Positions 1 to 64,000 of a DNA stretch of 64,000 nucleotides are shown here, in pieces. The notes beneath the pieces were generated by a model, which was given only the letters and a program-made list of their open reading frames with translations, was not told where the DNA came from and searched no databases. Source of the stretch: Variovorax sp. RA8 (GTDB taxonomy: Bacteria > Pseudomonadota > Gammaproteobacteria > Burkholderiales > Burkholderiaceae_C); the NCBI RefSeq assembly GCF_901827175.1, contig NZ_LR594662.1, positions 3,286,001 to 3,350,000 on the forward strand, read 5' to 3'. Each line of letters begins with the position of its first letter. The first letter of the stretch is position 1. The position numbers and the translations under genes are program-made.

Positions 1-175
1 GCAGGCCGTGCTGGAAGCCTTCGGCGATCGCCGGGCGCCCTGGAAGCTCGCGCTGTGGTTCACCTCGAACAACGGCTGGCTGCCCGACAGTGCGCGGCCG
101 GTCGACCTGCTGGCATCGAATCCGCAGGCCGTGATCGAGGCGGCGCGGCGCGACGCGGAAGGGAGCGCGGCTTGA
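1..175 (+). CDS. C-terminal part of Xre/MbcA/ParS-type antitoxin (5' truncated by window)
   Basis: This is the tail of an open frame that enters from the window edge in frame 2 and stops with TGA at 173-175. The visible 57 residues include a WF...NNGWLPDS run followed by DLLASNPQAVIEAAR, which is the pattern of the C-terminal toxin-binding domain (DUF2384) of Xre/MbcA/ParS antitoxins. The helix-turn-helix part would lie upstream of the window. The stop overlaps the TTG start of the RES-domain gene, as in RES/Xre toxin-antitoxin operons. Family knowledge: the antitoxin binds and blocks the RES toxin and represses the operon. The assignment rests on the short tail plus the neighbour. Confidence 0.72.
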   Translation, partial: QAVLEAFGDRRAPWKLALWFTSNNGWLPDSARPVDLLASNPQAVIEAARRDAEGSAA

Positions 176-819
176 GTTGCCGCGCGCCGGTACCGCCCCT
201 CGACCCTCTCTTCGATCGCTGGCCGGCCGGCGCGCTGATCCACGTCATCCACGACACGGCCTTCGCGCCGGAGAGCTTCAACCCCGGCGTCGATAGTGCC
301 GGCACGTTGCGCAAGCCCACGCGCTTTGCGCCCATCCGCGATGCCAAGGGCCGGGTCGTGCCCTACCTCTACGGCGGTGCGACCTTGGACTGTGCGATCT
401 TCGAGACGGTCTTTCACGACGTGCCGATCGACGCGCCCGACAAGTTCGTCGCCCTCGACGACTTCGCGCAGCGCGCCCATGGCCAGCTCGTGCCCCGCCG
501 GGAACTCCTGCTCGTGGACCTGACGAGCGAAGGGCTGCACCGGCTCAAGGTTCCGAAGGAGGAACTCATCGCCAGCCCGGCACGCGACTACGTGGACACC
601 GCCAGATGGGCAGAGGCGCTGCACCGCCAGTGCAAGGATGCCGATGGCCTGGTGTGGATGTCGCGCCAGCGCGATCGCGACAGGGCGTTGCTGCTCTTCG
701 GCGACCGCGTGAAAGGCGTTCTTTCCGGAACGCGCGTCGGCGGGCCGCTGGCGCGCAACGATGCGTTGCGCCAGGCCATCGTGGCCGCGGCGCTGCGCGC
801 CGGCATCGACGCGTCCTGA
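172..819 (+). CDS. RES-domain NAD+-degrading toxin of a type II toxin-antitoxin system
   Basis: A 215-residue protein matching the RES family (ParT/MbcT type), which degrades or phosphorolyses NAD+. Visible marks are an Arg in TRFAPI, the block LYGGATLDCAIFETVFHDV with a conserved Glu, and a C-terminal GLVWMSRQRDRDRALLLFGD block carrying the conserved Ser-Arg region. The start is placed at TTG 172-174, which overlaps the antitoxin stop (TTGA), has a GAAGGGA ribosome site about 8 bases upstream and gives the usual family length. A GTG at 55 is in the same frame but would read through the antitoxin. Translational coupling to the antitoxin is inferred from the overlap. Confidence 0.82.
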   Translation: MSCRAPVPPLDPLFDRWPAGALIHVIHDTAFAPESFNPGVDSAGTLRKPTRFAPIRDAKGRVVPYLYGGATLDCAIFETVFHDVPIDAPDKFVALDDFAQRAHGQLVPRRELLLVDLTSEGLHRLKVPKEELIASPARDYVDTARWAEALHRQCKDADGLVWMSRQRDRDRALLLFGDRVKGVLSGTRVGGPLARNDALRQAIVAAALRAGIDAS

Positions 820-952
820 AGCTCAGGGCTCGGCCGCCGCCGGCTCCAGCCCGCACTTGACGTCGCATCCACGCACGTCAGGGTAACCGCGGCCGGATAA
901 GGGGTTTATGCCTAGACAGCCCGTGCACTTCGGGATTATTCTTCGCCCGTTC

Positions 953-987
953 GTTCCATTAATAAATCACTGTTTTACTAATGGAAC
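953..987. promoter_or_regulatory. Inverted-repeat operator candidate upstream of the catabolic cluster
   Basis: A perfect 9-bp inverted repeat: GTTCCATTA at 953-961 and TAATGGAAC at 979-987, separated by an AT-rich 17-bp spacer. It lies 38 bp before the ATG of the first gene of the catabolic cluster, in a locally AT-rich stretch. GTTCC/GGAAC half sites are common in IclR-family operators, and the cluster encodes one IclR regulator (4498-5325). That pairing is inference. Confidence 0.55.
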
Positions 988-1025
988 AAAACAACCCCTT
1001 GTCCAATGCACGGATCGACACCACG

Positions 1026-2003
1026 ATGATGAAGCCCACCCGTCGCCAGGCGCTCGCACTGGCCGTTTCCATTGCCGCCGCCGGCGCTGCCGCCCCGACC
1101 TGGGCGCAAGGCTATCCGGCCAAGCCGATCACCATCGTGGTTGCCTACCCGGCCGGCGGTGACACCGACGCCCTCGCGCGCCTGTTCGCCGAGAAGCTGG
1201 CCACGCGCATCGGCCAGCCGGTGGTGGTGGACAACCGGCCAGGCGCCAGCGGCGTGATCGGCAGCAGCTTCGTGGCCAAGGCTCCGGCCGACGGCTACAC
1301 GCTGCTGCTGGCGCCCAGCACCTTCTCGATCGCGCAGCTGGTGTTGAAGACCGGCGGCAGCACGAGCTACGACGTACTCAACGGCTTCACGCCCATCGTG
1401 CAGGCCGGCACGCTGCCGCTGTTCCTGGTGGCGGGTTCGGCCTCCGGGTTCAAGAGCCTCAAGGACGTGCAGGCCAAGGGCCAGTCGCTCTCCTACGCCA
1501 GCCCGGGCAGCGGCTCGCCCATGCACATCCTCGGCGAGATGGTCAACAAGGCGGCGGGCATGAGCCTCGGCCATGTGCCTTACAAGGGCGTGGCGCCGGC
1601 GGTCAACGACGTGCTGGGCGGCCATGTGCCGCTGACCTACATCACCTACGGCCCCATCGCGCCGCACCTGGCCGGCGGCAAGATGCTGCCGCTCGCGATC
1701 GCCGACCGCGCCCGATCGCCGCTCGCGCCCAGCGTTCCCACGTTCGCCGAGCTGGGCTACAAGAACGTCGAAGTGACGGCCTGGCACGGCCTGTTCGGAC
1801 CCAAGGGCCTGCCGCCGGAGATCGTGAAGACGCTCAACGGCCACATGAACGAGATCCTCAAGATGCCGGACGTGGTCGCCAAGATGGCGGTGCTGGGCGC
1901 CTTGCCGCTGGGAGGCGCGCCCGAGGTGCTAGCGAAGACCAACGCCGCCGACTTCGAGCGCTTCGGCAAGATCATCAAAGAACTCGGCATCCAGGCGGAT
2001 TGA
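1026..2003 (+). CDS. Bug/TctC-family tripartite tricarboxylate transporter substrate-binding protein
   Basis: A 325-residue periplasmic receptor. The N-terminus (MMKPTRRQALALAV followed by an Ala-rich stretch ending PTWAQ) is a signal peptide with a twin-Arg look and an AQ/G cleavage site. The mature part starts YPAKPITIVVAYPAGG and contains VVVDNRPGASG, the ADGYTLLL loop and HVPYKGVAP, all hallmarks of Bug receptors that bind carboxylates in a Venus-flytrap cleft. ATG 1026 is preferred to an in-frame ATG at 981 because the earlier codon lies inside the inverted repeat and adds nothing signal-like. No TctA/TctB genes are nearby, as is usual for orphan Bugs. It is the first gene of the cluster and probably delivers the pathway substrate. 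Confidence 0.88.
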   Translation: MMKPTRRQALALAVSIAAAGAAAPTWAQGYPAKPITIVVAYPAGGDTDALARLFAEKLATRIGQPVVVDNRPGASGVIGSSFVAKAPADGYTLLLAPSTFSIAQLVLKTGGSTSYDVLNGFTPIVQAGTLPLFLVAGSASGFKSLKDVQAKGQSLSYASPGSGSPMHILGEMVNKAAGMSLGHVPYKGVAPAVNDVLGGHVPLTYITYGPIAPHLAGGKMLPLAIADRARSPLAPSVPTFAELGYKNVEVTAWHGLFGPKGLPPEIVKTLNGHMNEILKMPDVVAKMAVLGALPLGGAPEVLAKTNAADFERFGKIIKELGIQAD

Positions 2004-2045
2004 TATGGCTCTCCCCCAGGTTGGCCCACTGCGTGTGGCCGCCCA

Positions 2046-2098
2046 CCCCCTCACCGGGGGCAACACCAGCGGCCCGGCAAAGCCGGTTCCGCGGTGTT
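2046..2098. repeat. REP-like double hairpin in intergenic space
   Basis: The 162-bp gap between the Bug gene and the SDR gene carries two adjacent hairpins. The first is CCCCC (2046-2050), loop TCACC, GGGGG (2056-2060). The second is longer and imperfect: AACACC / GCGG / CCGGC on the left arm (2062-2078), an AAA loop, then GCCGG / CCGC / GGTGTT (2082-2098), about 15 paired bases. The block resembles dispersed extragenic palindromes of Comamonadaceae genomes (from memory). It could also attenuate or stabilise the transcript between the two genes. Only one copy was seen in the window. Confidence 0.5.
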
Positions 2099-2165
2099 CC
2101 ACCAACGGGCCGCGCTTCGCGGGCCAGGTGCGACACGGGGCCGCAACGTTTTTTGGAAGCTGTTC

Positions 2166-2987
2166 ATGAGTACTGAAAGCATCAAGGCCATCCCCGATCC
2201 CGACAGCCTGCAGGCCCTGCTGGCCGAGCTGCCGGCCAACCTGCTTGCCGGCCGCCGCGTGCTGGTGACCGGCGCCGCGCGCGGCCTCGGGCTGGCATTC
2301 GCCAAATGCGTTGCCGCCGCGGGCGCGTCCGTGGTGCTGGCCGACATCCTTTCGGAGCTCGCCGAGACCGAGGCCCAGGCCTTGCGCAAGGCCGGCTTCA
2401 AGGCCCATGCGCTGGCGCTGGACCTGTGCGATCCGGCCTCGATCGATGCCTGCGCCGCTGCTGCAGTGCAAGCGCTCGGCGGCCTCGACGGCCTGGTCAA
2501 CAACGCCGCGATCACGAACTCGGGCGGCCGCGACGCCCATGCGCTGGACATCGAGACCTGGGACCGCGTGATGGACGTCAACGTGCGCGGCACCTGGCTC
2601 ATGAGCCGCGCCTGCCAGCCGGCGCTCGCCCAGGGCGGGCGCGGCGCGATCGTCAACCTGGCCTCGGACACAGCCCTCTGGGGCGCGCCCAGGCTGCTGG
2701 CCTATGCCTCGAGCAAAGGCGCCGTGATCTCGATGACCCGCTCGCTCGCACGCGAGTGGGGCGAGTCCGGCATCACCGTCAATGCCGTCGCGCCCGGGCT
2801 CACGCTGGTCGAGGCCACCGAGTACGTGCCGCTGGCGCGCCACCAGAAGTACCTCGAGGGCCGCGCCCTCCCGCGCGAGCAGCAGGCCGTGGACGTCTGC
2901 GGCGCTGTGCTGTTCTCCCTCTCCGGGCTGGCGCGCTTCGTCACCGGCCAGCTGCTCGCCGTCAACGGCGGCTTCGTCATGCACTGA
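2166..2987 (+). CDS. SDR-family NAD(P)-dependent oxidoreductase
   Basis: A 273-residue classical short-chain dehydrogenase/reductase. The Rossmann motif TGAARGLG is at residues 35-42, NNA at 112-114, catalytic Ser at about 167, and YxxxK as Tyr180-Lys184 (YASSK). The C-terminus FVTGQLLAVNGGFVMH is typical of the tetrameric family. ATG 2166 is chosen because GGAAG lies 7 bases upstream and the N-terminus then reaches the Rossmann fold at the usual distance; an in-frame start at 2094 would run through the hairpin block. It probably oxidises or reduces an alcohol, ketone or dihydrodiol intermediate of the catabolic cluster. The substrate is not readable from the sequence. Confidence 0.88.
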   Translation: MSTESIKAIPDPDSLQALLAELPANLLAGRRVLVTGAARGLGLAFAKCVAAAGASVVLADILSELAETEAQALRKAGFKAHALALDLCDPASIDACAAAAVQALGGLDGLVNNAAITNSGGRDAHALDIETWDRVMDVNVRGTWLMSRACQPALAQGGRGAIVNLASDTALWGAPRLLAYASSKGAVISMTRSLAREWGESGITVNAVAPGLTLVEATEYVPLARHQKYLEGRALPREQQAVDVCGAVLFSLSGLARFVTGQLLAVNGGFVMH

Positions 2988-3022
2988 TGCATGGATGCAC
3001 TGATTTCCCCAAGGAGTTTTCG

Positions 3023-3577
3023 ATGAGCGATTTGTCCGAGCAAAAGAAATTCGACGACAGCAAGGTGGGCGAGACCCTGCGCCGCCCTGAAGGCGCGAGC
3101 CTCGAGGCGTGGATGAACACCCGCATCGCGCGCTACGCGACGCGCAAGTACGACTGGGACGCGCTGAAGTTCCAGGCCGACTTCGACCCCAAGTTCCGCC
3201 GCGCGCAGATGCGCTACGTGGGCACCGGTGGCACCGGCGTGGCGAGCGACGTCAATACCATCCCGGCCGAGAGCTTCACCTTCTCGACCATGGTCATTCC
3301 CGCCGGCCACGAAGGCCCGCCGCACCTGCACGTCGACGTGGAAGAAGTCTTCTTCCTGCTGCGCGGCAAGCTCAAGGTGGTGCTGACCACGCCCGAGGGC
3401 GAGCGCTACGAGACCGTGCTGACCGACCGCGACCTGATCTCGGTGCCGCCGGGCGTGTACCGCGAGGAGATCAACATCGGGGACGAGGATGCGCTGATGT
3501 GCGTGATGCTGGGCGCGAAGAAGCCGGTCACGCCGACGTATCCCGCCGACCACCCCCTGGCCAGCATCAAGCGTTGA
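3023..3577 (+). CDS. Cupin-domain protein
   Basis: A 184-residue single-domain cupin. The first cupin motif is clear: HEGPPHLHVDVEEVFFLLRG with H101, H103 and E107/108 as likely metal ligands. The second motif (VPPGVYREEIN) has Arg where the usual His ligand sits, so metal binding may be three-point or altered. The ribosome site AAGGAG lies 8 bases before ATG 3023. Cupins in aromatic catabolic operons act as dioxygenases, isomerases or ligand sensors; which applies here cannot be told. It sits between an SDR and an alpha/beta hydrolase in the same transcription unit. Confidence 0.8.
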   Translation: MSDLSEQKKFDDSKVGETLRRPEGASLEAWMNTRIARYATRKYDWDALKFQADFDPKFRRAQMRYVGTGGTGVASDVNTIPAESFTFSTMVIPAGHEGPPHLHVDVEEVFFLLRGKLKVVLTTPEGERYETVLTDRDLISVPPGVYREEINIGDEDALMCVMLGAKKPVTPTYPADHPLASIKR

Positions 3578-3597
3578 GCGAACGGGACAACGCAGCC

Positions 3598-4470
3598 ATG
3601 AGCGATGCAGCCGTGATCGACGCCCAGCCCCTGCCGGCATCCGAGCTGGCGCGCCTCGATGCGCGCTTTCCGGCGCGCAGCGTGAGGGTGCAGGGCGGTG
3701 CCGTGGTCTCGGTGCGCGAATGCGGCGCGGGGCCGGCGATCGTGTGCCTGCACGGCATCGGCTCGGGTTCGGCCTCGTGGCTGGACACGGCCCTGCTGCT
3801 CGAAGGCGAGGCGCGCCTGATCGCCTGGGATGCGCCAGGCTACGGCGAATCGACGCCGCTGGCAGCGCAGGCGCCCACTGCGCACGACTACGCGCAGCGC
3901 CTGCATGGCCTGCTCGATGCGCTGGAGATTTCATCGTGCGTGCTGGTCGGCCACTCGCTCGGCGCGCTGATGGCAGCCTCTGCGGCGCATCCGGGCTCGC
4001 CGCTGGCGCCGCGCATCTCAACGCTGGTGCTGATCAGCCCGGCCGCCGGCTACGGCGCCGCGGGCCGTGCAGAGGCGCGGGCCCGCGTGCGCGCCGAACG
4101 CCTGGGCACGCTCGATGAGCTCGGCATCGCCGGCATGGCCGCGAAGCGCTCGGGCCGGCTGGTCTCTGCGCACGCAAGCGAGACCGCCCGGCAGTGGGTG
4201 CGCTGGAACATGGCGCGCTTGCACGAGACAGGTTACCGCCAGGCCGTGGAGCTGCTGTGCGGCGCCGACCTGCGGGCCGACCTGCCGCCTGCCGTGCCGG
4301 TGCGCGTGGCCTGCGGTGCGCTGGACGTCGTCACTACCCCCGAAGCCTGTGCCGAGGTGGCAAGGCTATGCGCAGTGCCGCTCGAACTGCTGCCCGAGGC
4401 GGGCCACGCGAGCTACGTCGAGCGGCCCGCCGCGGTGGCCGCGCTGCTGCGCGAAGCCATTGCAGCCTGA
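3598..4470 (+). CDS. Alpha/beta-fold hydrolase
   Basis: A 290-residue alpha/beta hydrolase. Visible elements are HGIGSGSASW (oxyanion region, about residue 48), DAPGYGES, the nucleophile elbow GHSLGA (Ser about 120), a late Asp in GALDVV and the catalytic His in EAGHASYVERP near the C-terminus, so the Ser-Asp-His triad is complete. The arrangement resembles carbon-carbon or ester hydrolases of aromatic ring-cleavage pathways (MhpC/PcaD type), which would fit a cluster with a Rieske oxygenase and a VOC protein. The reaction itself is inferred. It starts 20 bases after the cupin stop and is probably co-transcribed. Confidence 0.85.
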   Translation: MSDAAVIDAQPLPASELARLDARFPARSVRVQGGAVVSVRECGAGPAIVCLHGIGSGSASWLDTALLLEGEARLIAWDAPGYGESTPLAAQAPTAHDYAQRLHGLLDALEISSCVLVGHSLGALMAASAAHPGSPLAPRISTLVLISPAAGYGAAGRAEARARVRAERLGTLDELGIAGMAAKRSGRLVSAHASETARQWVRWNMARLHETGYRQAVELLCGADLRADLPPAVPVRVACGALDVVTTPEACAEVARLCAVPLELLPEAGHASYVERPAAVAALLREAIAA

Positions 4471-4497
4471 TCGATTCACAAGAACGACGAGAGACCT

Positions 4498-5325
4498 ATG
4501 AGCAACGACCTGATGGAAGAGGGCGCCGATCGTTACAACGTGCCGGCCCTGGAACGCGGCCTTCGCATGCTGTGCGAGTTCAGCCGCGAGAGCCGCACCC
4601 TGTCCGCGCCCGAGATGGCGCGGCGCTTCGACCTGCCGCGCTCCACCGTGTTCCGCCTGCTCAGCACGCTGGAGAACATGGGCTTTTTGGAGCGCGCAGA
4701 GGGTGGCCGCGACTACCGCCTTGGCCTGGCGGTGCTGCGCCTGGGCTTCGAGTACCTGGCTTCGCTGGAGCTCACGCAGCTGGGCACGCCCTTGCTCAAC
4801 CGCCTGTGCGAGGAGCTGCGCACGCCCTGCAACCTGGTGGTGCGCGATGGCCGTTCCATCGTCTACGTGGCCAAGGTCGCGCCGCCCACGCCCTTCGCGA
4901 GCTCGGTCAGCGTCGGCACGCGCCTGCCGGCCCATGCGACCGTGCTGGGCCGCATCCTGCTGGAAGACCTGACGCTGCCCCAACTGCGCGCGCTCTACCC
5001 GGAGGACAAGCTGGAGACCTTCTCGCCGAGCACGCCCAAGACCGTCAACGAGCTCTTCGACATGGTCCAGGCCGACCGCGAGCGCGGCTACGTGCTGGGC
5101 GAGGGCTTCTTCGAATCGAACATCTCCACCATCGCCGCGCCGGTGCGCGACCACAGCGGCCACATCGCCGCCGCGCTGGGCGCGACCATCACCTCCGGCC
5201 ACATCGACGAGAACCGCATGGACGAGATGGTGCGCCGCGTGCGCGAGACGGCCGACGAGATCTCGGGCCTCCTGAACTACGCGCCCGCCAGCAAGGCCAA
5301 GGTGGTCCCGCTGCGCAGCGCCTGA
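4498..5325 (+). CDS. IclR-family transcriptional regulator
   Basis: A 275-residue IclR protein. The N-terminal winged helix spans residues 13-75 (YNVPALERGLRML, then LSAPEMARRFDLPRSTVFRLLSTL as recognition helix). The C-terminal ligand-binding domain follows, with the LGFEYL linker, GTRLPAHATVLGR and RERGYVLGEGFFESNISTIAAPV blocks. It lies inside the catabolic cluster, in the same direction, so it is likely the local regulator, sensing an aromatic or acid intermediate. The inverted repeat at 953-987 is the best visible operator candidate. Confidence 0.92.
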   Translation: MSNDLMEEGADRYNVPALERGLRMLCEFSRESRTLSAPEMARRFDLPRSTVFRLLSTLENMGFLERAEGGRDYRLGLAVLRLGFEYLASLELTQLGTPLLNRLCEELRTPCNLVVRDGRSIVYVAKVAPPTPFASSVSVGTRLPAHATVLGRILLEDLTLPQLRALYPEDKLETFSPSTPKTVNELFDMVQADRERGYVLGEGFFESNISTIAAPVRDHSGHIAAALGATITSGHIDENRMDEMVRRVRETADEISGLLNYAPASKAKVVPLRSA

Positions 5326-5335
5326 GGCCGACGAC

Positions 5336-6169
5336 ATGCCTGCATCCACTTCCTCCTTCTTCGCCGCCGACGCGCTGGCCGGCCGCGTGGCCGTGGTGAC
5401 CGGCGGCTCGTCCGGTATCGGGCTCGCGACCGTCGAAGCCCTGCTCGGCTGCGGGGCCGCGGTCGCGCTGTGCGGCCGCAACGCCGAGCGGCTCGAGCGC
5501 GCGGTGGCCGGCCTGCGCGAGGCGCGGCCCGATGCCAGGCTTTTCGCCCAGACCTGCGACGTGCTGGACCCGGCCTCGGTGCGGGCCTTCGCCGCGGCCA
5601 GCGAGGCCGCGCTCGGCCCGGCCTCGATGCTCGTCAACAACGCCGGGCAGGGCCGCGTTTCCACCTTCGCCGACACGACAGACGCGGCCTGGACCGAGGA
5701 GCTGCACCTCAAGTTCTTCTCCGTCATCCATCCCACCCGCGCCTTCCTGCCGCAGCTCGCGGCACAGCGCGCGGTGTGGGGCGATGCCGCCATCGTCTGC
5801 GCCAACTCGCTGCTGGCGCGCCAGCCCGAGCCGCACATGGTCGCGACCTCGGCCGCGCGTGCGGGACTGCTGAACCTGGTGCGCTCCATGGCCACCGAGT
5901 TCGCGCCGCAGGGCGTGCGCGTCAACGGCATCCTGATCGGCCTGATCGAGTCGGGCCAGTGGCGCCGCCGCTTCGAGGCGCGCGAAGACAAGTCGCTCGA
6001 CTGGCCCGCCTGGAGCGGCCAGCTCGCGCAGAACAAGCACATCCCACTGGGTCGCCTGGGGCTTCCGACCGAAGCCGCGCGCGCGATTCTCTTCCTGGCT
6101 TCGCCCCTCGCGTCGTACACGACGGGCAGCCACATCGATATTTCTGGAGGCCTGTCCCGTCATGCATAA
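5336..6169 (+). CDS. SDR-family protein lacking the usual catalytic Tyr and Lys
   Basis: A 277-residue protein of the short-chain dehydrogenase fold: TGGSSGIG nucleotide motif (22-29), NNAG (101-104), and a C-terminal SYTTGSHIDISGG. At the place of the YxxxK signature the sequence reads ATSAARAG, so Tyr is Thr171 and Lys is Arg175, while the upstream Ser (about 158) remains. Conventional SDR proton-relay chemistry is therefore unlikely in this protein, although the fold and coenzyme site look intact. It overlaps the following TPP-enzyme gene by 8 bases, implying coupled translation and joint function. Confidence 0.85.
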   Translation: MPASTSSFFAADALAGRVAVVTGGSSGIGLATVEALLGCGAAVALCGRNAERLERAVAGLREARPDARLFAQTCDVLDPASVRAFAAASEAALGPASMLVNNAGQGRVSTFADTTDAAWTEELHLKFFSVIHPTRAFLPQLAAQRAVWGDAAIVCANSLLARQPEPHMVATSAARAGLLNLVRSMATEFAPQGVRVNGILIGLIESGQWRRRFEAREDKSLDWPAWSGQLAQNKHIPLGRLGLPTEAARAILFLASPLASYTTGSHIDISGGLSRHA

Positions 6170-7859
6170 CCCATCCACCCCCGCGCAGGTCACGGTCGGC
6201 GCCGTCGTCGCCGCCTTCCTCGAGCAGTGCGGCGTCAAGGCGGCCTTCGGCGTGATCTCGATCCACAACATGCCGATCCTCGACGCCTTCGCGCAGCGCG
6301 GGGCGATCCGCTTCATCTCCGCGCGCGGTGAGGCCGGCGCGGGCAACATGGCCGACGCCTACGCCCGCTCCACCGCCAGCCTTGGCGTGTGCGTGACCAG
6401 CACGGGGCCGGCGGCGGGCAACATCGCGGGCAGCATGGTGGAAGCCCTCACCGCCGGCGCGCCCGTGCTGCACATCACCGGCCAGATCGAGACGCCCTAC
6501 CTGGACAAGGGCATGTCCTATATCCACGAGGCGCCGGACCAGCTGGCCATGCTCAAGGCCGTCTCCAAGGCCGCCTTCCGGGTGCGCAGCGTCGACAACG
6601 TGCTCGGCACGCTCAAGCGCGCGGTGCAGGTCGCGCTGACCGCGCCCACCGGCCCGGTCAGCGTGGAGATCCCGATCGACATCCAGTCGGCGCTGACCAC
6701 GATGCCGGCCGACCTCTCGCCGCTGCCCATCGAGGCCGCCGTGCCCTCGAAGGCCGGGCTCGATGCCCTGGCCACGCACCTCGCGGCCGCGAGGCGCCCG
6801 ATGCTGTGGATCGGCGGCGGGGCACGCCGCGCCGGTACCGCGATCCAGCGGCTGCAGAAGCTCGGCTTCGGCGTCGTGACGACCACGCAGGGCCGCGGCA
6901 CGGTGCCCGAGGATGATCCGGGCTCGCTCGGCGCCTACAACATCCAGAAGCCGGTCGAGGACTTCTACCAGAGCTGCGACGCGATGCTGGTCGTCGGCTC
7001 GCGCCTGCGCGGCAACGAAACGCTCAAGTACGAGCTGAAGCTGCCGCGCCCGCTGTACCGCATCGATGCCGATGCGGCCGCCGAAGGCCGCTGCTACGCG
7101 ACCGACGCCTTCGTCTGCGGCGATGCCGCGCTTGCGCTCGAAGGGCTGGCCGACCGGCTCGAAGCGCTGCAGTACCAGGCCGATCCGGCGCTGCTCACCG
7201 ACCTGCGCGCCGCGCACGAACAGGCGGTCGCCACGCTGCGCGACGGCCTCGGCCCCTACGCCGAACTCGTGCGCCAGATCCAATCGGTGGCGGGGCGCAG
7301 CTTCAACTGGGTGCGCGACGTGACCGTCTCCAACAGCACCTGGGGCAACCGAGAACTGCGCATCTTCGAGCCGAGCGCAGGCGTCCACGCCACGGGCGGC
7401 GGCATCGGCCAGGGCATGCCCATGGCCATCGGCGCGGCCATCGGCGCGGCGGTCACGGGCTCGGGCCGCAAGACCTTTTGCCTCGCCGGCGACGGTGGCT
7501 TCATCCTCAACCTGGGCGAGCTCGCCTGCATGGTGCAGGAAGAGGCCCCGATGGTGATCGTGCTCATGAACGACAAGAGCTACGGCGTCATCAAGAACAT
7601 CCAGGACGCACAGTACGGCGGCCGCCGCTGCTATGCGGAGCTGCACACGCCCGACTACGCGCTGCTGTGCAGGTCGATCGCGCTGCCGCACGCGCGCGTG
7701 TCGCACCTGGAAGAGCTGAAGGGCCAGCTCGATGAGGCGCTGGCCGCCCGCGGCCCCTTCCTGCTGGAGATCGACATGCTGTCCATCGGCGGCTTCAAGA
7801 GCACCTTCGCCGGCCCGCCGACCAACACCGTGACGCAGATCCCTGCGCTCGCGAAGTGA
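6162..7859 (+). CDS. Thiamine pyrophosphate-dependent enzyme (acetolactate synthase/benzoylformate decarboxylase superfamily)
   Basis: A 565-residue TPP enzyme with the three-domain POX layout. The N-terminal Pyr domain carries the activating Glu57 in ARGEAGAGNMADAYAR. The central domain includes PMLWIGGGARRAG. The C-terminal PP domain has GDGGFILNLGELA followed by MNDKSYGVI, the GDG-x(about 26)-N Mg-TPP motif. Members decarboxylate 2-oxo acids or make or break carbon-carbon bonds next to a carbonyl. With an aldehyde dehydrogenase two genes downstream, a 2-oxo-acid to aldehyde to acid sequence is plausible but is inference. The start at ATG 6162 overlaps the SDR stop. Confidence 0.85.
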   Translation: MHNPSTPAQVTVGAVVAAFLEQCGVKAAFGVISIHNMPILDAFAQRGAIRFISARGEAGAGNMADAYARSTASLGVCVTSTGPAAGNIAGSMVEALTAGAPVLHITGQIETPYLDKGMSYIHEAPDQLAMLKAVSKAAFRVRSVDNVLGTLKRAVQVALTAPTGPVSVEIPIDIQSALTTMPADLSPLPIEAAVPSKAGLDALATHLAAARRPMLWIGGGARRAGTAIQRLQKLGFGVVTTTQGRGTVPEDDPGSLGAYNIQKPVEDFYQSCDAMLVVGSRLRGNETLKYELKLPRPLYRIDADAAAEGRCYATDAFVCGDAALALEGLADRLEALQYQADPALLTDLRAAHEQAVATLRDGLGPYAELVRQIQSVAGRSFNWVRDVTVSNSTWGNRELRIFEPSAGVHATGGGIGQGMPMAIGAAIGAAVTGSGRKTFCLAGDGGFILNLGELACMVQEEAPMVIVLMNDKSYGVIKNIQDAQYGGRRCYAELHTPDYALLCRSIALPHARVSHLEELKGQLDEALAARGPFLLEIDMLSIGGFKSTFAGPPTNTVTQIPALAK

Positions 7860-7868
7860 GGCACTGAC

Positions 7869-8669
7869 ATGCTGCGCGTGGCACTCATCGGTTGCGGCGC
7901 CATCGGCAGCTCGGTCATCGAGCTGCTGAAGGGCGATGCCGGGCTCGCGGTGGTGGCCGTGGTCGTCCCGGCCGACGGCCTGGCCGCGGCGCAGGCGGCG
8001 CTGCAGGCATTGGCGCCGGGCGTGCAGGTCGGGACCGGCGTGCCTGCGTCCGGCGTCGACCTGGTGGTCGAGACCGCCGGCCACGCGGCCATCGAGGAAC
8101 ACGTGCTGCCGGCGCTGCGGCGCGGCACGCCCTGCGTGGTCGCCTCGGTGGGCGCGCTGTCCGCGCAAGGCCTCGCGGAAAAGCTCGAGATCGCGGCCAT
8201 CACCGGCGGCACCCAGGTGCAGCTGATCGCCGGCGCCATCGGCGCCATCGATGCGCTGGCCGCGGCCCGCATCGGCGGGCTCGACAGCGTGCGCTACACC
8301 GGCCGCAAGCCGCCGCGCGCCTGGAAGGGCACGCCGGCGGAGCAGGGCCGCGACCTCGACGCGCTCACGGCCGAATGCGTGATCTTCGAAGGCAGCGCGC
8401 GCGAGGCCGCCGCCCTCTACCCCAAGAACGCCAACGTGGCGGCCACGGTGTCGCTCGCGGGACTGGGGCTGGACCGCACGCAGGTGCGCCTGGTGGCCGA
8501 CCCGGCCGTCAGCGAGAACGTGCACACGGTCGAGGCCGAGGGCGCCTTCGGCAGCTTCGAGCTGAGCATGCGCAACAAGCCGCTCGCGGCCAATCCCAAG
8601 ACATCCGCGCTCACTGTCTACAGCGCCGTTCGCGCCCTGCGCAACCGCGCCGCGGCCCTTGCCATCTGA
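7869..8669 (+). CDS. nadX: L-aspartate dehydrogenase
   Basis: A 266-residue aspartate dehydrogenase (NAD(P)+). The Rossmann motif GCGAIGSS is at 8-15; the C-terminal catalytic domain shows YPKNANVAATVSLAGLGLD, VADPAVSENVHTVEAEG with the catalytic His, and NPKTSALT, all strongly conserved in the family. The enzyme interconverts L-aspartate and oxaloacetate/iminoaspartate plus ammonia. In some bacteria NadX feeds NAD synthesis, but here no nadA or nadC is adjacent and the gene is embedded in a catabolic operon, 9 bases after the TPP enzyme. It may instead act on a pathway amino or oxo acid. Function on that alternative substrate is inference. Confidence 0.85.
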   Translation: MLRVALIGCGAIGSSVIELLKGDAGLAVVAVVVPADGLAAAQAALQALAPGVQVGTGVPASGVDLVVETAGHAAIEEHVLPALRRGTPCVVASVGALSAQGLAEKLEIAAITGGTQVQLIAGAIGAIDALAAARIGGLDSVRYTGRKPPRAWKGTPAEQGRDLDALTAECVIFEGSAREAAALYPKNANVAATVSLAGLGLDRTQVRLVADPAVSENVHTVEAEGAFGSFELSMRNKPLAANPKTSALTVYSAVRALRNRAAALAI

Positions 8670-8676
8670 AGAAGCC

Positions 8677-10152
8677 ATGATCTCTACCGAACTCCTCCCC
8701 ATCAACGTAGCCGGCGAATGGCGCCTGGGCGGCGGCGACGCCTACGAGAGCCTCTATCCCGCCACCGGCGAGCCCATCGCGCGCCTCAAGGCCGCCAGCC
8801 TGGCCGACGTCGAGGAGGCCATCGTGCGCGCTGACCAGGCCTTCCGCACCAGCGGCTGGGCGCAGAAGCTCCCGCACGAGCGCGCCGCGGTGCTGCACCG
8901 GGTGGCGCAGTTGATCCGCGAGGAGGCCGAGCCGCTGGCGCAGAAGCAGCGCCTGGACAACGGCAAGCCGATCAACGAGACGCGCGCGCTGGTCGCCAGC
9001 GCAGCCGGCACCTTCCAGTTCTTCGCTGCGGCGCTGGAGACGCTGGAGGAAACGATCACGCCCTCGCGCGGCCCCTTCGTGACGATGAGCGTGCACGAGC
9101 CCATGGGCGTGGTGGCCGCCATCACGCCGTGGAACTCGCCGATCGCGAGCGAGGCGCAGAAGCTGGCGCCGGCGCTGGCGGCTGGGAATGCGGTGATCGT
9201 CAAGCCGGCCGAGGTCACGCCGCTGATGGCGCTGGAACTGGCCCGCATCTGCGAGGCCGCCGGCGTGCCGAAGGGCATCGTGAGCGTGCTGCCGGGCAAG
9301 GGCTCGGTCATCGGCGATGCGATCACCAAGCACCCGCTGGTCAAGCGCGTGTCCTTCACCGGCGGCACCACCACCGGCAAGCACATCGCCCACATCGCGG
9401 CCGACAAGATGATGCCCGTGTCGCTGGAACTTGGCGGCAAGTCGCCCACCATGGTGCTGGAAGATGCAGACCTGGACCACGCGGTCAACGGCGTGCTCTA
9501 CGGCATCTTCAGCTCCTCGGGCGAATCGTGCATCGCGGGCTCGCGGCTCTTCGTGGCGCGCAGCATCTACGACGAGTTCGTCACACGCGTGGCCGAGGCG
9601 GCCGCGATGCTGCGGGTCGGCGACCCGGCCTCGGAGCGGACCCAGATGGGCCCGCTGATCACCGCGAAGCATCGCGAGAGCATCGAGCGCTACGTGGAGA
9701 TGGGCGTGTCCGAGGGTGGCCACATTCGCACCGGCGGCGTGCGCCCGCACGGCGCGGCTTTCGACAGCGGCTACTTCTACACGCCGACCATTCTCGAAGG
9801 CCTCACGAACAGCGCGCGCATCAGCCAGGAAGAAGTGTTCGGCCCGGTGCTGGTCGCCATGCCCTTCGACAACGAGGAACAACTGATCGCGCAGGCCAAC
9901 GACAGCGTCTACGCGCTGGCGGCGGGCGTGTGGAGCCGCGACTTCAAGCGCGCCTGGCGCCTCGGACGCGCGGTGCAGGCCGGCACGGTCTGGGTCAACA
10001 CCTACAAGCAGTTCTCGGTCTCCACGCCGTTCGGCGGCTGGCGCGACAGCGGCCTGGGCCGTGAGAAGGGACGCGAAGGCATCTTCCAGTACATGGAGCA
10101 GAAGAGCATGTACTGGGGGACCAACGAGCAGCCGCTGCCGTGGGCCAATTGA
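8677..10152 (+). CDS. Aldehyde dehydrogenase family protein
   Basis: A 491-residue NAD(P)+-dependent aldehyde dehydrogenase. Visible are PWNSP (oxyanion Asn about 153), the coenzyme motif FTGGTTTGK (227-235), the general base Glu251 in LELGGKSP, and nucleophile Cys285 in SSSGESCIAGSR. The C-terminal EEVFGPVL and PFGGWRDSGLGRE blocks are standard. ATG 8677 is chosen because it follows the nadX stop by 7 bases and gives the usual N-terminus; TTG 8659 would overlap nadX. It likely oxidises the aldehyde made by the TPP enzyme or a ring-cleavage product to the acid. Confidence 0.9.
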   Translation: MISTELLPINVAGEWRLGGGDAYESLYPATGEPIARLKAASLADVEEAIVRADQAFRTSGWAQKLPHERAAVLHRVAQLIREEAEPLAQKQRLDNGKPINETRALVASAAGTFQFFAAALETLEETITPSRGPFVTMSVHEPMGVVAAITPWNSPIASEAQKLAPALAAGNAVIVKPAEVTPLMALELARICEAAGVPKGIVSVLPGKGSVIGDAITKHPLVKRVSFTGGTTTGKHIAHIAADKMMPVSLELGGKSPTMVLEDADLDHAVNGVLYGIFSSSGESCIAGSRLFVARSIYDEFVTRVAEAAAMLRVGDPASERTQMGPLITAKHRESIERYVEMGVSEGGHIRTGGVRPHGAAFDSGYFYTPTILEGLTNSARISQEEVFGPVLVAMPFDNEEQLIAQANDSVYALAAGVWSRDFKRAWRLGRAVQAGTVWVNTYKQFSVSTPFGGWRDSGLGREKGREGIFQYMEQKSMYWGTNEQPLPWAN

Positions 10153-10165
10153 ACGGAGTCATGCA

Positions 10166-11137
10166 ATGAGCATTCTTGGAATCGACCAGATCACCTATGC
10201 GGCAGACGACCTGCCGACCTGCCGGCGCTTCTTCTCGGATTGGGGACTGGCGCTGAAGTCGGAGACCGCCGACGAGCTCATCTTCGAGTGCCTGAATGGC
10301 TGCCGCGTCGTGGTCGCCGCCATGGACAGGCCAGGCCTGCCGCCGGCGATGGAAGAGGGCCCGACCCTGCGTGAAGTGGTGTGGGGCGTCGAGAGCGACG
10401 CCGACCTCGCCCGTTACGCCGCGGCCATCGCCGATGAGCCCGGCTTCGTCGACGCAGAAGCCGAGGGCGCCCGCCGCATCGGCTGCACCGACCCGAACGG
10501 CCTTGCGGTGCGCCTGCAGGTCAGCCGCAAGCGCAGCATCGACCTCGAGTGCGGCGCGATGAACACCTGGAATGCCAAGCCCCGCATCAACCAGGCCGCG
10601 CCGGTCTACGAGCGCGCCACGCCGATTGAGGTGGGTCACGTGGTCTTCTTCGTCGCCGACGTGAAGGCCACCGCCGAGTTCTATGCGCACCGCTTCGGCT
10701 TCGTGGGATCCGACAGCTACCCCGACCGCGGCGCCTTCCTGCGCTGCGCGCCCGAGGGCGGGCACCACGACCTGTTCCTGCTGCAGCTGCCCTCGGGCAA
10801 ACGCGGGCTCAACCACGTGGCCTTCACCGTGCGCGACATCCACGAGGTCTTCGGCGGCGGGCTGCATTTCTCGCGTTGCGGCTGGGAAACCCAGCTGGGC
10901 CCGGGCCGGCACCCGATCTCCTCGGCCTACTTCTGGTACTTCAAGAACCCGGCCGGAGGCCTGATCGAGTACTACGCCGACGAGGACCAGCTCACGGCCG
11001 AGTGGCAGCCGCGCGAGTTCGAACCGGGCCCGACGGTGTTCGCCGAATGGGCGGTCGATGGCGGGCTCGACGGAAACACGCGCCGCCAGAAGAACGCCGA
11101 AGGCCCGCAGGGCAAGTTCCTCACCGAAAAGAAATGA
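10166..11137 (+). CDS. Two-domain VOC-superfamily protein (glyoxalase / extradiol dioxygenase-like)
   Basis: A 323-residue protein with two vicinal-oxygen-chelate modules. The first (1-130) begins ILGIDQITYAADDL and is degenerate at metal positions; the second (about 145-275) has GHVVFFVAD, LNHVAFTVRD and LIEYYADED, giving a His-His-Glu facial triad like extradiol dioxygenases (C2,3O/BphC type). This layout of an inactive N-domain and an active C-domain is the extradiol pattern. A ring-cleavage role beside the Rieske oxygenase and flavin monooxygenase is plausible; isomerase or lyase activity cannot be excluded. The stop overlaps the next Bug gene by ATGA. Confidence 0.82.
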   Translation: MSILGIDQITYAADDLPTCRRFFSDWGLALKSETADELIFECLNGCRVVVAAMDRPGLPPAMEEGPTLREVVWGVESDADLARYAAAIADEPGFVDAEAEGARRIGCTDPNGLAVRLQVSRKRSIDLECGAMNTWNAKPRINQAAPVYERATPIEVGHVVFFVADVKATAEFYAHRFGFVGSDSYPDRGAFLRCAPEGGHHDLFLLQLPSGKRGLNHVAFTVRDIHEVFGGGLHFSRCGWETQLGPGRHPISSAYFWYFKNPAGGLIEYYADEDQLTAEWQPREFEPGPTVFAEWAVDGGLDGNTRRQKNAEGPQGKFLTEKK

Positions 11138-12144
11138 CTTCGAAGACCATGCAACGACGTACCTCCCTGTTGTCCCTCGCCGGCGCCGCCTTGATGGCGA
11201 TGGCAGCAATCGCGCCCGTCCATGCGCAGAACGCCGTGGAGAAGCAGCTTTCGAGCGACCGCTTCACCATCGTCTCGCCGTTCCCGCCGGGCGGCCCGGT
11301 CGACACGCTGGCACGCGTGCTCTCCGAGGGCCTCGCCAAACGCTACGGGCAGGCCGCAGTGGTCGAGAACATGCCCGGCGCTGCCGGCAACATCGGCATC
11401 GACAAGGTCAAGCGCGCGAAGGGCGACGGCCACACGCTGCTGGTGGTGCCGGCCGGCAACCTGACCATCAACCCGACGCTGATGCCGAACTTCCCCTTCA
11501 ACATCGAGAAGGACTTCGTGCCCGTCACCATGCTGGCCAAGGCGCCCAATGTGCTGGTGGCCTCGCCCTCCGCCGGCATCAGGACCGCGAAGGACCTGGT
11601 CGCCCAGGCCAAGGCAAAGCCGGGCACCTTGTCCTATGCCTCGCCGGGCGTGGGCAGCGGCCTGCACCTGGCGGGCGAGCTCTTCAAGCAGCAGGCCGGC
11701 GTCGACCTGCTGCACGTGCCCTACAAGGGCACCGCGCCCGCGCTGAACGACGTGCTGGGCGGCGTGGTGCCGCTGATGTTCAGCAACCTGCCCGCCACGC
11801 TGCCCTTCATCAAGAACGGCAAGCTGGTCGCGCTGGCCGTGACCGAGGCCAAGCGCAGCCCTGCCGCGCCGGAGATCCCGACGCTGGCGGAGCAGGGCAT
11901 CCAGGGCGTGACCGTCACCTCCTGGTATGGCCTGCTTGCGCCCGCCGGCACGCCGCCGGCCGTGGCCGAGCAATTGGCCCAGGATGCCGCGCAGTTCCTG
12001 GCGCAGCCCGAGGTGCGCGAGCGCCTGAAGGCCCAGGGCATGACCGAAGCCACCATGAAGCCGGGTGAGTTCGCCGTCTACATGCGCGACGAGACCGCCA
12101 TGTGGGCCGGAATCATCAAGGCCCGCAACATCGTGGCCGAGTAA
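11134..12144 (+). CDS. Bug/TctC-family substrate-binding protein, second of the catabolic cluster
   Basis: A 336-residue periplasmic receptor. The signal peptide is MTSKTMQRRTSLLSLAGAAL followed by a hydrophobic stretch and an AHAQ-like cleavage site (PVHAQ). The mature region has FTIVSPFPPGGPVDTLAR, VVENMPGAAGN, GDGHTLLVV and HVPYKGTAPALNDVLGG. ATG 11134 overlaps the VOC stop (ATGA), so it is translationally coupled. Having a second Bug inside the same operon suggests two related substrates or import of a pathway intermediate. No membrane subunits are present. Confidence 0.87.
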   Translation: MTSKTMQRRTSLLSLAGAALMAMAAIAPVHAQNAVEKQLSSDRFTIVSPFPPGGPVDTLARVLSEGLAKRYGQAAVVENMPGAAGNIGIDKVKRAKGDGHTLLVVPAGNLTINPTLMPNFPFNIEKDFVPVTMLAKAPNVLVASPSAGIRTAKDLVAQAKAKPGTLSYASPGVGSGLHLAGELFKQQAGVDLLHVPYKGTAPALNDVLGGVVPLMFSNLPATLPFIKNGKLVALAVTEAKRSPAAPEIPTLAEQGIQGVTVTSWYGLLAPAGTPPAVAEQLAQDAAQFLAQPEVRERLKAQGMTEATMKPGEFAVYMRDETAMWAGIIKARNIVAE

Positions 12145-12167
12145 TGCAATAACGGACACAGACAAGC

Positions 12168-13313
12168 ATGAAAACCAGCCAATCCACCATCGGCATCGTC
12201 GGCGCGGGCATCGGCGGCCTGGCCGCGGCCATCGCCCTGCGGCGCGCGGGCCACGAGGTCGTCGTGTTCGAGCAGGCGAAGCAGTTCGCCCGTGTCGGTG
12301 CCGACATCAACCTCACGCCCAACGCGGTGCGCGCGCTCGACGGGCTGGGCGCCGGCGAGGCGGCGCGCGTGACCGCCGCGAAGCCCAGCCACCGCATCAG
12401 CCGCAGCTACGACACGGGCGAGGAGACCTCGCGCCTGGAAATGGCCGAGACCGCCGAGCACAAGTACGGCGCGCCGCAACTCACCATCCACCGCGCCGAC
12501 CTGCTGGCGGCGCTGGCCGAGATGTTCCCGGCCGATCGCGTGGCGCTCGGCAAGCGCGCCTCGGCGATCGAGGCCGACGCGGAGGGCGTGAGCCTGGCTT
12601 TCGAGGACGGCAGCAGCGCCCGCGTGGGTGCGCTGGTCGGGGCCGACGGCATCCATTCGGCCGTGCGCCGCGCCATGTTCGGCGCCGAGAGCCCGCGCTT
12701 CACCGGCATCGTCGCCTACCGCGCGGTGGTGCCGGCCGAGCGCGTCGCCAGCCTGCCCAACCTGGGCGCCTTCACCAAGTGGTGGGGGCCGAATCCGCAG
12801 AGCCAGATCGTCACCTTCCCGCTCAACCGCGGCAAGGACATCTTCATCTTTGCGACCACCCCGCAGGACAGCTGGCAGCTCGAATCCTGGACGGCGCCCG
12901 GCAGCGTGGACGAACTGCGCGAGCAGTACGTCGCCTACCACCCCGAGGCGCGCGCGCTGCTCGAGGCCTGCGACACCGTGCTCAAGACCGCGCTGTACGA
13001 ACGCGACCCGATGCCGGCCTGGGCCGCGGGCCGCATGGCGTTGCTGGGCGACGCGGCGCATCCGATGCTGCCCTTCATGGCGCAGGGTGCAGGCATGGCC
13101 ATCGAGGATGCGGTCGTGCTGGCCCGCCATCTCGAAGGCGTGGCGATGCGCGACATCGCCGGCGCGCTGCAGCGCTACGAGCGCGCGCGAATCGAGCGCA
13201 CGAGCCAGATCCAACTGGGCTCGCGCGGCAACAACTGGCTGCGCGAAGGCGGCAATGCGGACTGGGTCTACGGCTACGACGCCTGGGGCGTGCCGCTCGC
13301 CGCCGCTGCCTGA
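12168..13313 (+). CDS. FAD-dependent aromatic monooxygenase (salicylate / 6-hydroxynicotinate hydroxylase-like)
   Basis: A 381-residue class A flavoprotein monooxygenase. It has the dinucleotide motif GAGIGGLAAAIALRRAG (12-28), DG motif in GALVGADGIHSAVRR, and the GD motif LLGDAAHPMLPFMAQGAGMAIED. The C-terminal NADWVYGYDAWG and the internal KYGAPQLTIHRADL match what I recall of 6-hydroxynicotinate 3-monooxygenase (NicC) closely, which replaces a ring carboxylate by hydroxyl. Salicylate 1-hydroxylase is the other near relative. It likely performs decarboxylative hydroxylation of a carboxylated ring in this pathway; the ring type is unresolved. Confidence 0.85.
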   Translation: MKTSQSTIGIVGAGIGGLAAAIALRRAGHEVVVFEQAKQFARVGADINLTPNAVRALDGLGAGEAARVTAAKPSHRISRSYDTGEETSRLEMAETAEHKYGAPQLTIHRADLLAALAEMFPADRVALGKRASAIEADAEGVSLAFEDGSSARVGALVGADGIHSAVRRAMFGAESPRFTGIVAYRAVVPAERVASLPNLGAFTKWWGPNPQSQIVTFPLNRGKDIFIFATTPQDSWQLESWTAPGSVDELREQYVAYHPEARALLEACDTVLKTALYERDPMPAWAAGRMALLGDAAHPMLPFMAQGAGMAIEDAVVLARHLEGVAMRDIAGALQRYERARIERTSQIQLGSRGNNWLREGGNADWVYGYDAWGVPLAAAA

Positions 13314-13342
13314 CGAACCCAACCCTTCCCACGGAGGCCACG

Positions 13343-13564
13343 ATGCAACAAGACCGCTACCTGCAACCCCACCAGGCGCGCCAGCGCCCGGCAACCACCT
13401 ACGAAGACCTGCTCGGCGACGCGATCGAACGCGCCTTCGGCGACGGCGTCCACGACCTCGCCGGCCTGGTCGAACGGCTCAACGACAGCGGCCTGGCGAC
13501 GCCCGGCGGGCAGCGCTGGACCGAGGACCTGTACCGCCAGGAAATGGCGAAGCTCGGCGCTTGA
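13343..13564 (+). CDS. Small recombinase-like helix-turn-helix protein linked to the Rieske oxygenase
   Basis: A 73-residue protein starting at ATG 13343 with GGAGG 8 bases upstream. Most of it is a predicted two- or three-helix unit: YEDLLGDAIERAFGDGVHDLAGLVERLN, then ATPGGQRWTEDLYRQEMAKLG. The second part resembles the recombinase-type HTH of resolvase-like proteins. From memory, similar small proteins occur next to ring-hydroxylating oxygenase genes. It lies 13 bases before the oxygenase alpha subunit. Whether it binds DNA or is an oxygenase accessory is unknown. Confidence 0.7.
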   Translation: MQQDRYLQPHQARQRPATTYEDLLGDAIERAFGDGVHDLAGLVERLNDSGLATPGGQRWTEDLYRQEMAKLGA

Positions 13565-13577
13565 GGAGAACAGCACC

Positions 13578-14615
13578 ATGACCACGATTGCCATCCAACC
13601 CATCGCCCAAGACCCGGTGGACCAACTGCTCGAGATCGGCCTGAAGGATCTCTGGTACCCGATCTGCCCCTCCCATTTCATCGGCGAGAACCCCGTCTCG
13701 CTGCGCCGCCTGGGCCGCAAGCTCGCCCTCTGGCGCGACGGGGACGGCAAGCTGCATGCGCTGGAGGACCGCTGCCCGCACCGCGGCGCGCCGCTGTCGC
13801 AGGGCGTGATCCTGGGCGACCGCCTGTCCTGCCCGTATCACGGCGTCGAGGTGCGCCATGACGGCGTGGTGACGCGCGTGCCCGGTAGCCCGGGCTGCAA
13901 GCTCGAAGGCTCGCAGGCCACGCGGCACTTCCATGTCGAGGAGCGCGCCGGCGCGGTGTTCCTCTACAACTCGAAGGAATCGGTCGACGTACCGCCGCCG
14001 CTGGTGCTGCCCGAGCAGCTCTCGGACGATACGCAGTACGCGTCCTTCCTCTGCTACACCGAGTGGAAGGGCGACTACCGCTACGTGCTGGACAACGTGA
14101 TGGACCCGATGCACGGGACCTTCCTGCACAAGCAGTCGCACTCGATGGCAGAGGGCGAGTCGCAGGCGAAGTTCGGCATCCGCCCGACCGACCACGGCTT
14201 CGTTTTCGAGAAGGAAGGCCAGCGCAACGTGAACTTCGACTGGACCGAATGGGCCGACACCGGCATCCACTGGATGCGGCTGGAGATCCCGTACCCGCGC
14301 ACCGGCGGGCCTGGCGGCAACTTCATCATCGTCGGCGCCTTCGCGCCGATCTCCAAGGGCGTGACCGCGACCTTCTTCTGGCGCGTGCGCAAGCTGCCGC
14401 CCGGCTGGGAGCGCGACACCTGGCGCTTCCTCTACAAGAACCGCCTGGAAGCGCGCCACTGGCACGTGCTGGAGCAGGACCGCGTGATGCTGGAGGACAT
14501 GGAGCCCGACGCCAACCAGCACGAGAACCTGTACCAGCACGACCTGGGCATCGTGCGCCTGCGGCGCCACATGCGCAACCTGGCGCAGCAGCAGCTGGAG
14601 CAGGCCGCGGCCTGA
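13578..14615 (+). CDS. Rieske non-haem iron ring-hydroxylating oxygenase, catalytic subunit
   Basis: A 345-residue oxygenase of the single-component VanA/phthalate dioxygenase (class IA) type. The Rieske 2Fe-2S site is C66-P-H68 (RCPHRGAPLSQG) and C85-x2-H88 (SCPYHGVEV). The mononuclear iron site is in YRYVLDNVMDPMHGTFLHK (two His plus Asp in the downstream EQDRVMLEDM region). Electron transfer would come from the FMN/2Fe-2S reductase encoded 32 bases downstream. It is the oxygen-activating step of the cluster: dihydroxylation or O/N-dealkylation of an aromatic acid. No beta subunit gene is present, consistent with the class. Confidence 0.92.
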   Translation: MTTIAIQPIAQDPVDQLLEIGLKDLWYPICPSHFIGENPVSLRRLGRKLALWRDGDGKLHALEDRCPHRGAPLSQGVILGDRLSCPYHGVEVRHDGVVTRVPGSPGCKLEGSQATRHFHVEERAGAVFLYNSKESVDVPPPLVLPEQLSDDTQYASFLCYTEWKGDYRYVLDNVMDPMHGTFLHKQSHSMAEGESQAKFGIRPTDHGFVFEKEGQRNVNFDWTEWADTGIHWMRLEIPYPRTGGPGGNFIIVGAFAPISKGVTATFFWRVRKLPPGWERDTWRFLYKNRLEARHWHVLEQDRVMLEDMEPDANQHENLYQHDLGIVRLRRHMRNLAQQQLEQAAA

Positions 14616-14647
14616 CGTCTTCAACGGTTCTCTCGAGGTCCACGCCC

Positions 14648-15619
14648 ATGTCTTCCCCCACGCTCAACGCTCTGGTGCATACCATGCGCTACGAGGCCGA
14701 GGGCATCGTCAGCGTCGAGTTCCGCCCGGCTTCGCCCGAGGTGGACTTCCCCGCCTTCGAAGCCGGCTCGCACATCGACCTGCACCTGCCCAACGGCCTG
14801 GTGCGCAGCTACTCGCTGTGCAACCCGGCCAGCGACCGCCAGCGCTACGTGGTCGGCGTGGCCAACGACCGCAAGAGCCGCGGCGGCTCGCGCTACGTGC
14901 ACCAGCAGCTGCGCGTGGGCATGACGCTGCCGATCTCGGCGCCGCGCAACAACTTCCACCTGGAGGAGGGCGCGGAGCGCTCGGTGCTGGTGGCCGGCGG
15001 CATCGGCGTGACGCCCATCTGGTGCATGCTGCAGCGCCTGGTCGCCATCGGCAAGCCGGTGGAGATGATCTACTGCGCGCGCACGCGCAAGGAAGCCGCC
15101 TTCTGCGACGCGATGGAGGCGCTGGCGCGCGAGAACAAGGTTGCGCTGACCTGGCATTTCGATGCCGACAAGGGCGCGCCGCCCGACCTCGCCACGCTGC
15201 TGGCCGGCAAGAGCGCGGGCAGCCATTTCTACTGCTGCGGCCCGGCGCCCATGCTGGATGCCTTCGAGAAGACCTGCGAGCAGCTGGGCTACGCGCATGC
15301 GCACATCGAGCGCTTCTCGGCCGCGCATGTCGAGGCACCCAGCGCGACCGAGACCTATGTCGTCGAATGCGCCAGGAGCGGCAAGAGCGTGGAGGTGCCG
15401 CCGGGCAAGTCCATCCTCGACAGCCTGATCGACGCCGGCCTCAATCCGGACCACAGCTGCAAGGAAGGCGTTTGCGGTGCCTGCGAGACGAAGGTCATTT
15501 CGGCCGGCGAGATCGAGCACCGCGACGGCATCCTCACCAAGGCCGAACAGGCCGCGAACAAGACCATGTTCATCTGTGTCTCGCAGTGCAAGCGTGGCCC
15601 GCTGGTGCTGGACATCTAG
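14648..15619 (+). CDS. VanB/phthalate dioxygenase reductase-type FMN and 2Fe-2S oxidoreductase
   Basis: A 323-residue NADH-dependent reductase. Domain order is flavin-binding (RSYSLCNP, about 58-65), nucleotide-binding (VAGGIGVTPIWCML, about 117-130; FYCCGPAPML), and a C-terminal plant-type ferredoxin (CKEGVCGACETK, then a final Cys in FICVSQCKRG). This order is that of class IA reductases, and it follows the Rieske gene as vanB follows vanA. It transfers hydride-derived electrons from NADH through FMN and 2Fe-2S to the oxygenase. Confidence 0.93.
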   Translation: MSSPTLNALVHTMRYEAEGIVSVEFRPASPEVDFPAFEAGSHIDLHLPNGLVRSYSLCNPASDRQRYVVGVANDRKSRGGSRYVHQQLRVGMTLPISAPRNNFHLEEGAERSVLVAGGIGVTPIWCMLQRLVAIGKPVEMIYCARTRKEAAFCDAMEALARENKVALTWHFDADKGAPPDLATLLAGKSAGSHFYCCGPAPMLDAFEKTCEQLGYAHAHIERFSAAHVEAPSATETYVVECARSGKSVEVPPGKSILDSLIDAGLNPDHSCKEGVCGACETKVISAGEIEHRDGILTKAEQAANKTMFICVSQCKRGPLVLDI

Positions 15620-15648
15620 TTTTCCAACTCCCTTCTCCCAACAATCAA

Positions 15649-16755
15649 ATGAAGAAATCCCTTGTGGCCGTGGCCGCATGCGCGGCTGCGGCCGGCGCCT
15701 GCGCGCAATCCTCCTCCGTGCAGCTCTTTGGTGTCGTCGATGCCGCCGTCACCTACACCACCGGTTCGGGCTACGGCTCCTCCAGCAAATGGCAGCTGAC
15801 CAACAGCGGCAACAGCTTCAGCCGGCTGGGTTTTCGCGGCAGTGAAGACCTCGGCGGCGGCCTCGCCGCCAGCTTCTGGTTGGAGGCCGGCCTGCAGAAC
15901 GACAACGGCACCGGCTTCAACTCGAACACCAACAACCAGTCCAGCGGCGCGGGCGTTCCCGGCGTGCTGAGCTTCAACCGGCGCTCGACCGTGAGCTTCT
16001 CCGGCGGCTTCGGCGAGCTGCGGCTGGGCCGCGACTACACGCCGACCTTCTGGAACACCGCGCTCTACGATCCCTTCGGCACCGGCGGCGGCATCGGGGC
16101 CAACCAGCTCTACTTCTCGGGCCTCGGCGGCCTCACGGCGCCGACGGGCACGCGCGCCTCGAACAGCATCGGCTACTTCCTGCCGCCCAACCTGGGTGGC
16201 TTCTACGGGCAGGTGATGTACGCCATGGGCGAGAACGACAACCGCTCCGTGCTGCCGGGCACGCTGATCTCGAACCGCGACGACGGCGACTACGCGGGGA
16301 TCCGCGTGGGCTATCTCAGCGGCCCGTTCAACGTGACGCTCGCCACCGGCAAGACGCGCTATGCGACGGGCGACCTGCGCGTGTCGAACATCGGCGCTTC
16401 CTACGTCTTCGAGTCGCTGATGAGCCTCAAGCTGATGGGCGAGATCTACAGCGAATCGCTGGGCGCGGTGGACGGCAAGGGCGCGCTGCTGGGCTTCAGC
16501 CTGCCGGTGGGCGTGGGCGAGATCAAGGGCTCGTACGCGCGCTACAAGCGCGAACCGGCGGGCAACGTGCCGGAGCCCACGACCTCGAAACTCGCGCTGG
16601 GCTATGTCTACAACCTGTCGAAGCGCACGGCGCTGTATGGCACCCTGGCTTATCTGCGCAACCGCAATGGCGCGACGCAGGCGCTTGCAGGTTCGACCAC
16701 GGCGCCCAACCGCGCCTCCAGGGGCACGGAGTTCGGCATTCGCCACGCCTTCTAG
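15649..16755 (+). CDS. Gram-negative trimeric porin (Burkholderiales type)
   Basis: A 368-residue outer-membrane porin. The signal peptide MKKSLVAVAACAAAAGACAQ precedes SSSVQLFGVVDAAVTY, the first beta strand of Burkholderiales general porins. LGFRGSEDLGGGLAASFWLE and the alternating amphipathic strands follow, and the protein ends GTEFGIRHAF with a terminal Phe required for outer-membrane assembly. It ends the catabolic cluster in the same direction, 29 bases after the reductase gene, so it probably lets the aromatic substrate through the outer membrane. Its stop lies 15 bases from the convergent GAF gene. Confidence 0.92.
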   Translation: MKKSLVAVAACAAAAGACAQSSSVQLFGVVDAAVTYTTGSGYGSSSKWQLTNSGNSFSRLGFRGSEDLGGGLAASFWLEAGLQNDNGTGFNSNTNNQSSGAGVPGVLSFNRRSTVSFSGGFGELRLGRDYTPTFWNTALYDPFGTGGGIGANQLYFSGLGGLTAPTGTRASNSIGYFLPPNLGGFYGQVMYAMGENDNRSVLPGTLISNRDDGDYAGIRVGYLSGPFNVTLATGKTRYATGDLRVSNIGASYVFESLMSLKLMGEIYSESLGAVDGKGALLGFSLPVGVGEIKGSYARYKREPAGNVPEPTTSKLALGYVYNLSKRTALYGTLAYLRNRNGATQALAGSTTAPNRASRGTEFGIRHAF

Positions 16756-16770
16756 CGCCGCATCGCGCGT

Positions 16771-17226
16771 TCAATCGAGGTAGTCGAGGAAGAAGGGGAT
16801 GACGTCCTGGAGGAAGGCCACTTCCTCCTGCGCGATGCTGCGCGGCTCCACGTCGAAATGGATGAAGGTGCCCCAAGGCGATCCGTCCTCGCGCCTCAGC
16901 AGCTGGCCATGGTAGGACTCGACGAGGCCGTCGTAGGGGCTCACCAGGCTCGGGTCCTGGGAGGCATGGTGGACGGTGAACTCGCCCTCGCGGATCGCGA
17001 ACTGGCAGAAGCTTCTGTCCAGCGGCACGGCCTTGAGCCAGCTGCGGTATTCGGCATTGCGGTCGAAGACATGGACGGCCTCCATGGTCTCGCCGATGAG
17101 CTTGTGGATCGCCGTGTAGCGATACGGCGTCCTGTCGTTGAGCAAGGCCAGCGCGGAACGGATCCCACGGTTGGCAAGAACGTTGCGAACCGCCGCCGCC
17201 TGGGCGGGCAAGTCGATCTCGTGCAT
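16771..17226 (-). CDS. GAF-domain protein
   Basis: A 151-residue single-domain protein. The fold is suggested by DRSFCQFAIREGEFTVHHASQDPSL and SYHGQLLRREDGSPWGTFIHFD, the typical late-GAF pattern of a short helix, then a ligand pocket and a GT..hfD strand. GAF domains bind small molecules or nucleotides; no output domain is attached. It is convergent with the porin and has no obvious partner. Specific role unknown. Confidence 0.7.
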   Translation of the reverse strand: MHEIDLPAQAAAVRNVLANRGIRSALALLNDRTPYRYTAIHKLIGETMEAVHVFDRNAEYRSWLKAVPLDRSFCQFAIREGEFTVHHASQDPSLVSPYDGLVESYHGQLLRREDGSPWGTFIHFDVEPRSIAQEEVAFLQDVIPFFLDYLD

Positions 17227-17449
17227 GAGGACCTTGGGGTAGGCGAGGGGAAGCCCGGGAGTGAATCGTTGACGGAAATTCTAGGAAGGCTTGCCACCGC
17301 TACCTGACTTCGATGGCAATCTCCCTGGCCGGGTGGGGCGATTGCCCGCTGCCATCGTCAGGTCATGTGCACGCGCTGATCCGGCAGCGCTCGAACGACG
17401 AGGACCCTGAGGACGAAAGGCCTATATGCCCGGCAACCGAGCCACGCCC

Positions 17450-17929
17450 TCAATGCATCGGCGACTTGCTGAACATCCCGTGCGGCTGGGCGCGCATCAG
17501 CTCGTGGAACTGATCGTGCGACATCCGCAGCAACTGCTCGTGGTCGCCGACCTCCATGTAGACGACCTCGTTGCTTTCCAGCTCGTCATCCACGATCGTC
17601 GGGATGCCCCAGGCCATGCCCACGGGCGGCACAGCGCCGCGCTCGCAGTCCTCGAACAGCGAGGCGATGCGATCCTCGTCCGCCAGGCGGAGCCGGTAGC
17701 GGCCCGCGAGGCGGGAGAACTCGCCCACCATGAGGACCCTGTCGGCCGGCAGCACGGCCATCACGCAGCCCTCGTCGTCCTGCAGGATGACCGACTTCGC
17801 CAACTGGCTCGGGGGCACGTGGGCACTGCGCGCCGTCTCCGCGCTGCTGCGGCTGTGCTCGTGCGTCCAGATCTCGTAACCCGTGCCGCGCTCCTCGAGG
17901 TAGCGGGTCAGATGCGAAGGGATGGACAT
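17450..17929 (-). CDS. YbaK/EbsC (ProX-type) aminoacyl-tRNA deacylase family protein
   Basis: A 159-residue protein. The start at 17929 is fixed by an AAGGAG ribosome site 6 bases upstream; an upstream in-frame start at 18070 would overlap the next gene. The central LAKSVILQDDEGCVMAVLPADR with an invariant-looking Lys, and GAVPPVGMAWGIPTIVDDEL, match the YbaK/prolyl-tRNA editing fold, which hydrolyses mischarged aminoacyl-tRNA. The N-terminal region (YLEERGTGYEIWTHEHSRSS) is the usual first helix-strand of the family. Cellular substrate undetermined. Confidence 0.78.
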   Translation of the reverse strand: MSIPSHLTRYLEERGTGYEIWTHEHSRSSAETARSAHVPPSQLAKSVILQDDEGCVMAVLPADRVLMVGEFSRLAGRYRLRLADEDRIASLFEDCERGAVPPVGMAWGIPTIVDDELESNEVVYMEVGDHEQLLRMSHDQFHELMRAQPHGMFSKSPMH

Positions 17930-18053
17930 GGCATCTCCTTGTGCGAAGTGGACGACCCGGTCCGACGCGGACCGGGTCCTCCCGGCAGTTTGCGCCGCAG
18001 ACCTGCCGATCGCAAGGGCTGCGTGGGCCGGCGCCGCAGCGCGTTGGCGGCGG

Positions 18054-18923
18054 TCAGGCCGAGGCAGCAAGCTCGGAAGCGAAATCGCGATAGGAGCGCA
18101 GCGGGCGCCCCAGAAGCGTCGTCAGGCGCTCGATGTCACCGGCGTCCGGGATCATTCCTTCCGACAGGAATCGTTCGCTCATGAGGCGCATGTCGTACGC
18201 CATCCAGCTCGGCATGAAGTTCAGGAGGCTCTTCTCGAAGGCAGCGCTGTCGTCGCCGCCGTAGACGATCGGGCGTCCCAACGCGGCCGACCAGATGCCG
18301 GCGACGTCTGCTCCCGTCAGCGTGTCGGGGCCCACCAGATTGATCCGATTCAGTGGCAGCGCTCCGGGCGCTCGCTCACGGCGCAGCAGTTCGATGGCGG
18401 CAATTTCTGCGATGTCGCGTGCGTCGATCATGGCGAGCCCCTTGCCGCCGATCGGCATCGGATACACGCCGTGGCCGAGAACGACATCCTTGATGGTGAG
18501 CTCGTTCTGCATGGAGTAGGCCGGCCGCAGGATGGTGGCGCCGAAGCCCATCTGCTCGAGCATCCGCTCGACCCCGAACTTGCCCGCGAAGTGCGGGACG
18601 TTCAGGTACCTGTCGCTATGGATCACGGACAGATAGACGATCCGCTCGATCCCCGCATCGCGTGCCAGGTTGAGCGTGACAAGGGCCTGCGTGAACTCGT
18701 CGGGGACCACGCCGTTGAGCATGAACAGTGTGGAAACGCCGGCCAGGGCGCGGCGCAGCGCCTCCACGTCCAGCAGGTCGCCCTGCACGACCTCGACACC
18801 TGCCGGGAAGGTGGTTTTCGACGGATTGCGAACGAGCGCGCGGACAGTGGCTCCGCGATCAGTGAGTTGCTGGACGACTTGGCGGCCGACAGTGCCGCTT
18901 GCGCCGGTGATGAGGATGGTCAT
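18054..18923 (-). CDS. NmrA-like / atypical SDR NAD(P)H-binding protein
   Basis: A 289-residue protein starting MTILITGASGTVGRQVVQQL, the NAD(P)-binding Rossmann motif of the NmrA/azoreductase-like atypical SDR group. It continues with GVEVVQGDLLD and a LVGPDTLTGADVAG segment; the classical YxxxK is absent, as expected for this group. The gene is divergent from a LysR gene (start 19024) with a 100-bp shared upstream region, so the LysR protein probably controls it. Possible roles are quinone/flavin reduction or redox sensing. Confidence 0.8.
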   Translation of the reverse strand: MTILITGASGTVGRQVVQQLTDRGATVRALVRNPSKTTFPAGVEVVQGDLLDVEALRRALAGVSTLFMLNGVVPDEFTQALVTLNLARDAGIERIVYLSVIHSDRYLNVPHFAGKFGVERMLEQMGFGATILRPAYSMQNELTIKDVVLGHGVYPMPIGGKGLAMIDARDIAEIAAIELLRRERAPGALPLNRINLVGPDTLTGADVAGIWSAALGRPIVYGGDDSAAFEKSLLNFMPSWMAYDMRLMSERFLSEGMIPDAGDIERLTTLLGRPLRSYRDFASELAASA

Positions 18924-19023
18924 GGGAAAACTCCGGTTTCGTTGGGGAAGCCCGCATCTTCATCGTTCCACCATCGGTCCACTAGACCTTATATTTAGAC
19001 ACTTCGGCTCAAAATTGGAACAG

Positions 19024-19920
19024 ATGGATCTGCTCGCTCTGGCTGACTTCAACCTCGTCGCACGGCATGGCGGGTTCGGGCGCGCGGCCCGCGAAACGGG
19101 TCGTCCCAAGGCGACGCTGTCCCGCCGGGTCGCAGACCTTGAAAGCGGGCTCAACCTGCGTCTGTTCGAGCGGGGAGCGCGGGCCCTGAAGCTCACTGAG
19201 GAAGGACGCGCGCTCTACGAGAGGACCGCTGTGTTGCTGACCGAACTCGACGAGACGGCGGCGGCGATCGCGTCTGGCGGCGACACGCCGCGAGGCAGCT
19301 TGCGGGTGAGTGCGCCACTGCTTTTCTCGCAGGCCGCGATGGGAAAACTCGCGGCCCGATTTGCACTCAGGCATCGCGAGATCCGGCTGGAGGTCACCAG
19401 TGAAGACCGGGCCGTCGATATGGTGGAAGAGGGCTACGACCTGGTGATCCGAGTGAACCCGGACCCTGATGCGCGATTGGTAGGAAGGATCTTCATGAGA
19501 GATCGGCTCGTTATGGTTGCGAGCCCGAGCCTCCCGCGACCGGCAGGCAAGTCGCCTGTGCCGGCCGTGGTGCGAGGAGCGGGGGCGGGTGGTCAGACAG
19601 CATCATGGGAATTGACCGGACCATCCGGCAAGAAGCGCATCGCCGTGCAACCGGTGTTGCACTTGTCCTCGTTGTTCATGGTGCGTGACGCTGTCCGAGC
19701 AGGCGTCGGGGCTGCACGCCTGCCCCTGTCTCTCGTGACGCCGGACCTGGTCGCAGGAAAGTTGGTGCATTGGGGTGATGTCGACGGGCCTGAAATTGCA
19801 CTGTGGGCGTTGTATCCGTCTCGCAGGTTGCTGAGCACGCGCGTTTCAACCTTCATGGATTTCTTGAAGGAAGCCTTTCCAACGGGATCACCTGGTGAAC
19901 TGGCGTCCTTTATCGATTGA
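19024..19920 (+). CDS. LysR-family transcriptional regulator divergent from the NmrA-like gene
   Basis: A 298-residue LTTR. The winged helix is in residues 1-60 (ADFNLVARHGGFGRAARETG, then KATLSRRVADLESGLNLRLF). The effector domain from about 90 includes SLRVSAPLLFSQAAMG and ends FMDFLKEAFP. It belongs to the DsdC/CrgA-like group with periplasmic-binding fold. The shared promoter region with the NmrA-like gene has an AT-rich core around 18981-18999 with two TAGAC direct repeats, a possible control site. Its stop is 4 bases from the convergent stop of the 907-aa fusion gene. Confidence 0.88.
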   Translation: MDLLALADFNLVARHGGFGRAARETGRPKATLSRRVADLESGLNLRLFERGARALKLTEEGRALYERTAVLLTELDETAAAIASGGDTPRGSLRVSAPLLFSQAAMGKLAARFALRHREIRLEVTSEDRAVDMVEEGYDLVIRVNPDPDARLVGRIFMRDRLVMVASPSLPRPAGKSPVPAVVRGAGAGGQTASWELTGPSGKKRIAVQPVLHLSSLFMVRDAVRAGVGAARLPLSLVTPDLVAGKLVHWGDVDGPEIALWALYPSRRLLSTRVSTFMDFLKEAFPTGSPGELASFID

Positions 19921-19924
19921 AAGA

Positions 19925-22648
19925 TCAGGCTACGAACTTGCAGAGTGATGCCACCGTGCGCGTGTCCATGTTGCGCCCGCGGTTCAGGTGGTCGTCGATT
20001 TCGGCGGCGCATCCCAGCATGCGCGGGTACAGGAAGATCGTGAATGCAGCAGTTTCGAGCTCGCGCTCGCCGATCTCGCCGGACTGCAGCGGCTTCCACA
20101 GCATCTTGAGCAGCAGCGCGGCGATCACCGCGTCCACGTTCACGCAATAGACATTGCGCGAGACGCCGGCATCGAAGAGCTGCTGCACCAGCGCGCGGTA
20201 GAAATCGTGGAAGACGTTGTGGTCGCCGCGCGCCTCGCGCAGCTTCGCGATGAAGACCTCGCGCGGGTCGACGTTGACCGGCTTGTCCTTGAAGACCGGG
20301 TGGTTCACGCCCGGCAGCTTGGCGATGTCCAGGCTGCCCGCGCTCTTCTTCCGGGTCTTGTACTGCGCATACTGGTCCACCGCCTTCGCGGCCAGGGCCT
20401 GGAGATCGACGCCGTGGTCCGGGGCGCCCGGATCCTCGAGGCCGCTGCCCTTGAACTGCTCGATCAGGAAGGCGATGCCCTCGTAGCCGTTGCCGCCGTG
20501 CGCATAGCCGGTGTGCGTGAGGAAGCCGATCAGCGCCTTGTTGAGCTGCACCCGCTCGGGCTGCTCGGGCCCGTCCGCCGACACGGCGCCCTTGGCGCCC
20601 TGGGCCGAGATCGCGCCGGGGCCGTTGGTCAGCAGCAGGCCGACCAGGGTCTGGAAGGCAAACAGGTCGGCCTCGCCCGGCGTGCGGCCGAGGAGGGCGG
20701 CGAACGCGATCTCGCCGAGGCTCGCGCTCTCCAGCAACTGCTGCTGCGCGATGCCGCAGAAGCGGCCTTCCTCGTGCCGCGCGGCATCCGCCGAGGCGCC
20801 GATCAGCGTGCCGAAGAGCTGCAGCCACCAGGGGAAGTTCTGCGCCGTCAGCAGAGAGATGCGTTTGCGCGACAGCGGCCCCCAGGCCAAAGTGGCCGAG
20901 ATCGCGGCCAGCACCGCTGCCTCGGTCGGGTGGCCGGGGAGGCTCTGCAGCCAGCGCAGGAACACCGAGCGCCCGCCGCGCGCCTGCACGCCGGCCTGTA
21001 GGACCTGGGCGCGGACGTCGGGCGTGTCGCTCGTGAGCGCTGGCGCACCCGCCATGTCGATCTGCGCGATGTCGAAGCTGTCGCTGAGCGAGGCGCCGAA
21101 CTCGTTGCCGAGGCCCGCGGCATGGAAGCGTTCGAGCATGAAGCCCAGCGCCTCGCGCGCCGCCTGCTGGCGCTTCGGTCCGACGATGGCTGCCGCCGCC
21201 GCCAGCACCGAGTTCGGCGCATTGCCCGCCTCGCGGCTGGCTTGTGCCGCAGCGAGCTCGGGGCGCCCGTGCAGGTTGACATGGGCCGCGATGGCGGGCG
21301 CGATCAGCCGGCGGTCGTTCTCGCCGCCGGCGTCGTGCAGCAGCGCGAGCGCCACGTTGGATTCGAGCGCCAGGGTGGCCGCGTCCAGCATGCTGGTGCC
21401 GTGCAGGCTGCTGACCTGCGTCTTCGCATCCATCTGGGAGGCGCCGGAGGCGTCCTTCATGGCCTGGCGCGGCACCACGCCGCCGATCTGCGTGTTGAGC
21501 AGCGCCACCTGCTCGTTGTAGGGCGCGAGCGCCTCCACCACCTGCGGACGCAGCTCTTGCGGCAGGTCCAGGCCCTCATCGGAGCCGAACCAGGGCTTGA
21601 GGGCCAGCGTGCCTTCGGGCGCGAAATCGGGCAGGCTCGCGTTGGCGCGCATCACCGCCGTGAGCGCGGCCGGGATGTGGGCGATGTTGGTCACCAGCGC
21701 GCCCTTGGCCGAGAACACCGGGTTGTCGGGCGTGAAGATCGCGTCGACGCCGAACTTCTCCATGAACCAGCGTTCCTTGGCCAGTGCATCGTCCGAGCCG
21801 CCGGCCATCGCGCCGGCATGGCCGACCGCGCGCGTGAGCTTGCTCTTCCAGCGCCCGACCACGCAGGCGACGACCGGCTTGGTGAACTTCGCGTCCAGCT
21901 CGTAGTAGCCGCCCGGCTCGCAATACAGCACCGCGGCCTTGCTGCGCGCGTCGTTGGCCAGGGCGAAGGCGAACTCGGGCGCGGCGTAGTGGATATAGAC
22001 GTCCTTGCCCGAGGAGATCACGGTGGTGGTGCCCCAGCCCGCCATGCGCAGGTACTGCGCGATGGTGGTGGAGAAGCCGCCCGAGTTCGAGAAGATCGCG
22101 ATCGAGCCCGGTCGCAGCGAGTCGCCGGGCTTGTCGCCGCCCAGGGCGCCGCCGATGCGCACCTGGTTCCACGAGTCGGCCACTCCCAGGCCGTTGGCGC
22201 CGAAGATGTCGATGCCGTTCTGCTGACCCATGGCGCGAATCTCGCGTGCGTCGTGCACGGCAATCTTCTCGGTGATGATGAAGATCTTGCGCAGCTCCGG
22301 GTTCACGCGGATCAGTTCGGCCACGCCGTCGCGCGCCGCCGAGGGCGGCAGGTACACCACGCCGCAGTTGAAGCGGTGGCCCGCCGCCAGCCCGTCGCGC
22401 ACGTTGTTGAAGACCGGGATCTCGCCGATCGGCGTTTCCAGCACCGCGCCGCCCTTGCCGGGCGCGGTGCCGAAGACCACGTTGCCGCCCGAGTAGGCAT
22501 GGCTCACCGGCGTCACCTCGCTCGATTCGCCGCCCAGGATGTTGAGCACGCAGACGCGGTCCTCGCGCGAGGCGACCTGCGTGAGCGAGCTGATGCCGAC
22601 GTGGTACTTGAAGTCGCCCACGCCTGTCTTCTGCCAGCTGGATTGCAT
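19925..22648 (-). CDS. ATP-citrate-lyase-like alpha subunit: succinyl-CoA-synthetase-alpha module fused to citrate-synthase-like module(s)
   Basis: A 907-residue protein from ATG 22648. Residues 1-340 form a CoA-binding and ligase unit like SucD, with the phosphohistidine motif VGHAGAMAGG (His277). Residues about 640-907 are citrate-synthase-like: YAHGGNGYEG (His717), GVNHPVFKDKPVNVDPRE (His783, equivalent to the GHRVY..DPR motif) and CVNVDAVIA (Asp839), so the citrate-synthase triad His-His-Asp is complete. This is the plan of ATP-citrate lyase / citryl-CoA synthetase-lyase, but the protein is about 300 residues longer than the roughly 610-residue AclA I recall. The extra middle region (about 410-620) also looks citrate-synthase-like in PNSVLAAAAAIVGPKRQQAA, hinting at duplication. 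The beta subunit is encoded 17 bases upstream. The substrate could be citrate or a related hydroxy-diacid. Confidence 0.75.
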   Translation of the reverse strand: MQSSWQKTGVGDFKYHVGISSLTQVASREDRVCVLNILGGESSEVTPVSHAYSGGNVVFGTAPGKGGAVLETPIGEIPVFNNVRDGLAAGHRFNCGVVYLPPSAARDGVAELIRVNPELRKIFIITEKIAVHDAREIRAMGQQNGIDIFGANGLGVADSWNQVRIGGALGGDKPGDSLRPGSIAIFSNSGGFSTTIAQYLRMAGWGTTTVISSGKDVYIHYAAPEFAFALANDARSKAAVLYCEPGGYYELDAKFTKPVVACVVGRWKSKLTRAVGHAGAMAGGSDDALAKERWFMEKFGVDAIFTPDNPVFSAKGALVTNIAHIPAALTAVMRANASLPDFAPEGTLALKPWFGSDEGLDLPQELRPQVVEALAPYNEQVALLNTQIGGVVPRQAMKDASGASQMDAKTQVSSLHGTSMLDAATLALESNVALALLHDAGGENDRRLIAPAIAAHVNLHGRPELAAAQASREAGNAPNSVLAAAAAIVGPKRQQAAREALGFMLERFHAAGLGNEFGASLSDSFDIAQIDMAGAPALTSDTPDVRAQVLQAGVQARGGRSVFLRWLQSLPGHPTEAAVLAAISATLAWGPLSRKRISLLTAQNFPWWLQLFGTLIGASADAARHEEGRFCGIAQQQLLESASLGEIAFAALLGRTPGEADLFAFQTLVGLLLTNGPGAISAQGAKGAVSADGPEQPERVQLNKALIGFLTHTGYAHGGNGYEGIAFLIEQFKGSGLEDPGAPDHGVDLQALAAKAVDQYAQYKTRKKSAGSLDIAKLPGVNHPVFKDKPVNVDPREVFIAKLREARGDHNVFHDFYRALVQQLFDAGVSRNVYCVNVDAVIAALLLKMLWKPLQSGEIGERELETAAFTIFLYPRMLGCAAEIDDHLNRGRNMDTRTVASLCKFVA

Positions 22649-22665
22649 GATGTTGTCCTCCCTTT

Positions 22666-23952
22666 TCAAGCGGCCGTCGCGGCCTGGATGCCCAGGCGTG
22701 CCGCGACCTGCTCGCGCCCGCCGTCCTTCATCCACGCGTTGACCTTGCGGGCGAACTGGATCACCTCGCTCATGTCGGAGTCGAAGCCGAAGAGCCGGTA
22801 GGGCAGGCCCAGCGCATCGCAGGTGTCGCGCAGGGCGCCCATGCCGCGCACGAGGTTCGGCCCGCCGCGGCCCAGTACGACGTAGAGCGGCGTGGGCCCA
22901 TGCTGGCTGAAGTGCTCGCGCAGCGCGTCGGCCATGGCGCGCAGGGTCTCGAAGATGTCGGTGTTGTTGCTCTTGCCGCCGATGATGAAGAGCACGTTGG
23001 CCTGCTTCAGCCAGTGCCTGAAGCAGATGCGCGCCACCTCCTTCATCTTCTCGTAGGGCGGGTTGCCGCCGAAGTCGGAGCTGATGATCGCATCGTCGCC
23101 CAGCATCTCGGTCACGAGCGAGTTGGCACCGCCGCCGAAGGTGGGAGCGAGCACCGTGCCGTTCTCGTTGATCACGTAGACGTCGCTCTGGCCCTGGTGC
23201 GTGCGCAGGGTGTTGATCTCCTGCTCGAAGTCGGAGTAGTCGGCCGCGAACAGGTGGGGCGGCAGGCCCAGGCGCAGCCAGCGCGGGTCGTCGCGGTCGA
23301 AGCCGCACTTAAAGTCGCAGGCCACCGGGGTGAGCCGGCCCTTCTTGTCCTCGCGCATGCGGATCGGGTTGAGCTCCAGCGTGGTCATGCCGAAGTCGTG
23401 GAACAGCTCCCACAGCTTGGGCAGCTGCTGGACCAGCGGCGAGATGATTTCCTTCGGCGCGCCGATCTCGGTCAGCGCATTGGCCACCACGAAGGCCTTC
23501 AGGCCGGTGAGCGGGTCGAAGGGCACCGTCGCGACCTGGCTCTTGTCGAGCTCCTCGATGTCCATGCCGCCCATGTGCGTGAGCGTCATGGTCGGCGCGC
23601 GGAAGCGGGTGGAGTCGCTGATGGAAAAGTAGACCTCGTGCTTGGCCGGCACGCCCGCCTCGAACGTCACCCCGTTGGCCTTGGCCTTGACATGGCCGAC
23701 CGTGTGCTCGGCGAAGTAAAGGCGCTCCTTCTCGGCCAGCGCGGTCTTCAGGTCGCTGGCGCGGCCCAGCAGGCCGGCCTTGCCCTTCTTGCCGATGCCG
23801 CCCTTGAAGACGGGCTTGACGAAGACGAGGCCATATTTGTCGATCAGCGCCTTGATTTCCTCTTCGCTGGCCGCGGGGCCCGGCACCTCGGTGGCCGGAA
23901 AGCCCGCGAAGTGCAGCAGGCGTGCGCCGTGCAACATGCCGGTGATCTGCAT
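22666..23952 (-). CDS. ATP-citrate-lyase/succinyl-CoA-synthetase beta-like subunit
   Basis: A 428-residue ATP-grasp protein. Residues 1-240 hold the nucleotide-binding part (VFVKPVFKGGIGKKGKAG phosphate-binding Lys cluster; TTLELNPIRM near the Mg site). Residues 250-420 resemble the citrate-binding domain of ATP-citrate lyase: GGGANSLVTEMLG, DFGGNPPYEKM and VLFIIGGKSNNTDIFET. It phosphorylates the alpha-subunit His via ATP and binds the organic acid. It is the middle gene of an aldolase-beta-alpha operon on the minus strand. Confidence 0.78.
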   Translation of the reverse strand: MQITGMLHGARLLHFAGFPATEVPGPAASEEEIKALIDKYGLVFVKPVFKGGIGKKGKAGLLGRASDLKTALAEKERLYFAEHTVGHVKAKANGVTFEAGVPAKHEVYFSISDSTRFRAPTMTLTHMGGMDIEELDKSQVATVPFDPLTGLKAFVVANALTEIGAPKEIISPLVQQLPKLWELFHDFGMTTLELNPIRMREDKKGRLTPVACDFKCGFDRDDPRWLRLGLPPHLFAADYSDFEQEINTLRTHQGQSDVYVINENGTVLAPTFGGGANSLVTEMLGDDAIISSDFGGNPPYEKMKEVARICFRHWLKQANVLFIIGGKSNNTDIFETLRAMADALREHFSQHGPTPLYVVLGRGGPNLVRGMGALRDTCDALGLPYRLFGFDSDMSEVIQFARKVNAWMKDGGREQVAARLGIQAATAA

Positions 23953-24100
23953 GGTCGATGTCTCCTGTGGTGCGCGAACTGCGCCGTGGGCTGCCCGCGT
24001 CTCGGGAGGCCTCGGAGAAATCGTAGGAATCGAAGCTGTCGATCCGCCGTCAGTGCGGTGAGGGTAAGTACGGGTAGCGGGAGTACCTGGTGGCCCGCTG

Positions 24101-24868
24101 CTAGTCCTTGTAGCTGGGGTCGATGCGGTCGAGCTTGCGGATCAGCGCGGGCCAGGCGAAGGCGCCGCCCAGGCCACCGGTCTGCACCTTCAGCGCCTGG
24201 CCTACGCCGTCGATGATGCGCGGATCCACACGGGTGAGCTCGCCGCCGCCCGCTTGTGCGGCGATCTGGATCTGGCAGGTGTTCTCGAAGATGTACATCG
24301 AGAGGAAGGCGTCGGGGATGGTCCTGCCCACGGTCAGGAGGCCGTGGTTGCGCAGCATCAGGAAGTTGGCCTCGCCCATGTCGGCCTGCAGCCGCGGCCT
24401 CTCGTCGTCACGGAAGGCCACGCCCTCGTAGTCGTGATAGGCCAGCGAGGCCAGCACGAAGGTGGACTGCTGGCTGATCGGCAGCACGCCGTTCCTTTGC
24501 GCGCTGACGGCGATACCGGCACGCGTGTGGGTGTGCAGCACGCACTGGATGTCCGGCCGCGCCGCATGCACCGCGCTGTGGATCACGAAGCCGGCGGGAT
24601 TGACGGGGTGGGGCGAGGTGATCACCTTGTTGCAGTCCTGGTCCACCTTGATCAGGCTGGAGGCGGTGATCTCATCGAACATCAGCCCGTAGGGATTGAT
24701 CAGGAAATGGTGCTCGGGCCCCGGCACGCGCGCGCTGATGTGGGTGAAGACGAGGTCGCTCCAGCCGTGGAGGGCGACGAGCCGGTAGCAGGCCGCGAGG
24801 TCCACGCGCAGCTGCCATTCCTCGGCCGAGACGAGCTTCTGGATTTCGGAATGCGTGGTGGTGTTCAT
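24101..24868 (-). CDS. Class II aldolase/adducin-family protein
   Basis: A 255-residue protein. The zinc-binding pair is seen in QCVLHTHTRAGIAVS (HTH) and a later His in NFLMLRNHGLLTVG, as in fuculose-phosphate aldolase-type folds. The N-terminal DLAACYRLVALHGWSDLVFTHISARVPG is typical of the subgroup acting on non-phosphorylated substrates. It precedes the ATP-citrate-lyase-like genes in the same direction with a 148-bp gap, so co-regulation is likely but not certain. Retro-aldol or decarboxylation of a hydroxy acid whose product enters the neighbouring lyase is a reasonable inference. Confidence 0.82.
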   Translation of the reverse strand: MNTTTHSEIQKLVSAEEWQLRVDLAACYRLVALHGWSDLVFTHISARVPGPEHHFLINPYGLMFDEITASSLIKVDQDCNKVITSPHPVNPAGFVIHSAVHAARPDIQCVLHTHTRAGIAVSAQRNGVLPISQQSTFVLASLAYHDYEGVAFRDDERPRLQADMGEANFLMLRNHGLLTVGRTIPDAFLSMYIFENTCQIQIAAQAGGGELTRVDPRIIDGVGQALKVQTGGLGGAFAWPALIRKLDRIDPSYKD

Positions 24869-24947
24869 GGCGGTGCGCGGCGCTCTGCGTTCGGATGGCT
24901 GATTCTCAGGAAACCGCGGCCGGTTTCAACCGGGAAAACGCCGGTGC

Positions 24948-27413
24948 TCAATCCGGGTGGTGCCTCAACCGCGATGCCAGCCCGAGTGTCGCCATGCCGA
25001 CCACGGCGAAGGCTATGGCGACCATCGCCCAGTCGTCGCCGTGCAGCGGCCGAAGGTTCAACAATCGACTGGCCACCGGGATCTGGACGAGCATGCCGAG
25101 CGATGCGAGCGTGCCGACGACGAGCCAGCGCGCGGTGGCCTGGCGCAGCTTCGTCAGGCCGGTCGTGATGCCGGCGCTGGCCGCCAGCAATACAGTCAGG
25201 GCCATCGCGCGGGCGTGCTCGACGTCCTGGTCAGCGCCCAGCGCGTGGAGGTAGCTCCAGACCACGGCCACGCTCATGAGCCCGCCGACCAGGCCGATGC
25301 CCAGCCAGCCTTCGGTCGAGAAGAAGCGCGCACGTCGACGGCGCCGCACCGGAGCGAGCGGCCCCAGGCCCGGGAGATCCTGGAATGCCAGCATGGCCGT
25401 CGGATGGATGACGAGTTCCAGCCACACGATGTGGATCGGCAGGAACAGCAAGGGCAGGCCCATCAGCGGGATCGCGGCGGCCCCGATCACGAGCGGCAGG
25501 TGCACCAGGAGCAGGTAGGCGAAGGCGAGCCGCAGGTTCTGGAAGAGCTGGCGGCCTTCGGCCACGGCATCGACGATGGTCCTGAAGTTGTCGTCGAGCA
25601 GGACCACCGGCGCCACCTCGCGGGCGCTGCGCGTGCCGCGCTCGCCCATGGCCACGCCGACGTCGGCCAGGCGCAGCGCCGGTACATCGTTGACGCCGTC
25701 GCCCGTGACGGCGACGAGTTCACCCTCGGCTTGGAGCGCCTGCACCAGCGCGAGCTTTTGCGCGGGTGTGGCGCGCGCCACCACATGCGCGCCGCCATTG
25801 GCGCCGAGCACTGCACCGGCATCGTCCCCGGGTGCAAGAACGACGACCTTCGGCTCTGCGCCGCCGAGCCCGATCTCGCGCGCAATCGCCGCGGCCGTGG
25901 CCGGATGGTCCCCGGTGACCATGATGACGCGCATGCCCGCGGCCATGCAGTCGGCCATGGCCTCGCGCACGCCGTCGCGCACCGGGTCCTCGAAGGCCAG
26001 CAGGCCCGTGAACGCGAAGCCCGCCTCGGGCTCGACGCCGGTGGGCATCCCGGCAGGCATCTCACGCCGGGCGCACGCAATGACCTTGTGCCCGCTGCGT
26101 GCGTACGCCTCGACGCGAGCGAGCCATTTGGCTCGTTCCGGCTGGGACAACTCACAGGTGGCCAACACGGTCTCCGGAGCGCCCTTGGTGAAGGCCGTTG
26201 GATCGCCGGCGGCCAGGCGCCAGATGACCGTCTCGCGGCGTCGGGCTTCGGTGAATGGGAAGTCAGCCACCCTGGCCGCCTGCGGCAGTTGCCCCGCCGC
26301 CGCATGCAGGGCCTGGTCGAGCGGATCGCCGCTGTCGGGCCTTGCGGCGAAGGTAGCCACCTGCAGCACCGAAGCCTCGTCCTCGCCGTCGGCCGGGGCC
26401 CGGTGTGCCAACACCAGCGAGCCCGCGGTGATCGTCCCAGTCTTGTCCGACACGATGCAGGTGACGCGGCCGATGTTCTCCACCGCAACCGCGCGCCGCA
26501 CCAGGGCCTTCTTGCGAGCCAAGCGGTAAACCCCGACGCCGAGAAAAAATGTGTAGACGACCGGGAACTCCTCGGGCAGCGCGGCCACGGCCAGCGTCAC
26601 AGCGCTCAGGAGTGCATCGATCCACCCGTGGCCGTGCCACAGCCTGATCGCGGCAAGGACGATGCACATCACGACCGCCATGCCGAGCAGCACGGCGACG
26701 AGTTCGCCAATGGCCCTCTGCAGGGGGGTCGGGGCGTGGCTGCCCTCGGTGGCGGAACGGACGATCTCGCCATAGCGCGTCTCGCTGCCGATGCAGACGA
26801 TGCGCAGCCAGGCCTTGCCGGTCAGCAGGCGTGTGCCCGCGGTGCCCCAGTGCTCCTCGGACGCGCTTGCAGGCAGTGGCGCGGCAGGCTCGATGGTTTG
26901 CTTGGCCACCGGCAACGACTCGCCGGTCAGAGTCGATTCGTCCACCTGAAGGCCGTTGCCGGAAACCAGCAGGCCATCGGCCGGGAAGTACTCGCCCGGC
27001 GCCACCTCGACCAAGTCGCCCGGAACCAACTCCCGCGCCGGGATGGCCTGCCACTGCCCGTCGCGCAGCACCCGTGCCGAACTGGCCAGCCGACTCGCCA
27101 GCCCTGCGGAGGAAGCATTCGTGCGTCGATGCAGATACGCGTCCATGCCCAGTAGCGGCGCCATCGCGACCAGCAGCGTCAGCGACTCGGTGACTTGCCC
27201 CAGCAGGCCGAACAGGCCCGCCGTCAGCACCAGGAACCACAGCATGGGGTCGCGCGCCGTGTCGCGCGCGACCACGAGCCAACCGCTGGCGGCTTGCTCC
27301 ACGATGTCGTTGAAGCCGTGACTGCGTTGCACCTCGACCTGCGCCGCGCCCAGGCCCGCTGCATTCGGGCCCAAGGCGGGCAGTCTGTCGAGAGGGACAT
27401 GGCGCTGGCTCAT
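24948..27413 (-). CDS. P-type cation-transporting ATPase (P2-like)
   Basis: An 821-residue membrane pump. The actuator motif TGES is at 163-166, the membrane motif PEEFP at 280-284 in M4, the phosphorylation site DKTGT starts at Asp323, and GDGVND marks the hinge domain. About ten membrane segments can be seen: two near 57-90, two near 236-295 and six in the last third. No N-terminal metal-binding Cys motif or CPC is present, so it is not a P1B heavy-metal pump. PEEFP resembles Ca2+/Mg2+ or related P2/P3 ATPases; the ion is undetermined. It is divergent from the small membrane protein at 27562. Confidence 0.9.
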   Translation of the reverse strand: MSQRHVPLDRLPALGPNAAGLGAAQVEVQRSHGFNDIVEQAASGWLVVARDTARDPMLWFLVLTAGLFGLLGQVTESLTLLVAMAPLLGMDAYLHRRTNASSAGLASRLASSARVLRDGQWQAIPARELVPGDLVEVAPGEYFPADGLLVSGNGLQVDESTLTGESLPVAKQTIEPAAPLPASASEEHWGTAGTRLLTGKAWLRIVCIGSETRYGEIVRSATEGSHAPTPLQRAIGELVAVLLGMAVVMCIVLAAIRLWHGHGWIDALLSAVTLAVAALPEEFPVVYTFFLGVGVYRLARKKALVRRAVAVENIGRVTCIVSDKTGTITAGSLVLAHRAPADGEDEASVLQVATFAARPDSGDPLDQALHAAAGQLPQAARVADFPFTEARRRETVIWRLAAGDPTAFTKGAPETVLATCELSQPERAKWLARVEAYARSGHKVIACARREMPAGMPTGVEPEAGFAFTGLLAFEDPVRDGVREAMADCMAAGMRVIMVTGDHPATAAAIAREIGLGGAEPKVVVLAPGDDAGAVLGANGGAHVVARATPAQKLALVQALQAEGELVAVTGDGVNDVPALRLADVGVAMGERGTRSAREVAPVVLLDDNFRTIVDAVAEGRQLFQNLRLAFAYLLLVHLPLVIGAAAIPLMGLPLLFLPIHIVWLELVIHPTAMLAFQDLPGLGPLAPVRRRRRARFFSTEGWLGIGLVGGLMSVAVVWSYLHALGADQDVEHARAMALTVLLAASAGITTGLTKLRQATARWLVVGTLASLGMLVQIPVASRLLNLRPLHGDDWAMVAIAFAVVGMATLGLASRLRHHPD

Positions 27414-27498
27414 GGTGATTCAGTCTGGCAGGCGCTCGACGCGCTGGCCTGACGCCTCTGCGCCATGGTGCATTGCAGCGATGCAAGTCATGACAAAG

Positions 27499-27549
27499 CG
27501 CCTAGCGGCGATGAATGCTCTAGGCGTATTCTCGGGTGAACATTCATCG
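27499..27549. promoter_or_regulatory. Two interleaved inverted repeats between divergent genes
   Basis: CGCCTAG (27499-27505) pairs with CTAGGCG (27520-27526), and CGATGAATG (27509-27517) pairs with CATTCATCG (27541-27549). The two palindromes interlock, so only one could fold at a time in RNA or cruciform form, or they may be two operators. They sit 13 bases before the start of the small membrane protein gene, downstream of the divergent P-type ATPase promoter region. Confidence 0.45.
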
Positions 27550-27561
27550 TGGGCCAAAGAC

Positions 27562-27861
27562 ATGCGGTCACCAGCAGAGGCGCGCAGGAGACATCAACGG
27601 TGGTTTGCCTGGATGTCCGTGCTCGCGACCCTCTCACTGTCCTGCCTGGTCGCGATCGAGATCGTCTTTCCACCTCCGCCCTTGTCCCCGCCGCCGGAGC
27701 GCTCACTCCTTGATCTTCTCGAATTCGATCTGCCCGACCCACAGTTGCTGATCGTCGTCACGATGCTGGTCGTGGACCTCGCCTCGTTCGCCGGCCTGAT
27801 CATCACGACGCTGCTGGACTGGGTGGGAACTCGCCATCGACAGCGCCAGCGCTCCGCGTAG
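27562..27861 (+). CDS. Small two-helix membrane protein, unrecognised
   Basis: A 99-residue protein if ATG 27562 is the start; the frame is open further upstream, but that stretch overlaps the interleaved repeats and the P-type ATPase start. A basic N-terminus (MRSPAEARRRHQRW) precedes membrane helix 1 (about 15-36), a Pro-rich linker (PPPPLSPPPE), helix 2 (about 61-84) and a basic tail. No family recognised. It may be an accessory to the divergent ATPase. The ribosome site is weak, so the start is uncertain. Confidence 0.5.
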   Translation: MRSPAEARRRHQRWFAWMSVLATLSLSCLVAIEIVFPPPPLSPPPERSLLDLLEFDLPDPQLLIVVTMLVVDLASFAGLIITTLLDWVGTRHRQRQRSA

Positions 27862-28234
27862 CGGACAACGCGCAGCCAACATCAAGGCGGAGCAGGGCGT
27901 TGGCACGCTGCTGCGCGACCCACGCACCCAGGCGGCCCGAATGGCCGCCGAACATGCTGTCCTCTGTGAACTTCCTCGTGTGCGCGCGTCGCGAGAGCAG
28001 CTTGTCCATGTCGAAGCCTTCTTCAGCGCGGGCTTCGGATAGGCAGTGAACTACCGCTCGCTATTCGCTCGCAGCCGAGTACCTCGAGTCCATCCGGGGG
28101 AGAGTAGCCCGATCGCGTCCACGTCACGGCGAGCAGTTGGGCTCACCGCCGCGGAGCCGGTGCAATGCGATTTAACATAATGCACATTGTATTTTTTGAG
28201 CCGATGAGACAACCACGGGGCAAGCGGGCTTCGC
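27862..28234. other. 373-bp gap, possible degenerate coding remnant and AT-rich promoter zone
   Basis: No convincing complete gene. From about 27875 to 28038 the plus strand has an uninterrupted frame with protein-like composition (…IKAEQGVGTLLRDPRTQ…, …REQLVHVEAFFSAGFG, stop at 28038) but no start or ribosome site, so it may be the tail of a decayed gene. From 28160 to 28200 the sequence turns AT-rich with a GTGCA (28160-28164) / TGCAC (28181-28185) inverted repeat; it lies downstream of the ankyrin gene rather than at a visible start. Confidence 0.3.
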
Positions 28235-28900
28235 TCACCATTTCCCATCGCTCGGCCGCTTGTTCGCCCGGGCCGCGGTACTCAACAGCCGCACCGCATC
28301 CGGCCGATTGGCGCGCTGGGCAAAGTCCAGGGCCGTCATGCCGAGCTGGTTCTTCATCGCCGTATCCGCGCCCTCGTCGAGCAGCAGCTGGACCGCGGCG
28401 CTGGAGCCGTACATCGCGGCCATCATCAGCGGCGTGCTGCCGTTGGGCGACTGCGCGTCGATGAAGGCGTAGTGCTCCAGCAGCTGCTTCATGATCGCCA
28501 CGTGCCCGCCGGTGGCCGCGTAGTGCAACGGAGCCCAGCCAGGCTTGTTGACGTCGGCGTCGCGTGCGATCAGCCGCGTCACCAGGTCCTGCTGCCCCTT
28601 GAGCGCGGCCAGCATCAGCGGGCTTTCGTCCTTCGCGTTGCGCAGCTCCACATCGGTCTTGGGTGAGTCCAGCAGCACCTGGATGACCTTGGGCGACGGC
28701 TCGCGCATGGCGATCAGCAGGCCGGTCTGGCCTTGCTCATCGCGCGTGTTGGGGTCGAAGCCGCGGTTCAGCAAATCGGCAATGCCGCCGGCGTTGTCGC
28801 TGCGCACCGCCCGGAAAAAATCGTCGAACGAGCCCGCATGCAGCGAAAAAGACGCTGTAAAAACAGCAAGATAAACCGCTTTTTTAAAGTATTTCTTCAT
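28235..28900 (-). CDS. Exported ankyrin-repeat protein
   Basis: A 221-residue protein with a signal peptide (MKKYFKKAVYLAVFTASFSLHAG, cleavage near HAG/S). About five ankyrin repeats follow from residue 27, e.g. GWAPLHYAATGGHVAIMKQLLE and GSTPLMMAAMYGSSAAVQLLLDEGA, each with the TPLxxA and LLxxGA marks. A periplasmic ankyrin protein of this size is typical of proteobacterial AnkB-like proteins, thought to act in protein interaction or catalase-linked stress protection. Its ATG overlaps the tatD stop (ATGA), making it the last gene of the mltG-tmk-holB-pilZ-tatD run. Confidence 0.85.
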   Translation of the reverse strand: MKKYFKKAVYLAVFTASFSLHAGSFDDFFRAVRSDNAGGIADLLNRGFDPNTRDEQGQTGLLIAMREPSPKVIQVLLDSPKTDVELRNAKDESPLMLAALKGQQDLVTRLIARDADVNKPGWAPLHYAATGGHVAIMKQLLEHYAFIDAQSPNGSTPLMMAAMYGSSAAVQLLLDEGADTAMKNQLGMTALDFAQRANRPDAVRLLSTAARANKRPSDGKW

Positions 28901-29703
28901 CTCTTGACGCCTGCGAACAGGGTCTCGAAGTTATGGCTGGTGACCTGGCCAATGGTCTCGACCGGCAGCTTGCGCAGTTCCGCGATCTGCCGCGCCACAA
29001 AAGGCACGTAGGAAGGATTGTTGGTCTTCCCGCGGTACGGCACGGGCGCCAGGTAGGGACTGTCGGTCTCGATCAGCATGCGGTCCAGCGGCACGAAGGC
29101 GGCCACGTCGCGCAAATCCTGCGCCTTCTTGAAGGTCAGGATGCCCGAGAAGGAAATGTAGAAACCCAGGTCCAGCGCGGCGCGCGCGACCTCGGCCGTC
29201 TCGGTGAAGCAATGGAACACGCCCCCGGCAGCCCTGCCAGCGCCATCCTCGCCCTCCTCCTTCAGGATCGCCAGCGTATCGGCGGAAGCCTCGCGGGTGT
29301 GAATGATCAGCGGCTTGCGCACCTGCTGGGCGGCGTGGATGTGCACCCGAAAACGGTCGCGCTGCCATCCCAGGTCGGCGATGCTGCGGCCGCCCTTTCG
29401 CTCTTCCATCTGGTAGTAGTCGAGGCCGGTCTCGCCAATCGCCACGACCTTGGGCAGCGCGGAACGAGCCACCAGATCCTCTACCGAAGGCTCGGCGATG
29501 TCCTCGTTGTCCGGATGGACGCCTACGCTGGCCCAAAAATTGTCAAAACCAGCCGCCAGGGCTTGCACCTCGGGGAATTCTTCCAGGGTCGTGCAGATGC
29601 ACAGCGCACGGTCGACCTGCGCGGCGGCCATGGCCTCGCGGATCTGCGGCATCTGGCCGGCGAACTCGGGGAAGCTCAGGTGGCAATGGGAGTCGGTGAA
29701 CAT
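28897..29703 (-). CDS. tatD: TatD-family metal-dependent DNase/hydrolase
   Basis: A 268-residue TIM-barrel metal hydrolase. The first metal motif is FTDSHCHLSF (HxH, residues 6-8), then GETGLDYYQ with the bridging Glu, PLIIHTREA (His), FHCFTE (His) and IETDSPYLAP (Asp). The family shows 3'-5' exonuclease and deoxyribonuclease activity. ATG 29703 gives the exact family N-terminus; upstream in-frame sequence overlaps the PilZ gene region. Gene order pilZ-tatD downstream of holB is conserved in Burkholderiales. Confidence 0.9.
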   Translation of the reverse strand: MFTDSHCHLSFPEFAGQMPQIREAMAAAQVDRALCICTTLEEFPEVQALAAGFDNFWASVGVHPDNEDIAEPSVEDLVARSALPKVVAIGETGLDYYQMEERKGGRSIADLGWQRDRFRVHIHAAQQVRKPLIIHTREASADTLAILKEEGEDGAGRAAGGVFHCFTETAEVARAALDLGFYISFSGILTFKKAQDLRDVAAFVPLDRMLIETDSPYLAPVPYRGKTNNPSYVPFVARQIAELRKLPVETIGQVTSHNFETLFAGVKR

Positions 29704-29767
29704 CGCAAGACTTCGGAAAACGGCGGCGCGACCGCAGCACCTGCGGTCTGCGCCATGCGGACGGACC

Positions 29768-30142
29768 TCAAATGGTCTGGGTCGGGCGGTCGGAGGCCGC
29801 GATGCCGCCGAGCGCCTCTTCGATGCGCGCCTTGAGCTGGCGCGACTTCTCGTCCGAGGGGAAACGGATGCCGACACCCGGCGCCCGGTTGCCGGCCGCG
29901 CGCGCTGGCGTGATCCAGGCCACCTTGCCGGCCACCGGGTAGCGCTGCGGGTCCTCGGGCAGCGTGAGCAGCACGTAGACGTCGTCGCCCAGGCGGTACT
30001 CGCGCGAGGTCGGGATGAAGATGCCGCCTTCGGCGAACAGCGGGATGTAGGCCGCATAGAGCGCACCCTTTTCCTTGATCGCGAGCTGAATGACGCTGGG
30101 GCGGGCGGGTGCGGCGGGGGTGGGGGTGGCTATTGTGTTCAT
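29768..30142 (-). CDS. pilZ: PilZ-domain type IV pilus protein
   Basis: A 124-residue single PilZ domain. The YAAYIPLFAEGGIFIPTSREYRLGDDVYVLLTLP and KVAWITP...GVGIRF segments match type IV pilus PilZ proteins, whose c-di-GMP-binding RxxxR/DxSxxG motifs are missing, as is known for the pilus subgroup. They are needed for pilus assembly via PilB/FimX contacts. Its ATG overlaps the holB stop (ATGA at 30139-30142), the classic holB-pilZ arrangement. Confidence 0.88.
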   Translation of the reverse strand: MNTIATPTPAAPARPSVIQLAIKEKGALYAAYIPLFAEGGIFIPTSREYRLGDDVYVLLTLPEDPQRYPVAGKVAWITPARAAGNRAPGVGIRFPSDEKSRQLKARIEEALGGIAASDRPTQTI

Positions 30143-31158
30143 GGGCGGCGGCTGGCGGAGTTTAGGGTGCTTCGTGCTTCGCTCACAAGCGCTTCGAGCA
30201 TCAGGCCGGCATTGAAGGGATGTTCTGCGGTTTTTGCCGCACTGGCGAGCGACCGGGCCCATCGGGCCAGCGCGGCTTTCGGCGGCACGGCCGGCAGGTC
30301 GGCGGCTTCGAAGAAGCGCGGCGCGGCGCCACTGTCCACGGTCATGAGGTCGTGGCACAGCTTCTGCAGCGCGCTGATGGCCTGGGCCGGCGCGTGGTCG
30401 GCCAGGGCGCCAACGTCGCCGCGCAGCATGGCCTTGGGCAGCAGGCTCCAGGCCTTGGGCGACTGGCCCGAGGCGGCAAGCCGCAATGCATCACTGGGCC
30501 GGCCGCCGGCAGCGCGCAGCAGGGCGGCTGCGTCTGCAGCCGGGACGCCCTGCCCCACCAGCCATTCGCGCGCCTCGTCGTCACCGGGCCAGGGCAAGGT
30601 GAAGCCGAGGCAGCGGCTGCGGATGGTGGGCAGCAGCTGCCAGGCGGCCTCGCTGGCCAGCACGAAGCGCACGTCGCCGACCGGCTCCTCCAACGTCTTG
30701 AGCAAGGCGTTGGCGGTGATGGTGTTCATGCGCTCGGCCGGATAGACCAGCACGACCTTGCCGCGGCCGCGCGCGCTGGTGCGCTGGGCGAACCCAACCG
30801 CATCGCGCATCGCCTCGACGCGGATCTCGCGGCTGGGCTTGCGCTTCTTGTCGTCGATGTCGGCCTGGCTCTTCTCGTCGAGCGGCCAGCCCAGCTCCTG
30901 CATCGCCACCTCGGGCATCAGCACGCAGAGATCGGCATGGGTGCGCACCGCGATCGCGTGGCAGCTTGGGCAGTTGCCGCAGGCGCCCTGCCCGCCCGTT
31001 TCGTCCCGCTGCTCGCAGAGCCACGCAGCGGCCAGCGCCAGGCCCAGCTCGTACTGCCCCAGGCCCGAGGGCCCGTGCAGAAGCCAGGCGTGGCCGCGCT
31101 GCCGCAGCAGCTCGGCCAGCGGCTTGCGCAGCCAGGGCGACAGGGCGGGCTGGGTCAT
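30139..31158 (-). CDS. holB: DNA polymerase III subunit delta prime
   Basis: A 339-residue clamp-loader subunit. The P-loop relative is GPSGLGQYELG, lacking the Lys for ATP hydrolysis as expected for delta prime. The zinc Cys cluster is ACGNCPSCHAI, sensor-like NALLKTLEEP follows, and the SRC motif is IRSRCLGF. ATG 31158 gives the standard N-terminus; the frame stays open upstream into the tmk gene end. It is part of the replisome clamp loader that opens the beta clamp. Confidence 0.92.
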   Translation of the reverse strand: MTQPALSPWLRKPLAELLRQRGHAWLLHGPSGLGQYELGLALAAAWLCEQRDETGGQGACGNCPSCHAIAVRTHADLCVLMPEVAMQELGWPLDEKSQADIDDKKRKPSREIRVEAMRDAVGFAQRTSARGRGKVVLVYPAERMNTITANALLKTLEEPVGDVRFVLASEAAWQLLPTIRSRCLGFTLPWPGDDEAREWLVGQGVPAADAAALLRAAGGRPSDALRLAASGQSPKAWSLLPKAMLRGDVGALADHAPAQAISALQKLCHDLMTVDSGAAPRFFEAADLPAVPPKAALARWARSLASAAKTAEHPFNAGLMLEALVSEARSTLNSASRRP

Positions 31159-31222
31159 TGCACACCCTCCGCGCCACCGCTGCAGGCTGCCGTGCCATGA
31201 GCCTTCGGAGCGGCCGTGCGGC

Positions 31223-31864
31223 TCATGGCTTGCCGCCGGCCAGGCCGCGCTGGACCAAGGCCGCCTCGATCTGCTGCCACACCTGCTCACGCGGGCGGTT
31301 CGCGTCGATGCGCACGAAGCGCGACGCGGACGCGGCGCGCTCGGCATAGCCGGCCGCGACACGGCGGAAGAACTCCACCGGCTGCGATTCGAACTTGTCC
31401 GGCAGACGCGCGCCGGCCAGGCGCTCGGCGGCCGTCTCGGGCGGCAGGTCGAACCACAGCGTGAGCGTGGGCTGCAGCAGCACGGCATCGCGCCCCTGCA
31501 CCCACTGCTCCAGAGTCGAGAGCACCGCCTTGTCGAAGCCGCGGCCCGCGCCCTGGTAGGCGAAGGTAGCGTCGGTGAAGCGGTCGCACAGCACTACATC
31601 GCCCCGCGCCAGCGCGGGCTCGATCACTTGCACGATGTGGTCGCGCCGCGCCGCGAACACCAGCAGCGACTCGGTGAGCGGGTCCATGGCTTGCGTGAGG
31701 ACCATCGTGCGCAGCGTCTCGGCCAGCGGCGTGCCGCCCGGCTCGCGCGTGCGCGTGACCTGCCGCCCCTGGGCCTTGAACAGCGCCTCCAGCGCATCGA
31801 TGTGGCTGGACTTGCCGGCGCCGTCGATGCCTTCGAGCGTGAGGAACAAGCCCGGCTGCGTCAT
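31223..31864 (-). CDS. tmk: Thymidylate kinase
   Basis: A 213-residue dTMP kinase. The P-loop is [13 protein letters not shown] (10-22), the [11 protein letters not shown] segment binds the nucleotide, [16 protein letters not shown] is the DR(F/Y) plus LID-adjacent region, and LTLWFDLPP follows. It phosphorylates dTMP to dTDP with ATP. Its ATG overlaps the mltG stop by four bases (ATGA), supporting coupled translation. Confidence 0.95.
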
Positions 31865-32880
31865 CGCCCGCTCCGTGGTGCCGTGTCGGTGCCGCGCTGG
31901 TAGCGGTTCACCGCCCGGTTGTGCTCGTCGAGCGAACTGCTGAAATGGCTGGAGCCGTCGCCGCGGGAAACGAAGTACAGCGACTTGCTCTGCGCCGGCT
32001 GCACCGCAGCCAGCAGCGCGGCCTTGCCCGGCATGGCGATCGGCGTGGGTGGCAGGCCAGGCCGCAGGTAGGTGTTCCAGGGCGTGTCGGCCTGAAGGTC
32101 TTTCTTGCGCAGGTTGCCGTCGAAGCGCATGCCCAGACCGTAGATCACGGTGGGGTCGGTCTGCAGCGGCATGCCGGTGCGCAGCCGGTTGACGAACACG
32201 GCCGCGATCTCGGCCCGGTCCTTGGCCACGCCTGTCTCCTTCTCGACGATGCTGGCAAGGATCAGCGCCTCGTCGGACGTCTTGAGCGGCAGGTCGGACG
32301 CGCGCGCGGCCCAGGCGGCTTCCAGTTTCTTGTCCATGGCCCGCATCGCCCGCTGCAGCAGCGCGAGGTCGGTGGAACCCTTCGAATAGGTGTAGGTGTC
32401 GGGAAAGAAGCGGCCCTCGGGATGCACGCCGGGCTTGCCGAGCCGGGCCATGAGCTCCTCGTCGCTCTGGCCCAGGGTCTCGGGCTTCAGCTGCTCGGCC
32501 TTGGCGAGCGCGGCGCGAACCTGGCGGAAGCTCCAGCCCTCGACCAGCACGATGCTGCGCGTGGCCTCCTCGCCGCGCACCAGCATGTTGAGCAGAAGGC
32601 GCGGGGTGACGCCCTGCTCCAGCTCGTAGCTGCCGGCGCGGATCTGCCGGTCCTGGCCGGAGAAGCGGAACCAGCCGTAGAGCAGCTGCCATGGCACGCG
32701 CACGCCTGCATCGGCCACCGCCTGCGCGACGCCCCGCGGCGTGGTGCCCGGCTCGACCGACAGGTCCACCGTAGGCGCCGGCAGCTTCAGCGGATGCTGC
32801 ACCCACCAGAGCCCTGCCGCGCCGGCGCCGAGAACGACGAAAGCGGCGAGGAGGAAGAGCGTGAGAAGGAAGCGGCGCAC
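31861..32880 (-). CDS. mltG: Endolytic murein transglycosylase MltG
   Basis: A 339-residue inner-membrane protein. One N-terminal membrane helix (5-25) is followed by a LysM-like subdomain (about 40-110) and the YceG catalytic domain. The catalytic Glu is Glu213 in [13 protein letters not shown], with [11 protein letters not shown] and [15 protein letters not shown] also conserved. It cleaves nascent glycan strands to set chain length. It is first gene of the minus-strand run and divergent from ygfZ with an 86-bp gap that should hold both promoters. Confidence 0.93.
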
Positions 32881-32966
32881 GGATGCGAATGAAACGGCGG
32901 ACGAAAGGGAAAAGCGCGGTAGCCCTGCGGACCGAACGGAACGGAGCAGCCCATGATAATTCAGCG

Positions 32967-33890
32967 ATGACCCCAGTCGTTCTGAATGGCGTAACAGCCC
33001 TTTCTCACCTCGGCGTGATCCGCGCCGAGGGCCCCGAAGCCGCCGACTTCCTCAATGGCCAACTGACGCAGGACTTCGCCCTCCTCGGTCCGACCGAAGC
33101 GCGCCTTGCCGCGCTGTGCACGGCCAAGGGCCGCATGATCGCGAGCTTCATCGGCATCAGGCCGCAGCCCGACCGGGTGCTGCTGGTCATCGGCCGCGAC
33201 ATCCTTGCGGCCACGCTCAAGCGCCTGTCGATGTTCGTGCTGCGGGCCAAGCTCAAGCTCAGCGATGCCAGCGAGGAGTTCATGCTCCACGGCCTGGCGG
33301 GCACGGCGCTCGCGGCCAACGGCGTCGGCGCGGATGCGCCGCCCGGGCGCTGCTGCCAGGCCGGCGATGTCAACGTGGTCTCGCTCTATCCCTCGGACGG
33401 CGTGCCGCGCGCACTGCGCATCGCGCCCGTGGGCAGCACCGAGCCCGAGGGCCCCGCGCTCGACCCGGCGCTGTGGCAATGGAGCGAGGTGCGCAGCGGT
33501 ATCGTGACCGTGAGCGAGCCGATCGTCGAAGCCTTCGTGCCGCAGATGCTCAACTACGAATCGGTGGGCGGCGTGAACTTCAAGAAGGGCTGCTACCCCG
33601 GCCAGGAGGTGGTGGCGCGCAGCCAGTTCCGCGGCACCCTCAAGCGCCGGACCTACCTGGTGCAGGCGCCGGCCGCGGTGGCCGCGGGCCAGGAGGTCTT
33701 TGCCGCCAACGATCCCGAGCAGCCGGTCGGCACGGTCGCGCAGGCGGCCCCGGCGCCCGGCGGCGGATGGGCCGCGCTGGTCTCCATGCAGATCGCGGCG
33801 CTCAGTGCGGGCGGCCTGCGCGCCGGCAGCGCCGAGGGACCCGCCCTCAGCGTCGAGCCCCTGCCCTACCCGCTGCTCGAAGACATCTGA
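32967..33890 (+). CDS. ygfZ: Folate-binding protein YgfZ (iron-sulfur cluster maturation/repair)
   Basis: A 307-residue GcvT-like protein. The signature [17 protein letters not shown] (about 209-225) with the conserved Cys is diagnostic. The N-terminal [13 protein letters not shown] and [14 protein letters not shown] are typical folate-fold segments. The protein supports the activity of certain Fe-S enzymes in a tetrahydrofolate-dependent way. ATG 32967 places the start at the usual N-terminus; the frame is open further upstream but that stretch is non-homologous. Confidence 0.92.
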
Positions 33891-33914
33891 GGCGCGGGCC
33901 CAGGCCGCCGCCGC

Positions 33915-34118
33915 TCAACAGCAGCGCCCCTTGCCACCGCCGTAGCGCGCCTCCAGGCGCTCGCGAAAAAACGCCTCGTAGCTCATCGGCGCCGCGTCGG
34001 GATGCGTGCGCGCCATGTGGCTGAGGTAGGCGTCGTAGTCCGGCAGGCCCACCATCAGCCGCAGCGATTGCGCCAGCGAGCGCGTCAGGTAGCGCCCGGC
34101 CTCGGGCAGCGATCGCAT
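33915..34118 (-). CDS. YbdD/YjiX-family small protein
   Basis: A 67-residue protein ending GGGKGRCC, the characteristic tail of the YbdD/YjiX family, with the middle MVGLPDYDAYLSHM and MSYEAFFRERLEARYG. These proteins are nearly always encoded right after CstA-type transporters. Here the ATG overlaps the cstA stop. The function is thought to be accessory to peptide/pyruvate uptake by CstA/BtsT. Confidence 0.88.
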   Translation of the reverse strand: MRSLPEAGRYLTRSLAQSLRLMVGLPDYDAYLSHMARTHPDAAPMSYEAFFRERLEARYGGGKGRCC

Positions 34119-36187
34119 CAGGCCGCCTGCGCCTGCGCCGGCATCGGCTCGAAGGGCGTCTCGTGCGCAGTGGGCCTGTTCGAGGCGCGCGCCGCGAGTG
34201 CGCTGCGCACGCTGTAGAACAGCACGCTCAGCACCACGAAGATGAAGAGCCCGCAGAGCGCGGCGTCGAGCCGGTCGTTGAAGACGATGCGTGCCATCGC
34301 CTCGGGCGTCTTGGCCGGCGCGAGCAGCACGCCCTTCTCGATCGCGTCCGCGTACTTCGCCGCGTGCGACAGGAAGCCCACCTTCGGGTCTGCCGAGAAG
34401 ATCTTCTGCCAGCCCGCCGTCAGCGTGCACGCCAGCAGCCAGACGGCCGGCGCGATCGCCACCCAGGCGTAGCGCTCGCGCTTCATCCGGAACAGCACCA
34501 CCACGCCCAGCATCAGCGCCACCGCGGCCAGCATCTGGTTGGAGATGCCGAACAGCGGCCACAGCGTGTTGATGCCGCCCAGCGGATCGACCACCCCCTG
34601 GTACAGGAAATAGCCCCAGGCCGCGACGCACAGGAAGGTGGCGATCAGGTTGGCGACGGCCGAGTCGGTGCGCTTCAGCGCCGGAACGAAGCTGCCCAGC
34701 AGGTCCTGCAGCATGAAGCGTCCGGCGCGCGTGCCGGCGTCGACCGCGGTCAGGATGAACAGCGCCTCGAACAAGATCGCGAAGTGGTACCAGAAGGCCA
34801 TCATGGCCGGCCCGCCGATGGCCTGGTGCAGGATGTGCGCCATGCCCACGGCGAGCGTCGGCGCGCCGCCGGCACGGCCGAGGATGGTGCTCTCGCCCAC
34901 GTCCTTGGCGGTCTGCACCAGCATCTCGGGCGTGACCACGAAGCCCCAGCTCGAGATGGTCTGCGCCACCGCGGCCGGCGTGTTGCCGACCAGCGCGGCC
35001 GGGCTGTTCATCGCGAAGTACACGCCCGGCTCGATGCAGGCCGCCGCCACCAGCGCCATCACCGCCACGAAGGACTCCGCCAGCATGCCGCCGTAGCCGA
35101 TGAAGCGCGCATGGCGCTCGTTGTCCAGCATCTTCGGCGTGGTGCCCGAGGAGATCAGCGCATGGAATCCCGAGACCGCCCCGCAGGCGATGGTGATGAA
35201 CAGGAAGGGAAAGAGACTGCCCGACCACACCGGCCCGTTGCCCTGCGCGAACTGCGTGACCGCCGGCATCTGCAGCGTCGGCGCGACGAACACGATGCCG
35301 ATCGCCAGCGCGACGATGGTGCCGATCTTCAGGAAGGTCGAGAGGTAGTCGCGCGGCGCCAGCAGCAGCCACACCGGCAGGCTCGCGGCGATGAAGCCGT
35401 AGCCGATCAGCATCCAGGTCAGGGCCTTGCCGTCGAAGGTGAAGAGCGGCGCCCAGTCCGGGTTCTGCGCCACCGCCTGGCCGCCGAAGATGGCCAGCAT
35501 CAGCAGCACGAAGCCGATCACCGAGACCTCGCCGATGCGCCCCGGCCGGATGTATCGCAGGTACACGCCCATGAAGACCGCGACCGGAATCGTCGCAGCG
35601 ACGGTGAAGGTGCCCCAGGGCGATTCGGCCAGCGCCTTCACCACGATCAGCGCCAGCACCGCGAGGATGATGATCATGATCATGAAGGTGCCGAACAGCG
35701 CGATCAGCCCCGGCACGGTGCCCATTTCCTGCTTGACCAGGTCGCCCAGCGAGCGCCCGTCGCGCCGGGTCGAGATGAAGAGCACGATGAAGTCCTGCAC
35801 CGCGCCGGCGAAGACCACGCCGGCCACGATCCACAGCAGCCCCGGCAGGTAGCCCATCTGCGCCGCCAGCACCGGCCCGACCAGCGGACCGGCCCCTGCG
35901 ATGGCCGCGAAATGGTGGCCGAAGAGCACGTTCTTGTCGGTGGGCACATAGTCCAGCCCGTCGTTGTGCCGGTGGGCGGGTGTCATGCGCTTGCCGTCGA
36001 GCCCGAGGACCCGGTCGGCGATGAAGAGGCTGTAGTAGCGGTAGGCGATCAGGTAGCAGCAGATGGCTGCGACCACGACCCACAGGGCACTGATGGCCTC
36101 GCCGCGGGCCAGCGCCACGATGCCCAGGGAAAAGGCGCCGGCCACGGCCACGGCAAGCCACACCAAGTGGCGGCGGATGCTGTGCAT
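34118..36187 (-). CDS. cstA: Carbon starvation protein A (CstA) family transporter
   Basis: A 689-residue polytopic membrane protein with about sixteen to eighteen hydrophobic segments. Family blocks are GHHFAAIAGAGPLVGPVLAAQMGYLPG, FHALISSGTTPKM and AGTRAGRFMLQDLLG. CstA relatives import pyruvate and/or peptides under carbon limitation. ATG 36187 is preferred because GGAG lies 8 bases upstream and it starts at MHSIRRHLVW just before the first helix; an alternative ATG at 36232 would add 15 residues. Paired with the YbdD-type gene downstream. Confidence 0.92.
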   Translation of the reverse strand: MHSIRRHLVWLAVAVAGAFSLGIVALARGEAISALWVVVAAICCYLIAYRYYSLFIADRVLGLDGKRMTPAHRHNDGLDYVPTDKNVLFGHHFAAIAGAGPLVGPVLAAQMGYLPGLLWIVAGVVFAGAVQDFIVLFISTRRDGRSLGDLVKQEMGTVPGLIALFGTFMIMIIILAVLALIVVKALAESPWGTFTVAATIPVAVFMGVYLRYIRPGRIGEVSVIGFVLLMLAIFGGQAVAQNPDWAPLFTFDGKALTWMLIGYGFIAASLPVWLLLAPRDYLSTFLKIGTIVALAIGIVFVAPTLQMPAVTQFAQGNGPVWSGSLFPFLFITIACGAVSGFHALISSGTTPKMLDNERHARFIGYGGMLAESFVAVMALVAAACIEPGVYFAMNSPAALVGNTPAAVAQTISSWGFVVTPEMLVQTAKDVGESTILGRAGGAPTLAVGMAHILHQAIGGPAMMAFWYHFAILFEALFILTAVDAGTRAGRFMLQDLLGSFVPALKRTDSAVANLIATFLCVAAWGYFLYQGVVDPLGGINTLWPLFGISNQMLAAVALMLGVVVLFRMKRERYAWVAIAPAVWLLACTLTAGWQKIFSADPKVGFLSHAAKYADAIEKGVLLAPAKTPEAMARIVFNDRLDAALCGLFIFVVLSVLFYSVRSALAARASNRPTAHETPFEPMPAQAQAA

Positions 36188-36382
36188 GCGGATGTCTCCA
36201 GAGGTTGAACCCCGGCGAGTGTCCTGATTCACCGGGCTGCAGGCATCCGTCGCACCGCGTGGGTGGGCTGCGTGGTGTTGCCTAAGGGATAACCCTGAAG
36301 CGTTTTGTCCTGATGCTCATCCGGCACTATTCCACGGGCGGGCGGGGCGTCTCGCAAGACGAGTAGCTATTGGTCGGTGAAT

Positions 36383-38242
36383 ATGGAACTGACTCCAATC
36401 GGGGGCAACTCAATGGTGAACTCTCCCACCGGGGCTGCTCCGTCTCCGATGATGGATGCGGCTCGCCGTCACATGCATGCAGCGGTCGCAGCGCCCTTGC
36501 GCGCAGCCCACGGAGCGCCTGCAACCATTTCAATCATGAACCCGTCCACGTTCAACCCTCCGCCTCGCCGCTCAACTTCGAGTCTTTTCAAAAGCCCCGC
36601 AGAATCCTTGCAAACCGCACACTTTCCCGATTCAGCACCGCTTCGTGAATGGGCAAGCAGCGAGCACGTGACGCCGGAGGCGAACGCCGCACGATGGGAA
36701 GTCGTGCGCAGGCTCGAAAGCGCTGTCAAGTCTCCCACGAGCGAGTTGGATCTGCGTAGTTGCGACCCGCAGGCATGCATGGACCTGCCAGCCTCTGTGG
36801 TGCGCGCCCATGCCCTGAAGTGCACGACATCGGAGCCGCCGACGAGCCGGTTGACGCTTCCTTCAGGACTCAAGAACATCCCAGTGTGGATCGTCGAACT
36901 CAAATCGACGCTCAAGCAGGTCACGGCGCACGATTTCGCCGGCGGCGAACAGGCCTTGCGCGCCAATTTGAAATTTCTTTCGTGGACGGATTCAGACGTG
37001 AGCTGGGATTGGTCGGCCGGGGAAACCGGGGACTCTGCACAAGTCCCGGACACTCGCGAAATGGAACACCGGCTCGATGTGCCGGCTGTCCAGTCCGACA
37101 ACGCGCTTCGTTCGATTTATCGTCCCTTCGTTGGCGAATTAGATGAAGGTGCGAAGGCAGGGCTCAAACGTTTCATGGACAAAGTAAAAGAAGCTTCGCC
37201 GTTTGACCCGAAGACCGGTGTCGACTACGACTTGGGAGGGTTCAAGTTGGTTCGCTCGCACTGTGGCAAGCTCGAGCTGTCGAAGCTTTCGACTCCGCCC
37301 TATGTTCAAAGTCATTTTGATCCTGACTCCCCAGACGCGACAGGTTTGTCGAAGGCGATTGAGGTGTTTGACACGCTCTTCTCGGATGTTCATGTCGCCG
37401 TTTGGCAAGCGATGTCCGAATGCGGCTATGTTGATTACTTCACAGGCAACGCCGCGCAGCTCATAGACGGCCCCTGGGACATCCTGGTCAATATCAATCC
37501 CTATTTCAGCCGCAATCCGTTGCAGATATCAGCTCACAAAGACACGGTAGGAGAGAACATGTTCTTGATCCTCTTGTACTGCAATGACGGAATGGGTATC
37601 GAGTATCAACTGAGGCAGAAGAATCCACCAGGCTATCTGCAATTCATGGGGCAGCATTTGCCTGAGGTCTTCGTCGACGACGTGAAAGGGATCCTCAAGG
37701 AGCCGGGCGACGGCACCGCGTACGTGGACAGGGTCAGGCACGGGACCTTCATCGGGGGCTGCGACGAGACGATGGTTCACTCGACCCCGTTCGTTCATCA
37801 CCGAGGCGCATTTATGCTGAAATCGGTCTTCAAATCGATGGACGAGGCACTCGAACTCTGCTTTGGTGCTTGCACTCAGGAAGAATATTCCGGACATGTG
37901 CTGCCGACTGTCAACAAGGTGCTGGAACAACTGAAAGAACTGACGTCTTACGATGACTGCGTCGATCGTGGCGAACTTGAACGGCTTTTGCGCGTTGCCG
38001 GGTTTACTGCCCCCGATGCGGCGAAGCTCGTCGAAACGCTGGCACCCAGGATGCGCACCAAAGATCCCTTCGACGGAACGGCCAGTGTGGGAATTCCCGG
38101 GTTCGATGAGATCAAAGTGCCGCGCGGCAAAAAGCTTCATCGACAAATGAGCGACTACCTTGACGCAGGAACAGCGGTTCGCAACACAGGACCTCGTGAC
38201 TACATGAGAGTCTGGATCATGGCGCGACCAAAACAAGAGTGA
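36383..38242 (+). CDS. Unrecognised 619-aa effector-like protein with HxD...H...R pattern
   Basis: A lone gene with lower GC than its neighbours. Residues 1-90 are Ser/Pro/Ala/Met-rich, low in acidic residues and probably disordered, as in type III secretion effectors. Residues about 100-330 are mixed. A segment at 355-485 reads WDILVNINPYF, SAHKDTVGENMFLILLYCN and then ETMVHSTPFVHHRGAFML, giving H385-x-D387, His466 and Arg474, the spacing pattern of Fe(II)/2-oxoglutarate dioxygenases (HxD...H...R). A helical C-terminal part follows. I do not recognise the family. Starts at GTG 36377 or ATG 36413 are also possible; the ribosome site is weak. No secretion genes or PIP/hrp box were seen nearby. 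Confidence 0.6.
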   Translation: MELTPIGGNSMVNSPTGAAPSPMMDAARRHMHAAVAAPLRAAHGAPATISIMNPSTFNPPPRRSTSSLFKSPAESLQTAHFPDSAPLREWASSEHVTPEANAARWEVVRRLESAVKSPTSELDLRSCDPQACMDLPASVVRAHALKCTTSEPPTSRLTLPSGLKNIPVWIVELKSTLKQVTAHDFAGGEQALRANLKFLSWTDSDVSWDWSAGETGDSAQVPDTREMEHRLDVPAVQSDNALRSIYRPFVGELDEGAKAGLKRFMDKVKEASPFDPKTGVDYDLGGFKLVRSHCGKLELSKLSTPPYVQSHFDPDSPDATGLSKAIEVFDTLFSDVHVAVWQAMSECGYVDYFTGNAAQLIDGPWDILVNINPYFSRNPLQISAHKDTVGENMFLILLYCNDGMGIEYQLRQKNPPGYLQFMGQHLPEVFVDDVKGILKEPGDGTAYVDRVRHGTFIGGCDETMVHSTPFVHHRGAFMLKSVFKSMDEALELCFGACTQEEYSGHVLPTVNKVLEQLKELTSYDDCVDRGELERLLRVAGFTAPDAAKLVETLAPRMRTKDPFDGTASVGIPGFDEIKVPRGKKLHRQMSDYLDAGTAVRNTGPRDYMRVWIMARPKQE

Positions 38243-38282
38243 ACGATCGCTACTTTCGCCCCAGAGCTCGCAGCGGGCCGCC

Positions 38283-38930
38283 CTACCCGCTTGAGTTTTT
38301 CCCGAACTGACGGGCGTGCTCCACCGCATACTTGATCAGCTCCGCCTGCCCCTCGATACCCAGCCGCCGCTTGATGCTCTGCCGGTGGGCTTCGACGGTG
38401 CGCACGCTCAGCCCGAGGTCGCGCGCGATCTGCTTGCTCGATTCGCCGCGGCCCAGTGCCGACAGGATCTCGCTCTCGCGCGGCGTGAGCAGCGGCCGGG
38501 GCGCCTGGTTGCGGAACAGCCGCTGCGACACCGCCGGGCTCAGGAAAGTGCCGCCCGCGGCTGCCGCCTCGATGGCGGCCACGATCTCGGCCGCCGGCGC
38601 GTCCTTGAGCACATAGCCGCGCGCGCCGGCCGCCAGCGCCTGCTGCACGTACTCGGGGTTGTCGTACATGCTGAGCATCACCACGCGCACCGCGGGCGCA
38701 AGCCCCTGCAGCCGCGCGGCCAGCTCGATGCCGTTCATGTCCTTCATGCCGACGTCGGCCAGCACCAGCTGCGGCTGCAGGCGCTCGATCGCCGCCAGCG
38801 CCTCCGCCGCGCTGCCAGCCTCGCCCACGATCTCGATGCCGGGCAGCGGATCGAGGCGCGCATGCAGGCCGTCGCGCACCAGCGGATGGTCGTCGACCAG
38901 GAACACGCGGATCGGCTGCGTCGTCGTCAT
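38283..38930 (-). CDS. NarL/FixJ-family response regulator
   Basis: A 215-residue two-domain regulator. The receiver has the acidic pair DD (13-14), phospho-acceptor Asp59 in LVLADVGMKD, a switch Ser in MLSMYD and a Lys in YVLKDAPA. A LuxR-type HTH follows (LTPRESEILSALGRGESSKQIARDL, SVRTVEAHRQSIKRRL). Its ATG overlaps the stop of the sensor kinase (ATGA at 38927-38930), so the two form a coupled system. Confidence 0.93.
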   Translation of the reverse strand: MTTTQPIRVFLVDDHPLVRDGLHARLDPLPGIEIVGEAGSAAEALAAIERLQPQLVLADVGMKDMNGIELAARLQGLAPAVRVVMLSMYDNPEYVQQALAAGARGYVLKDAPAAEIVAAIEAAAAGGTFLSPAVSQRLFRNQAPRPLLTPRESEILSALGRGESSKQIARDLGLSVRTVEAHRQSIKRRLGIEGQAELIKYAVEHARQFGKNSSG

Positions 38931-40288
38931 GCCGCCTCCAGGCTCTTCGATGGGACGAAGGCGACGATGGCGGTCCCCTTGCTGCCCGAGTGCAGGTCGA
39001 GCCGCCCGCCGATGGCCGCGATGCGCTCGCGCATGTTGCGCAGTCCGATACCCCGGTGCGGATCGAGCTGCGTGGACGCCAGGTCGAAGCCGACGCCGTC
39101 GTCGCTCACCTCCAGCCGCACGCCGCGCCGCTCGAAGAACAGCGCGATGCGCACCTGCCGCGCCCGTGCGTGCTTGCGCACGTTGGTCAGCGCCTCCTGG
39201 GTCACGCGGAAGAGCGCGGTCTTGACCTCCTCCGGGAGCTCGCGCGGCGCCCCCTGCACCGCGACCGCGGCGGCCACCTCGCCCTCCTCGCCGAACTCCG
39301 CACCCAGCCGCTCCAGCGCGGCCGGCAGGCCCAGCTGGTCCAGCAGCGCCGGCCGCAGCCGGTGGGAGATGCGCCGCACCTCGGCGAGCGATTCGTTGAG
39401 CCGTACCAGCGCCCTCCCCAGCACCGCCGGCGCGGGCTGATGCGCCCGCTCCAGCGTATCCACCGCGGATTCCACCAGCAGCTTGGTCGACACCAGCGTC
39501 TGGCTGGTGCCGTCGTGCAGCTCGCGCGCGAGCCGGCCGCGCTCCTCCTCCTGCGACTGCACCACCTGGCGCGCCAGCAGGCGCAGCTTGGCCTCGGCCA
39601 CCCGGTGCTCGCTGAGATTGAGCAGCAGCCCGCCGGCGCTCACCGCCGCCAGGCACAGCGCCGCGATAGCTGCGATCCACAGCATGGTGGTGGCGACGTT
39701 GAGATTCATCTGGCGGTCCAGGGTCTGCATGGCTGCCTGGATGTCGTCCAGGTACAGGCCGGTGCCGACCATCCAGTTCCATCGCGGCAGCGCGGTCACG
39801 TAGCCCAACTTGGGCGCGGTCTGCGAGCTCGAGGGCTTGCGCCACTCGTACTCGACGAAGCCGCCGCCGTCGCGGGCCCGTGCGATCAGCTCCTGGATGG
39901 TGAAGCGCCCGCGTGAGTCGCGCAGCTCCCACAGCTTCTGGTTCACCAGCTCGGGCTGGCGCGAGTGCATCAGCGAGCGCCCCTGCAGATCGTAGACGAA
40001 GAAATAGCCGTCGTTGCCGTAGTCGAGCGCGGCCAGCCGGTGCAGCGCCTCGGTGCGCGTGGCCTCGTCGTCGCGGCCTGTGTCGTACAGCGGCTGCACC
40101 ACGCTGACCGCTAGCGCCACGTAGCTGCGCAGCTCGCTGCGGCGCTGGTTCATGTACGTCTCTTCGATCAGCGCGCGCTCGCGCGTCGCCAGGTCGCGCT
40201 CCTGGTGGCGCACGGCCAGCGCGACCAGTACCAGCGCGACCAGCAGCGGCGCGACGGCCAGCGCGACGATCTTGAGGCGGAGGTTCAT
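38927..40288 (-). CDS. Sensor histidine kinase with Cache domain (NarX/DegS-like HisKA_3)
   Basis: A 453-residue membrane kinase. Helix 1 (8-28) precedes a periplasmic single-Cache domain (about 40-190; GYFFVYDLQGRSLMHS and WNWMVGTGLYLDDI), helix 2 (200-222), then HisKA_3 with phosphorylatable His258 in EERGRLARELHDGTSQTL. The HATPase has EALTNVRKHARA, DDGVGFD and GLRNMRERI. Cache domains of this form sense small carboxylates or similar ligands. The start is at ATG 40288, with an alternative at 40309. Neighbouring operon genes give no clear target. Confidence 0.92.
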   Translation of the reverse strand: MNLRLKIVALAVAPLLVALVLVALAVRHQERDLATRERALIEETYMNQRRSELRSYVALAVSVVQPLYDTGRDDEATRTEALHRLAALDYGNDGYFFVYDLQGRSLMHSRQPELVNQKLWELRDSRGRFTIQELIARARDGGGFVEYEWRKPSSSQTAPKLGYVTALPRWNWMVGTGLYLDDIQAAMQTLDRQMNLNVATTMLWIAAIAALCLAAVSAGGLLLNLSEHRVAEAKLRLLARQVVQSQEEERGRLARELHDGTSQTLVSTKLLVESAVDTLERAHQPAPAVLGRALVRLNESLAEVRRISHRLRPALLDQLGLPAALERLGAEFGEEGEVAAAVAVQGAPRELPEEVKTALFRVTQEALTNVRKHARARQVRIALFFERRGVRLEVSDDGVGFDLASTQLDPHRGIGLRNMRERIAAIGGRLDLHSGSKGTAIVAFVPSKSLEAA

Positions 40289-40316
40289 GGGGCGTGGCGG
40301 CCCGAGCACCGGGCGC

Positions 40317-41186
40317 TCAGAGCGCGCGGCGCATCTCGACGTGCGCGATGCCCGCCTCCTCGAAGGGCTCGCCGTGCGGCGCGTAGCCGAGGCGCGCGTA
40401 GAAGGCTTCGGCGCTGCGCTGCGCGTGCAGCGTCACCTCGCGATCGCCGCGTGCCTTGGCGGCTTCTTCGAGCGCGCGCAGCACCGCCGCGCCATGGCCG
40501 CCGCCGCGCAGCACGCGGTGCACCGCCATCCGGCCGATGCGGCCCTGGCCCGTCGCGCCCGGCACCAGCCGGCCGGTCGCGATCACCTGGCCCAGCCGAT
40601 TGCGCGCTACCGCATGCACGGCGCTCTCGTCGTGCTCGTCCCACTCCAGTTCCTTGGGAATGCGCTGCTCCTCGATGAAGACGCTGCGGCGCACCGCGCC
40701 GGCGCCCTCGCCGAGCTCGGCCCAACTGCCGGTGCGGACTTCGGCGAGGGCTTCGCCAGCCTCGTAGGCCGTGAAGATCTCGCGCAGCGGCGCCGGCACC
40801 GGCTTCGAGGTCTGCGTGGCCGGATCGGCGAACACGTAGACCAGCTCGCACCCGACCAGGAAATCGTCGCCCCGGAACAGCCCACCATGGAAGACGATGG
40901 AGGAGTTGCCCACGCGCACGCATTTCATGGCGACATCCAGCACGTCGTCCACCCGCGCCGAGGCCTGGAAGTCGATGGTGGCCTTGCGCACGTAGAGATC
41001 ACCGCCCAGCGCGTGCATCGCCTCCTCGTAGGGCAGCGCCAGCGCGCGCCAGTAGTCGGCAATCGCGGTGTCGAAGTACATCAGATAGTGGGCGTTGAAG
41101 ACGATCTTCTGCATGTCCACCTCGGCCCAGCGCACGCGCAGGCGGTGGAAGAAGCGGTAGTCGGTTCGGCGGGTGTTCTCGGTCAT
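40317..41186 (-). CDS. Fusion of YbgC-type acyl-CoA thioesterase and GNAT acetyltransferase
   Basis: A 289-residue fusion. Residues 1-140 are a 4HBT hotdog thioesterase with the catalytic Asp in RWAEVDMQKIVFNAHYLMYFD. Residues about 150-289 are an ElaA-like GNAT domain with RRSVFIEEQRIPKELEWDEHD and the acetyl-CoA loop RVLRGGGHGAAVL. Its start overlaps the downstream-placed hydrolase stop (ATGA at 41183-41186). The thioesterase likely hydrolyses a short or aromatic acyl-CoA; the GNAT substrate is unknown. Confidence 0.87.
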   Translation of the reverse strand: MTENTRRTDYRFFHRLRVRWAEVDMQKIVFNAHYLMYFDTAIADYWRALALPYEEAMHALGGDLYVRKATIDFQASARVDDVLDVAMKCVRVGNSSIVFHGGLFRGDDFLVGCELVYVFADPATQTSKPVPAPLREIFTAYEAGEALAEVRTGSWAELGEGAGAVRRSVFIEEQRIPKELEWDEHDESAVHAVARNRLGQVIATGRLVPGATGQGRIGRMAVHRVLRGGGHGAAVLRALEEAAKARGDREVTLHAQRSAEAFYARLGYAPHGEPFEEAGIAHVEMRRAL

Positions 41187-42133
41187 GGTTGCAAGGCTTC
41201 CTTCAAGGCGCGCGCCGCATCGGCCTGGGCCTGCAGCGCTTCGGGGATGGCGCGGCCCATTTTGACGAACTCGTGGATCACGCCGCGGTAAATTTCCAGG
41301 TCCACCGGCACGCCCGCGGCGCGCAGCTTGTCGGCATAGGCGATGCCCTCGTCGACCACCGGATCGCACTCGGCCAGGCCGATCCAGGCGGGCGCGACGC
41401 CTTCCACGTCTTCGGCGTTGAGCGGGGCGAAGCGCCAGTCGTCCCGCTCGGCCGGGCTGTGGAGGTACTGGGCGAAGAACCAGGTGATGAGCTGCTCGTC
41501 CAGCAGCGGGCCATCCGCCAAGCGGCGGTGCGAGGGCGTGTCCTGATGCGCGGTGGTGCCCGGGTAGAAGAGCATCTGCAAGGCTATCGGCAGGCCCGCG
41601 TCGCGCGCCAGGATGGCGCACACCGCTGCCAGCGTGCCGCCTGCGCTGTCGCCGCCCAGTGCCAGGCGGCTACCGTCCAGGCCCAGTTCGGCCGCGCTCT
41701 GCGCAACGAACTGCACGGCATCCCACGCGTCGTTCGAGGCGGTCGGAAACTTGTACTCGGGCGCGAGGCGGTAGTCCACCGACACGACGGCGCAGCCGCT
41801 TTTCTCGCTCAGCACGCGGCACAGCGTATCGTGGGTGGCGATGCTGCCGACGGTGAAGCCGCCGCCGTGGAAGAACAGCAGCACCGGCAGCACGGCACGC
41901 GAAGGGGCATAGAGCCGGGCCGGCAGAGGATGGCCATCGCGCGCGGGAATCGCGAAGTCCTCGACGTGCCCCAGCTGCGGCCTGGGCACCTCGAGCACAC
42001 CGGCGCCCTTCTCGTACGCGGCCCTGGCCTGGGCGGGTGTCAACGTGTGGTAAGGCGCCTGGCGGGCGCGCGCCATGCGCTCGACCACGCCGGCCATCTT
42101 GGCGGTGAGCGGCGGGGCGAGGGTTTGGGTCAT
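41183..42133 (-). CDS. Alpha/beta hydrolase of the hormone-sensitive lipase (HSL) family
   Basis: A 316-residue esterase. The oxyanion motif HGGGF and nucleophile elbow GGDSAGG are those of HSL/family IV esterases. The catalytic Asp is in AECDPVVDEG and the His in VIHEFVKMG, so the triad is complete. ATG 42133 gives MTQTLAPPL; an in-frame start at 42151 would add six residues. It probably hydrolyses short-chain esters in the cytoplasm. It leads the operon with the thioesterase-GNAT gene and is divergent from the Fe-ADH gene. Confidence 0.9.
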   Translation of the reverse strand: MTQTLAPPLTAKMAGVVERMARARQAPYHTLTPAQARAAYEKGAGVLEVPRPQLGHVEDFAIPARDGHPLPARLYAPSRAVLPVLLFFHGGGFTVGSIATHDTLCRVLSEKSGCAVVSVDYRLAPEYKFPTASNDAWDAVQFVAQSAAELGLDGSRLALGGDSAGGTLAAVCAILARDAGLPIALQMLFYPGTTAHQDTPSHRRLADGPLLDEQLITWFFAQYLHSPAERDDWRFAPLNAEDVEGVAPAWIGLAECDPVVDEGIAYADKLRAAGVPVDLEIYRGVIHEFVKMGRAIPEALQAQADAARALKEALQP

Positions 42134-42199
42134 GGGCAAGACAGGCGGCACTTGTTAAATTGGAAGGCCCGAATCGTAGCCTCCACCTCCAAACGCCCC

Positions 42200-43336
42200 A
42201 TGGCCCTCATCCAATACCTGACCCAGATCCAGTTCGACTTCGGCGCCATCCAGCTGCTGCGCAGCGAATGCGATCGCATCGGCATCGCCCGGCCCCTGAT
42301 CGTCACCGACGCCGGCGTGCGCGCCGCCGGCATCCTGCAGAAGGCGCTGGACGCGCTCGGCGGCCTGCCGGCCGCGGTGTTCGACCAGACTCCCTCCAAC
42401 CCCACCGAGGCCGCCGTGCGCGCCGCCGCGGCGATCTACCGCGACGAGCGCTGCGACGGCCTGGTCGCCGTCGGCGGCGGCTCGGCCATCGACTGCGCCA
42501 AGGGCGTGGCGATCGCGGCCACGCACGAGGGGCCGCTCAAGACCTACGCCACCATCGAAGGCGGCTCGCCGAAGATCACCGAGCGCGTGGCGCCGCTGAT
42601 CGCCGTGCCCACCACCAGCGGCACTGGCAGCGAGGTGGCGCGCGGTGCCATCGTGATCGTGGACGACCACCGCAAGCTCGGCTTCCACAGCTGGTTCCTG
42701 ATGCCCAAGGCCGCGATCTGCGATCCGGAGCTCACCGTGGGCCTGCCGCCGCGGCTCACGGCTGCGACCGGCATGGATGCCATCGCGCACTGCATGGAGA
42801 CCTTCATGTCGGCCGCCTTCAACCCGCCGGCCGACGGCATCGCGCTCGACGGGCTGCAGCGCGCGTGGAACTACATCGAGCGCGCCACCAAGGATGGCAG
42901 CGACCGCGAGGCGCGCCTCAACCTCATGAGCGCCTCGATGCAAGGCGCGATGGCATTCCAGAAGGGATTGGGCTGCGTTCACTCGCTGAGCCATAGCCTG
43001 GGCGGCATCGACCCGCGCCTGCATCACGGCACGCTGAACGCCCTCTTCCTGCCGGCCGTGATCCGCTTCAACGCGGGCGCGGAATCGGTGCAGAAGGAGC
43101 AGCGCCTGCAACGGATGGCGCAGGCCATGAACCTCGACTCGCCGGGCGACCTGTCAGTGGCGATTCGCGACATGAATGCGCGCCTGGCCTTGCCAAAGGG
43201 GCTCGCAGAGGTGGGCGTGACCGAGGCGATGTTCGAGCCCATCATCGACGGTGCGATGGCCGACCACTGCCACAAGACCAACCCGCGGCTGGCGACCCGC
43301 GAGGACTACCGGGCCATGCTCGAAGCCTCGATGTAA
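42200..43336 (+). CDS. Iron-containing (group III) alcohol dehydrogenase
   Basis: A 378-residue Fe-ADH. The NAD(P) loop is VGGGSAIDCAKG, followed by PTTSGTGSEV. The metal ligands are Asp and His in GMDAIAHCMET, and two His in GCVHSLSHSLGGIDPRLHHG. The family covers alcohol, lactaldehyde, 4-hydroxybutyrate and maleylacetate reductases. The start ATG 42200 follows a 66-bp region divergent from the HSL hydrolase. Substrate unassigned. Confidence 0.9.
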   Translation: MALIQYLTQIQFDFGAIQLLRSECDRIGIARPLIVTDAGVRAAGILQKALDALGGLPAAVFDQTPSNPTEAAVRAAAAIYRDERCDGLVAVGGGSAIDCAKGVAIAATHEGPLKTYATIEGGSPKITERVAPLIAVPTTSGTGSEVARGAIVIVDDHRKLGFHSWFLMPKAAICDPELTVGLPPRLTAATGMDAIAHCMETFMSAAFNPPADGIALDGLQRAWNYIERATKDGSDREARLNLMSASMQGAMAFQKGLGCVHSLSHSLGGIDPRLHHGTLNALFLPAVIRFNAGAESVQKEQRLQRMAQAMNLDSPGDLSVAIRDMNARLALPKGLAEVGVTEAMFEPIIDGAMADHCHKTNPRLATREDYRAMLEASM

Positions 43337-43431
43337 TCGGCCAGCGCCAGCGGCGGAAGCCTTGCCCATCAGATTTGTCCTTCGAGTGCACGTTCTGCAG
43401 TGACTGCGCCGTGAGCCTATCGCTTCTCGAC

Positions 43432-44409
43432 TCATTCCGGCTGGATCCCCGCCTCCTTGACCACCTTGCCCCATTTGACGAGGTCGGACTTGATCAGCGC
43501 GGCGTACTCCTGCGGCGTGCCGCCCTGGATCTCTATGCCGGCGGCCTCCAGCTTGGTCCGTACATCGGGCAGCTTCAGCGCCGCGTTGATTTCGGCATTG
43601 AGCTTGGCGATGATCGCCTTGGGTGTGCCGGCCGGCGCGAGGAAACCGCCGTTCGTATTGGCATCGTAGCCCTTGAATCCCTGTTCGTCCGCGGTGGGCA
43701 CGTCCGGCAGGGACCTTGTCCGTTTGCGCGTCGACACTGCAACCGCCCGCGCATTGCCGGCCTTCACCTGCGGCAGGATGGCGCTGATGGAGTCGATGTA
43801 GAGCGCGGTACGTCCGGCCAGCAGGTCCGGGTGCGCGGCGGATGAGCCCTTGTAGGGGACCAGCAGCATCTGCGCGCCGCTCGCCATGCGGAACATCTCG
43901 GCCGCCATTTCCTGCGCACTGCCGCGGCCGGAGGTGGCGACCTTGGCCTCATCCGGGTGGGCCTTCATCCATGCCACGAACTCGGGCAGCGTCTTGGCGG
44001 GAAGCTGCGGGTAGATGGCGAACACCAGCGGAACCTCGTGCGTGTAGACGATGGGCTCGAAGCTCTTCTCCGGATCCCAGCCGAGGTTCTTGAACAGGAA
44101 CTTGTTGGTGTTGTGGCTGCCACCCACGATGCCGATCGTGTAGCCATCAGGCACCGACTTGGCGAGGACGTCCGTGCCGAGGTTGTTGGACGCGCCGGGT
44201 CTGTTGTCGACGATCACCGGTTGACCCATCGACACCGCAAGCTTGTCTCCGACGACCCGGGCAATCATGTCGATCGCGCCGCCCGGTGGGGCGGGCACGA
44301 TGATCTTTATGGCGCGGGTCGGGTAAGCCGCCTCGGCCGATGACACGGTCGGTACGGCGGCCAGGGACGCCGAGACCGCAAGGATCTTGATCAGGGATAT
44401 GGGCTGCAT
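43432..44409 (-). CDS. Bug/TctC-family substrate-binding protein
   Basis: A 325-residue periplasmic receptor. The signal peptide is MQPISLIKILAVSASLAAV with cleavage near AEAA. The mature sequence has IKIIVPAPPGGAIDMIAR, VIVDNRPGASNN, PDGYTIGIVGG and LLVPYKGSSAAHPD. It is the last gene of a minus-strand operon and its start overlaps the broken FAH-family gene. It is one of two Bugs in this operon and may bind the substrate of the adjacent hydroxyacid dehydrogenase. Confidence 0.88.
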   Translation of the reverse strand: MQPISLIKILAVSASLAAVPTVSSAEAAYPTRAIKIIVPAPPGGAIDMIARVVGDKLAVSMGQPVIVDNRPGASNNLGTDVLAKSVPDGYTIGIVGGSHNTNKFLFKNLGWDPEKSFEPIVYTHEVPLVFAIYPQLPAKTLPEFVAWMKAHPDEAKVATSGRGSAQEMAAEMFRMASGAQMLLVPYKGSSAAHPDLLAGRTALYIDSISAILPQVKAGNARAVAVSTRKRTRSLPDVPTADEQGFKGYDANTNGGFLAPAGTPKAIIAKLNAEINAALKLPDVRTKLEAAGIEIQGGTPQEYAALIKSDLVKWGKVVKEAGIQPE

Positions 44410-44636
44410 GGAGGTCTCCTCTTCAGGGTGGTTCTGTCGTCTTGAAAGGCCGGCTTGTCGATGCCGGCGGGGAACTGCAATCGGCTCAGGCGCGCCCGTG
44501 TGTCGACCTGGCCCCAGGGGTAGTTGCGGCCGATGCAGAACACGCGACCGACCGGGAACACCGCCGTTGCGCGTTTCACCCGTAAAGTGGTCTGCGTTAC
44601 CGGCGGGATCACGAAGTCCGTCATGGCTTCGCTCAC
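44391..44636 (-). pseudogene. Truncated fumarylacetoacetate hydrolase (FAH)-family fragment
   Basis: A short frame of up to 81 residues. The first half (FVIPPVTQTTLRV, then FPVGRVFCIGRNYPW) matches the N-terminal part of FAH-family hydrolases, in which the FCIGRNY motif precedes the metal-binding core. The rest loses similarity and stops at 44391, leaving out the Glu/Asp metal ligands. It starts at GTG 44636 overlapping the preceding Bug stop, or ATG 44624. A large 3' deletion that fused the remnant to the next Bug gene start is the likely cause. Confidence 0.65.
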
Positions 44637-45604
44637 TCGACCGTGATGTTGCGGCTGCGGATGACCTGCGCGTAGCGGGCCCGGTCGTCGGCGATCAGCT
44701 TGGCGAACTCCTGCGGGAAGGTGGCGCGCGGCACGCCGCCCAGGCCCACGAAGCGCGCCTTGACCGCTTCGTCGGTCATCACCGCGCGCAGGTCAGCGGC
44801 GATCTTGTCCACGACCTCCCGCGGCGTGCCCGAAGGCGCCAGCAGGCCGATCCAGGAGATCGCGTTGAAGCCGGGGAGCACGCCCTCCGCCAGCGTGGGG
44901 ACTTCTGGAAACGCCGCAACGCGCTTGTCGCCGGTCACGCCGAGCGCGCGCAGCTTGCCCGCCTTGATGTGGCCGGAGGCCTCCAGGACTGTCATGAACG
45001 ACAGCTGCACATGGCCCGCGAGCAGATCGGCGATGGCCGGACCACCGCCGCGGTAGGGCACATGCAGGATGAAGGTACCGGTCTGGTCCTTGAACATCTC
45101 GGCCGCCAGGTGCGGCGCGCCGCCGGCGCCCGAACTGCTGTAGCTCATCTGGCCCGGCCTGGACTTGGCCAGCGCCACGAAGTCGGCCGCCGTCTTCGCC
45201 GGGATCGACGGATTGACCATCATCGCCAACGGCAGCTCGGCAACCAGGGAAACCGGGGCGAAGGCCTTGTCGGCGTCGTAGGGCAGCTTCGGGTACAGCA
45301 AGGGATTGATCGCCTGCGTTCCGATGTTGCCCAGCAGCAGCGTGTAGCCATCCGGCTTGGACTTGGCGACGAAGTCGGCACCGATCTGTCCGGCGGCACC
45401 GCCCCTGTTCTCCACGACGACAGGTTGGCCCCAGCGCCGGCTCAATTGCTCGGCGATGACGCGGCCGCCGGTGTCGGTCCCGCCACCCGGCGGGAACGGC
45501 ACCACCAGCGTCACGGGGCGGGCGGGAAAGGTCTGCGCGAAGGCGGGCGCGTGGATGGCGCAGAGGGCAATGGCGAAGGGGATCGCAAGGCTTCGAATGA
45601 ACAA
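44633..45604 (-). CDS. Bug/TctC-family substrate-binding protein
   Basis: A 323-residue periplasmic receptor. The signal peptide is MFIRSLAIPFAIALCAIHAP with cleavage near AFAQ. The mature part has VTLVVPFPPGGGTDTGGR, VVVENRGGAAGQ, PDGYTLLLGN and HVPYRGGGPA. It follows the D-2-hydroxyacid dehydrogenase gene with a 51-bp gap and overlaps the FAH remnant. The mature domain is only distantly similar to the Bug 0.2 kb downstream, so a recent tandem duplication is unlikely. Confidence 0.88.
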   Translation of the reverse strand: MFIRSLAIPFAIALCAIHAPAFAQTFPARPVTLVVPFPPGGGTDTGGRVIAEQLSRRWGQPVVVENRGGAAGQIGADFVAKSKPDGYTLLLGNIGTQAINPLLYPKLPYDADKAFAPVSLVAELPLAMMVNPSIPAKTAADFVALAKSRPGQMSYSSSGAGGAPHLAAEMFKDQTGTFILHVPYRGGGPAIADLLAGHVQLSFMTVLEASGHIKAGKLRALGVTGDKRVAAFPEVPTLAEGVLPGFNAISWIGLLAPSGTPREVVDKIAADLRAVMTDEAVKARFVGLGGVPRATFPQEFAKLIADDRARYAQVIRSRNITVE

Positions 45605-45655
45605 GGTCGTGTCTCCGTGTGGGTCGGGTGCGGTTGCTGGGTCGAACGCAGGGGT

Positions 45656-46609
45656 TCAGGTGGTCAGACTCATCGCCGGGCGCTCGCCTCTCAGGGCCTG
45701 CGCAACGCTGGCCAGCACCATCTCGGCCATGGCGGTACGCGTCTCCCAGGTCGCGCTGGCCCGGTGGGCCTGCAGGGTCACGCTGTCGGACTGGCGCAGC
45801 GCCAGCGGCACGCGCGGCTCGTCGACGAAGACGTCCAGGCCTGCACCCGCAATGCGGCCGTCGGCCAGCGCTTGTGTCAGGTCGGCCTCGTTGACGAGCC
45901 GGCCGCGGGCGACGTTGACCAGGAAGCCACGCGGTCCCAGCGCGTCGAGCACGGCCGCATTGACGAAGGCTTCGGCCTGGTCCGCAGCGGCGCACAGCAC
46001 GAGCGCGTCCGATTCGCGCGCCAGATCCACCAGGCTGGGCATGAAGCGGTGCGCGACGTCGTCCATGACGCGGAGGTCGGTATAGCGGATGGGGCAACCG
46101 AAGGCGGCCGCCCGCGCTGCCACGGCGCGGCCCACCCGGCCCATTCCGACGATGCCGACGCGCATGCCGCTGAACCGGCGGGCGAGCGGAATGGCGCCGG
46201 GCTGGGGATGAAGCTCCCACTGGCCGTCTCGCACGAAACGGTCGCCGGCGCACAGGTTTCGGCAAGCCGCGATCAGCAAGCCGATGGCCAGGTCGGCCAC
46301 GTCTTCCGTCAGCGCGCCCAGTGTTGCGGTGACGGGCAGGCCGCGATCCCGGCAGTACGCCAGATCCACGGCGTCGGTGCCGACGCCATTGACGGCCACC
46401 ACCTTCAGGCCAGGCAATTGATCCAGCATCGCTCGCGAAACGCCGGTGTGCCCGCCGGTGATCACGGCGTCGATCGACGCGCCGTGTTCACGCAGCCAGG
46501 CCTCCGGATCGGTTGCCTCGAAGTGCTTGTGGACGACGTAGAGCGACGCGAGCTTGTCGTTGATGGCAGGGATCAGGATCGGATTGAGTTGAAGGACTTG
46601 GGGTTTCAT
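45656..46609 (-). CDS. D-2-hydroxyacid dehydrogenase family protein
   Basis: A 317-residue NAD(P)-dependent dehydrogenase of the glyoxylate/hydroxypyruvate reductase type. The substrate loop is NGVGTDAVDL, the Rossmann motif is VGIVGMGRVGRAVA, and VNVARGRLVNEADL and AGLDVFVDEP are conserved (Arg and Glu of the catalytic trio). The catalytic His lies in LQAHRASATWET, where relatives read PHxGSATxET. It reduces a 2-oxo acid or oxidises a D-2-hydroxy acid. It heads the operon with the two Bugs. Confidence 0.9.
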   Translation of the reverse strand: MKPQVLQLNPILIPAINDKLASLYVVHKHFEATDPEAWLREHGASIDAVITGGHTGVSRAMLDQLPGLKVVAVNGVGTDAVDLAYCRDRGLPVTATLGALTEDVADLAIGLLIAACRNLCAGDRFVRDGQWELHPQPGAIPLARRFSGMRVGIVGMGRVGRAVAARAAAFGCPIRYTDLRVMDDVAHRFMPSLVDLARESDALVLCAAADQAEAFVNAAVLDALGPRGFLVNVARGRLVNEADLTQALADGRIAGAGLDVFVDEPRVPLALRQSDSVTLQAHRASATWETRTAMAEMVLASVAQALRGERPAMSLTT

Positions 46610-46672
46610 TCACTGTTCGCGCAGAGTGGCTGGAGTTGGGTACATGCTAGTAATGGATTGACGGATTGGTCA

Positions 46673-46695
46673 ATATTGATCTATATAATCAATAT
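46673..46695. promoter_or_regulatory. Palindromic operator in divergent promoter region
   Basis: A perfect 8-bp inverted repeat, ATATTGAT (46673-46680) and ATCAATAT (46688-46695), with the 7-bp spacer CTATATA. It sits in a short AT-rich block within the 111-bp region between the hydroxyacid dehydrogenase (minus) and the HTH-citrate synthase (plus). Extra ATTGAC and ATTGGTCAA half-like elements lie just upstream, and TATAAT is present inside the block. A site controlling both genes is likely. Confidence 0.6.
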
Positions 46696-46720
46696 AAATT
46701 AACTCCCGTTCGGCACCGCC

Positions 46721-47878
46721 ATGGCTTCCTGGATTTCGATGAACGAGGCGTGCAAGCTTCTGGGTGTGCAGCCTCAGACGGTCTACGCGTACGTGAGCCG
46801 CGGCAAGCTGGAAGTCATGCCCGACCCGGCCGATACGCGGCGCAGCCTCTACCGTGCCGAAGACGTTGCCCGCTTGGCCAAACGGAAACAGGCTGGTCGC
46901 AAGCACGAGACGCTGGCCGCCAATACCTTGTTCGGTTCGGAGCCCAGCATCCCAACGGCGCTTTGTGCGTTTTCTCGCGGGCGCCTGTACTACCGAGGTC
47001 GGGATGCGGTGAGCGCGGCGCGGACGGCGCAACTGGAAGATGTGGCTCAACTGTTGTGGGGCGCCGAGCACGCCGTCGATTTCTCTTCCTCGACGCCAAT
47101 GCGCTCAGGCAATCCTGGGCGGGAGGCGGCATTCGCCGCCTTGGCCAGCCTGGCGGCCGCTGGGCATTCCACCGGCGGACGTCTGACCCGAGTGCTGCAC
47201 GCCGAGGGCCAGAGTCTCGTAGGTCAGTTGGCCAATGCGTTCGGCGCCTCGCCAGGACGCGAACCTCTGCATCTGCGCTTTGCCAAAGGGTGGAAGCAAT
47301 CTTCCAAGGTGGCTGATCTGCTGCGAACGGCCATGGTGTTGCTGGCCGATCATGAACTGACCAGTTCAGCCTTTGTCGCGCGCATTGCCGCTTCCACAGG
47401 TGCCTCGTTGCCGGCATGCCTCCTGGCCGGATTGACCACTCTCTCCGGCCCCTTGCATGGAGATGCCTCAGGGCGCGTCCGGGCGCTGTTCAGCGAGGTG
47501 GAACGACTGGGTGAGGACAAGGTGCTGGCCCACTACTTGTCGAACGGCTTGTCGCTGGCAGGATTTGGCCATCCCCTCTATCCCGACGGCGATCCGCGTG
47601 CGGCTGCATTGCTGGCTTTGTTCGAGCCTCCCAAGGTGATCGCGCGCTTCATGGCAAAGGTGCCGAAGCTGACCGGGTTGCAGCCCAACATCGACGTCGC
47701 TCTGGCCGCCCTGGTCGCTCACCACCGACTTCCTGCCGATGCGGCCTTTGGCCTGTTCGCAACGGCGCGTAGCGTCGGGCTGTTGGCGCACAGCCTGGAG
47801 CAACTGGGCGTGGCGCAGGTCATCCGCCCGCGCGGGCGCTATGTAGGCCCGCTGCCCGAACCGCATGACTGTGCCTAG
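46721..47878 (+). CDS. Citrate-synthase-like protein with N-terminal helix-turn-helix
   Basis: A 385-residue fusion. Residues 1-60 are an excisionase/MerR-type HTH (SMNEACKLLGVQPQTVYAYVSRGKL with the YRAEDVARLAKRK wing). Residues about 75-385 are citrate synthase: LSGPLHGDASGR (His), GFGHPLYPDGDPRAAALL (catalytic His motif) and LQPNIDVALAAL (Asp), so the triad His-His-Asp seems kept. It could be an enzyme that also regulates, or a sensor using the citrate synthase fold. It is divergent from the operon at 43432-46609 and convergent with ampR, overlapping it by 59 bases. Confidence 0.85.
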   Translation: MASWISMNEACKLLGVQPQTVYAYVSRGKLEVMPDPADTRRSLYRAEDVARLAKRKQAGRKHETLAANTLFGSEPSIPTALCAFSRGRLYYRGRDAVSAARTAQLEDVAQLLWGAEHAVDFSSSTPMRSGNPGREAAFAALASLAAAGHSTGGRLTRVLHAEGQSLVGQLANAFGASPGREPLHLRFAKGWKQSSKVADLLRTAMVLLADHELTSSAFVARIAASTGASLPACLLAGLTTLSGPLHGDASGRVRALFSEVERLGEDKVLAHYLSNGLSLAGFGHPLYPDGDPRAAALLALFEPPKVIARFMAKVPKLTGLQPNIDVALAALVAHHRLPADAAFGLFATARSVGLLAHSLEQLGVAQVIRPRGRYVGPLPEPHDCA

Positions 47879-48743
47879 TGGAACAGTAGTCGGCCAGCCA
47901 GCGGCGGAAGGCCTCCATGGCGGCGCTGGGCTTTCTCGACTTGAGCCGCACGAGCCAGTAGCTGCCGGTCGTCACCTCGGTCGAAAGCGGTCGCACGAGC
48001 CGGCTCTCGTCCAGTTCGCGTTCGAACATCGAGGCCGGCGCGAGCGCCACGCCGGCACCCTGCATGGCGGCTTCCACCATCAGCCGCGAGGAATCGAACA
48101 CCGGCCCGCGGATCGCCGGGCAGGCAGCGCCGGCCGCCGCGAACCAGGCAGGCCAGTCCTCGCTACGGTAGGAACGCAGCAGCGTCTGCGGCGCCAGGTC
48201 CCGGGGCTTGGCGATGCGCGCAGCGATCGCCGGCGCGCACAGAACCGAGAGCGGCGCCGCCATCAGGTGCTCGGCCTTCAGGCCGGGCCAGTTGCCGTCG
48301 CCGAAGCGGATCGCACAGTCCAGCCCCTCGCCCGCCAGGTCGACTACGTTGTTGTGCGTCATCAGCCGCAGGTCGACGAAGGGGCAGCTTTGCTGGAACA
48401 GCCTCAGCCGCGGCAGCAGCCAGCCGACGGCGAAGGTGCCCACCACCCCCACCGTGAGCACCTCGAAGAAGTGGCCGTTGTCGAACTGCTGGACCACCGC
48501 CTCCATGCGACCGAAGGACTCGGCCAGCACCGGCAGCAGCGCGTGGCCCTCGTCGCTGAGCGCCAGCCCGCGCGGCAGGCGTCGGAACAGCGCCACGCCC
48601 AGCCGGGCCTCGAGACCGCGCACCTGCTGGCTGACCGCGGCCTGCGTCACGTTCAGCTCGGCCGCCGCCAGCGTGAAGCTCAGGTGGCGCGCCGAGGATT
48701 CGAAGGCGCGCAGTGCGTTCAGAGGAAGATGGGTGCGAGCCAT
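47820..48743 (-). CDS. ampR: LysR-family regulator of beta-lactamase (AmpR type)
   Basis: A 307-residue LTTR. The N-terminal RTHLPLNALRAFESSARHLS and VTQAAVSQQVRGLEARLG are strongly AmpR-like, followed by LFRRLPRGLALSDEG. AmpR senses muropeptides through the effector domain and activates the divergent beta-lactamase. It is divergent from the class A beta-lactamase gene, the standard ampR-bla pair of inducible systems. The C-terminal end overlaps the convergent HTH-citrate synthase gene. Confidence 0.88.
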   Translation of the reverse strand: MARTHLPLNALRAFESSARHLSFTLAAAELNVTQAAVSQQVRGLEARLGVALFRRLPRGLALSDEGHALLPVLAESFGRMEAVVQQFDNGHFFEVLTVGVVGTFAVGWLLPRLRLFQQSCPFVDLRLMTHNNVVDLAGEGLDCAIRFGDGNWPGLKAEHLMAAPLSVLCAPAIAARIAKPRDLAPQTLLRSYRSEDWPAWFAAAGAACPAIRGPVFDSSRLMVEAAMQGAGVALAPASMFERELDESRLVRPLSTEVTTGSYWLVRLKSRKPSAAMEAFRRWLADYCSTRHSHAVRAAGLHSARAGG

Positions 48744-48750
48744 AAGATTT

Positions 48751-48762
48751 TCTTGTGCAAGA
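48751..48762. promoter_or_regulatory. Candidate AmpR/LysR box between ampR and the beta-lactamase
   Basis: TCTTG (48751-48755) and CAAGA (48758-48762) form an inverted repeat around TG in the 90-bp divergent region, near the ampR start. A second imperfect repeat (CAGCAAA ... TTTGTGCTG) follows at about 48763-48786. Such dyads are typical LysR targets. Position and context support an AmpR site; binding is inference. Confidence 0.45.
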
Positions 48763-48833
48763 CAGCAAATACTATCGTTTGTGCTGCCACCTCAGATCAC
48801 GGAAAGTCGCTGCTTTTCAGGAGCAGCATCCCC

Positions 48834-49715
48834 ATGATTCAACGACGTCAATTCGCAGGCGCCCTTCTTCTTCCGCTGGCCGCCGTTTCCTTCGACATCC
48901 ACGCCGACGGCCGCCCGGACCTCGCGCGGCAGTTTGCCGGGATCGAGAAAAAGACCGGCGGACGCCTCGGCGTCCATGTGCTGGACACCGCCAACGGCCG
49001 GCGTGCCGGCCATCGCCAGGACGAACGCTTCGCCATGTGCAGCACCTTCAAGTTCCTCGCCGCGGCGCTGGTGCTGGCACGGGTGGACCAAGGCAAGGAA
49101 AAGCTGGATCGCCGCCTCACCTACTCGCGCCAGGAACTCGCGCCTCATTCACCGGCGACGGAGAAACACGCGGGCGGCGATGGCATGACGATGGCGCAGT
49201 TGTGCGAGGCCACCATCACGCTCAGCGACAACACCGCCGCCAATCTGATGCTGGCGAGCTTCGGCGGGCCCGCGGGCCTGACCGCCTACATGCGCTCGCT
49301 CGGCGACCCGCACACGCGGCTCGATCGCATCGAGCCCGGCCTCAACGAGGCCCGTGCAGGCGATCCGCGTGACACCACAACGCCTGCCGCCATGGTGGGC
49401 AGCATGCAAAAGATTCTCTTGGGCGATGCGCTCTCGCCGGGCTCGCGCGCCCTGCTGCTGCAGTGGCTGGACGACAACAAGACCGGCGGCGAGCGCATCC
49501 GCGCCGGCCTGCCGGCGGACTGGAAGGTGGGCGACAAGACCGGCACGGGCGAGAACGGCGCGGCCAACGACATCGCGATCCTGCGCCCGCCGGGGCGCCC
49601 GCCCATCCTGCTGTCTGTGTACCTGACGGAGACGAAGGCCTCGATGGCGGATCGCAACGCGGCCCATGCGGCCGTCGCGGCGGCGGTCGCGGCCTGGGTC
49701 GGCAGGGGGGCGTGA
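48834..49715 (+). CDS. Class A beta-lactamase (inducible, L2/PenA-like)
   Basis: A 293-residue serine beta-lactamase. The N-terminus MIQRRQFAGALLLPLAAVSF is a Tat-like signal peptide. Catalytic elements are Ser70 and Lys73 in MCSTFKF, SDN (131-133), Glu167 in EPGLNEA and KTG at 235-237 in DKTGTGENGAANDIA. It hydrolyses beta-lactams in the periplasm. Cys69 is present but the 238-type Cys of carbapenemases is not. The ribosome site CAGGAG lies 11 bases before ATG 48834. Divergent ampR indicates inducible expression. Confidence 0.92.
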   Translation: MIQRRQFAGALLLPLAAVSFDIHADGRPDLARQFAGIEKKTGGRLGVHVLDTANGRRAGHRQDERFAMCSTFKFLAAALVLARVDQGKEKLDRRLTYSRQELAPHSPATEKHAGGDGMTMAQLCEATITLSDNTAANLMLASFGGPAGLTAYMRSLGDPHTRLDRIEPGLNEARAGDPRDTTTPAAMVGSMQKILLGDALSPGSRALLLQWLDDNKTGGERIRAGLPADWKVGDKTGTGENGAANDIAILRPPGRPPILLSVYLTETKASMADRNAAHAAVAAAVAAWVGRGA

Positions 49716-49759
49716 CGGCCCATTCACCAGCGCCGGCCAGGGAGCTCACGCAAGCCGCG

Positions 49760-50170
49760 TCACACCGCTTGCGGCGCACTGCCGCCCAGGCTTGCGCAGG
49801 CGCGGCGCAAGCGCTCCTCGGCCGAGTCCGCCACGCGCTTGACCTCGGGATTGCCGACCAGATTCACCATGACCTGCGGGTCGAGAAAGCCGACCACCAC
49901 CCGGTCCGTTGCTTCCTCGCGCACGGTCACGTTGCACGGCAGCAGCAGCCCGATGTCCGCCGAGGCCTGGAGCGCCTGGTGCGCCAGCGGTGGGTTGCAC
50001 GCGCCCAGGATGCGGTATGGGGGCATTTCCACGCCAAGCTTTTCCTTCATGGCGCGCTGAACGTCGATGTCGCTGAGCACGCCGAAGCCTTCGGCCTTCA
50101 ACGCGGCGATGGTCTTGGAAAGCGCTTCGTCGAAGGACGAACCGACGAGCGTCGTGGTGAATCCATACAT
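49760..50170 (-). CDS. DUF302-domain protein
   Basis: A 136-residue protein. The pattern GFTTTLVGSSFDEALSKTIAALKAEGFGVLSDIDV, RILGACNPPLAHQALQAS and GLLLPCNVTVRE is that of DUF302 proteins, whose ferredoxin-like fold has an unknown role, often near metal or stress genes. It lies 33 bases after the arsA gene in the same direction, so the two form an operon. Confidence 0.85.
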   Translation of the reverse strand: MYGFTTTLVGSSFDEALSKTIAALKAEGFGVLSDIDVQRAMKEKLGVEMPPYRILGACNPPLAHQALQASADIGLLLPCNVTVREEATDRVVVGFLDPQVMVNLVGNPEVKRVADSAEERLRRACASLGGSAPQAV

Positions 50171-50203
50171 GGGAACCTCCGTGGCGGGATGAATGGGATG
50201 GTT

Positions 50204-51988
50204 TCAGATGCGGCCTGCCGGCGTGCACGATCCTTCGGTGACCAGCTTGGACAACTCGGCGAATCCGATCGGGGGGCGGGTCAGCCAGGGAAGCGTGAAG
50301 ATGCGCTTGGCCAATCCGGTCGACATGCGCTCCATCTGCTTGCGTTCACCCGCCAATCGCGCCCCCAGCAGTGGGTCGCGAGTGCCGGCGGCCAGAACGC
50401 TCTTGTTGAGGACCCACGCATAGGGCTCGATACCGGCGCGGCGCAGGTCATCCTGCAATGCAGCGGCTTGGGAAACCGGGGTCACTTCCGGCAGCGTCAC
50501 CAGGATGATCCTGGTGTACGCAGCGTCCTGCAGCCTCATCAGGGGCGTGACGACGCGAGCGCTTCCGTGCCCCTCGAACTCCCGCACCATCTGCCGGTGG
50601 TAGGCGCCCGTGGCGTCCATCAGCAGCAGCGAATGCCCGGTGGGCGCCGTGTCCAGCACCACGAAGGCGCTGCGCGCTTCGCTGACGATGCGCGAGAAGG
50701 CGTGGAACACGGCCACCTCCTCGGTGCACGGCGATCGCAGGTCTTCGAGCAACAGCGCTTGCTCCTGCGCGCTGAGACCAGGTGACCTGGCGGCCATGAT
50801 CTTGTCGACGTAGCGCTCGGTCTCTGCCTTGGGGTCGATGCGGTCCACACGCAAGCCCTCCACCTCGCCGTCGAGCGTTGCCGACAAGTGAGCCGCCGGG
50901 TCGGTGGTGCTCAGATGAACGGTCTTGCCGCGCTGGAGCAGGCCAAGCGCCAACGCGGCGGCCACCGTCGTCTTGCCGACGCCGCCCTTGCCCATCACCA
51001 TGATCAGCCCGCGGTCCGCCGCGGCGAGTTCGTCTGCCAGCGCATCCAGGCCCTGCAGCGGGACCGTGATCTCGGCTGCCACAGTCTCGCCGGTCAGGCT
51101 CGGGGCACCTGCGTCGCCGAGCAGCGCACGCAACGCGGGCAGGCCAACCACATCGAACGCTCGCAATGGCACGCTGTCTTGCGGCAAGGCACGCAGGGAC
51201 GCAGGCATTTCCACCAGGGCCTGCCGGCCCATGGCCTCGATGGCGCGTGCCACCGCATCCGTGGAGTCGCTGGCGCGGAACACGCCGTTGATGGCGAGGC
51301 GCTGATTGTTCAGGCCAAGCGCATGCAACTCGTCCGATGTGCGCGCCGCTTCGGTGATCGCGCCCTTGTCAGGTCGGGTCACCAGGACAACCGTGGTCCG
51401 CGCCGGATCGCTCAAAGCCTCCAGCGCAGCCTTGAAGCGCGTCTCCTGCATCTTCAATCCCGAATGCGGGCCCAGGCAGGACGCGCCACGGTCGTTGCCG
51501 GCCAGGAACCCGCTCCATGCCTTTGGAAGGCTGAGCAAGCGCAGCGTGTGCCCTGTCGGGGCCGTGTCGAAGACGATGTGGTCGAAGTCTGCCGCGCCGT
51601 CGGACAAGAGGGATGCAAACTCGTCGAAAGACGCGATCTCGGTCGTGCAGGCGCCCGACAGCTGTTCGCGCACGGTCGAGAGTTCGGCTTCGCTCGCGGC
51701 GCCGGCGGCCATCTGCCCCAGGACCCGCTGCCGATAGGACTCGGCCGCGGCGCCGGGGTCGATGTTGAGCACCGACAGGCCGCGAGCTCCAGCCACGGGC
51801 GTCGGTGTGTTGCGCAGTTCGATGCCCAGCATCTCATCCAGATTGGAAGCCGCGTCGGTACTGACGAGCAGGACCGATTTGCCCGAATCCGCCAGCGCCA
51901 GTGCAGCCGCTGTGGACAGGGACGTCTTTCCGACGCCACCCTTGCCGGTGAAGAACAGATGACGGGTGGCCTGCCTCAGAAATCCCAT
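50204..51988 (-). CDS. arsA: Arsenite/antimonite-stimulated ATPase ArsA
   Basis: A 594-residue tandem ATPase. Each half has the P-loop (GKGGVGKT at 15-22 and 333-340) and the DTAPTGHTLRLL switch (first half at about 141-152; second DTAPTGHSLLLM). The three metal-binding cysteines of ArsA are present: Cys114 (ACTTEIASF), Cys171 (GASCLGPH) and Cys421 (SPCTEEVAV). ArsA normally powers ArsB efflux, but no arsB, arsD or arsR is next to it. ATG 51988 aligns with known ArsA; ATG 51994 and a longer open frame to 52141 exist. It is followed by the DUF302 gene. Confidence 0.9.
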   Translation of the reverse strand: MGFLRQATRHLFFTGKGGVGKTSLSTAAALALADSGKSVLLVSTDAASNLDEMLGIELRNTPTPVAGARGLSVLNIDPGAAAESYRQRVLGQMAAGAASEAELSTVREQLSGACTTEIASFDEFASLLSDGAADFDHIVFDTAPTGHTLRLLSLPKAWSGFLAGNDRGASCLGPHSGLKMQETRFKAALEALSDPARTTVVLVTRPDKGAITEAARTSDELHALGLNNQRLAINGVFRASDSTDAVARAIEAMGRQALVEMPASLRALPQDSVPLRAFDVVGLPALRALLGDAGAPSLTGETVAAEITVPLQGLDALADELAAADRGLIMVMGKGGVGKTTVAAALALGLLQRGKTVHLSTTDPAAHLSATLDGEVEGLRVDRIDPKAETERYVDKIMAARSPGLSAQEQALLLEDLRSPCTEEVAVFHAFSRIVSEARSAFVVLDTAPTGHSLLLMDATGAYHRQMVREFEGHGSARVVTPLMRLQDAAYTRIILVTLPEVTPVSQAAALQDDLRRAGIEPYAWVLNKSVLAAGTRDPLLGARLAGERKQMERMSTGLAKRIFTLPWLTRPPIGFAELSKLVTEGSCTPAGRI

Positions 51989-52253
51989 GGCCATCCCGTG
52001 AGGCTTCGACCAGTCTCCTGAACCCGGGACCTTGACTTCCATCTTTGGGTACTCGTTCGCATTCGTGAAGTTGGAGCAGCGCAGCCCCGAGGGCGGACCC
52101 GCCCACATTCGTCGCGACACCGTGAAGTTCAAAGGTGCCACTCGAGATGACGACTGTGCCCGGCGCTGCGGATCCGACCTTGAGATTTATCAAGAGATGC
52201 GCTGCAACTTTGCGCGCCACGACTACCGCCTGGGGGCGGCCGTCAATTGCTGG

Positions 52254-53240
52254 TCACTCGGCCTTCACGCCCGCAGTGCGGATGACCTTGCCCCACTTCT
52301 CGGTCTCGGCCGCGATGAAGGCATCGAACTCCTCGGGTGTGCTGCCGGCCGGGAAGGTGCCCATGGCCTCGAGCTTCGCGCGGGTCTCGTCGCTCTTGAT
52401 GATCCGGGCCACTTCTTCCGACATGCGCTTGATGATCTCGCGCGGCGTGGCCGCCGGCGCCAGCATGCCGGCCCAGGTGCTCCCGGTGAAGCCCGCGAAG
52501 CCCTGCTCGATGAAGGTAGGCACCTCGGGCACTGCGGGCAGCCGTCGATCGCTGGCCACGCCGATCAGCCGCACCTTGCCGGCCTTGGCCTGGTTGATGA
52601 GCCCCGTCGGCGCATCGAAGAAGAGCTGGATCTGACCGCCCATCAGGTCGGTCAGCGCCGGAACCGCGCCGCGGTACGGGATGTGGATCATGTAGGTCTT
52701 GGTCAGCGACTTCCACAGCTCGCTGGTCAGGTGCGCGGCAGACCCGTTGCCCGAGGAGCCGAAGCTGATCTTGCCCGGGTGCGCACGCGCATAGTCGATC
52801 AGCTCCCTTGCCGTCTTGAAGGGCGCGTCGTTGTTGACCGCTGCGAGCAGCGGCGATATGCCCATCAGCGAAACACCGCTCAGGTCCTTCTTCGGGTCGT
52901 AGGGCAGCTTGGGGTAGAGCGTGGTGTTGGCCGCGTAGGCCGCGATCACCACGCCGAAGGTGCCGCCGTCCGGTGCCGACTTGGCCAGCGCATCCACGCC
53001 GATCAGGCTGTTGGCACCAGGCTTGTTGTCGATCAGCATCGGCTGGCCGAGCCGCGCCGACAGGCCCTGCTGCACCAGGCGCGCCATCTGGTCGGTGAAT
53101 CCGCCGGGCGTGTAGGGGACGATGATGCGAATCGGCTTGTTCGGCCAGGGCGCCTGCGCGAACGCGGGCGCGGCGATGGAGGCGGCCGCCGCGGCGGCCG
53201 AGAGATGAAAGGTGCGGCGGGACAAGAGGCGAGTTGGCAT
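52254..53240 (-). CDS. Bug/TctC-family substrate-binding protein
   Basis: A 328-residue periplasmic receptor. MPTRLLSRRTFHLSAAAAA is a Tat-like signal (SRRTF motif) with cleavage near AFAQ. The mature region has IRIIVPYTPGGFTDQMAR, MLIDNKPGANS, PDGGTFGVV and HIPYRGAVPALTDLMGG. ATG 53240 is chosen over 53264 because it puts the twin-Arg motif near the N-terminus. It stands alone: the gene downstream on the same strand (arsA end) is convergent in position only. Confidence 0.88.
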   Translation of the reverse strand: MPTRLLSRRTFHLSAAAAAASIAAPAFAQAPWPNKPIRIIVPYTPGGFTDQMARLVQQGLSARLGQPMLIDNKPGANSLIGVDALAKSAPDGGTFGVVIAAYAANTTLYPKLPYDPKKDLSGVSLMGISPLLAAVNNDAPFKTARELIDYARAHPGKISFGSSGNGSAAHLTSELWKSLTKTYMIHIPYRGAVPALTDLMGGQIQLFFDAPTGLINQAKAGKVRLIGVASDRRLPAVPEVPTFIEQGFAGFTGSTWAGMLAPAATPREIIKRMSEEVARIIKSDETRAKLEAMGTFPAGSTPEEFDAFIAAETEKWGKVIRTAGVKAE

Positions 53241-53342
53241 GAGGCTCTCCGGTGGAGCGGCCATTCTGGGAGATGGTCCCGGTCGGCCTGCTCAGGGTTT
53301 GCCCCCCGCGCCGGGCCTTGCGGCAGCCCGTCGCGCCAGGCC

Positions 53343-53564
53343 TCAGCCCTTCCTGCCGCCGAATGCAACCAGCGCGCCGCCGACCACGATCGCCGCCACG
53401 CCGGCCCAGGTCGGGAAGTTGATGGTCTCCTTCTCCTTCACCGACAGCTCGATCGGGCCGATCTTGGCCTGGTGCGTTTCCTTGGTGAAGCTGAAGCCGC
53501 CGAGGCCGATGGCGGCGATGCCGGCGACGATCAGGATCAGGCCGATGATTCGTGTTGCATTCAT
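53343..53564 (-). CDS. DUF3185-family small membrane protein
   Basis: A 73-residue protein. Membrane helix 1 (IIGLILIVAGIAAIGLGGFSF, about 6-26) and helix 2 (WAGVAAIVVGGALVAFGG, about 53-70) are joined by a polar loop (KETHQAKIGPIELSVKEKE). This two-helix pattern fits DUF3185, often linked to osmotic or envelope stress genes. Function unknown. It is transcribed toward the Bug gene at 53240. Confidence 0.72.
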   Translation of the reverse strand: MNATRIIGLILIVAGIAAIGLGGFSFTKETHQAKIGPIELSVKEKETINFPTWAGVAAIVVGGALVAFGGRKG

Positions 53565-53630
53565 GGTGTCGTGCTTCCCCGTGGTTTGAAGTGGATGCCC
53601 GACTGTAGCCGCCGCGCGGCATGCCGCGGT

Positions 53631-54704
53631 TCAGAGCGGCTGCACGTCCGCCACCGGGCTGCCGCGATGCAGCCACTCGCCCAACTCGTCCGCCAGCCGG
53701 CGCGCCTCTTGCGCGGCCGTGCTCCAGGCCTTGATCCGGGCCGGCGCATCGTTGCCGTAGCGCAGGAAGTCGTTGCGGTCGGGCAGCTTGCCATCGGGCA
53801 GCTTGCGCACCCACTCCGGATCGGGCGCCAGCACCACCGTGCGCTCGAGAAAGCGAGTGGCTTTATGGCGCCACTTGAGGCCCTTGTCCAGCCAGCCCGG
53901 TACCACCGCCTTCTGGAAATGCGGGTACAGCACCACGCCGTCCGGATTGCCGTAGTTCAGGTGCAGGTGGTAGTCGGTGATGCCGCCGTCCCAGTAGGCG
54001 CCGGGCGGCGCGCCTGGGATGTCGTGCACCGCCTCCAGCATGAAGGGGACTGAGCCCGAGGCCTGCAGCGCGAGTTCGAAATTGGCCTCGGCCAGCGCGA
54101 CCTGGCGCGTGCGGAGGTCCTGCGTGCCGAAGGGCAGCGCCGCGCCGGGACTGGAGAACACCACGCGCTCCAGCCACGCGCCCAGGCCCTTGCGGTGCAC
54201 GGTGTTGGCGATGACGGCGCCAAGGTAGCCGGCCGGCGTGCGCGCCCTGCCCTCGCGCCCGAGGATGTGGCGCCCCCGCGCGGTGATCACATGCAGCCGG
54301 TAGCGCGGATGCGCGAGCACCTCGCGCGTGCGGCCATCGTAGAAGTCGCGCAACTCCTTGCGGAATTTCGCGCTGACCTGTTGCGCGCTCATGCGCTTCT
54401 GTCCCGCCGGCGCTTCGAAATGAAGGTGGATGTACTGCCGTTCAAACCGCTCGAAGGCCGTCTTCGGATCGCTCAGGCAGGCGCTGGCAAGCCGCCATGC
54501 GCCGATGGAGGCCCCGACCAGGTCTACCGGCTGCGTCGCCTGCGGCAGCCACTCGCCGAACAGGAAGCGGTCGATGGGCCCGAGGACCAGCCCCTTCGGG
54601 CCGCCGGCCGCGCCCGGGACGGTGCGCACATCCTGCGGCGCCAGCCCGTTCGCGGCAATGTGTGCGTGCGCCGCCGGGCCCGCGTAGATGCGCAGGGCCT
54701 TCAT
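53631..54704 (-). CDS. Patatin-like phospholipase/acyl hydrolase
   Basis: A 357-residue protein of the patatin fold. The oxyanion loop is GAAGGPKGL (31-39), the nucleophile elbow is GASIGAWR (Ser about 67) and the catalytic Asp is in WDGGITDYH. The family hydrolyses phospholipids or other acyl esters with a Ser-Asp dyad. Its ATG overlaps the acyltransferase stop (ATGA), implying a shared process on a lipid or acylated envelope component. Confidence 0.88.
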   Translation of the reverse strand: MKALRIYAGPAAHAHIAANGLAPQDVRTVPGAAGGPKGLVLGPIDRFLFGEWLPQATQPVDLVGASIGAWRLASACLSDPKTAFERFERQYIHLHFEAPAGQKRMSAQQVSAKFRKELRDFYDGRTREVLAHPRYRLHVITARGRHILGREGRARTPAGYLGAVIANTVHRKGLGAWLERVVFSSPGAALPFGTQDLRTRQVALAEANFELALQASGSVPFMLEAVHDIPGAPPGAYWDGGITDYHLHLNYGNPDGVVLYPHFQKAVVPGWLDKGLKWRHKATRFLERTVVLAPDPEWVRKLPDGKLPDRNDFLRYGNDAPARIKAWSTAAQEARRLADELGEWLHRGSPVADVQPL

Positions 54705-55735
54705 CGCTTGCCCACGAGCACCCCGAGGCCAAGGACCTGCAGCAACCAGCCGACGCCAAGGCCGCCGAGCATCGTCGCGGCGACCACGGCGAGCAGGCCC
54801 CAGGGGCCGGCATGCGACACGGCGAAGGCCGTGAAGCCCGTGCTCCTGCTGACCTCCAGCATCGCGACATTGGCCACGTAGATCGCGAAGGTGTTCCTGC
54901 CGACGAGAGCGACCACCCGGCCCAGCACCCCCTGCTGCCGCGGCGGCGCGCGATCGGCTGCGACGGCACTCATCAGCAGCAGCAGGGAGGCGAGCGTCAC
55001 GGTCAGCGCCAGGTATGCAGAATGCTCGGCGAACAGCCGGCTCTCGATCGGCGCCGCGAGCAGCAGCAGCACCCCGACGATGCCCAGGCCCGGCCTGCGG
55101 CCGAACTCGCCGCGGGCCAGCGCAATGCCCATCGCCACGTAGGGAATCCAGTAGATGAAGAGCCGGTCGCCGACCGCCGAGATCCACCGGTTTTCGAACA
55201 GCCAGTAGCCCGCGGCCACGTTCAGTGCCACGCCGGCCGCGATCACCGGCAGCGTCGGCGCATCCGCCACCCATCGCCGCAACAGCGGGAAAAGCAGCGT
55301 GAGCTGGAACAGGATGACGAAGTAGTACTGCCCGGACCACCCGTAGCCTCCGAACCAGCCGCCGACGATGGTGTGCAGCGGCGTGACGTCCCAGCGCCCG
55401 TCGTAGAACTTCTCGATGTAGAGCAGGGTCCAGGCGATGTAGGCCACGCCCAGCTCGACCAGCCGCTGGCCCAGGTAGGCCAGGTGCGTGCCCGGCCCGC
55501 GGCGTGCCAGCGCCTTCTCGAGGTAGTAGGCCCACAGCCCGATGAAAACCGGCACGCCGAAGCGGTACACGTCCTCGAAAGGCAGGCCCGCGTGGATGCA
55601 GACCACGCCGACGATCGCGGCCGCCTTCAGGTAGTCGGCGTTCAGGTCGCGAGTGCCGGCCGCTTCGGCGGGTCGGGCCGGCAGGCCGTCGCCGCGATCG
55701 GCCAGTGCGCGAAGATCAGGTTGCTGGCTTGCCAT
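54701..55735 (-). CDS. Acyltransferase 3 family membrane protein
   Basis: A 344-residue polytopic protein with about ten membrane helices. The start RDLNADYLKAAAIVGVVCIHAG shows the family Arg/Asp and conserved His near the first helix, and VPVFIGLWAYYLEKALAR follows. Members acylate sugars or other envelope groups. ATG 55735 is chosen; a longer frame to 55837 adds non-homologous residues. It pairs with the patatin gene. Confidence 0.82.
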   Translation of the reverse strand: MASQQPDLRALADRGDGLPARPAEAAGTRDLNADYLKAAAIVGVVCIHAGLPFEDVYRFGVPVFIGLWAYYLEKALARRGPGTHLAYLGQRLVELGVAYIAWTLLYIEKFYDGRWDVTPLHTIVGGWFGGYGWSGQYYFVILFQLTLLFPLLRRWVADAPTLPVIAAGVALNVAAGYWLFENRWISAVGDRLFIYWIPYVAMGIALARGEFGRRPGLGIVGVLLLLAAPIESRLFAEHSAYLALTVTLASLLLLMSAVAADRAPPRQQGVLGRVVALVGRNTFAIYVANVAMLEVSRSTGFTAFAVSHAGPWGLLAVVAATMLGGLGVGWLLQVLGLGVLVGKR

Positions 55736-55742
55736 CAGGTTC

Positions 55743-58100
55743 CTAGGGCTTGCGCAGGCCCTGCAGCTTGGCGAATGCGCTGGCCATTTGGCCGGCGGGC
55801 TGCGGCGCGTTGTCGCGGCGCGGGCCCTGCTGTCCACGCCCCGCCCCTTCGAAGCGGTTCTCGCGCGGGCCGTCGCGCCGGCCGGGCGCCGCGTCCAGCT
55901 TCATCGACAGGCCGATGCGCTTGCGCGCCACGTCCACTTCCATCACCTTGACCTTGACGATGTCGCCGGTCTTCACGACCTCGCGCGCGTCGTTGACGAA
56001 CTTGTGCGAGAGCTGGCTCACATGCACCAGGCCGTCCTGGTGCACGCCGAGGTCGACGAAGGCGCCGAACTGCGCCACGTTGCTCACCGTGCCCTCGAGC
56101 ACCATGCCCTCCACCAGGTCCTTGATGTCCTCGACGCCGTCGTTGAAGCGCGCCACCTTGAAGTCCGGACGCGGATCGCGGCCTGGCTTCTCGAGCTCGC
56201 CGAGGATGTCCTTCACCGTGATGACGCCGAACTTCTCGTTGGCGAAGAGCTCGGGCTTCAGGGTCTTGAGCATCTCGGCACGGCCCATCAGCGCATCGAT
56301 GGGCTTGCCCGTCTTCTCGATCATCTGCTCGACCACCGGGTAGGTCTCGGGGTGCACGCCCGTCATGTCCAGCGGATTGGTGCCGCCCCGGATGCGCAGG
56401 AAGCCCGCGCTCTGCTCGAAGGTCTTGCCGCCGAAGCCCGTGACTTCCAGCAGCTGCTTGCGGGTGGCAAAGGCGCCATTGGCCTCGCGCCAGCGCACCA
56501 CCGCCTTGGCGACGCCCGCGGACAGGCCCGAGACGCGCGACAGGAGCGGCACGCTCGCGGTGTTGAGGTCCACGCCTACGGAGTTCACACAATCTTCGAC
56601 CACGGCATTCAAGGTACGCGCCAGCTCGCTTTGGTTCACGTCGTGCTGGTACTGGCCGACGCCAATGGATTTGGGATCGATCTTCACCAGCTCGGCCAGC
56701 GGATCCTGCAGGCGGCGCGCGATGCTGGCGGCGCCACGAAGGCTGACATCGACGTCAGGCATTTCCTGCGAAGCGAACTCGCTGGCGGAATAGACCGACG
56801 CACCGGCCTCGCTCACCACCACCTTCTCGACCTTCAGCGGCGGTGCGCCGGCCTGCTCGGCCATCTTCGCCAGCAGCTTGATCAGGTCCGCCGCCAGCTT
56901 GTCGGTCTCGCGGCTGGCGGTGCCGTTGCCGATCGCGATCAGGTTGACGCCGTGCTTGGCGCACAGCTTGCCGAGCGTGTGGAGCGAGCCTTCCCAGTCG
57001 CGCCGCGGCTCATGCGGGAACACTGTGGCGGTGTCGACCAGCTTGCCGGTGGCATCGACCACCGCGACCTTCACGCCGGTGCGGATGCCCGGGTCCAGGC
57101 CCATCGCGACGCGCTGCCCTGCCGGTGCGGCCAGCAGCAGGTCGCGCAGGTTGTCGGCGAAGACCTTGATGGCGACCTTCTCGGCCTCCTCGCGCAAGCG
57201 GGAGAACAGGTCGCGCTCGGTCGAAAGCGAGAGCTTCACGCGCCAGGTCCTGGCCACGCATTTGCGGATCAGGTCATCGGCCGCGCGGCCTGCATGGCTC
57301 CAGCCCAGGTGCAGCGCGATCTTGCCTTCCGCGATCGAAGGCTTGCCCGGCTCGGGCTCGATGGGCAGCACCAGCTTGGCGTCGAGGATGTCCAGCGCCC
57401 GGCCGCGGAACACGGCCAGCGCGCGATGCGAGGGCACGCGGCCGATGGGCTCGTCATAGTCGAAGTAGTCGCGGAACTTGGCGACGTCGGCGTTGTTCTC
57501 GTCCTTGCCCGCCATCAGGCTGGACTTGAACAGGCCCTCGGCCCACAGCCATTCGCGCAGGCGCTGCACCAGCACCGCGTCCTCGGCCCAGCGCTCGGAC
57601 AGGATGTCGCGCACGCCGTCGAGCACCAGCTGAACGGTCGAGAAATCCAGTCCGTCGGCGGCGGGCTTGACGAAGGCCGCGGCCTCCTCGGCCGGGTCCA
57701 GCGTCGGGTCGGCGAAGAGCTTGTCGGCCAGCGGCTCGATGCCCGCCTCGCGTGCCATCTGGCCCTTGGTGCGGCGCTTGGGCTTGTAGGGCAGGTAGAG
57801 GTCCTCCAGCTCCTGCTTGGTGGGCGCGGCATCGATGGCGGCGCGCAGTTCGGCCGTGAGCTTGCCCTGCTCCTCGATGCTCTTCAGTACCGCCGCGCGG
57901 CGCTCCTCGAGTTCGCGCAGATAGGCAAGGCGTGCCTCCAGTTCTCGCAACTGCACGTCGTCGAGTCCATCGGTGGCTTCCTTGCGGTAGCGGGCGATGA
58001 AGGGCACGGTGGCGCCGCCGTCGAGCAGATCGACGGCGGCCTTCACCTGGTGCTCGCCGACCTTGATCTCGGCGGCAAGCTGGCGAATGATTTTCTGCAT
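55743..58100 (-). CDS. tex: Tex-family RNA-binding transcription accessory protein
   Basis: A 785-residue Tex protein. N-terminal helix-rich region (IIRQLAAEIKVGEHQVKAAVDLLDGGATVPFIARYRKE), YqgF-like nuclease fold (GLDPGIRTGVKVAVVDATGK, about residue 325), HhH motifs (RVSGLSAGVAKAVVRWR) and a C-terminal S1 domain (GMVLEGTVSNVAQFGAFVDLGVHQDGLVH). Tex binds nucleic acid and affects transcription. ATG 58100 gives a start 7 codons after a GTG at 58121. The C-tail has an R/G-rich segment. Confidence 0.93.
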   Translation of the reverse strand: MQKIIRQLAAEIKVGEHQVKAAVDLLDGGATVPFIARYRKEATDGLDDVQLRELEARLAYLRELEERRAAVLKSIEEQGKLTAELRAAIDAAPTKQELEDLYLPYKPKRRTKGQMAREAGIEPLADKLFADPTLDPAEEAAAFVKPAADGLDFSTVQLVLDGVRDILSERWAEDAVLVQRLREWLWAEGLFKSSLMAGKDENNADVAKFRDYFDYDEPIGRVPSHRALAVFRGRALDILDAKLVLPIEPEPGKPSIAEGKIALHLGWSHAGRAADDLIRKCVARTWRVKLSLSTERDLFSRLREEAEKVAIKVFADNLRDLLLAAPAGQRVAMGLDPGIRTGVKVAVVDATGKLVDTATVFPHEPRRDWEGSLHTLGKLCAKHGVNLIAIGNGTASRETDKLAADLIKLLAKMAEQAGAPPLKVEKVVVSEAGASVYSASEFASQEMPDVDVSLRGAASIARRLQDPLAELVKIDPKSIGVGQYQHDVNQSELARTLNAVVEDCVNSVGVDLNTASVPLLSRVSGLSAGVAKAVVRWREANGAFATRKQLLEVTGFGGKTFEQSAGFLRIRGGTNPLDMTGVHPETYPVVEQMIEKTGKPIDALMGRAEMLKTLKPELFANEKFGVITVKDILGELEKPGRDPRPDFKVARFNDGVEDIKDLVEGMVLEGTVSNVAQFGAFVDLGVHQDGLVHVSQLSHKFVNDAREVVKTGDIVKVKVMEVDVARKRIGLSMKLDAAPGRRDGPRENRFEGAGRGQQGPRRDNAPQPAGQMASAFAKLQGLRKP

Positions 58101-58319
58101 GTCTGGAAAGAGTCCCTGCACGGCAGCGAGCAGGGGTGCCTCGGGTCAAGAAAAGAGAGCGACGGAAGCGCCGAAGTTTGCCATACCGCGCGACCGGCTT
58201 TGCCCAGTGCCGTCAGTGTCTTCAGAAGGGCAACGTTTAACAGCGAACCATGCCGAACGGCTGGATTCGTCACTCCGAGGAGGTGCCGCGCTATGGAGAG
58301 CGCTCAGGCGGATCGGGAA

Positions 58320-59011
58320 TCAAGCCAAGCTCGTACAGGACTCCGCCTCGAAGATATTGGTCCAAAACTGATCCCATGCTGTTTTGGCCATCTCATAGCC
58401 AATACGGATCTCTTGCTCGCACTCGGGCGATTGGATGATCTCTTCATCGATCGCCGCACGCAGCCGGACTCGATGCAGGATGTCGATCTCTCCGCTATGA
58501 ATGTCCCAAAAGCGCCAATCGACTCCGTCAGCAATTGCAACAATGGCCGGGTTGCGGCTGAAATGCAGATGCATCGCTGCGAGGTACTGCTGGCAGAGGC
58601 ATTCCCCACCCAAGCCACGAAGCCCGATACCTTGGGCGCAGGACTCTTGGAGCATGCGCTGGCTGATATCTTCGAGTAAAGCGATATTGCTTTCGATAGG
58701 CTTGCAATCTGCAGGATCAGCGCCGACGCTCAGGAGAAAGGCGTCATAGAGATTAGGATGGGCATCTGGCGCACTGCCGACGCCGAGCTCCTCACTCAGG
58801 AACTCGGCCAGTAGGCTGCGCAGCTTGCCGAAGGGCAAGCGATGGACAAGCAAGGCCATGTCAGCGATGTAATAGATCGTGAAGTAGGATACTGAACAAA
58901 GATGCGCCTCAACGACTCCATCGGCAACGTCTGAAGCGTCCGCAGCTTGTGATCTGCCAGAAACTCAGCCTCCATCCGGCTCGCTTCCGCGCGTTTCCAA
59001 AACTCCTGCAT
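58320..59011 (-). pseudogene. Haem-oxygenase-like diiron oxidase (HDO/iron-containing redox enzyme) interrupted by a frameshift
   Basis: The gene begins at ATG 59011 with a strong AAGGAG site 7 bases upstream and runs as MQEFWKRAEASRMEAEFLADHK to ...LRRIFVQY, then the frame shifts by one near 58885-58895. The correct continuation is in another frame (YFTIYYIADMALLVHR, to 58320). Joined, about 230 residues result, the HDO size. Metal ligands are visible: Glu in LSEELGVGS, His in HPNLYD, Glu in GGECLCQQY, and HSGEIDILH. It might be a real lesion, a sequencing error, or rarely a programmed shift. The downstream ATG at 58859 has no ribosome site. The gene follows the cupin gene by 57 bases. Confidence 0.72.
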
Positions 59012-59068
59012 TGCACGTCTCCTTCCTATGGGTAATCTCTGGGTTAGCCGATCGAATGACGAGAGCGT

Positions 59069-60136
59069 TCATATCTTTTCGTATTTGCCGACGTAAATCT
59101 GGTTGGTGAGGTAGTAGTCGGTGATCGCGAGCAAAACCAATTCATCTGTTCCAGTGTTGTGTGTCTGATGAATGGCCCAGCGCGGGCAAAACACCGCATC
59201 GCCCGGCCCGACCTGCACCCAGATCTCGCCCACGAGGACCTTGCCAGTTCCCGAGATCAAGTAGAAGAGGGTCTCATGAGCGTGCTTGTGCCGGTTGTTG
59301 CACTTGCCCGCAGGAATGCGCACGACACGGGGATCCAGTACCTCCGCCGTGCAGGGATATCGCTCGACCGTGAACTGGATTCCCCGTGTGTCGTCGAGTT
59401 GGGTACACATGATTTCCCCGGCGCCAGGGTAAAGAGCTATCGGGGGCTCGATCTCATTCTCAAGACTTCTTCGGGATTGAATGCGCTCGATGGAACACTC
59501 CATGCGTGCAAGCCGCATCATGGCAAAGAGATCAGACAGGAATTCGAGCTGATGGGTCAAGAGTTGATCCAGAACCGCGTAGTTCACGTCACCGCAAAGA
59601 CTCACTGCCGTTGCAGGTATGCCTTGGATGTCCGGCCGTGCTTCGACATCGGTAGACTTCGCAATGGCCTCCTCAACGGCCGCGAGAGACAGAGCCGAGA
59701 GATGCACGGTTGCACGGATAAGGGCGCTTCTCTCTTGCGTTGGAATGCCCGCGTACAGCGCAAGCACGGCGCTTACGAAATGCCTTGCGAACGTGGGGGC
59801 TGCCGCGCTGCCGCCGATCGCAGAGGCGCCGATCTGGCGAAGTGCAGTCTGGTACCTCTGTCGCTGATAGTCCCCCATCAGAACAGCCAAATAGGCGACG
59901 GAGTTCTCGCCTTCAGCCCGAAGAGCGTGAGCGCCAGGTCCTTCGAGTAGCTCGGCGTGTGTCCATGCAAGAATGGGAATGATGAATAAGCGGTCTTCGT
60001 GAGTTGTCCATCCTGCGCTGAGCATGCGCAGGATGGGTACAGCGGGCAAGGCGTCAAATCGTTCTGCGCGTGCGATGGCTTGCTTGGAATGAAGTCGCCC
60101 TCCAGGCCGCTCATCTCTGGTTACTTCAGACTGCAT
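59069..60136 (-). CDS. Helical-domain plus cupin protein (unrecognised, SznF-like architecture in part)
   Basis: A 355-residue protein from ATG 60136, with GGGAG 6 to 7 bases upstream; earlier in-frame ATGs at 60178 and 60226 are less likely. Residues 20-230 are mostly helical and lack recognisable metal motifs (WTTHEDRLFIIPILAWTHAELL, AVLDQLLTHQLEFLSDLFAMM). Residues 262-345 are a cupin: RHKHAHETLFYLISGTGKVLVG with His283/His285 and Glu288, and PRWAIHQTHN (His323). The cupin and the HDO gene downstream recall the domains of SznF, which builds the N-nitrosourea of streptozotocin; whether this protein does anything similar is inference. GC is below that of the flanks. Confidence 0.6.
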   Translation of the reverse strand: MQSEVTRDERPGGRLHSKQAIARAERFDALPAVPILRMLSAGWTTHEDRLFIIPILAWTHAELLEGPGAHALRAEGENSVAYLAVLMGDYQRQRYQTALRQIGASAIGGSAAAPTFARHFVSAVLALYAGIPTQERSALIRATVHLSALSLAAVEEAIAKSTDVEARPDIQGIPATAVSLCGDVNYAVLDQLLTHQLEFLSDLFAMMRLARMECSIERIQSRRSLENEIEPPIALYPGAGEIMCTQLDDTRGIQFTVERYPCTAEVLDPRVVRIPAGKCNNRHKHAHETLFYLISGTGKVLVGEIWVQVGPGDAVFCPRWAIHQTHNTGTDELVLLAITDYYLTNQIYVGKYEKI

Positions 60137-60203
60137 GCATATCTCCCATGAACATCTCTGTGTTTTGTCTTGCCGCATATGTGACAGCTTCGAATGATTA
60201 ACC

Positions 60204-61130
60204 TTAACCTGGGACTTTTCGCGCACCAGTCACGACCAGTGCGACTCCGGTCATGACCAGTCCGATCCCTGCCAAGGTTAACGGAGCCGGAACTTCGTCG
60301 AGCACGAACATGCCGATCAGAACGGCGAGAGCCGGCGCGAGCGCACCGAAGATCGCCGCTCTCGGGGCGCCCAGACGACGCACAGCTTCCGTGTAGAAGA
60401 ACATTCCCAGGATCGCGACCGCAACGCCCTGCGCCAACACCTGGAACGCCACCGTGCTCAACGGTGCCTCGAAGATGTTGGGCTTCAACCAGAGGAAGTA
60501 GATCGGCGCAAAGAGGACAGCCGAACAGACATTGACCAGAGCGGTGGCATGCCATGGGCTGATGCCGGCGCGTCGCTGCGCAATCGTGAAGCTAGCGAAG
60601 CACAGGCCCGCCACCAGGAACAGCAAGTCGCCGCGCCATTCCCCTGCCGCTCGATGCGCAACCAGCGCATAGCCACCGATGCAGAGCACGCCGATCACGA
60701 CAATGGCCATCCCTCCCAGCTGCTTGCGCGTGAATTTCTCGCCAAAGAAAAGTCCCGATAGCACGGCCACCCAGATCGGCATCATTCCAATCATGAGCGT
60801 CGCGACGTGCGATGCGGGCGCGAAACGCATGCCGAGCGAGCCCAGCATCATGAACGGCACGCCGGCGCCCATGACCATCACCAGCAGGCGCACGGCGCCG
60901 ATCTGCGCGATGCCCAGACCCTTGCGGACAAGAATCGGCCATAGCAACAGTGCGGACACGCCAAAGCGAAGGAAAGTCACGTCGTGCGGTCCCAAGCTGG
61001 TGGTGACGGCGAAGCGTGTCGCCACGGCCCAGCCGGACCAGATCAACGCGACGGCGAGGCCGCAGAGAACACCGGCGGTCAGTGTCTGCCTTCCGGACGA
61101 GCCGGCAACTGGAACGGGAATCGCCGACAT
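60204..61130 (-). CDS. EamA/DMT-family transporter
   Basis: A 308-residue protein with ten predicted membrane helices in two homologous halves (EamA repeats), e.g. VLCGLAVALIWSGWAVATRFA and VAFQVLAQGVAVAILGMFFYTEAVRRLGA with the family Pro/Gly pattern. DMT members export amino acids, metabolites or drugs. ATG 61130 lies 3 bases before the stop of the dehydrogenase gene; TTG 61136 is also in frame. It is inside the HDO/cupin operon and may export the product or substrate. Confidence 0.88.
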   Translation of the reverse strand: MSAIPVPVAGSSGRQTLTAGVLCGLAVALIWSGWAVATRFAVTTSLGPHDVTFLRFGVSALLLWPILVRKGLGIAQIGAVRLLVMVMGAGVPFMMLGSLGMRFAPASHVATLMIGMMPIWVAVLSGLFFGEKFTRKQLGGMAIVVIGVLCIGGYALVAHRAAGEWRGDLLFLVAGLCFASFTIAQRRAGISPWHATALVNVCSAVLFAPIYFLWLKPNIFEAPLSTVAFQVLAQGVAVAILGMFFYTEAVRRLGAPRAAIFGALAPALAVLIGMFVLDEVPAPLTLAGIGLVMTGVALVVTGARKVPG

Positions 61131-61132
61131 GA

Positions 61133-62005
61133 TCAATGGCCCGCGCGCAGAAGCTTGATGATGCCGATGGCGTCATCCTGCGACTGGCCGGCTTGCATGG
61201 CCTTGGCAAACAGTGCGCGATTGGCAGCGGCAATTGGCAGCCAGATGTTGACCCGAGCGGCCTCGTCGCACACCAAGCCGATGTCCTTGGCGACGTGCCG
61301 GATCGGTGCCTGCTGTGCAAAATCGTTGGCCGCGAGCTTGGCCACCTTCGAGCGCAGCACATCGTTGGCCAGGGGACTCGCCAGGGCCATGTCGAGGAAC
61401 TCCTGCACGTCCAAGCCAATGCCGGCCGCGAAATGAGTGGCCTCGGAAATCGCCTCGAACCAAGCGATGAGCAGCAGTTGATTGGCCAGCTTCATGCGCA
61501 TCGCCGTGGGTACCGGGCCGCATCGCACGGTCTTCTTGCCGATCGCATCGAACATGGATTGGATCTCATCGATGTGATGGGCATGGGCTGCGGAGGCCAG
61601 AACCACGAGTTGACCCGCTTCGGCCGGCAGCCTCGAGCCCGAGACCGGCGCTTCTACGTACCGCGCACCCGCGTCGGAGAGAGCAGTGCCCAATGCTTGC
61701 GAATATTCCGGTGCGACGGTGGCCATCAGGACGATCGTCTTGCCCTGAACCGGCAGCCCGACTGCGCCATTGGCCGTTCGGCCAAGCACCTGGTCGACCT
61801 CCGCGTGGGTCGGCACCATGACGATGACGACTTCCGAAGATGAAATGGCTTGGCGGGCTGAGTCCGCAATCTCGATGCCCAGCGGCCGGAGGACGTCGCA
61901 GCGGCTGGGCGTGCGGTTGTAGACCGTGACGGCGAAACCCGCCTTCTTGAGGTTCCTGGCCATGGGCTCGCCCATGACGCCGACACCGATGAGTGCAATT
62001 TTCAT
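61133..62005 (-). CDS. 3-Hydroxyisobutyrate dehydrogenase-like (beta-hydroxyacid dehydrogenase) NAD(P) enzyme
   Basis: A 290-residue beta-hydroxyacid dehydrogenase. The Rossmann motif is IALIGVGVMGEPMA (3-16), the substrate motif YVEAPVSGSRLPAEAG and the catalytic Lys in MRMKLANQLLLIAW. GTG 62008 is in frame just upstream. Relatives reduce or oxidise short 3-hydroxy acids (tartronate semialdehyde, hydroxyisobutyrate, imines). It is the first gene of the operon leading to the HDO gene, divergent from a LysR gene. Confidence 0.88.
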   Translation of the reverse strand: MKIALIGVGVMGEPMARNLKKAGFAVTVYNRTPSRCDVLRPLGIEIADSARQAISSSEVVIVMVPTHAEVDQVLGRTANGAVGLPVQGKTIVLMATVAPEYSQALGTALSDAGARYVEAPVSGSRLPAEAGQLVVLASAAHAHHIDEIQSMFDAIGKKTVRCGPVPTAMRMKLANQLLLIAWFEAISEATHFAAGIGLDVQEFLDMALASPLANDVLRSKVAKLAANDFAQQAPIRHVAKDIGLVCDEAARVNIWLPIAAANRALFAKAMQAGQSQDDAIGIIKLLRAGH

Positions 62006-62114
62006 CACGCTGCGATTTCTCCGTTATCAAGTTGATCCGCCGCACCACGGGGCTGGTGTTGTCGCGTGCCGTGACTCTAAGATGGGAAGGGTGTGACGTG
62101 AAATGAGTTATCGA

Positions 62115-62127
62115 GAACGAATCGTTC
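62115..62127. promoter_or_regulatory. Palindromic site upstream of the LysR gene
   Basis: GAACGA (62115-62120), central A, TCGTTC (62122-62127): a perfect 13-bp palindrome 14 bases before ATG 62142, in the 136-bp divergent region between the LysR gene and the dehydrogenase operon. A plausible LysR autoregulatory and operon operator. Confidence 0.5.
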
Positions 62128-62141
62128 GCAGGGAGTGATAT

Positions 62142-63008
62142 ATGGAGTTTTCCGATTTGCAGATTTTTAGGACCGTCGTGCAATCAGGTGGCGTGGTGCG
62201 TGCCGCCGAGGTGTTGCATCGGGCTCAATCGAGCGTGACGGCACGCGTTCGCGTGCTCGAGGAGAAGCTGGGCGTGCAGTTGTTCCTGCGCGAAGGACGC
62301 CGCCTTCAGCTCTCTCCTGCCGGCAGGATTCTGGTGGGCTACGCGGACCAGATGCTGGAACTGGCCAAGCAGGCGGCCAGCGCGGTCAGGACCGACCGCC
62401 CCACCGGCGTGCTGCGGATCGGTGCAATGGAAAGTACGGCTGCAGTACGCCTGCCCGAGCCGCTGGGACGTTTTCACGAGCGCTATCCGGAAGTGGCGCT
62501 CGAGCTCTATACCGGCGATCCGCGGGAGTTGGTCAACCGGGTGATCAAGGGGGAGCTGGATGCGGCCCTGATTGCAGACCCGGTGTCCGATCGGCGCCTC
62601 GCGACGCAGGCGATCTACGACGAGGAGCTCGTCATCGTCGCCGAGGCCAGGCATGCGTCCATCACGTCGCCCAAGGACGTGTGCTCAAGGGCCATCCTCG
62701 CTTTCCATCCGGGCTGCCCTCATCGCAGGCGAATCGAGGAATGGTTCGCGCGTGGCCGCGTCATGCCCGAGCGGATTGTCGAAGTCGGCTCCTACCACCT
62801 GATCCTGGGCTGCGTCGCCGTCGGCATGGGCGTGGCCCTGGTACCGCTCAGCGTGCTCGAAGGCTATTCGGAGCGCGACCGGCTAAGCATCCACAAGCTG
62901 GGCTCGAAGTTCGGCCACGCCAAGACCCGGCTCGTCTGGCGCAAAGACTCCCCGCAGATGAAGATCCAGGCTCTCTCCTCCGTTTTGCTGGAGAGCTACA
63001 ACGTCTAG
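62142..63008 (+). CDS. LysR-family transcriptional regulator, divergent from the HDO/cupin operon
   Basis: A 288-residue LTTR. HTH in residues 1-60 (DLQIFRTVVQSGGVVRAAEVLHRAQSSVTARVRVLEEKLGVQLF), effector domain from 90 (LRIGAMESTAAVRLPEPLGRF). The GGGAG ribosome site precedes ATG 62142 by 7 bases. Its position head-to-head with the dehydrogenase gene makes it the likely regulator of the four-gene operon. Confidence 0.9.
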   Translation: MEFSDLQIFRTVVQSGGVVRAAEVLHRAQSSVTARVRVLEEKLGVQLFLREGRRLQLSPAGRILVGYADQMLELAKQAASAVRTDRPTGVLRIGAMESTAAVRLPEPLGRFHERYPEVALELYTGDPRELVNRVIKGELDAALIADPVSDRRLATQAIYDEELVIVAEARHASITSPKDVCSRAILAFHPGCPHRRRIEEWFARGRVMPERIVEVGSYHLILGCVAVGMGVALVPLSVLEGYSERDRLSIHKLGSKFGHAKTRLVWRKDSPQMKIQALSSVLLESYNV

Positions 63009-63011
63009 GCA

Positions 63012-63923
63012 TCACGCGACGCGGCGCTGCGCCGACGCTGACGCCAGCGGCGTCAATTCTTTCAGGATCGCCCGCACCCGCGCCGGCACCATCCGGTTGG
63101 CCGGCATCACCGCGTGGATCGGCGTGCTGGGGGGGCGGCAGGTCGGCAGGAGCTCGATCAAGGTGCCCGCAGCCAACTGGCGGTTCACCATGTAGTCGGG
63201 CAGTTGCGCGACACCCAGCCCCAGTTCGGCGGCCTGGGCCATGGCTTCGCCATCGGAGAACCGGAACTGGGCCACGGCGCGAAAGTCGCGCTGGCGCCGG
63301 CCTTCGCGAAAGTGCCAGACCTGGTCGCGGCCGCTGGTCGGCATGCGAAACAGGATCGCCCGGTGTCCGGCCAGGGCCGACACATCTTCTGGACGGCCAT
63401 GGGCGTCCAGGTAGGCCGGCGCGGCACACAGGACCCAGTCCTGGCTCGCGATGCGCCTCGCCACCAGGCGCGAGTCCGCCATGGCGCCGATGCGGATCGC
63501 CAGGTCCACGCCCTCCTCGACCAGATCGACGAAGGCATCCGACAGCCGCACATCCAACCGCAGTTCCGGATGCTTGGCCGCGAGCTGGACGATCGCGGGC
63601 ATCACGCGCTCGCGACCGAACACGACCGGCAGGTCCACCCGCAGGGTTCCGCAGGGCTTGGTCAGCGTGCCCAAGGCTTCGGCCTGAAGCCCTTCGAGTT
63701 CGGCGATGACGCGCCGGCAGCGGTCGAACAGCCGCTCGCCATCGGAGGTCAGCGTCACGCGTCGAGTAGTGCGATGAAAAAGCCGCAGCCTCAGCTTGGA
63801 TTCAAGCCGGCCCACGGCCTTGGCGACCGTCGAGGGTGTGGTCCCGAGCTCTCGCGCCGCGGCGGCGAACGAGCCGTGCTTGACGGTCTCGGTAAAGGTC
63901 AAAAGCCACTCCATTCCCAGCAT
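63012..63923 (-). CDS. LysR-family transcriptional regulator
   Basis: A 303-residue LTTR. HTH is in residues 4-62 (WLLTFTETVKHGSFAAAARELG, TPSTVAKAVGRLESKLRLRLF), and the effector domain begins near 92 (LRVDLPVVFGRERVMPAIV) in the CrgA/DsdC-like group. AGGGAGG 6 bases before ATG 63923 supports that start. It is convergent with the LysR at 62142 (3-base gap between stops). Its target is probably the gene divergent at the window end, not visible. Confidence 0.9.
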   Translation of the reverse strand: MLGMEWLLTFTETVKHGSFAAAARELGTTPSTVAKAVGRLESKLRLRLFHRTTRRVTLTSDGERLFDRCRRVIAELEGLQAEALGTLTKPCGTLRVDLPVVFGRERVMPAIVQLAAKHPELRLDVRLSDAFVDLVEEGVDLAIRIGAMADSRLVARRIASQDWVLCAAPAYLDAHGRPEDVSALAGHRAILFRMPTSGRDQVWHFREGRRQRDFRAVAQFRFSDGEAMAQAAELGLGVAQLPDYMVNRQLAAGTLIELLPTCRPPSTPIHAVMPANRMVPARVRAILKELTPLASASAQRRVA

Positions 63924-63952
63924 GTCGATCCTCCCTATTGCAGAAATTTATT

Positions 63953-63972
63953 CCTCAGTGTCATGCCTGAGG
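63953..63972. promoter_or_regulatory. Inverted repeat near window end, upstream of LysR gene
   Basis: CCTCAG (63953-63958) and CTGAGG (63967-63972) around an 8-bp spacer, 30 bases upstream of the LysR start at 63923 and preceded by an AT-rich AAATTTATT stretch. A LysR-type site for self and divergent control is plausible, but the divergent gene lies outside the window. Confidence 0.4.
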
Positions 63973-64000
63973 TGCGCATTCTCAATCAGGGTTGACGAGC

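Follow-up and report, generated by a model that had tools for sequence, protein, structure and literature searches.

A rare Variovorax operon with a diiron-type oxidase and a cupin fusion protein indicates a possible oxidative pathway, as yet uncharacterised, for a small exported molecule

Does the compact gene set found in a 64,000-nt stretch of the Variovorax sp. RA8 genome (hereafter, the window) encode a small-molecule pathway of its own, and what might its diiron oxidase (HDO) and cupin proteins contribute? Genes for a beta-hydroxyacid dehydrogenase (HAD), an EamA transporter, a cupin fusion protein and an HDO stand in one row on the minus strand, with a divergently oriented LysR regulator (Table 1). 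The gaps between consecutive minus-strand genes are 2, 67 and 57 nt, whereas 136 nt separate the divergent LysR and HAD genes; the coordinates and Pfam families confirm the four-gene operon with short gaps that had been proposed from the sequence. No description of this operon was found in the open-access literature. We consider it reasonably probable that the operon was horizontally acquired and serves a single oxidative small-molecule pathway.

Table 1. Features of the operon and its insertion, in window coordinates
Feature	Position	Strand	Basis or remark
HDO	58320..59011	-	PF14518; frameshifted
Cupin fusion protein, 355 aa	59069..60136	-	Cupin_2 PF07883 E=2e-15
EamA/DMT-family transporter	60204..61130	-	PF00892 E=1.5e-34
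Beta-hydroxyacid dehydrogenase (HAD)	61133..62005	-	PF03446 E=5e-38 + PF14833
LysR regulator	62142..63008	+	PF00126+PF03466
Perfect 6-1-6 palindrome GAACGATTCGTTC, candidate LysR box	62115..62127	-	LysR/HAD intergenic region
Inserted block, in-window part	58119..64000	.	blastn vs three genomes

Insertion of the operon and integrity of the HDO gene

Homology to three comparison genomes ends at position 58118 and restarts at 66582-66589 (blastn), delimiting an inserted block of ~8.5 kb, the right end of which lies at about window coordinate 66585, about 2.6 kb past the window. The comparison genomes carry only about 0.58-0.64 kb at the insertion site, and the absence of the ~8.5 kb block from this site in relatives supports the transfer of the operon suspected at the outset. 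The lower GC content that had been cited as a sign of transfer is marked for the HDO (56.4%) and cupin (57.6%) genes, but the drop is only slight for HAD and EamA (63.4-63.5%), compared to 68.1% for window positions 1-58300; the LysR gene stands at 64.5%. An MFS gene in the inserted block looks truncated, its 241-aa ORF covering only residues 2-170 of 347 of MFS_1.

The HDO gene reads as two pieces, an N-terminal one (58886-59011) and the remainder (ORF 58320-58859), because one base, on balance, is missing at about 58885-58890 relative to the intact copies in E3 and HW608 (DNA alignment). The original prediction thus rightly called for a frame correction, but the gene itself is broken. PF14518 is recognized in the piece 58323-58859 (35.8 bits, E=9e-9) and in the E3 HDO (42.3 bits; cut-off in both cases, 28.9), whereas the 42-aa N-terminal piece matches no Pfam family; the two pieces are found apart in genome G000. 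Given the frameshift, the window copy may be dead and, judging from the sequence, the oxidation step by the HDO is probably lost or impaired in RA8. Together with the apparent truncation of the MFS gene of the same block, this break brings up the possibility, which we rate somewhat short of even, that the operon of RA8 is a decaying, non-functional remnant. Against it, the four remaining genes keep open reading frames, and the HDO downstream of the frameshift still looks constrained (dN 0.15 and dS 1.6 between the window and E3), so that the break is either recent or an assembly error. Open frames for both the HDO and the cupin protein exist in two named Variovorax strains, HW608 and E3.

Distribution of the gene set and its accessory proteins

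The HDO is present in 3 of the 101 genomes of the genus, the cupin protein is confined to the same three, and the five genes follow the same order in all of them, so that the predicted conserved linkage with an own divergent LysR is borne out; the neighbourhood check thus did not return the lack of conserved linkage that had been named as evidence against the operon. The gene set is unlikely to have come together by chance because it recurs in two other genomes, HW608 and E3, at protein identities of 54-85% (77-85% for EamA), with dN far below dS in operon genes wherever dS could be estimated. A chance neighbourhood was also rejected on the exact co-occurrence in the 101 genomes combined with contig-level linkage. 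The LysR-HAD-EamA core is more widespread (10/101 genomes, the three full copies included), and its occurrence without the HDO-cupin pair in 7 further genomes indicates that it may serve another purpose.

By sequence, the HAD belongs to the 3-hydroxyisobutyrate/tartronate-semialdehyde reductase superfamily, but its best NCBIfam equivalog score is far below the cut-off (164.5 bits of 340.75), which conveys superfamily membership only, and the substrate is therefore left unnamed. A LysR homologue adjoins HAD in 13 of the 13 other HAD loci examined (12 genomes). The window LysR scores 312.9 bits against NF047711 (PtrR-like; cut-off, 400). Across an alignment of 13 intergenic regions (the window and 12 others), the aligned place holds a palindrome with <=1 mismatch in five (window, E3, G838, G855 and G849), as a raw count.

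These accessory genes could be taken to indicate a catabolic or detoxifying operon, in which the HDO, cupin and dehydrogenase would degrade an encountered compound sensed by LysR or handled by EamA. HAD-family enzymes are frequently catabolic, LysR-HAD-EamA is the wider core in the genus, and the regulator has as its nearest match PtrR, which governs putrescine utilisation, yet below the cut-off. Furthermore, the nearest solved cupins by sequence include ring-cleaving gentisate and 5-nitrosalicylate dioxygenases, besides a predicted oxalate decarboxylase and unnamed cupins. However, the distribution is very patchy, the paired oxygenases are of kinds known from specialised metabolism, and Pfam reveals no CoA-ligase or aldolase-type gene among the five conserved genes; hence, we regard degradation as rather unlikely.

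The cupin fusion protein and the separate HDO

The cupin protein consists of an N-terminal helical domain (about residues 14-215) and a C-terminal cupin domain (about 240-345). The helical domain had been described as unrecognised, but is in fact an HDO domain stripped of its iron ligands: it aligns over 192 columns with the part of canonical HDO-cupin fusions that carries the HDO (hhalign Prob 98.4, E 4e-15), indicating that, as far as can be judged from profile comparison, it shares descent with HDO domains. In the alignment with 20 canonical fusions, these retain the HDO ligands that the window fusion lost. None of the 21 sequences compared for the N-terminal domain has a ligand at the three His and Asp columns, and the Glu columns hold Glu in 2 to 6 of 21; the last His-Asp-His stretch is a gap in 14 to 21 of 21, so that the loss there would be a deletion, with an uncertain local alignment. 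By contrast, the cupin histidines H283, H285 and H323 are kept in 21/21. The cupin protein therefore goes back to an HDO-cupin fusion. The separate HDO is another HDO of only remote kinship, placed on a different branch from the decayed domain, with which it gives no match (hhalign Prob 4.4). On this profile score, a recent duplication of the operon HDO was rejected as the source of the helical domain, and a new fold was rejected given that Foldseek and hhalign place the domain with HDOs. The HDO and the dead domain co-vary (r=0.69, n=14 pairs), but common ancestry confounds this correlation.

Comparison with SznF gave a mixed outcome: Foldseek aligns the cupin fusion along SznF chains over 343-375 columns (E 8e-6 to 5e-5), but the chains superpose poorly over their whole length (rmsd 18.6-20.4) and the HDO ligands are lost. 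Helices begin at residue 14, and the 355-aa protein has no extra N-terminal domain, only one helical domain followed by the cupin. The VIA-align matches listed for the cupin model are mostly cupins, and the sole listed match for the helical domain is TenA, with a Z of 12.8, close to what helical bundles may attain by chance, so that the fold assignment depends mainly on hhalign and Foldseek.

Because cupin functions are diverse, and SznF neither appeared in sequence searches with the fusion protein nor is among its nearest solved cupins by sequence, the cupin fusion and the HDO might act in separate reactions, the former perhaps as a non-oxidative isomerase, lyase or sensor, with the linkage reflecting co-transfer only. 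We find this improbable in view of the exact co-occurrence in 101 genomes, the contig-level linkage and the origin of the cupin protein in HDO-cupin fusions.

The separate HDO has a haem-oxygenase-like helical fold, and its putative ligands, assigned by sequence as E75, H85, E137, H172, D177 and H180, are invariant in all 27 rows of the HDO alignment, pointing to a full six-ligand set of three His and three carboxylates. In a structural alignment, it is 13-17% identical to the stand-alone HDOs BesC, FlcD, HrmI and HamA, the last ligand helix of BesC being one residue shorter. TenA, PqqC and CADD chains are among its best fold matches, but it appears highly improbable that the HDO is itself a cofactor enzyme of one of these three types, serving thiamine salvage, PQQ or p-aminobenzoate, since the PQQ and thiazole enzymes are called metal-independent (PMC13108848), in contrast to the six invariant ligands (no argument against dimetal CADD), and inspection by eye of the neighbours of the E3 and HW608 copies turned up no thiamine, PQQ or folate genes.

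Relation to known HDO-cupin systems and a possible pathway

The proposed parallel to SznF is supported, with a difference in architecture. As in the streptozotocin fusion SznF/StzF, an HDO-like domain precedes a cupin with conserved HxH...H, and the three cupin histidines of SznF (H407, H409 and H448) find putative counterparts in H283, H285 and H323. However, the window fusion lacks the N-terminal domain and the HDO ligands, and hence the functional diiron domain that SznF-family proteins hold in the same chain, the HDO being supplied by a second gene; its motif, H-x4-D-x2-H, is one residue longer than H311-x3-D315-x2-H318 of SznF. Another likeness, by description, is that to ChmM and ChmN of chalkophomycin, with a dead HDO domain, retained cupin His and an adjoining oxygenase gene. 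In ChmM, the cupin is fused to an HDO domain that lacks the ligands and for which the adjoining oxygenase is thought to be the replacement; ChmM is so far without activity in vitro (PMC11177257). The ChmM partner is a haem enzyme of the YqcI/YcgG type, whereas that of the operon is a diiron-type HDO (PF14518); among the five operon genes, there is neither a YqcI/YcgG haem N-oxygenase nor an NRPS. The fragin/valdiazen cluster likewise combines an HDO (HamA) with a separate cupin (HamB), the latter described only as a cupin protein possibly taking part (PMC11705231); the five operon genes include no equivalent of the N-oxygenase HamC.

By analogy, the operon is likely to represent SznF chemistry split between two proteins: a fusion cupin with a dead HDO domain, and an active HDO that works with it in trans. 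The separate HDO would bind two irons and oxygenate a small amino-acid-like substrate, and the fusion cupin, with its own mononuclear metal, would rearrange or cleave the oxidised intermediate, as the SznF cupin does after the HDO step. The dehydrogenase might then reduce or oxidise the resulting carbonyl or beta-hydroxyacid, EamA would export the product and LysR, acting at the intergenic region between its gene and HAD, would control the operon. The dead HDO domain could persist for dimerisation or docking, possibly of the active HDO. More tentatively, we propose that it docks or heterodimerises with the distant active HDO, so that the cupin would receive an unstable amino-acid intermediate, oxygenated at N or C, and a new small exported metabolite with an N-O, N-N or cleaved skeleton would arise without NRPS or PKS. 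If so, HDO-cupin enzymes would have a second way of losing the diiron domain and taking on a replacement oxygenase, a haem enzyme for ChmM and a different HDO in Variovorax, and the part played by 'dead' HDO domains could be tested directly. The minimal set of two oxygenases, a dehydrogenase, a transporter and a regulator is small enough for whole reconstitution.

HDOs that share 42-50% identity with the E3 copy exist without such a cupin, so that the HDO alone can be useful: the cupin protein is absent from the HDO-bearing genomes G184 and G700 and has no match on the plasmids of the collection, to which the search was confined, including the HDO-bearing ones of Rhizobium rhizogenes and Nostoc. 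A LysR-HDO-methyltransferase-DMT-cysE cluster of R. rhizogenes looked parallel to the operon, but neither its DMT nor its methyltransferase significantly matches the operon proteins or the methyltransferase portion of P0039, and for its LysR there is a general LysR match only. Sulfur genes lie near the Nostoc and Rhizobium HDOs; substrate ideas drawn from these are guesses.

The canonical fusions (P0040 and relatives) are homologous to the window protein over the full length and 35-48% identical in the aligned part. No linkage of theirs to the operon HDO or HAD emerged (1 ambiguous case and 0 of 24), and no function was found for them in the literature. A search of 249 genomes for such fusions retrieved the window's own cupin protein and one genome, G638, in which HDO and cupin occupy two adjacent frames, representing either a genuine split or a fusion with a broken frame. 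Relatives named in Bordetella ansorpii, Paracidovorax anthurii and myxobacteria were seen at the protein level.

The operon and the inserted block

The operon is real, rare, conserved and transferred, and is best read as an HDO-cupin oxidase that was split and then rebuilt with another HDO. None of its five genes is named by NCBIfam above its cut-off. The window is part of contig 1 (3286001-3350000) of a genome of 7.42 Mb, and in blastn comparisons with three genomes (G012, G002 and G854) homology ends at 58118, at the start of a gene which we take to be Tex-like by sequence recognition rather than family search, and restarts at 66582-66589, where the three genomes have ~0.58-0.64 kb in between. 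On stretches of 7.7-8.7 kb from seven genomes, the right-flank gene lies no further than 1.2-3.9 kb from the Tex side in six of the seven, and the queried block ORFs, a set that did not include the HDO, found no match (tblastn, E<=1e-15). The same block also holds a second LysR gene and, past the window end, two 2OG-Fe(II) oxygenase genes in tandem, the second of which matches the WelO5 halogenase-family Pfam model (E=1.4e-7), as well as an MFS gene that seems to be truncated; no relatives of these additional genes were found on the stretches around the operon in Variovorax sp. E3 and HW608.

Genes of the operon and of the same block past the window end
Feature	Position	Strand	Remark
HAD	61133-62005	-	
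EamA	60204-61130	-	
Cupin fusion	59069-60136	-	
HDO	59011-58320	-	frameshifted
LysR	62142-63008	+	divergent from the other four
2OG-Fe(II) oxygenases and MFS gene	63796-66426 (L063:5797-8427)		window-scale; mostly past window end

The E3 copy of the operon adjoins a gene presumably of the PurL type, and the HW608 copy is flanked by what we take to be katG-like and BamA-like genes, all named by sequence recognition. The cupin protein sequence of G854, the second relative, is that of HW608. Between the cupin and HDO genes of HW608 lies a reverse-transcriptase ORF (PF00078; L021:9562-11379), perhaps a group II intron. The E3 LysR (L010:7072-7944) has an odd N-terminus, which suggests a frameshift in the draft assembly.

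The frameshifted HDO gene

Aligned at the DNA level with its E3 and HW608 counterparts, the HDO gene shows a frameshift at ~58885-58890, and the window copy is possibly inactive. Given that the piece after the frameshift has a dN of 0.15 and a dS of 1.6 relative to E3, the break is either recent or an assembly error. A truncated HDO protein of 179 aa in the database (P0102) provides no clear independent confirmation, because its longest contig matches the window's own in length (6501578).

Distribution of the operon genes

Counting the window's own genome throughout, the HDO is present in 3 of 101 genomes of the genus, 2 of 399 sampled genomes of the order, 2 of 398 of the phylum and 2 of 399 of the family, one of the latter two being a weak match. 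The cupin protein occurs in the same three genomes of the genus (3/101), and HAD (E<=1e-80) in 13 of 101. Among the ten HAD genomes without HDO, seven have LysR-HAD-EamA (L044-L050) and three LysR-HAD, so LysR-HAD-EamA is a wider unit and HDO and cupin are an add-on in the genus, or a pair lost elsewhere. In G017, the EamA match of this unit is divided between two ORFs, and a further LysR-HAD locus (L054) is present in the E3 genome (G006). Outside the genus, contigs of equal size indirectly link HAD, cupin and HDO in Bordetella ansorpii (1146323) and in several metagenome contigs (one size, 3660, being ambiguous); for Paracidovorax anthurii (103974) the indirect link joins HAD to HDO.

Arrangements of HDO and cupin

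In SznF, the HDO performs N-oxygenation and the cupin a rearrangement (PMC11705231, PMC11177257); a review counts about a dozen characterised HDOs, with SznF set apart by its cupin (PMC13108848). ChmM is described as lacking the HDO ligands, many of which are missing in all but one member of its homologue cluster, a cluster that keeps the three cupin His; its partner, ChmN, is a haem enzyme yielding hydroxylated arginine, and 107 ChmN-type genes accompany SznF homologues with a predicted inactive HDO, no activity of ChmM itself having yet been demonstrated according to that account (PMC11177257).

HDO and cupin are joined within one protein in P0040 and its relatives, and in G638 (L055:8472-9802) the HDO match and the cupin match to the canonical-fusion profile fall in two neighbouring ORFs, which represent either a genuine split or a fusion whose frame is broken. 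The combination thus exists as a fusion, as neighbours and, in the window operon, as a cupin with a decayed (dead) HDO domain plus another HDO. Across 14 pairs (13 matched by equal contig size, one from the E3 locus), HDO distances correlate with those of the dead domain (r 0.69, reached in 0 of 2000 permutations) and of the cupin (r 0.58, 1 of 2000) more strongly than those of the dead domain and the cupin fused to it do with each other (r 0.43). The meaning of these values is restricted by common ancestry and by saturation, identity within the dead domain averaging 27%.

In P0039 (508 aa, 14 contigs), a close cupin match, a methyltransferase domain takes over in the middle of the cupin, perhaps because a deletion fused two neighbouring genes. 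The R. rhizogenes plasmid pC5.7c (L024:10915-15496) carries an HDO (43%) with a divergent LysR, a methyltransferase, a DMT transporter and cysE, an HDO operon different from that of the window.
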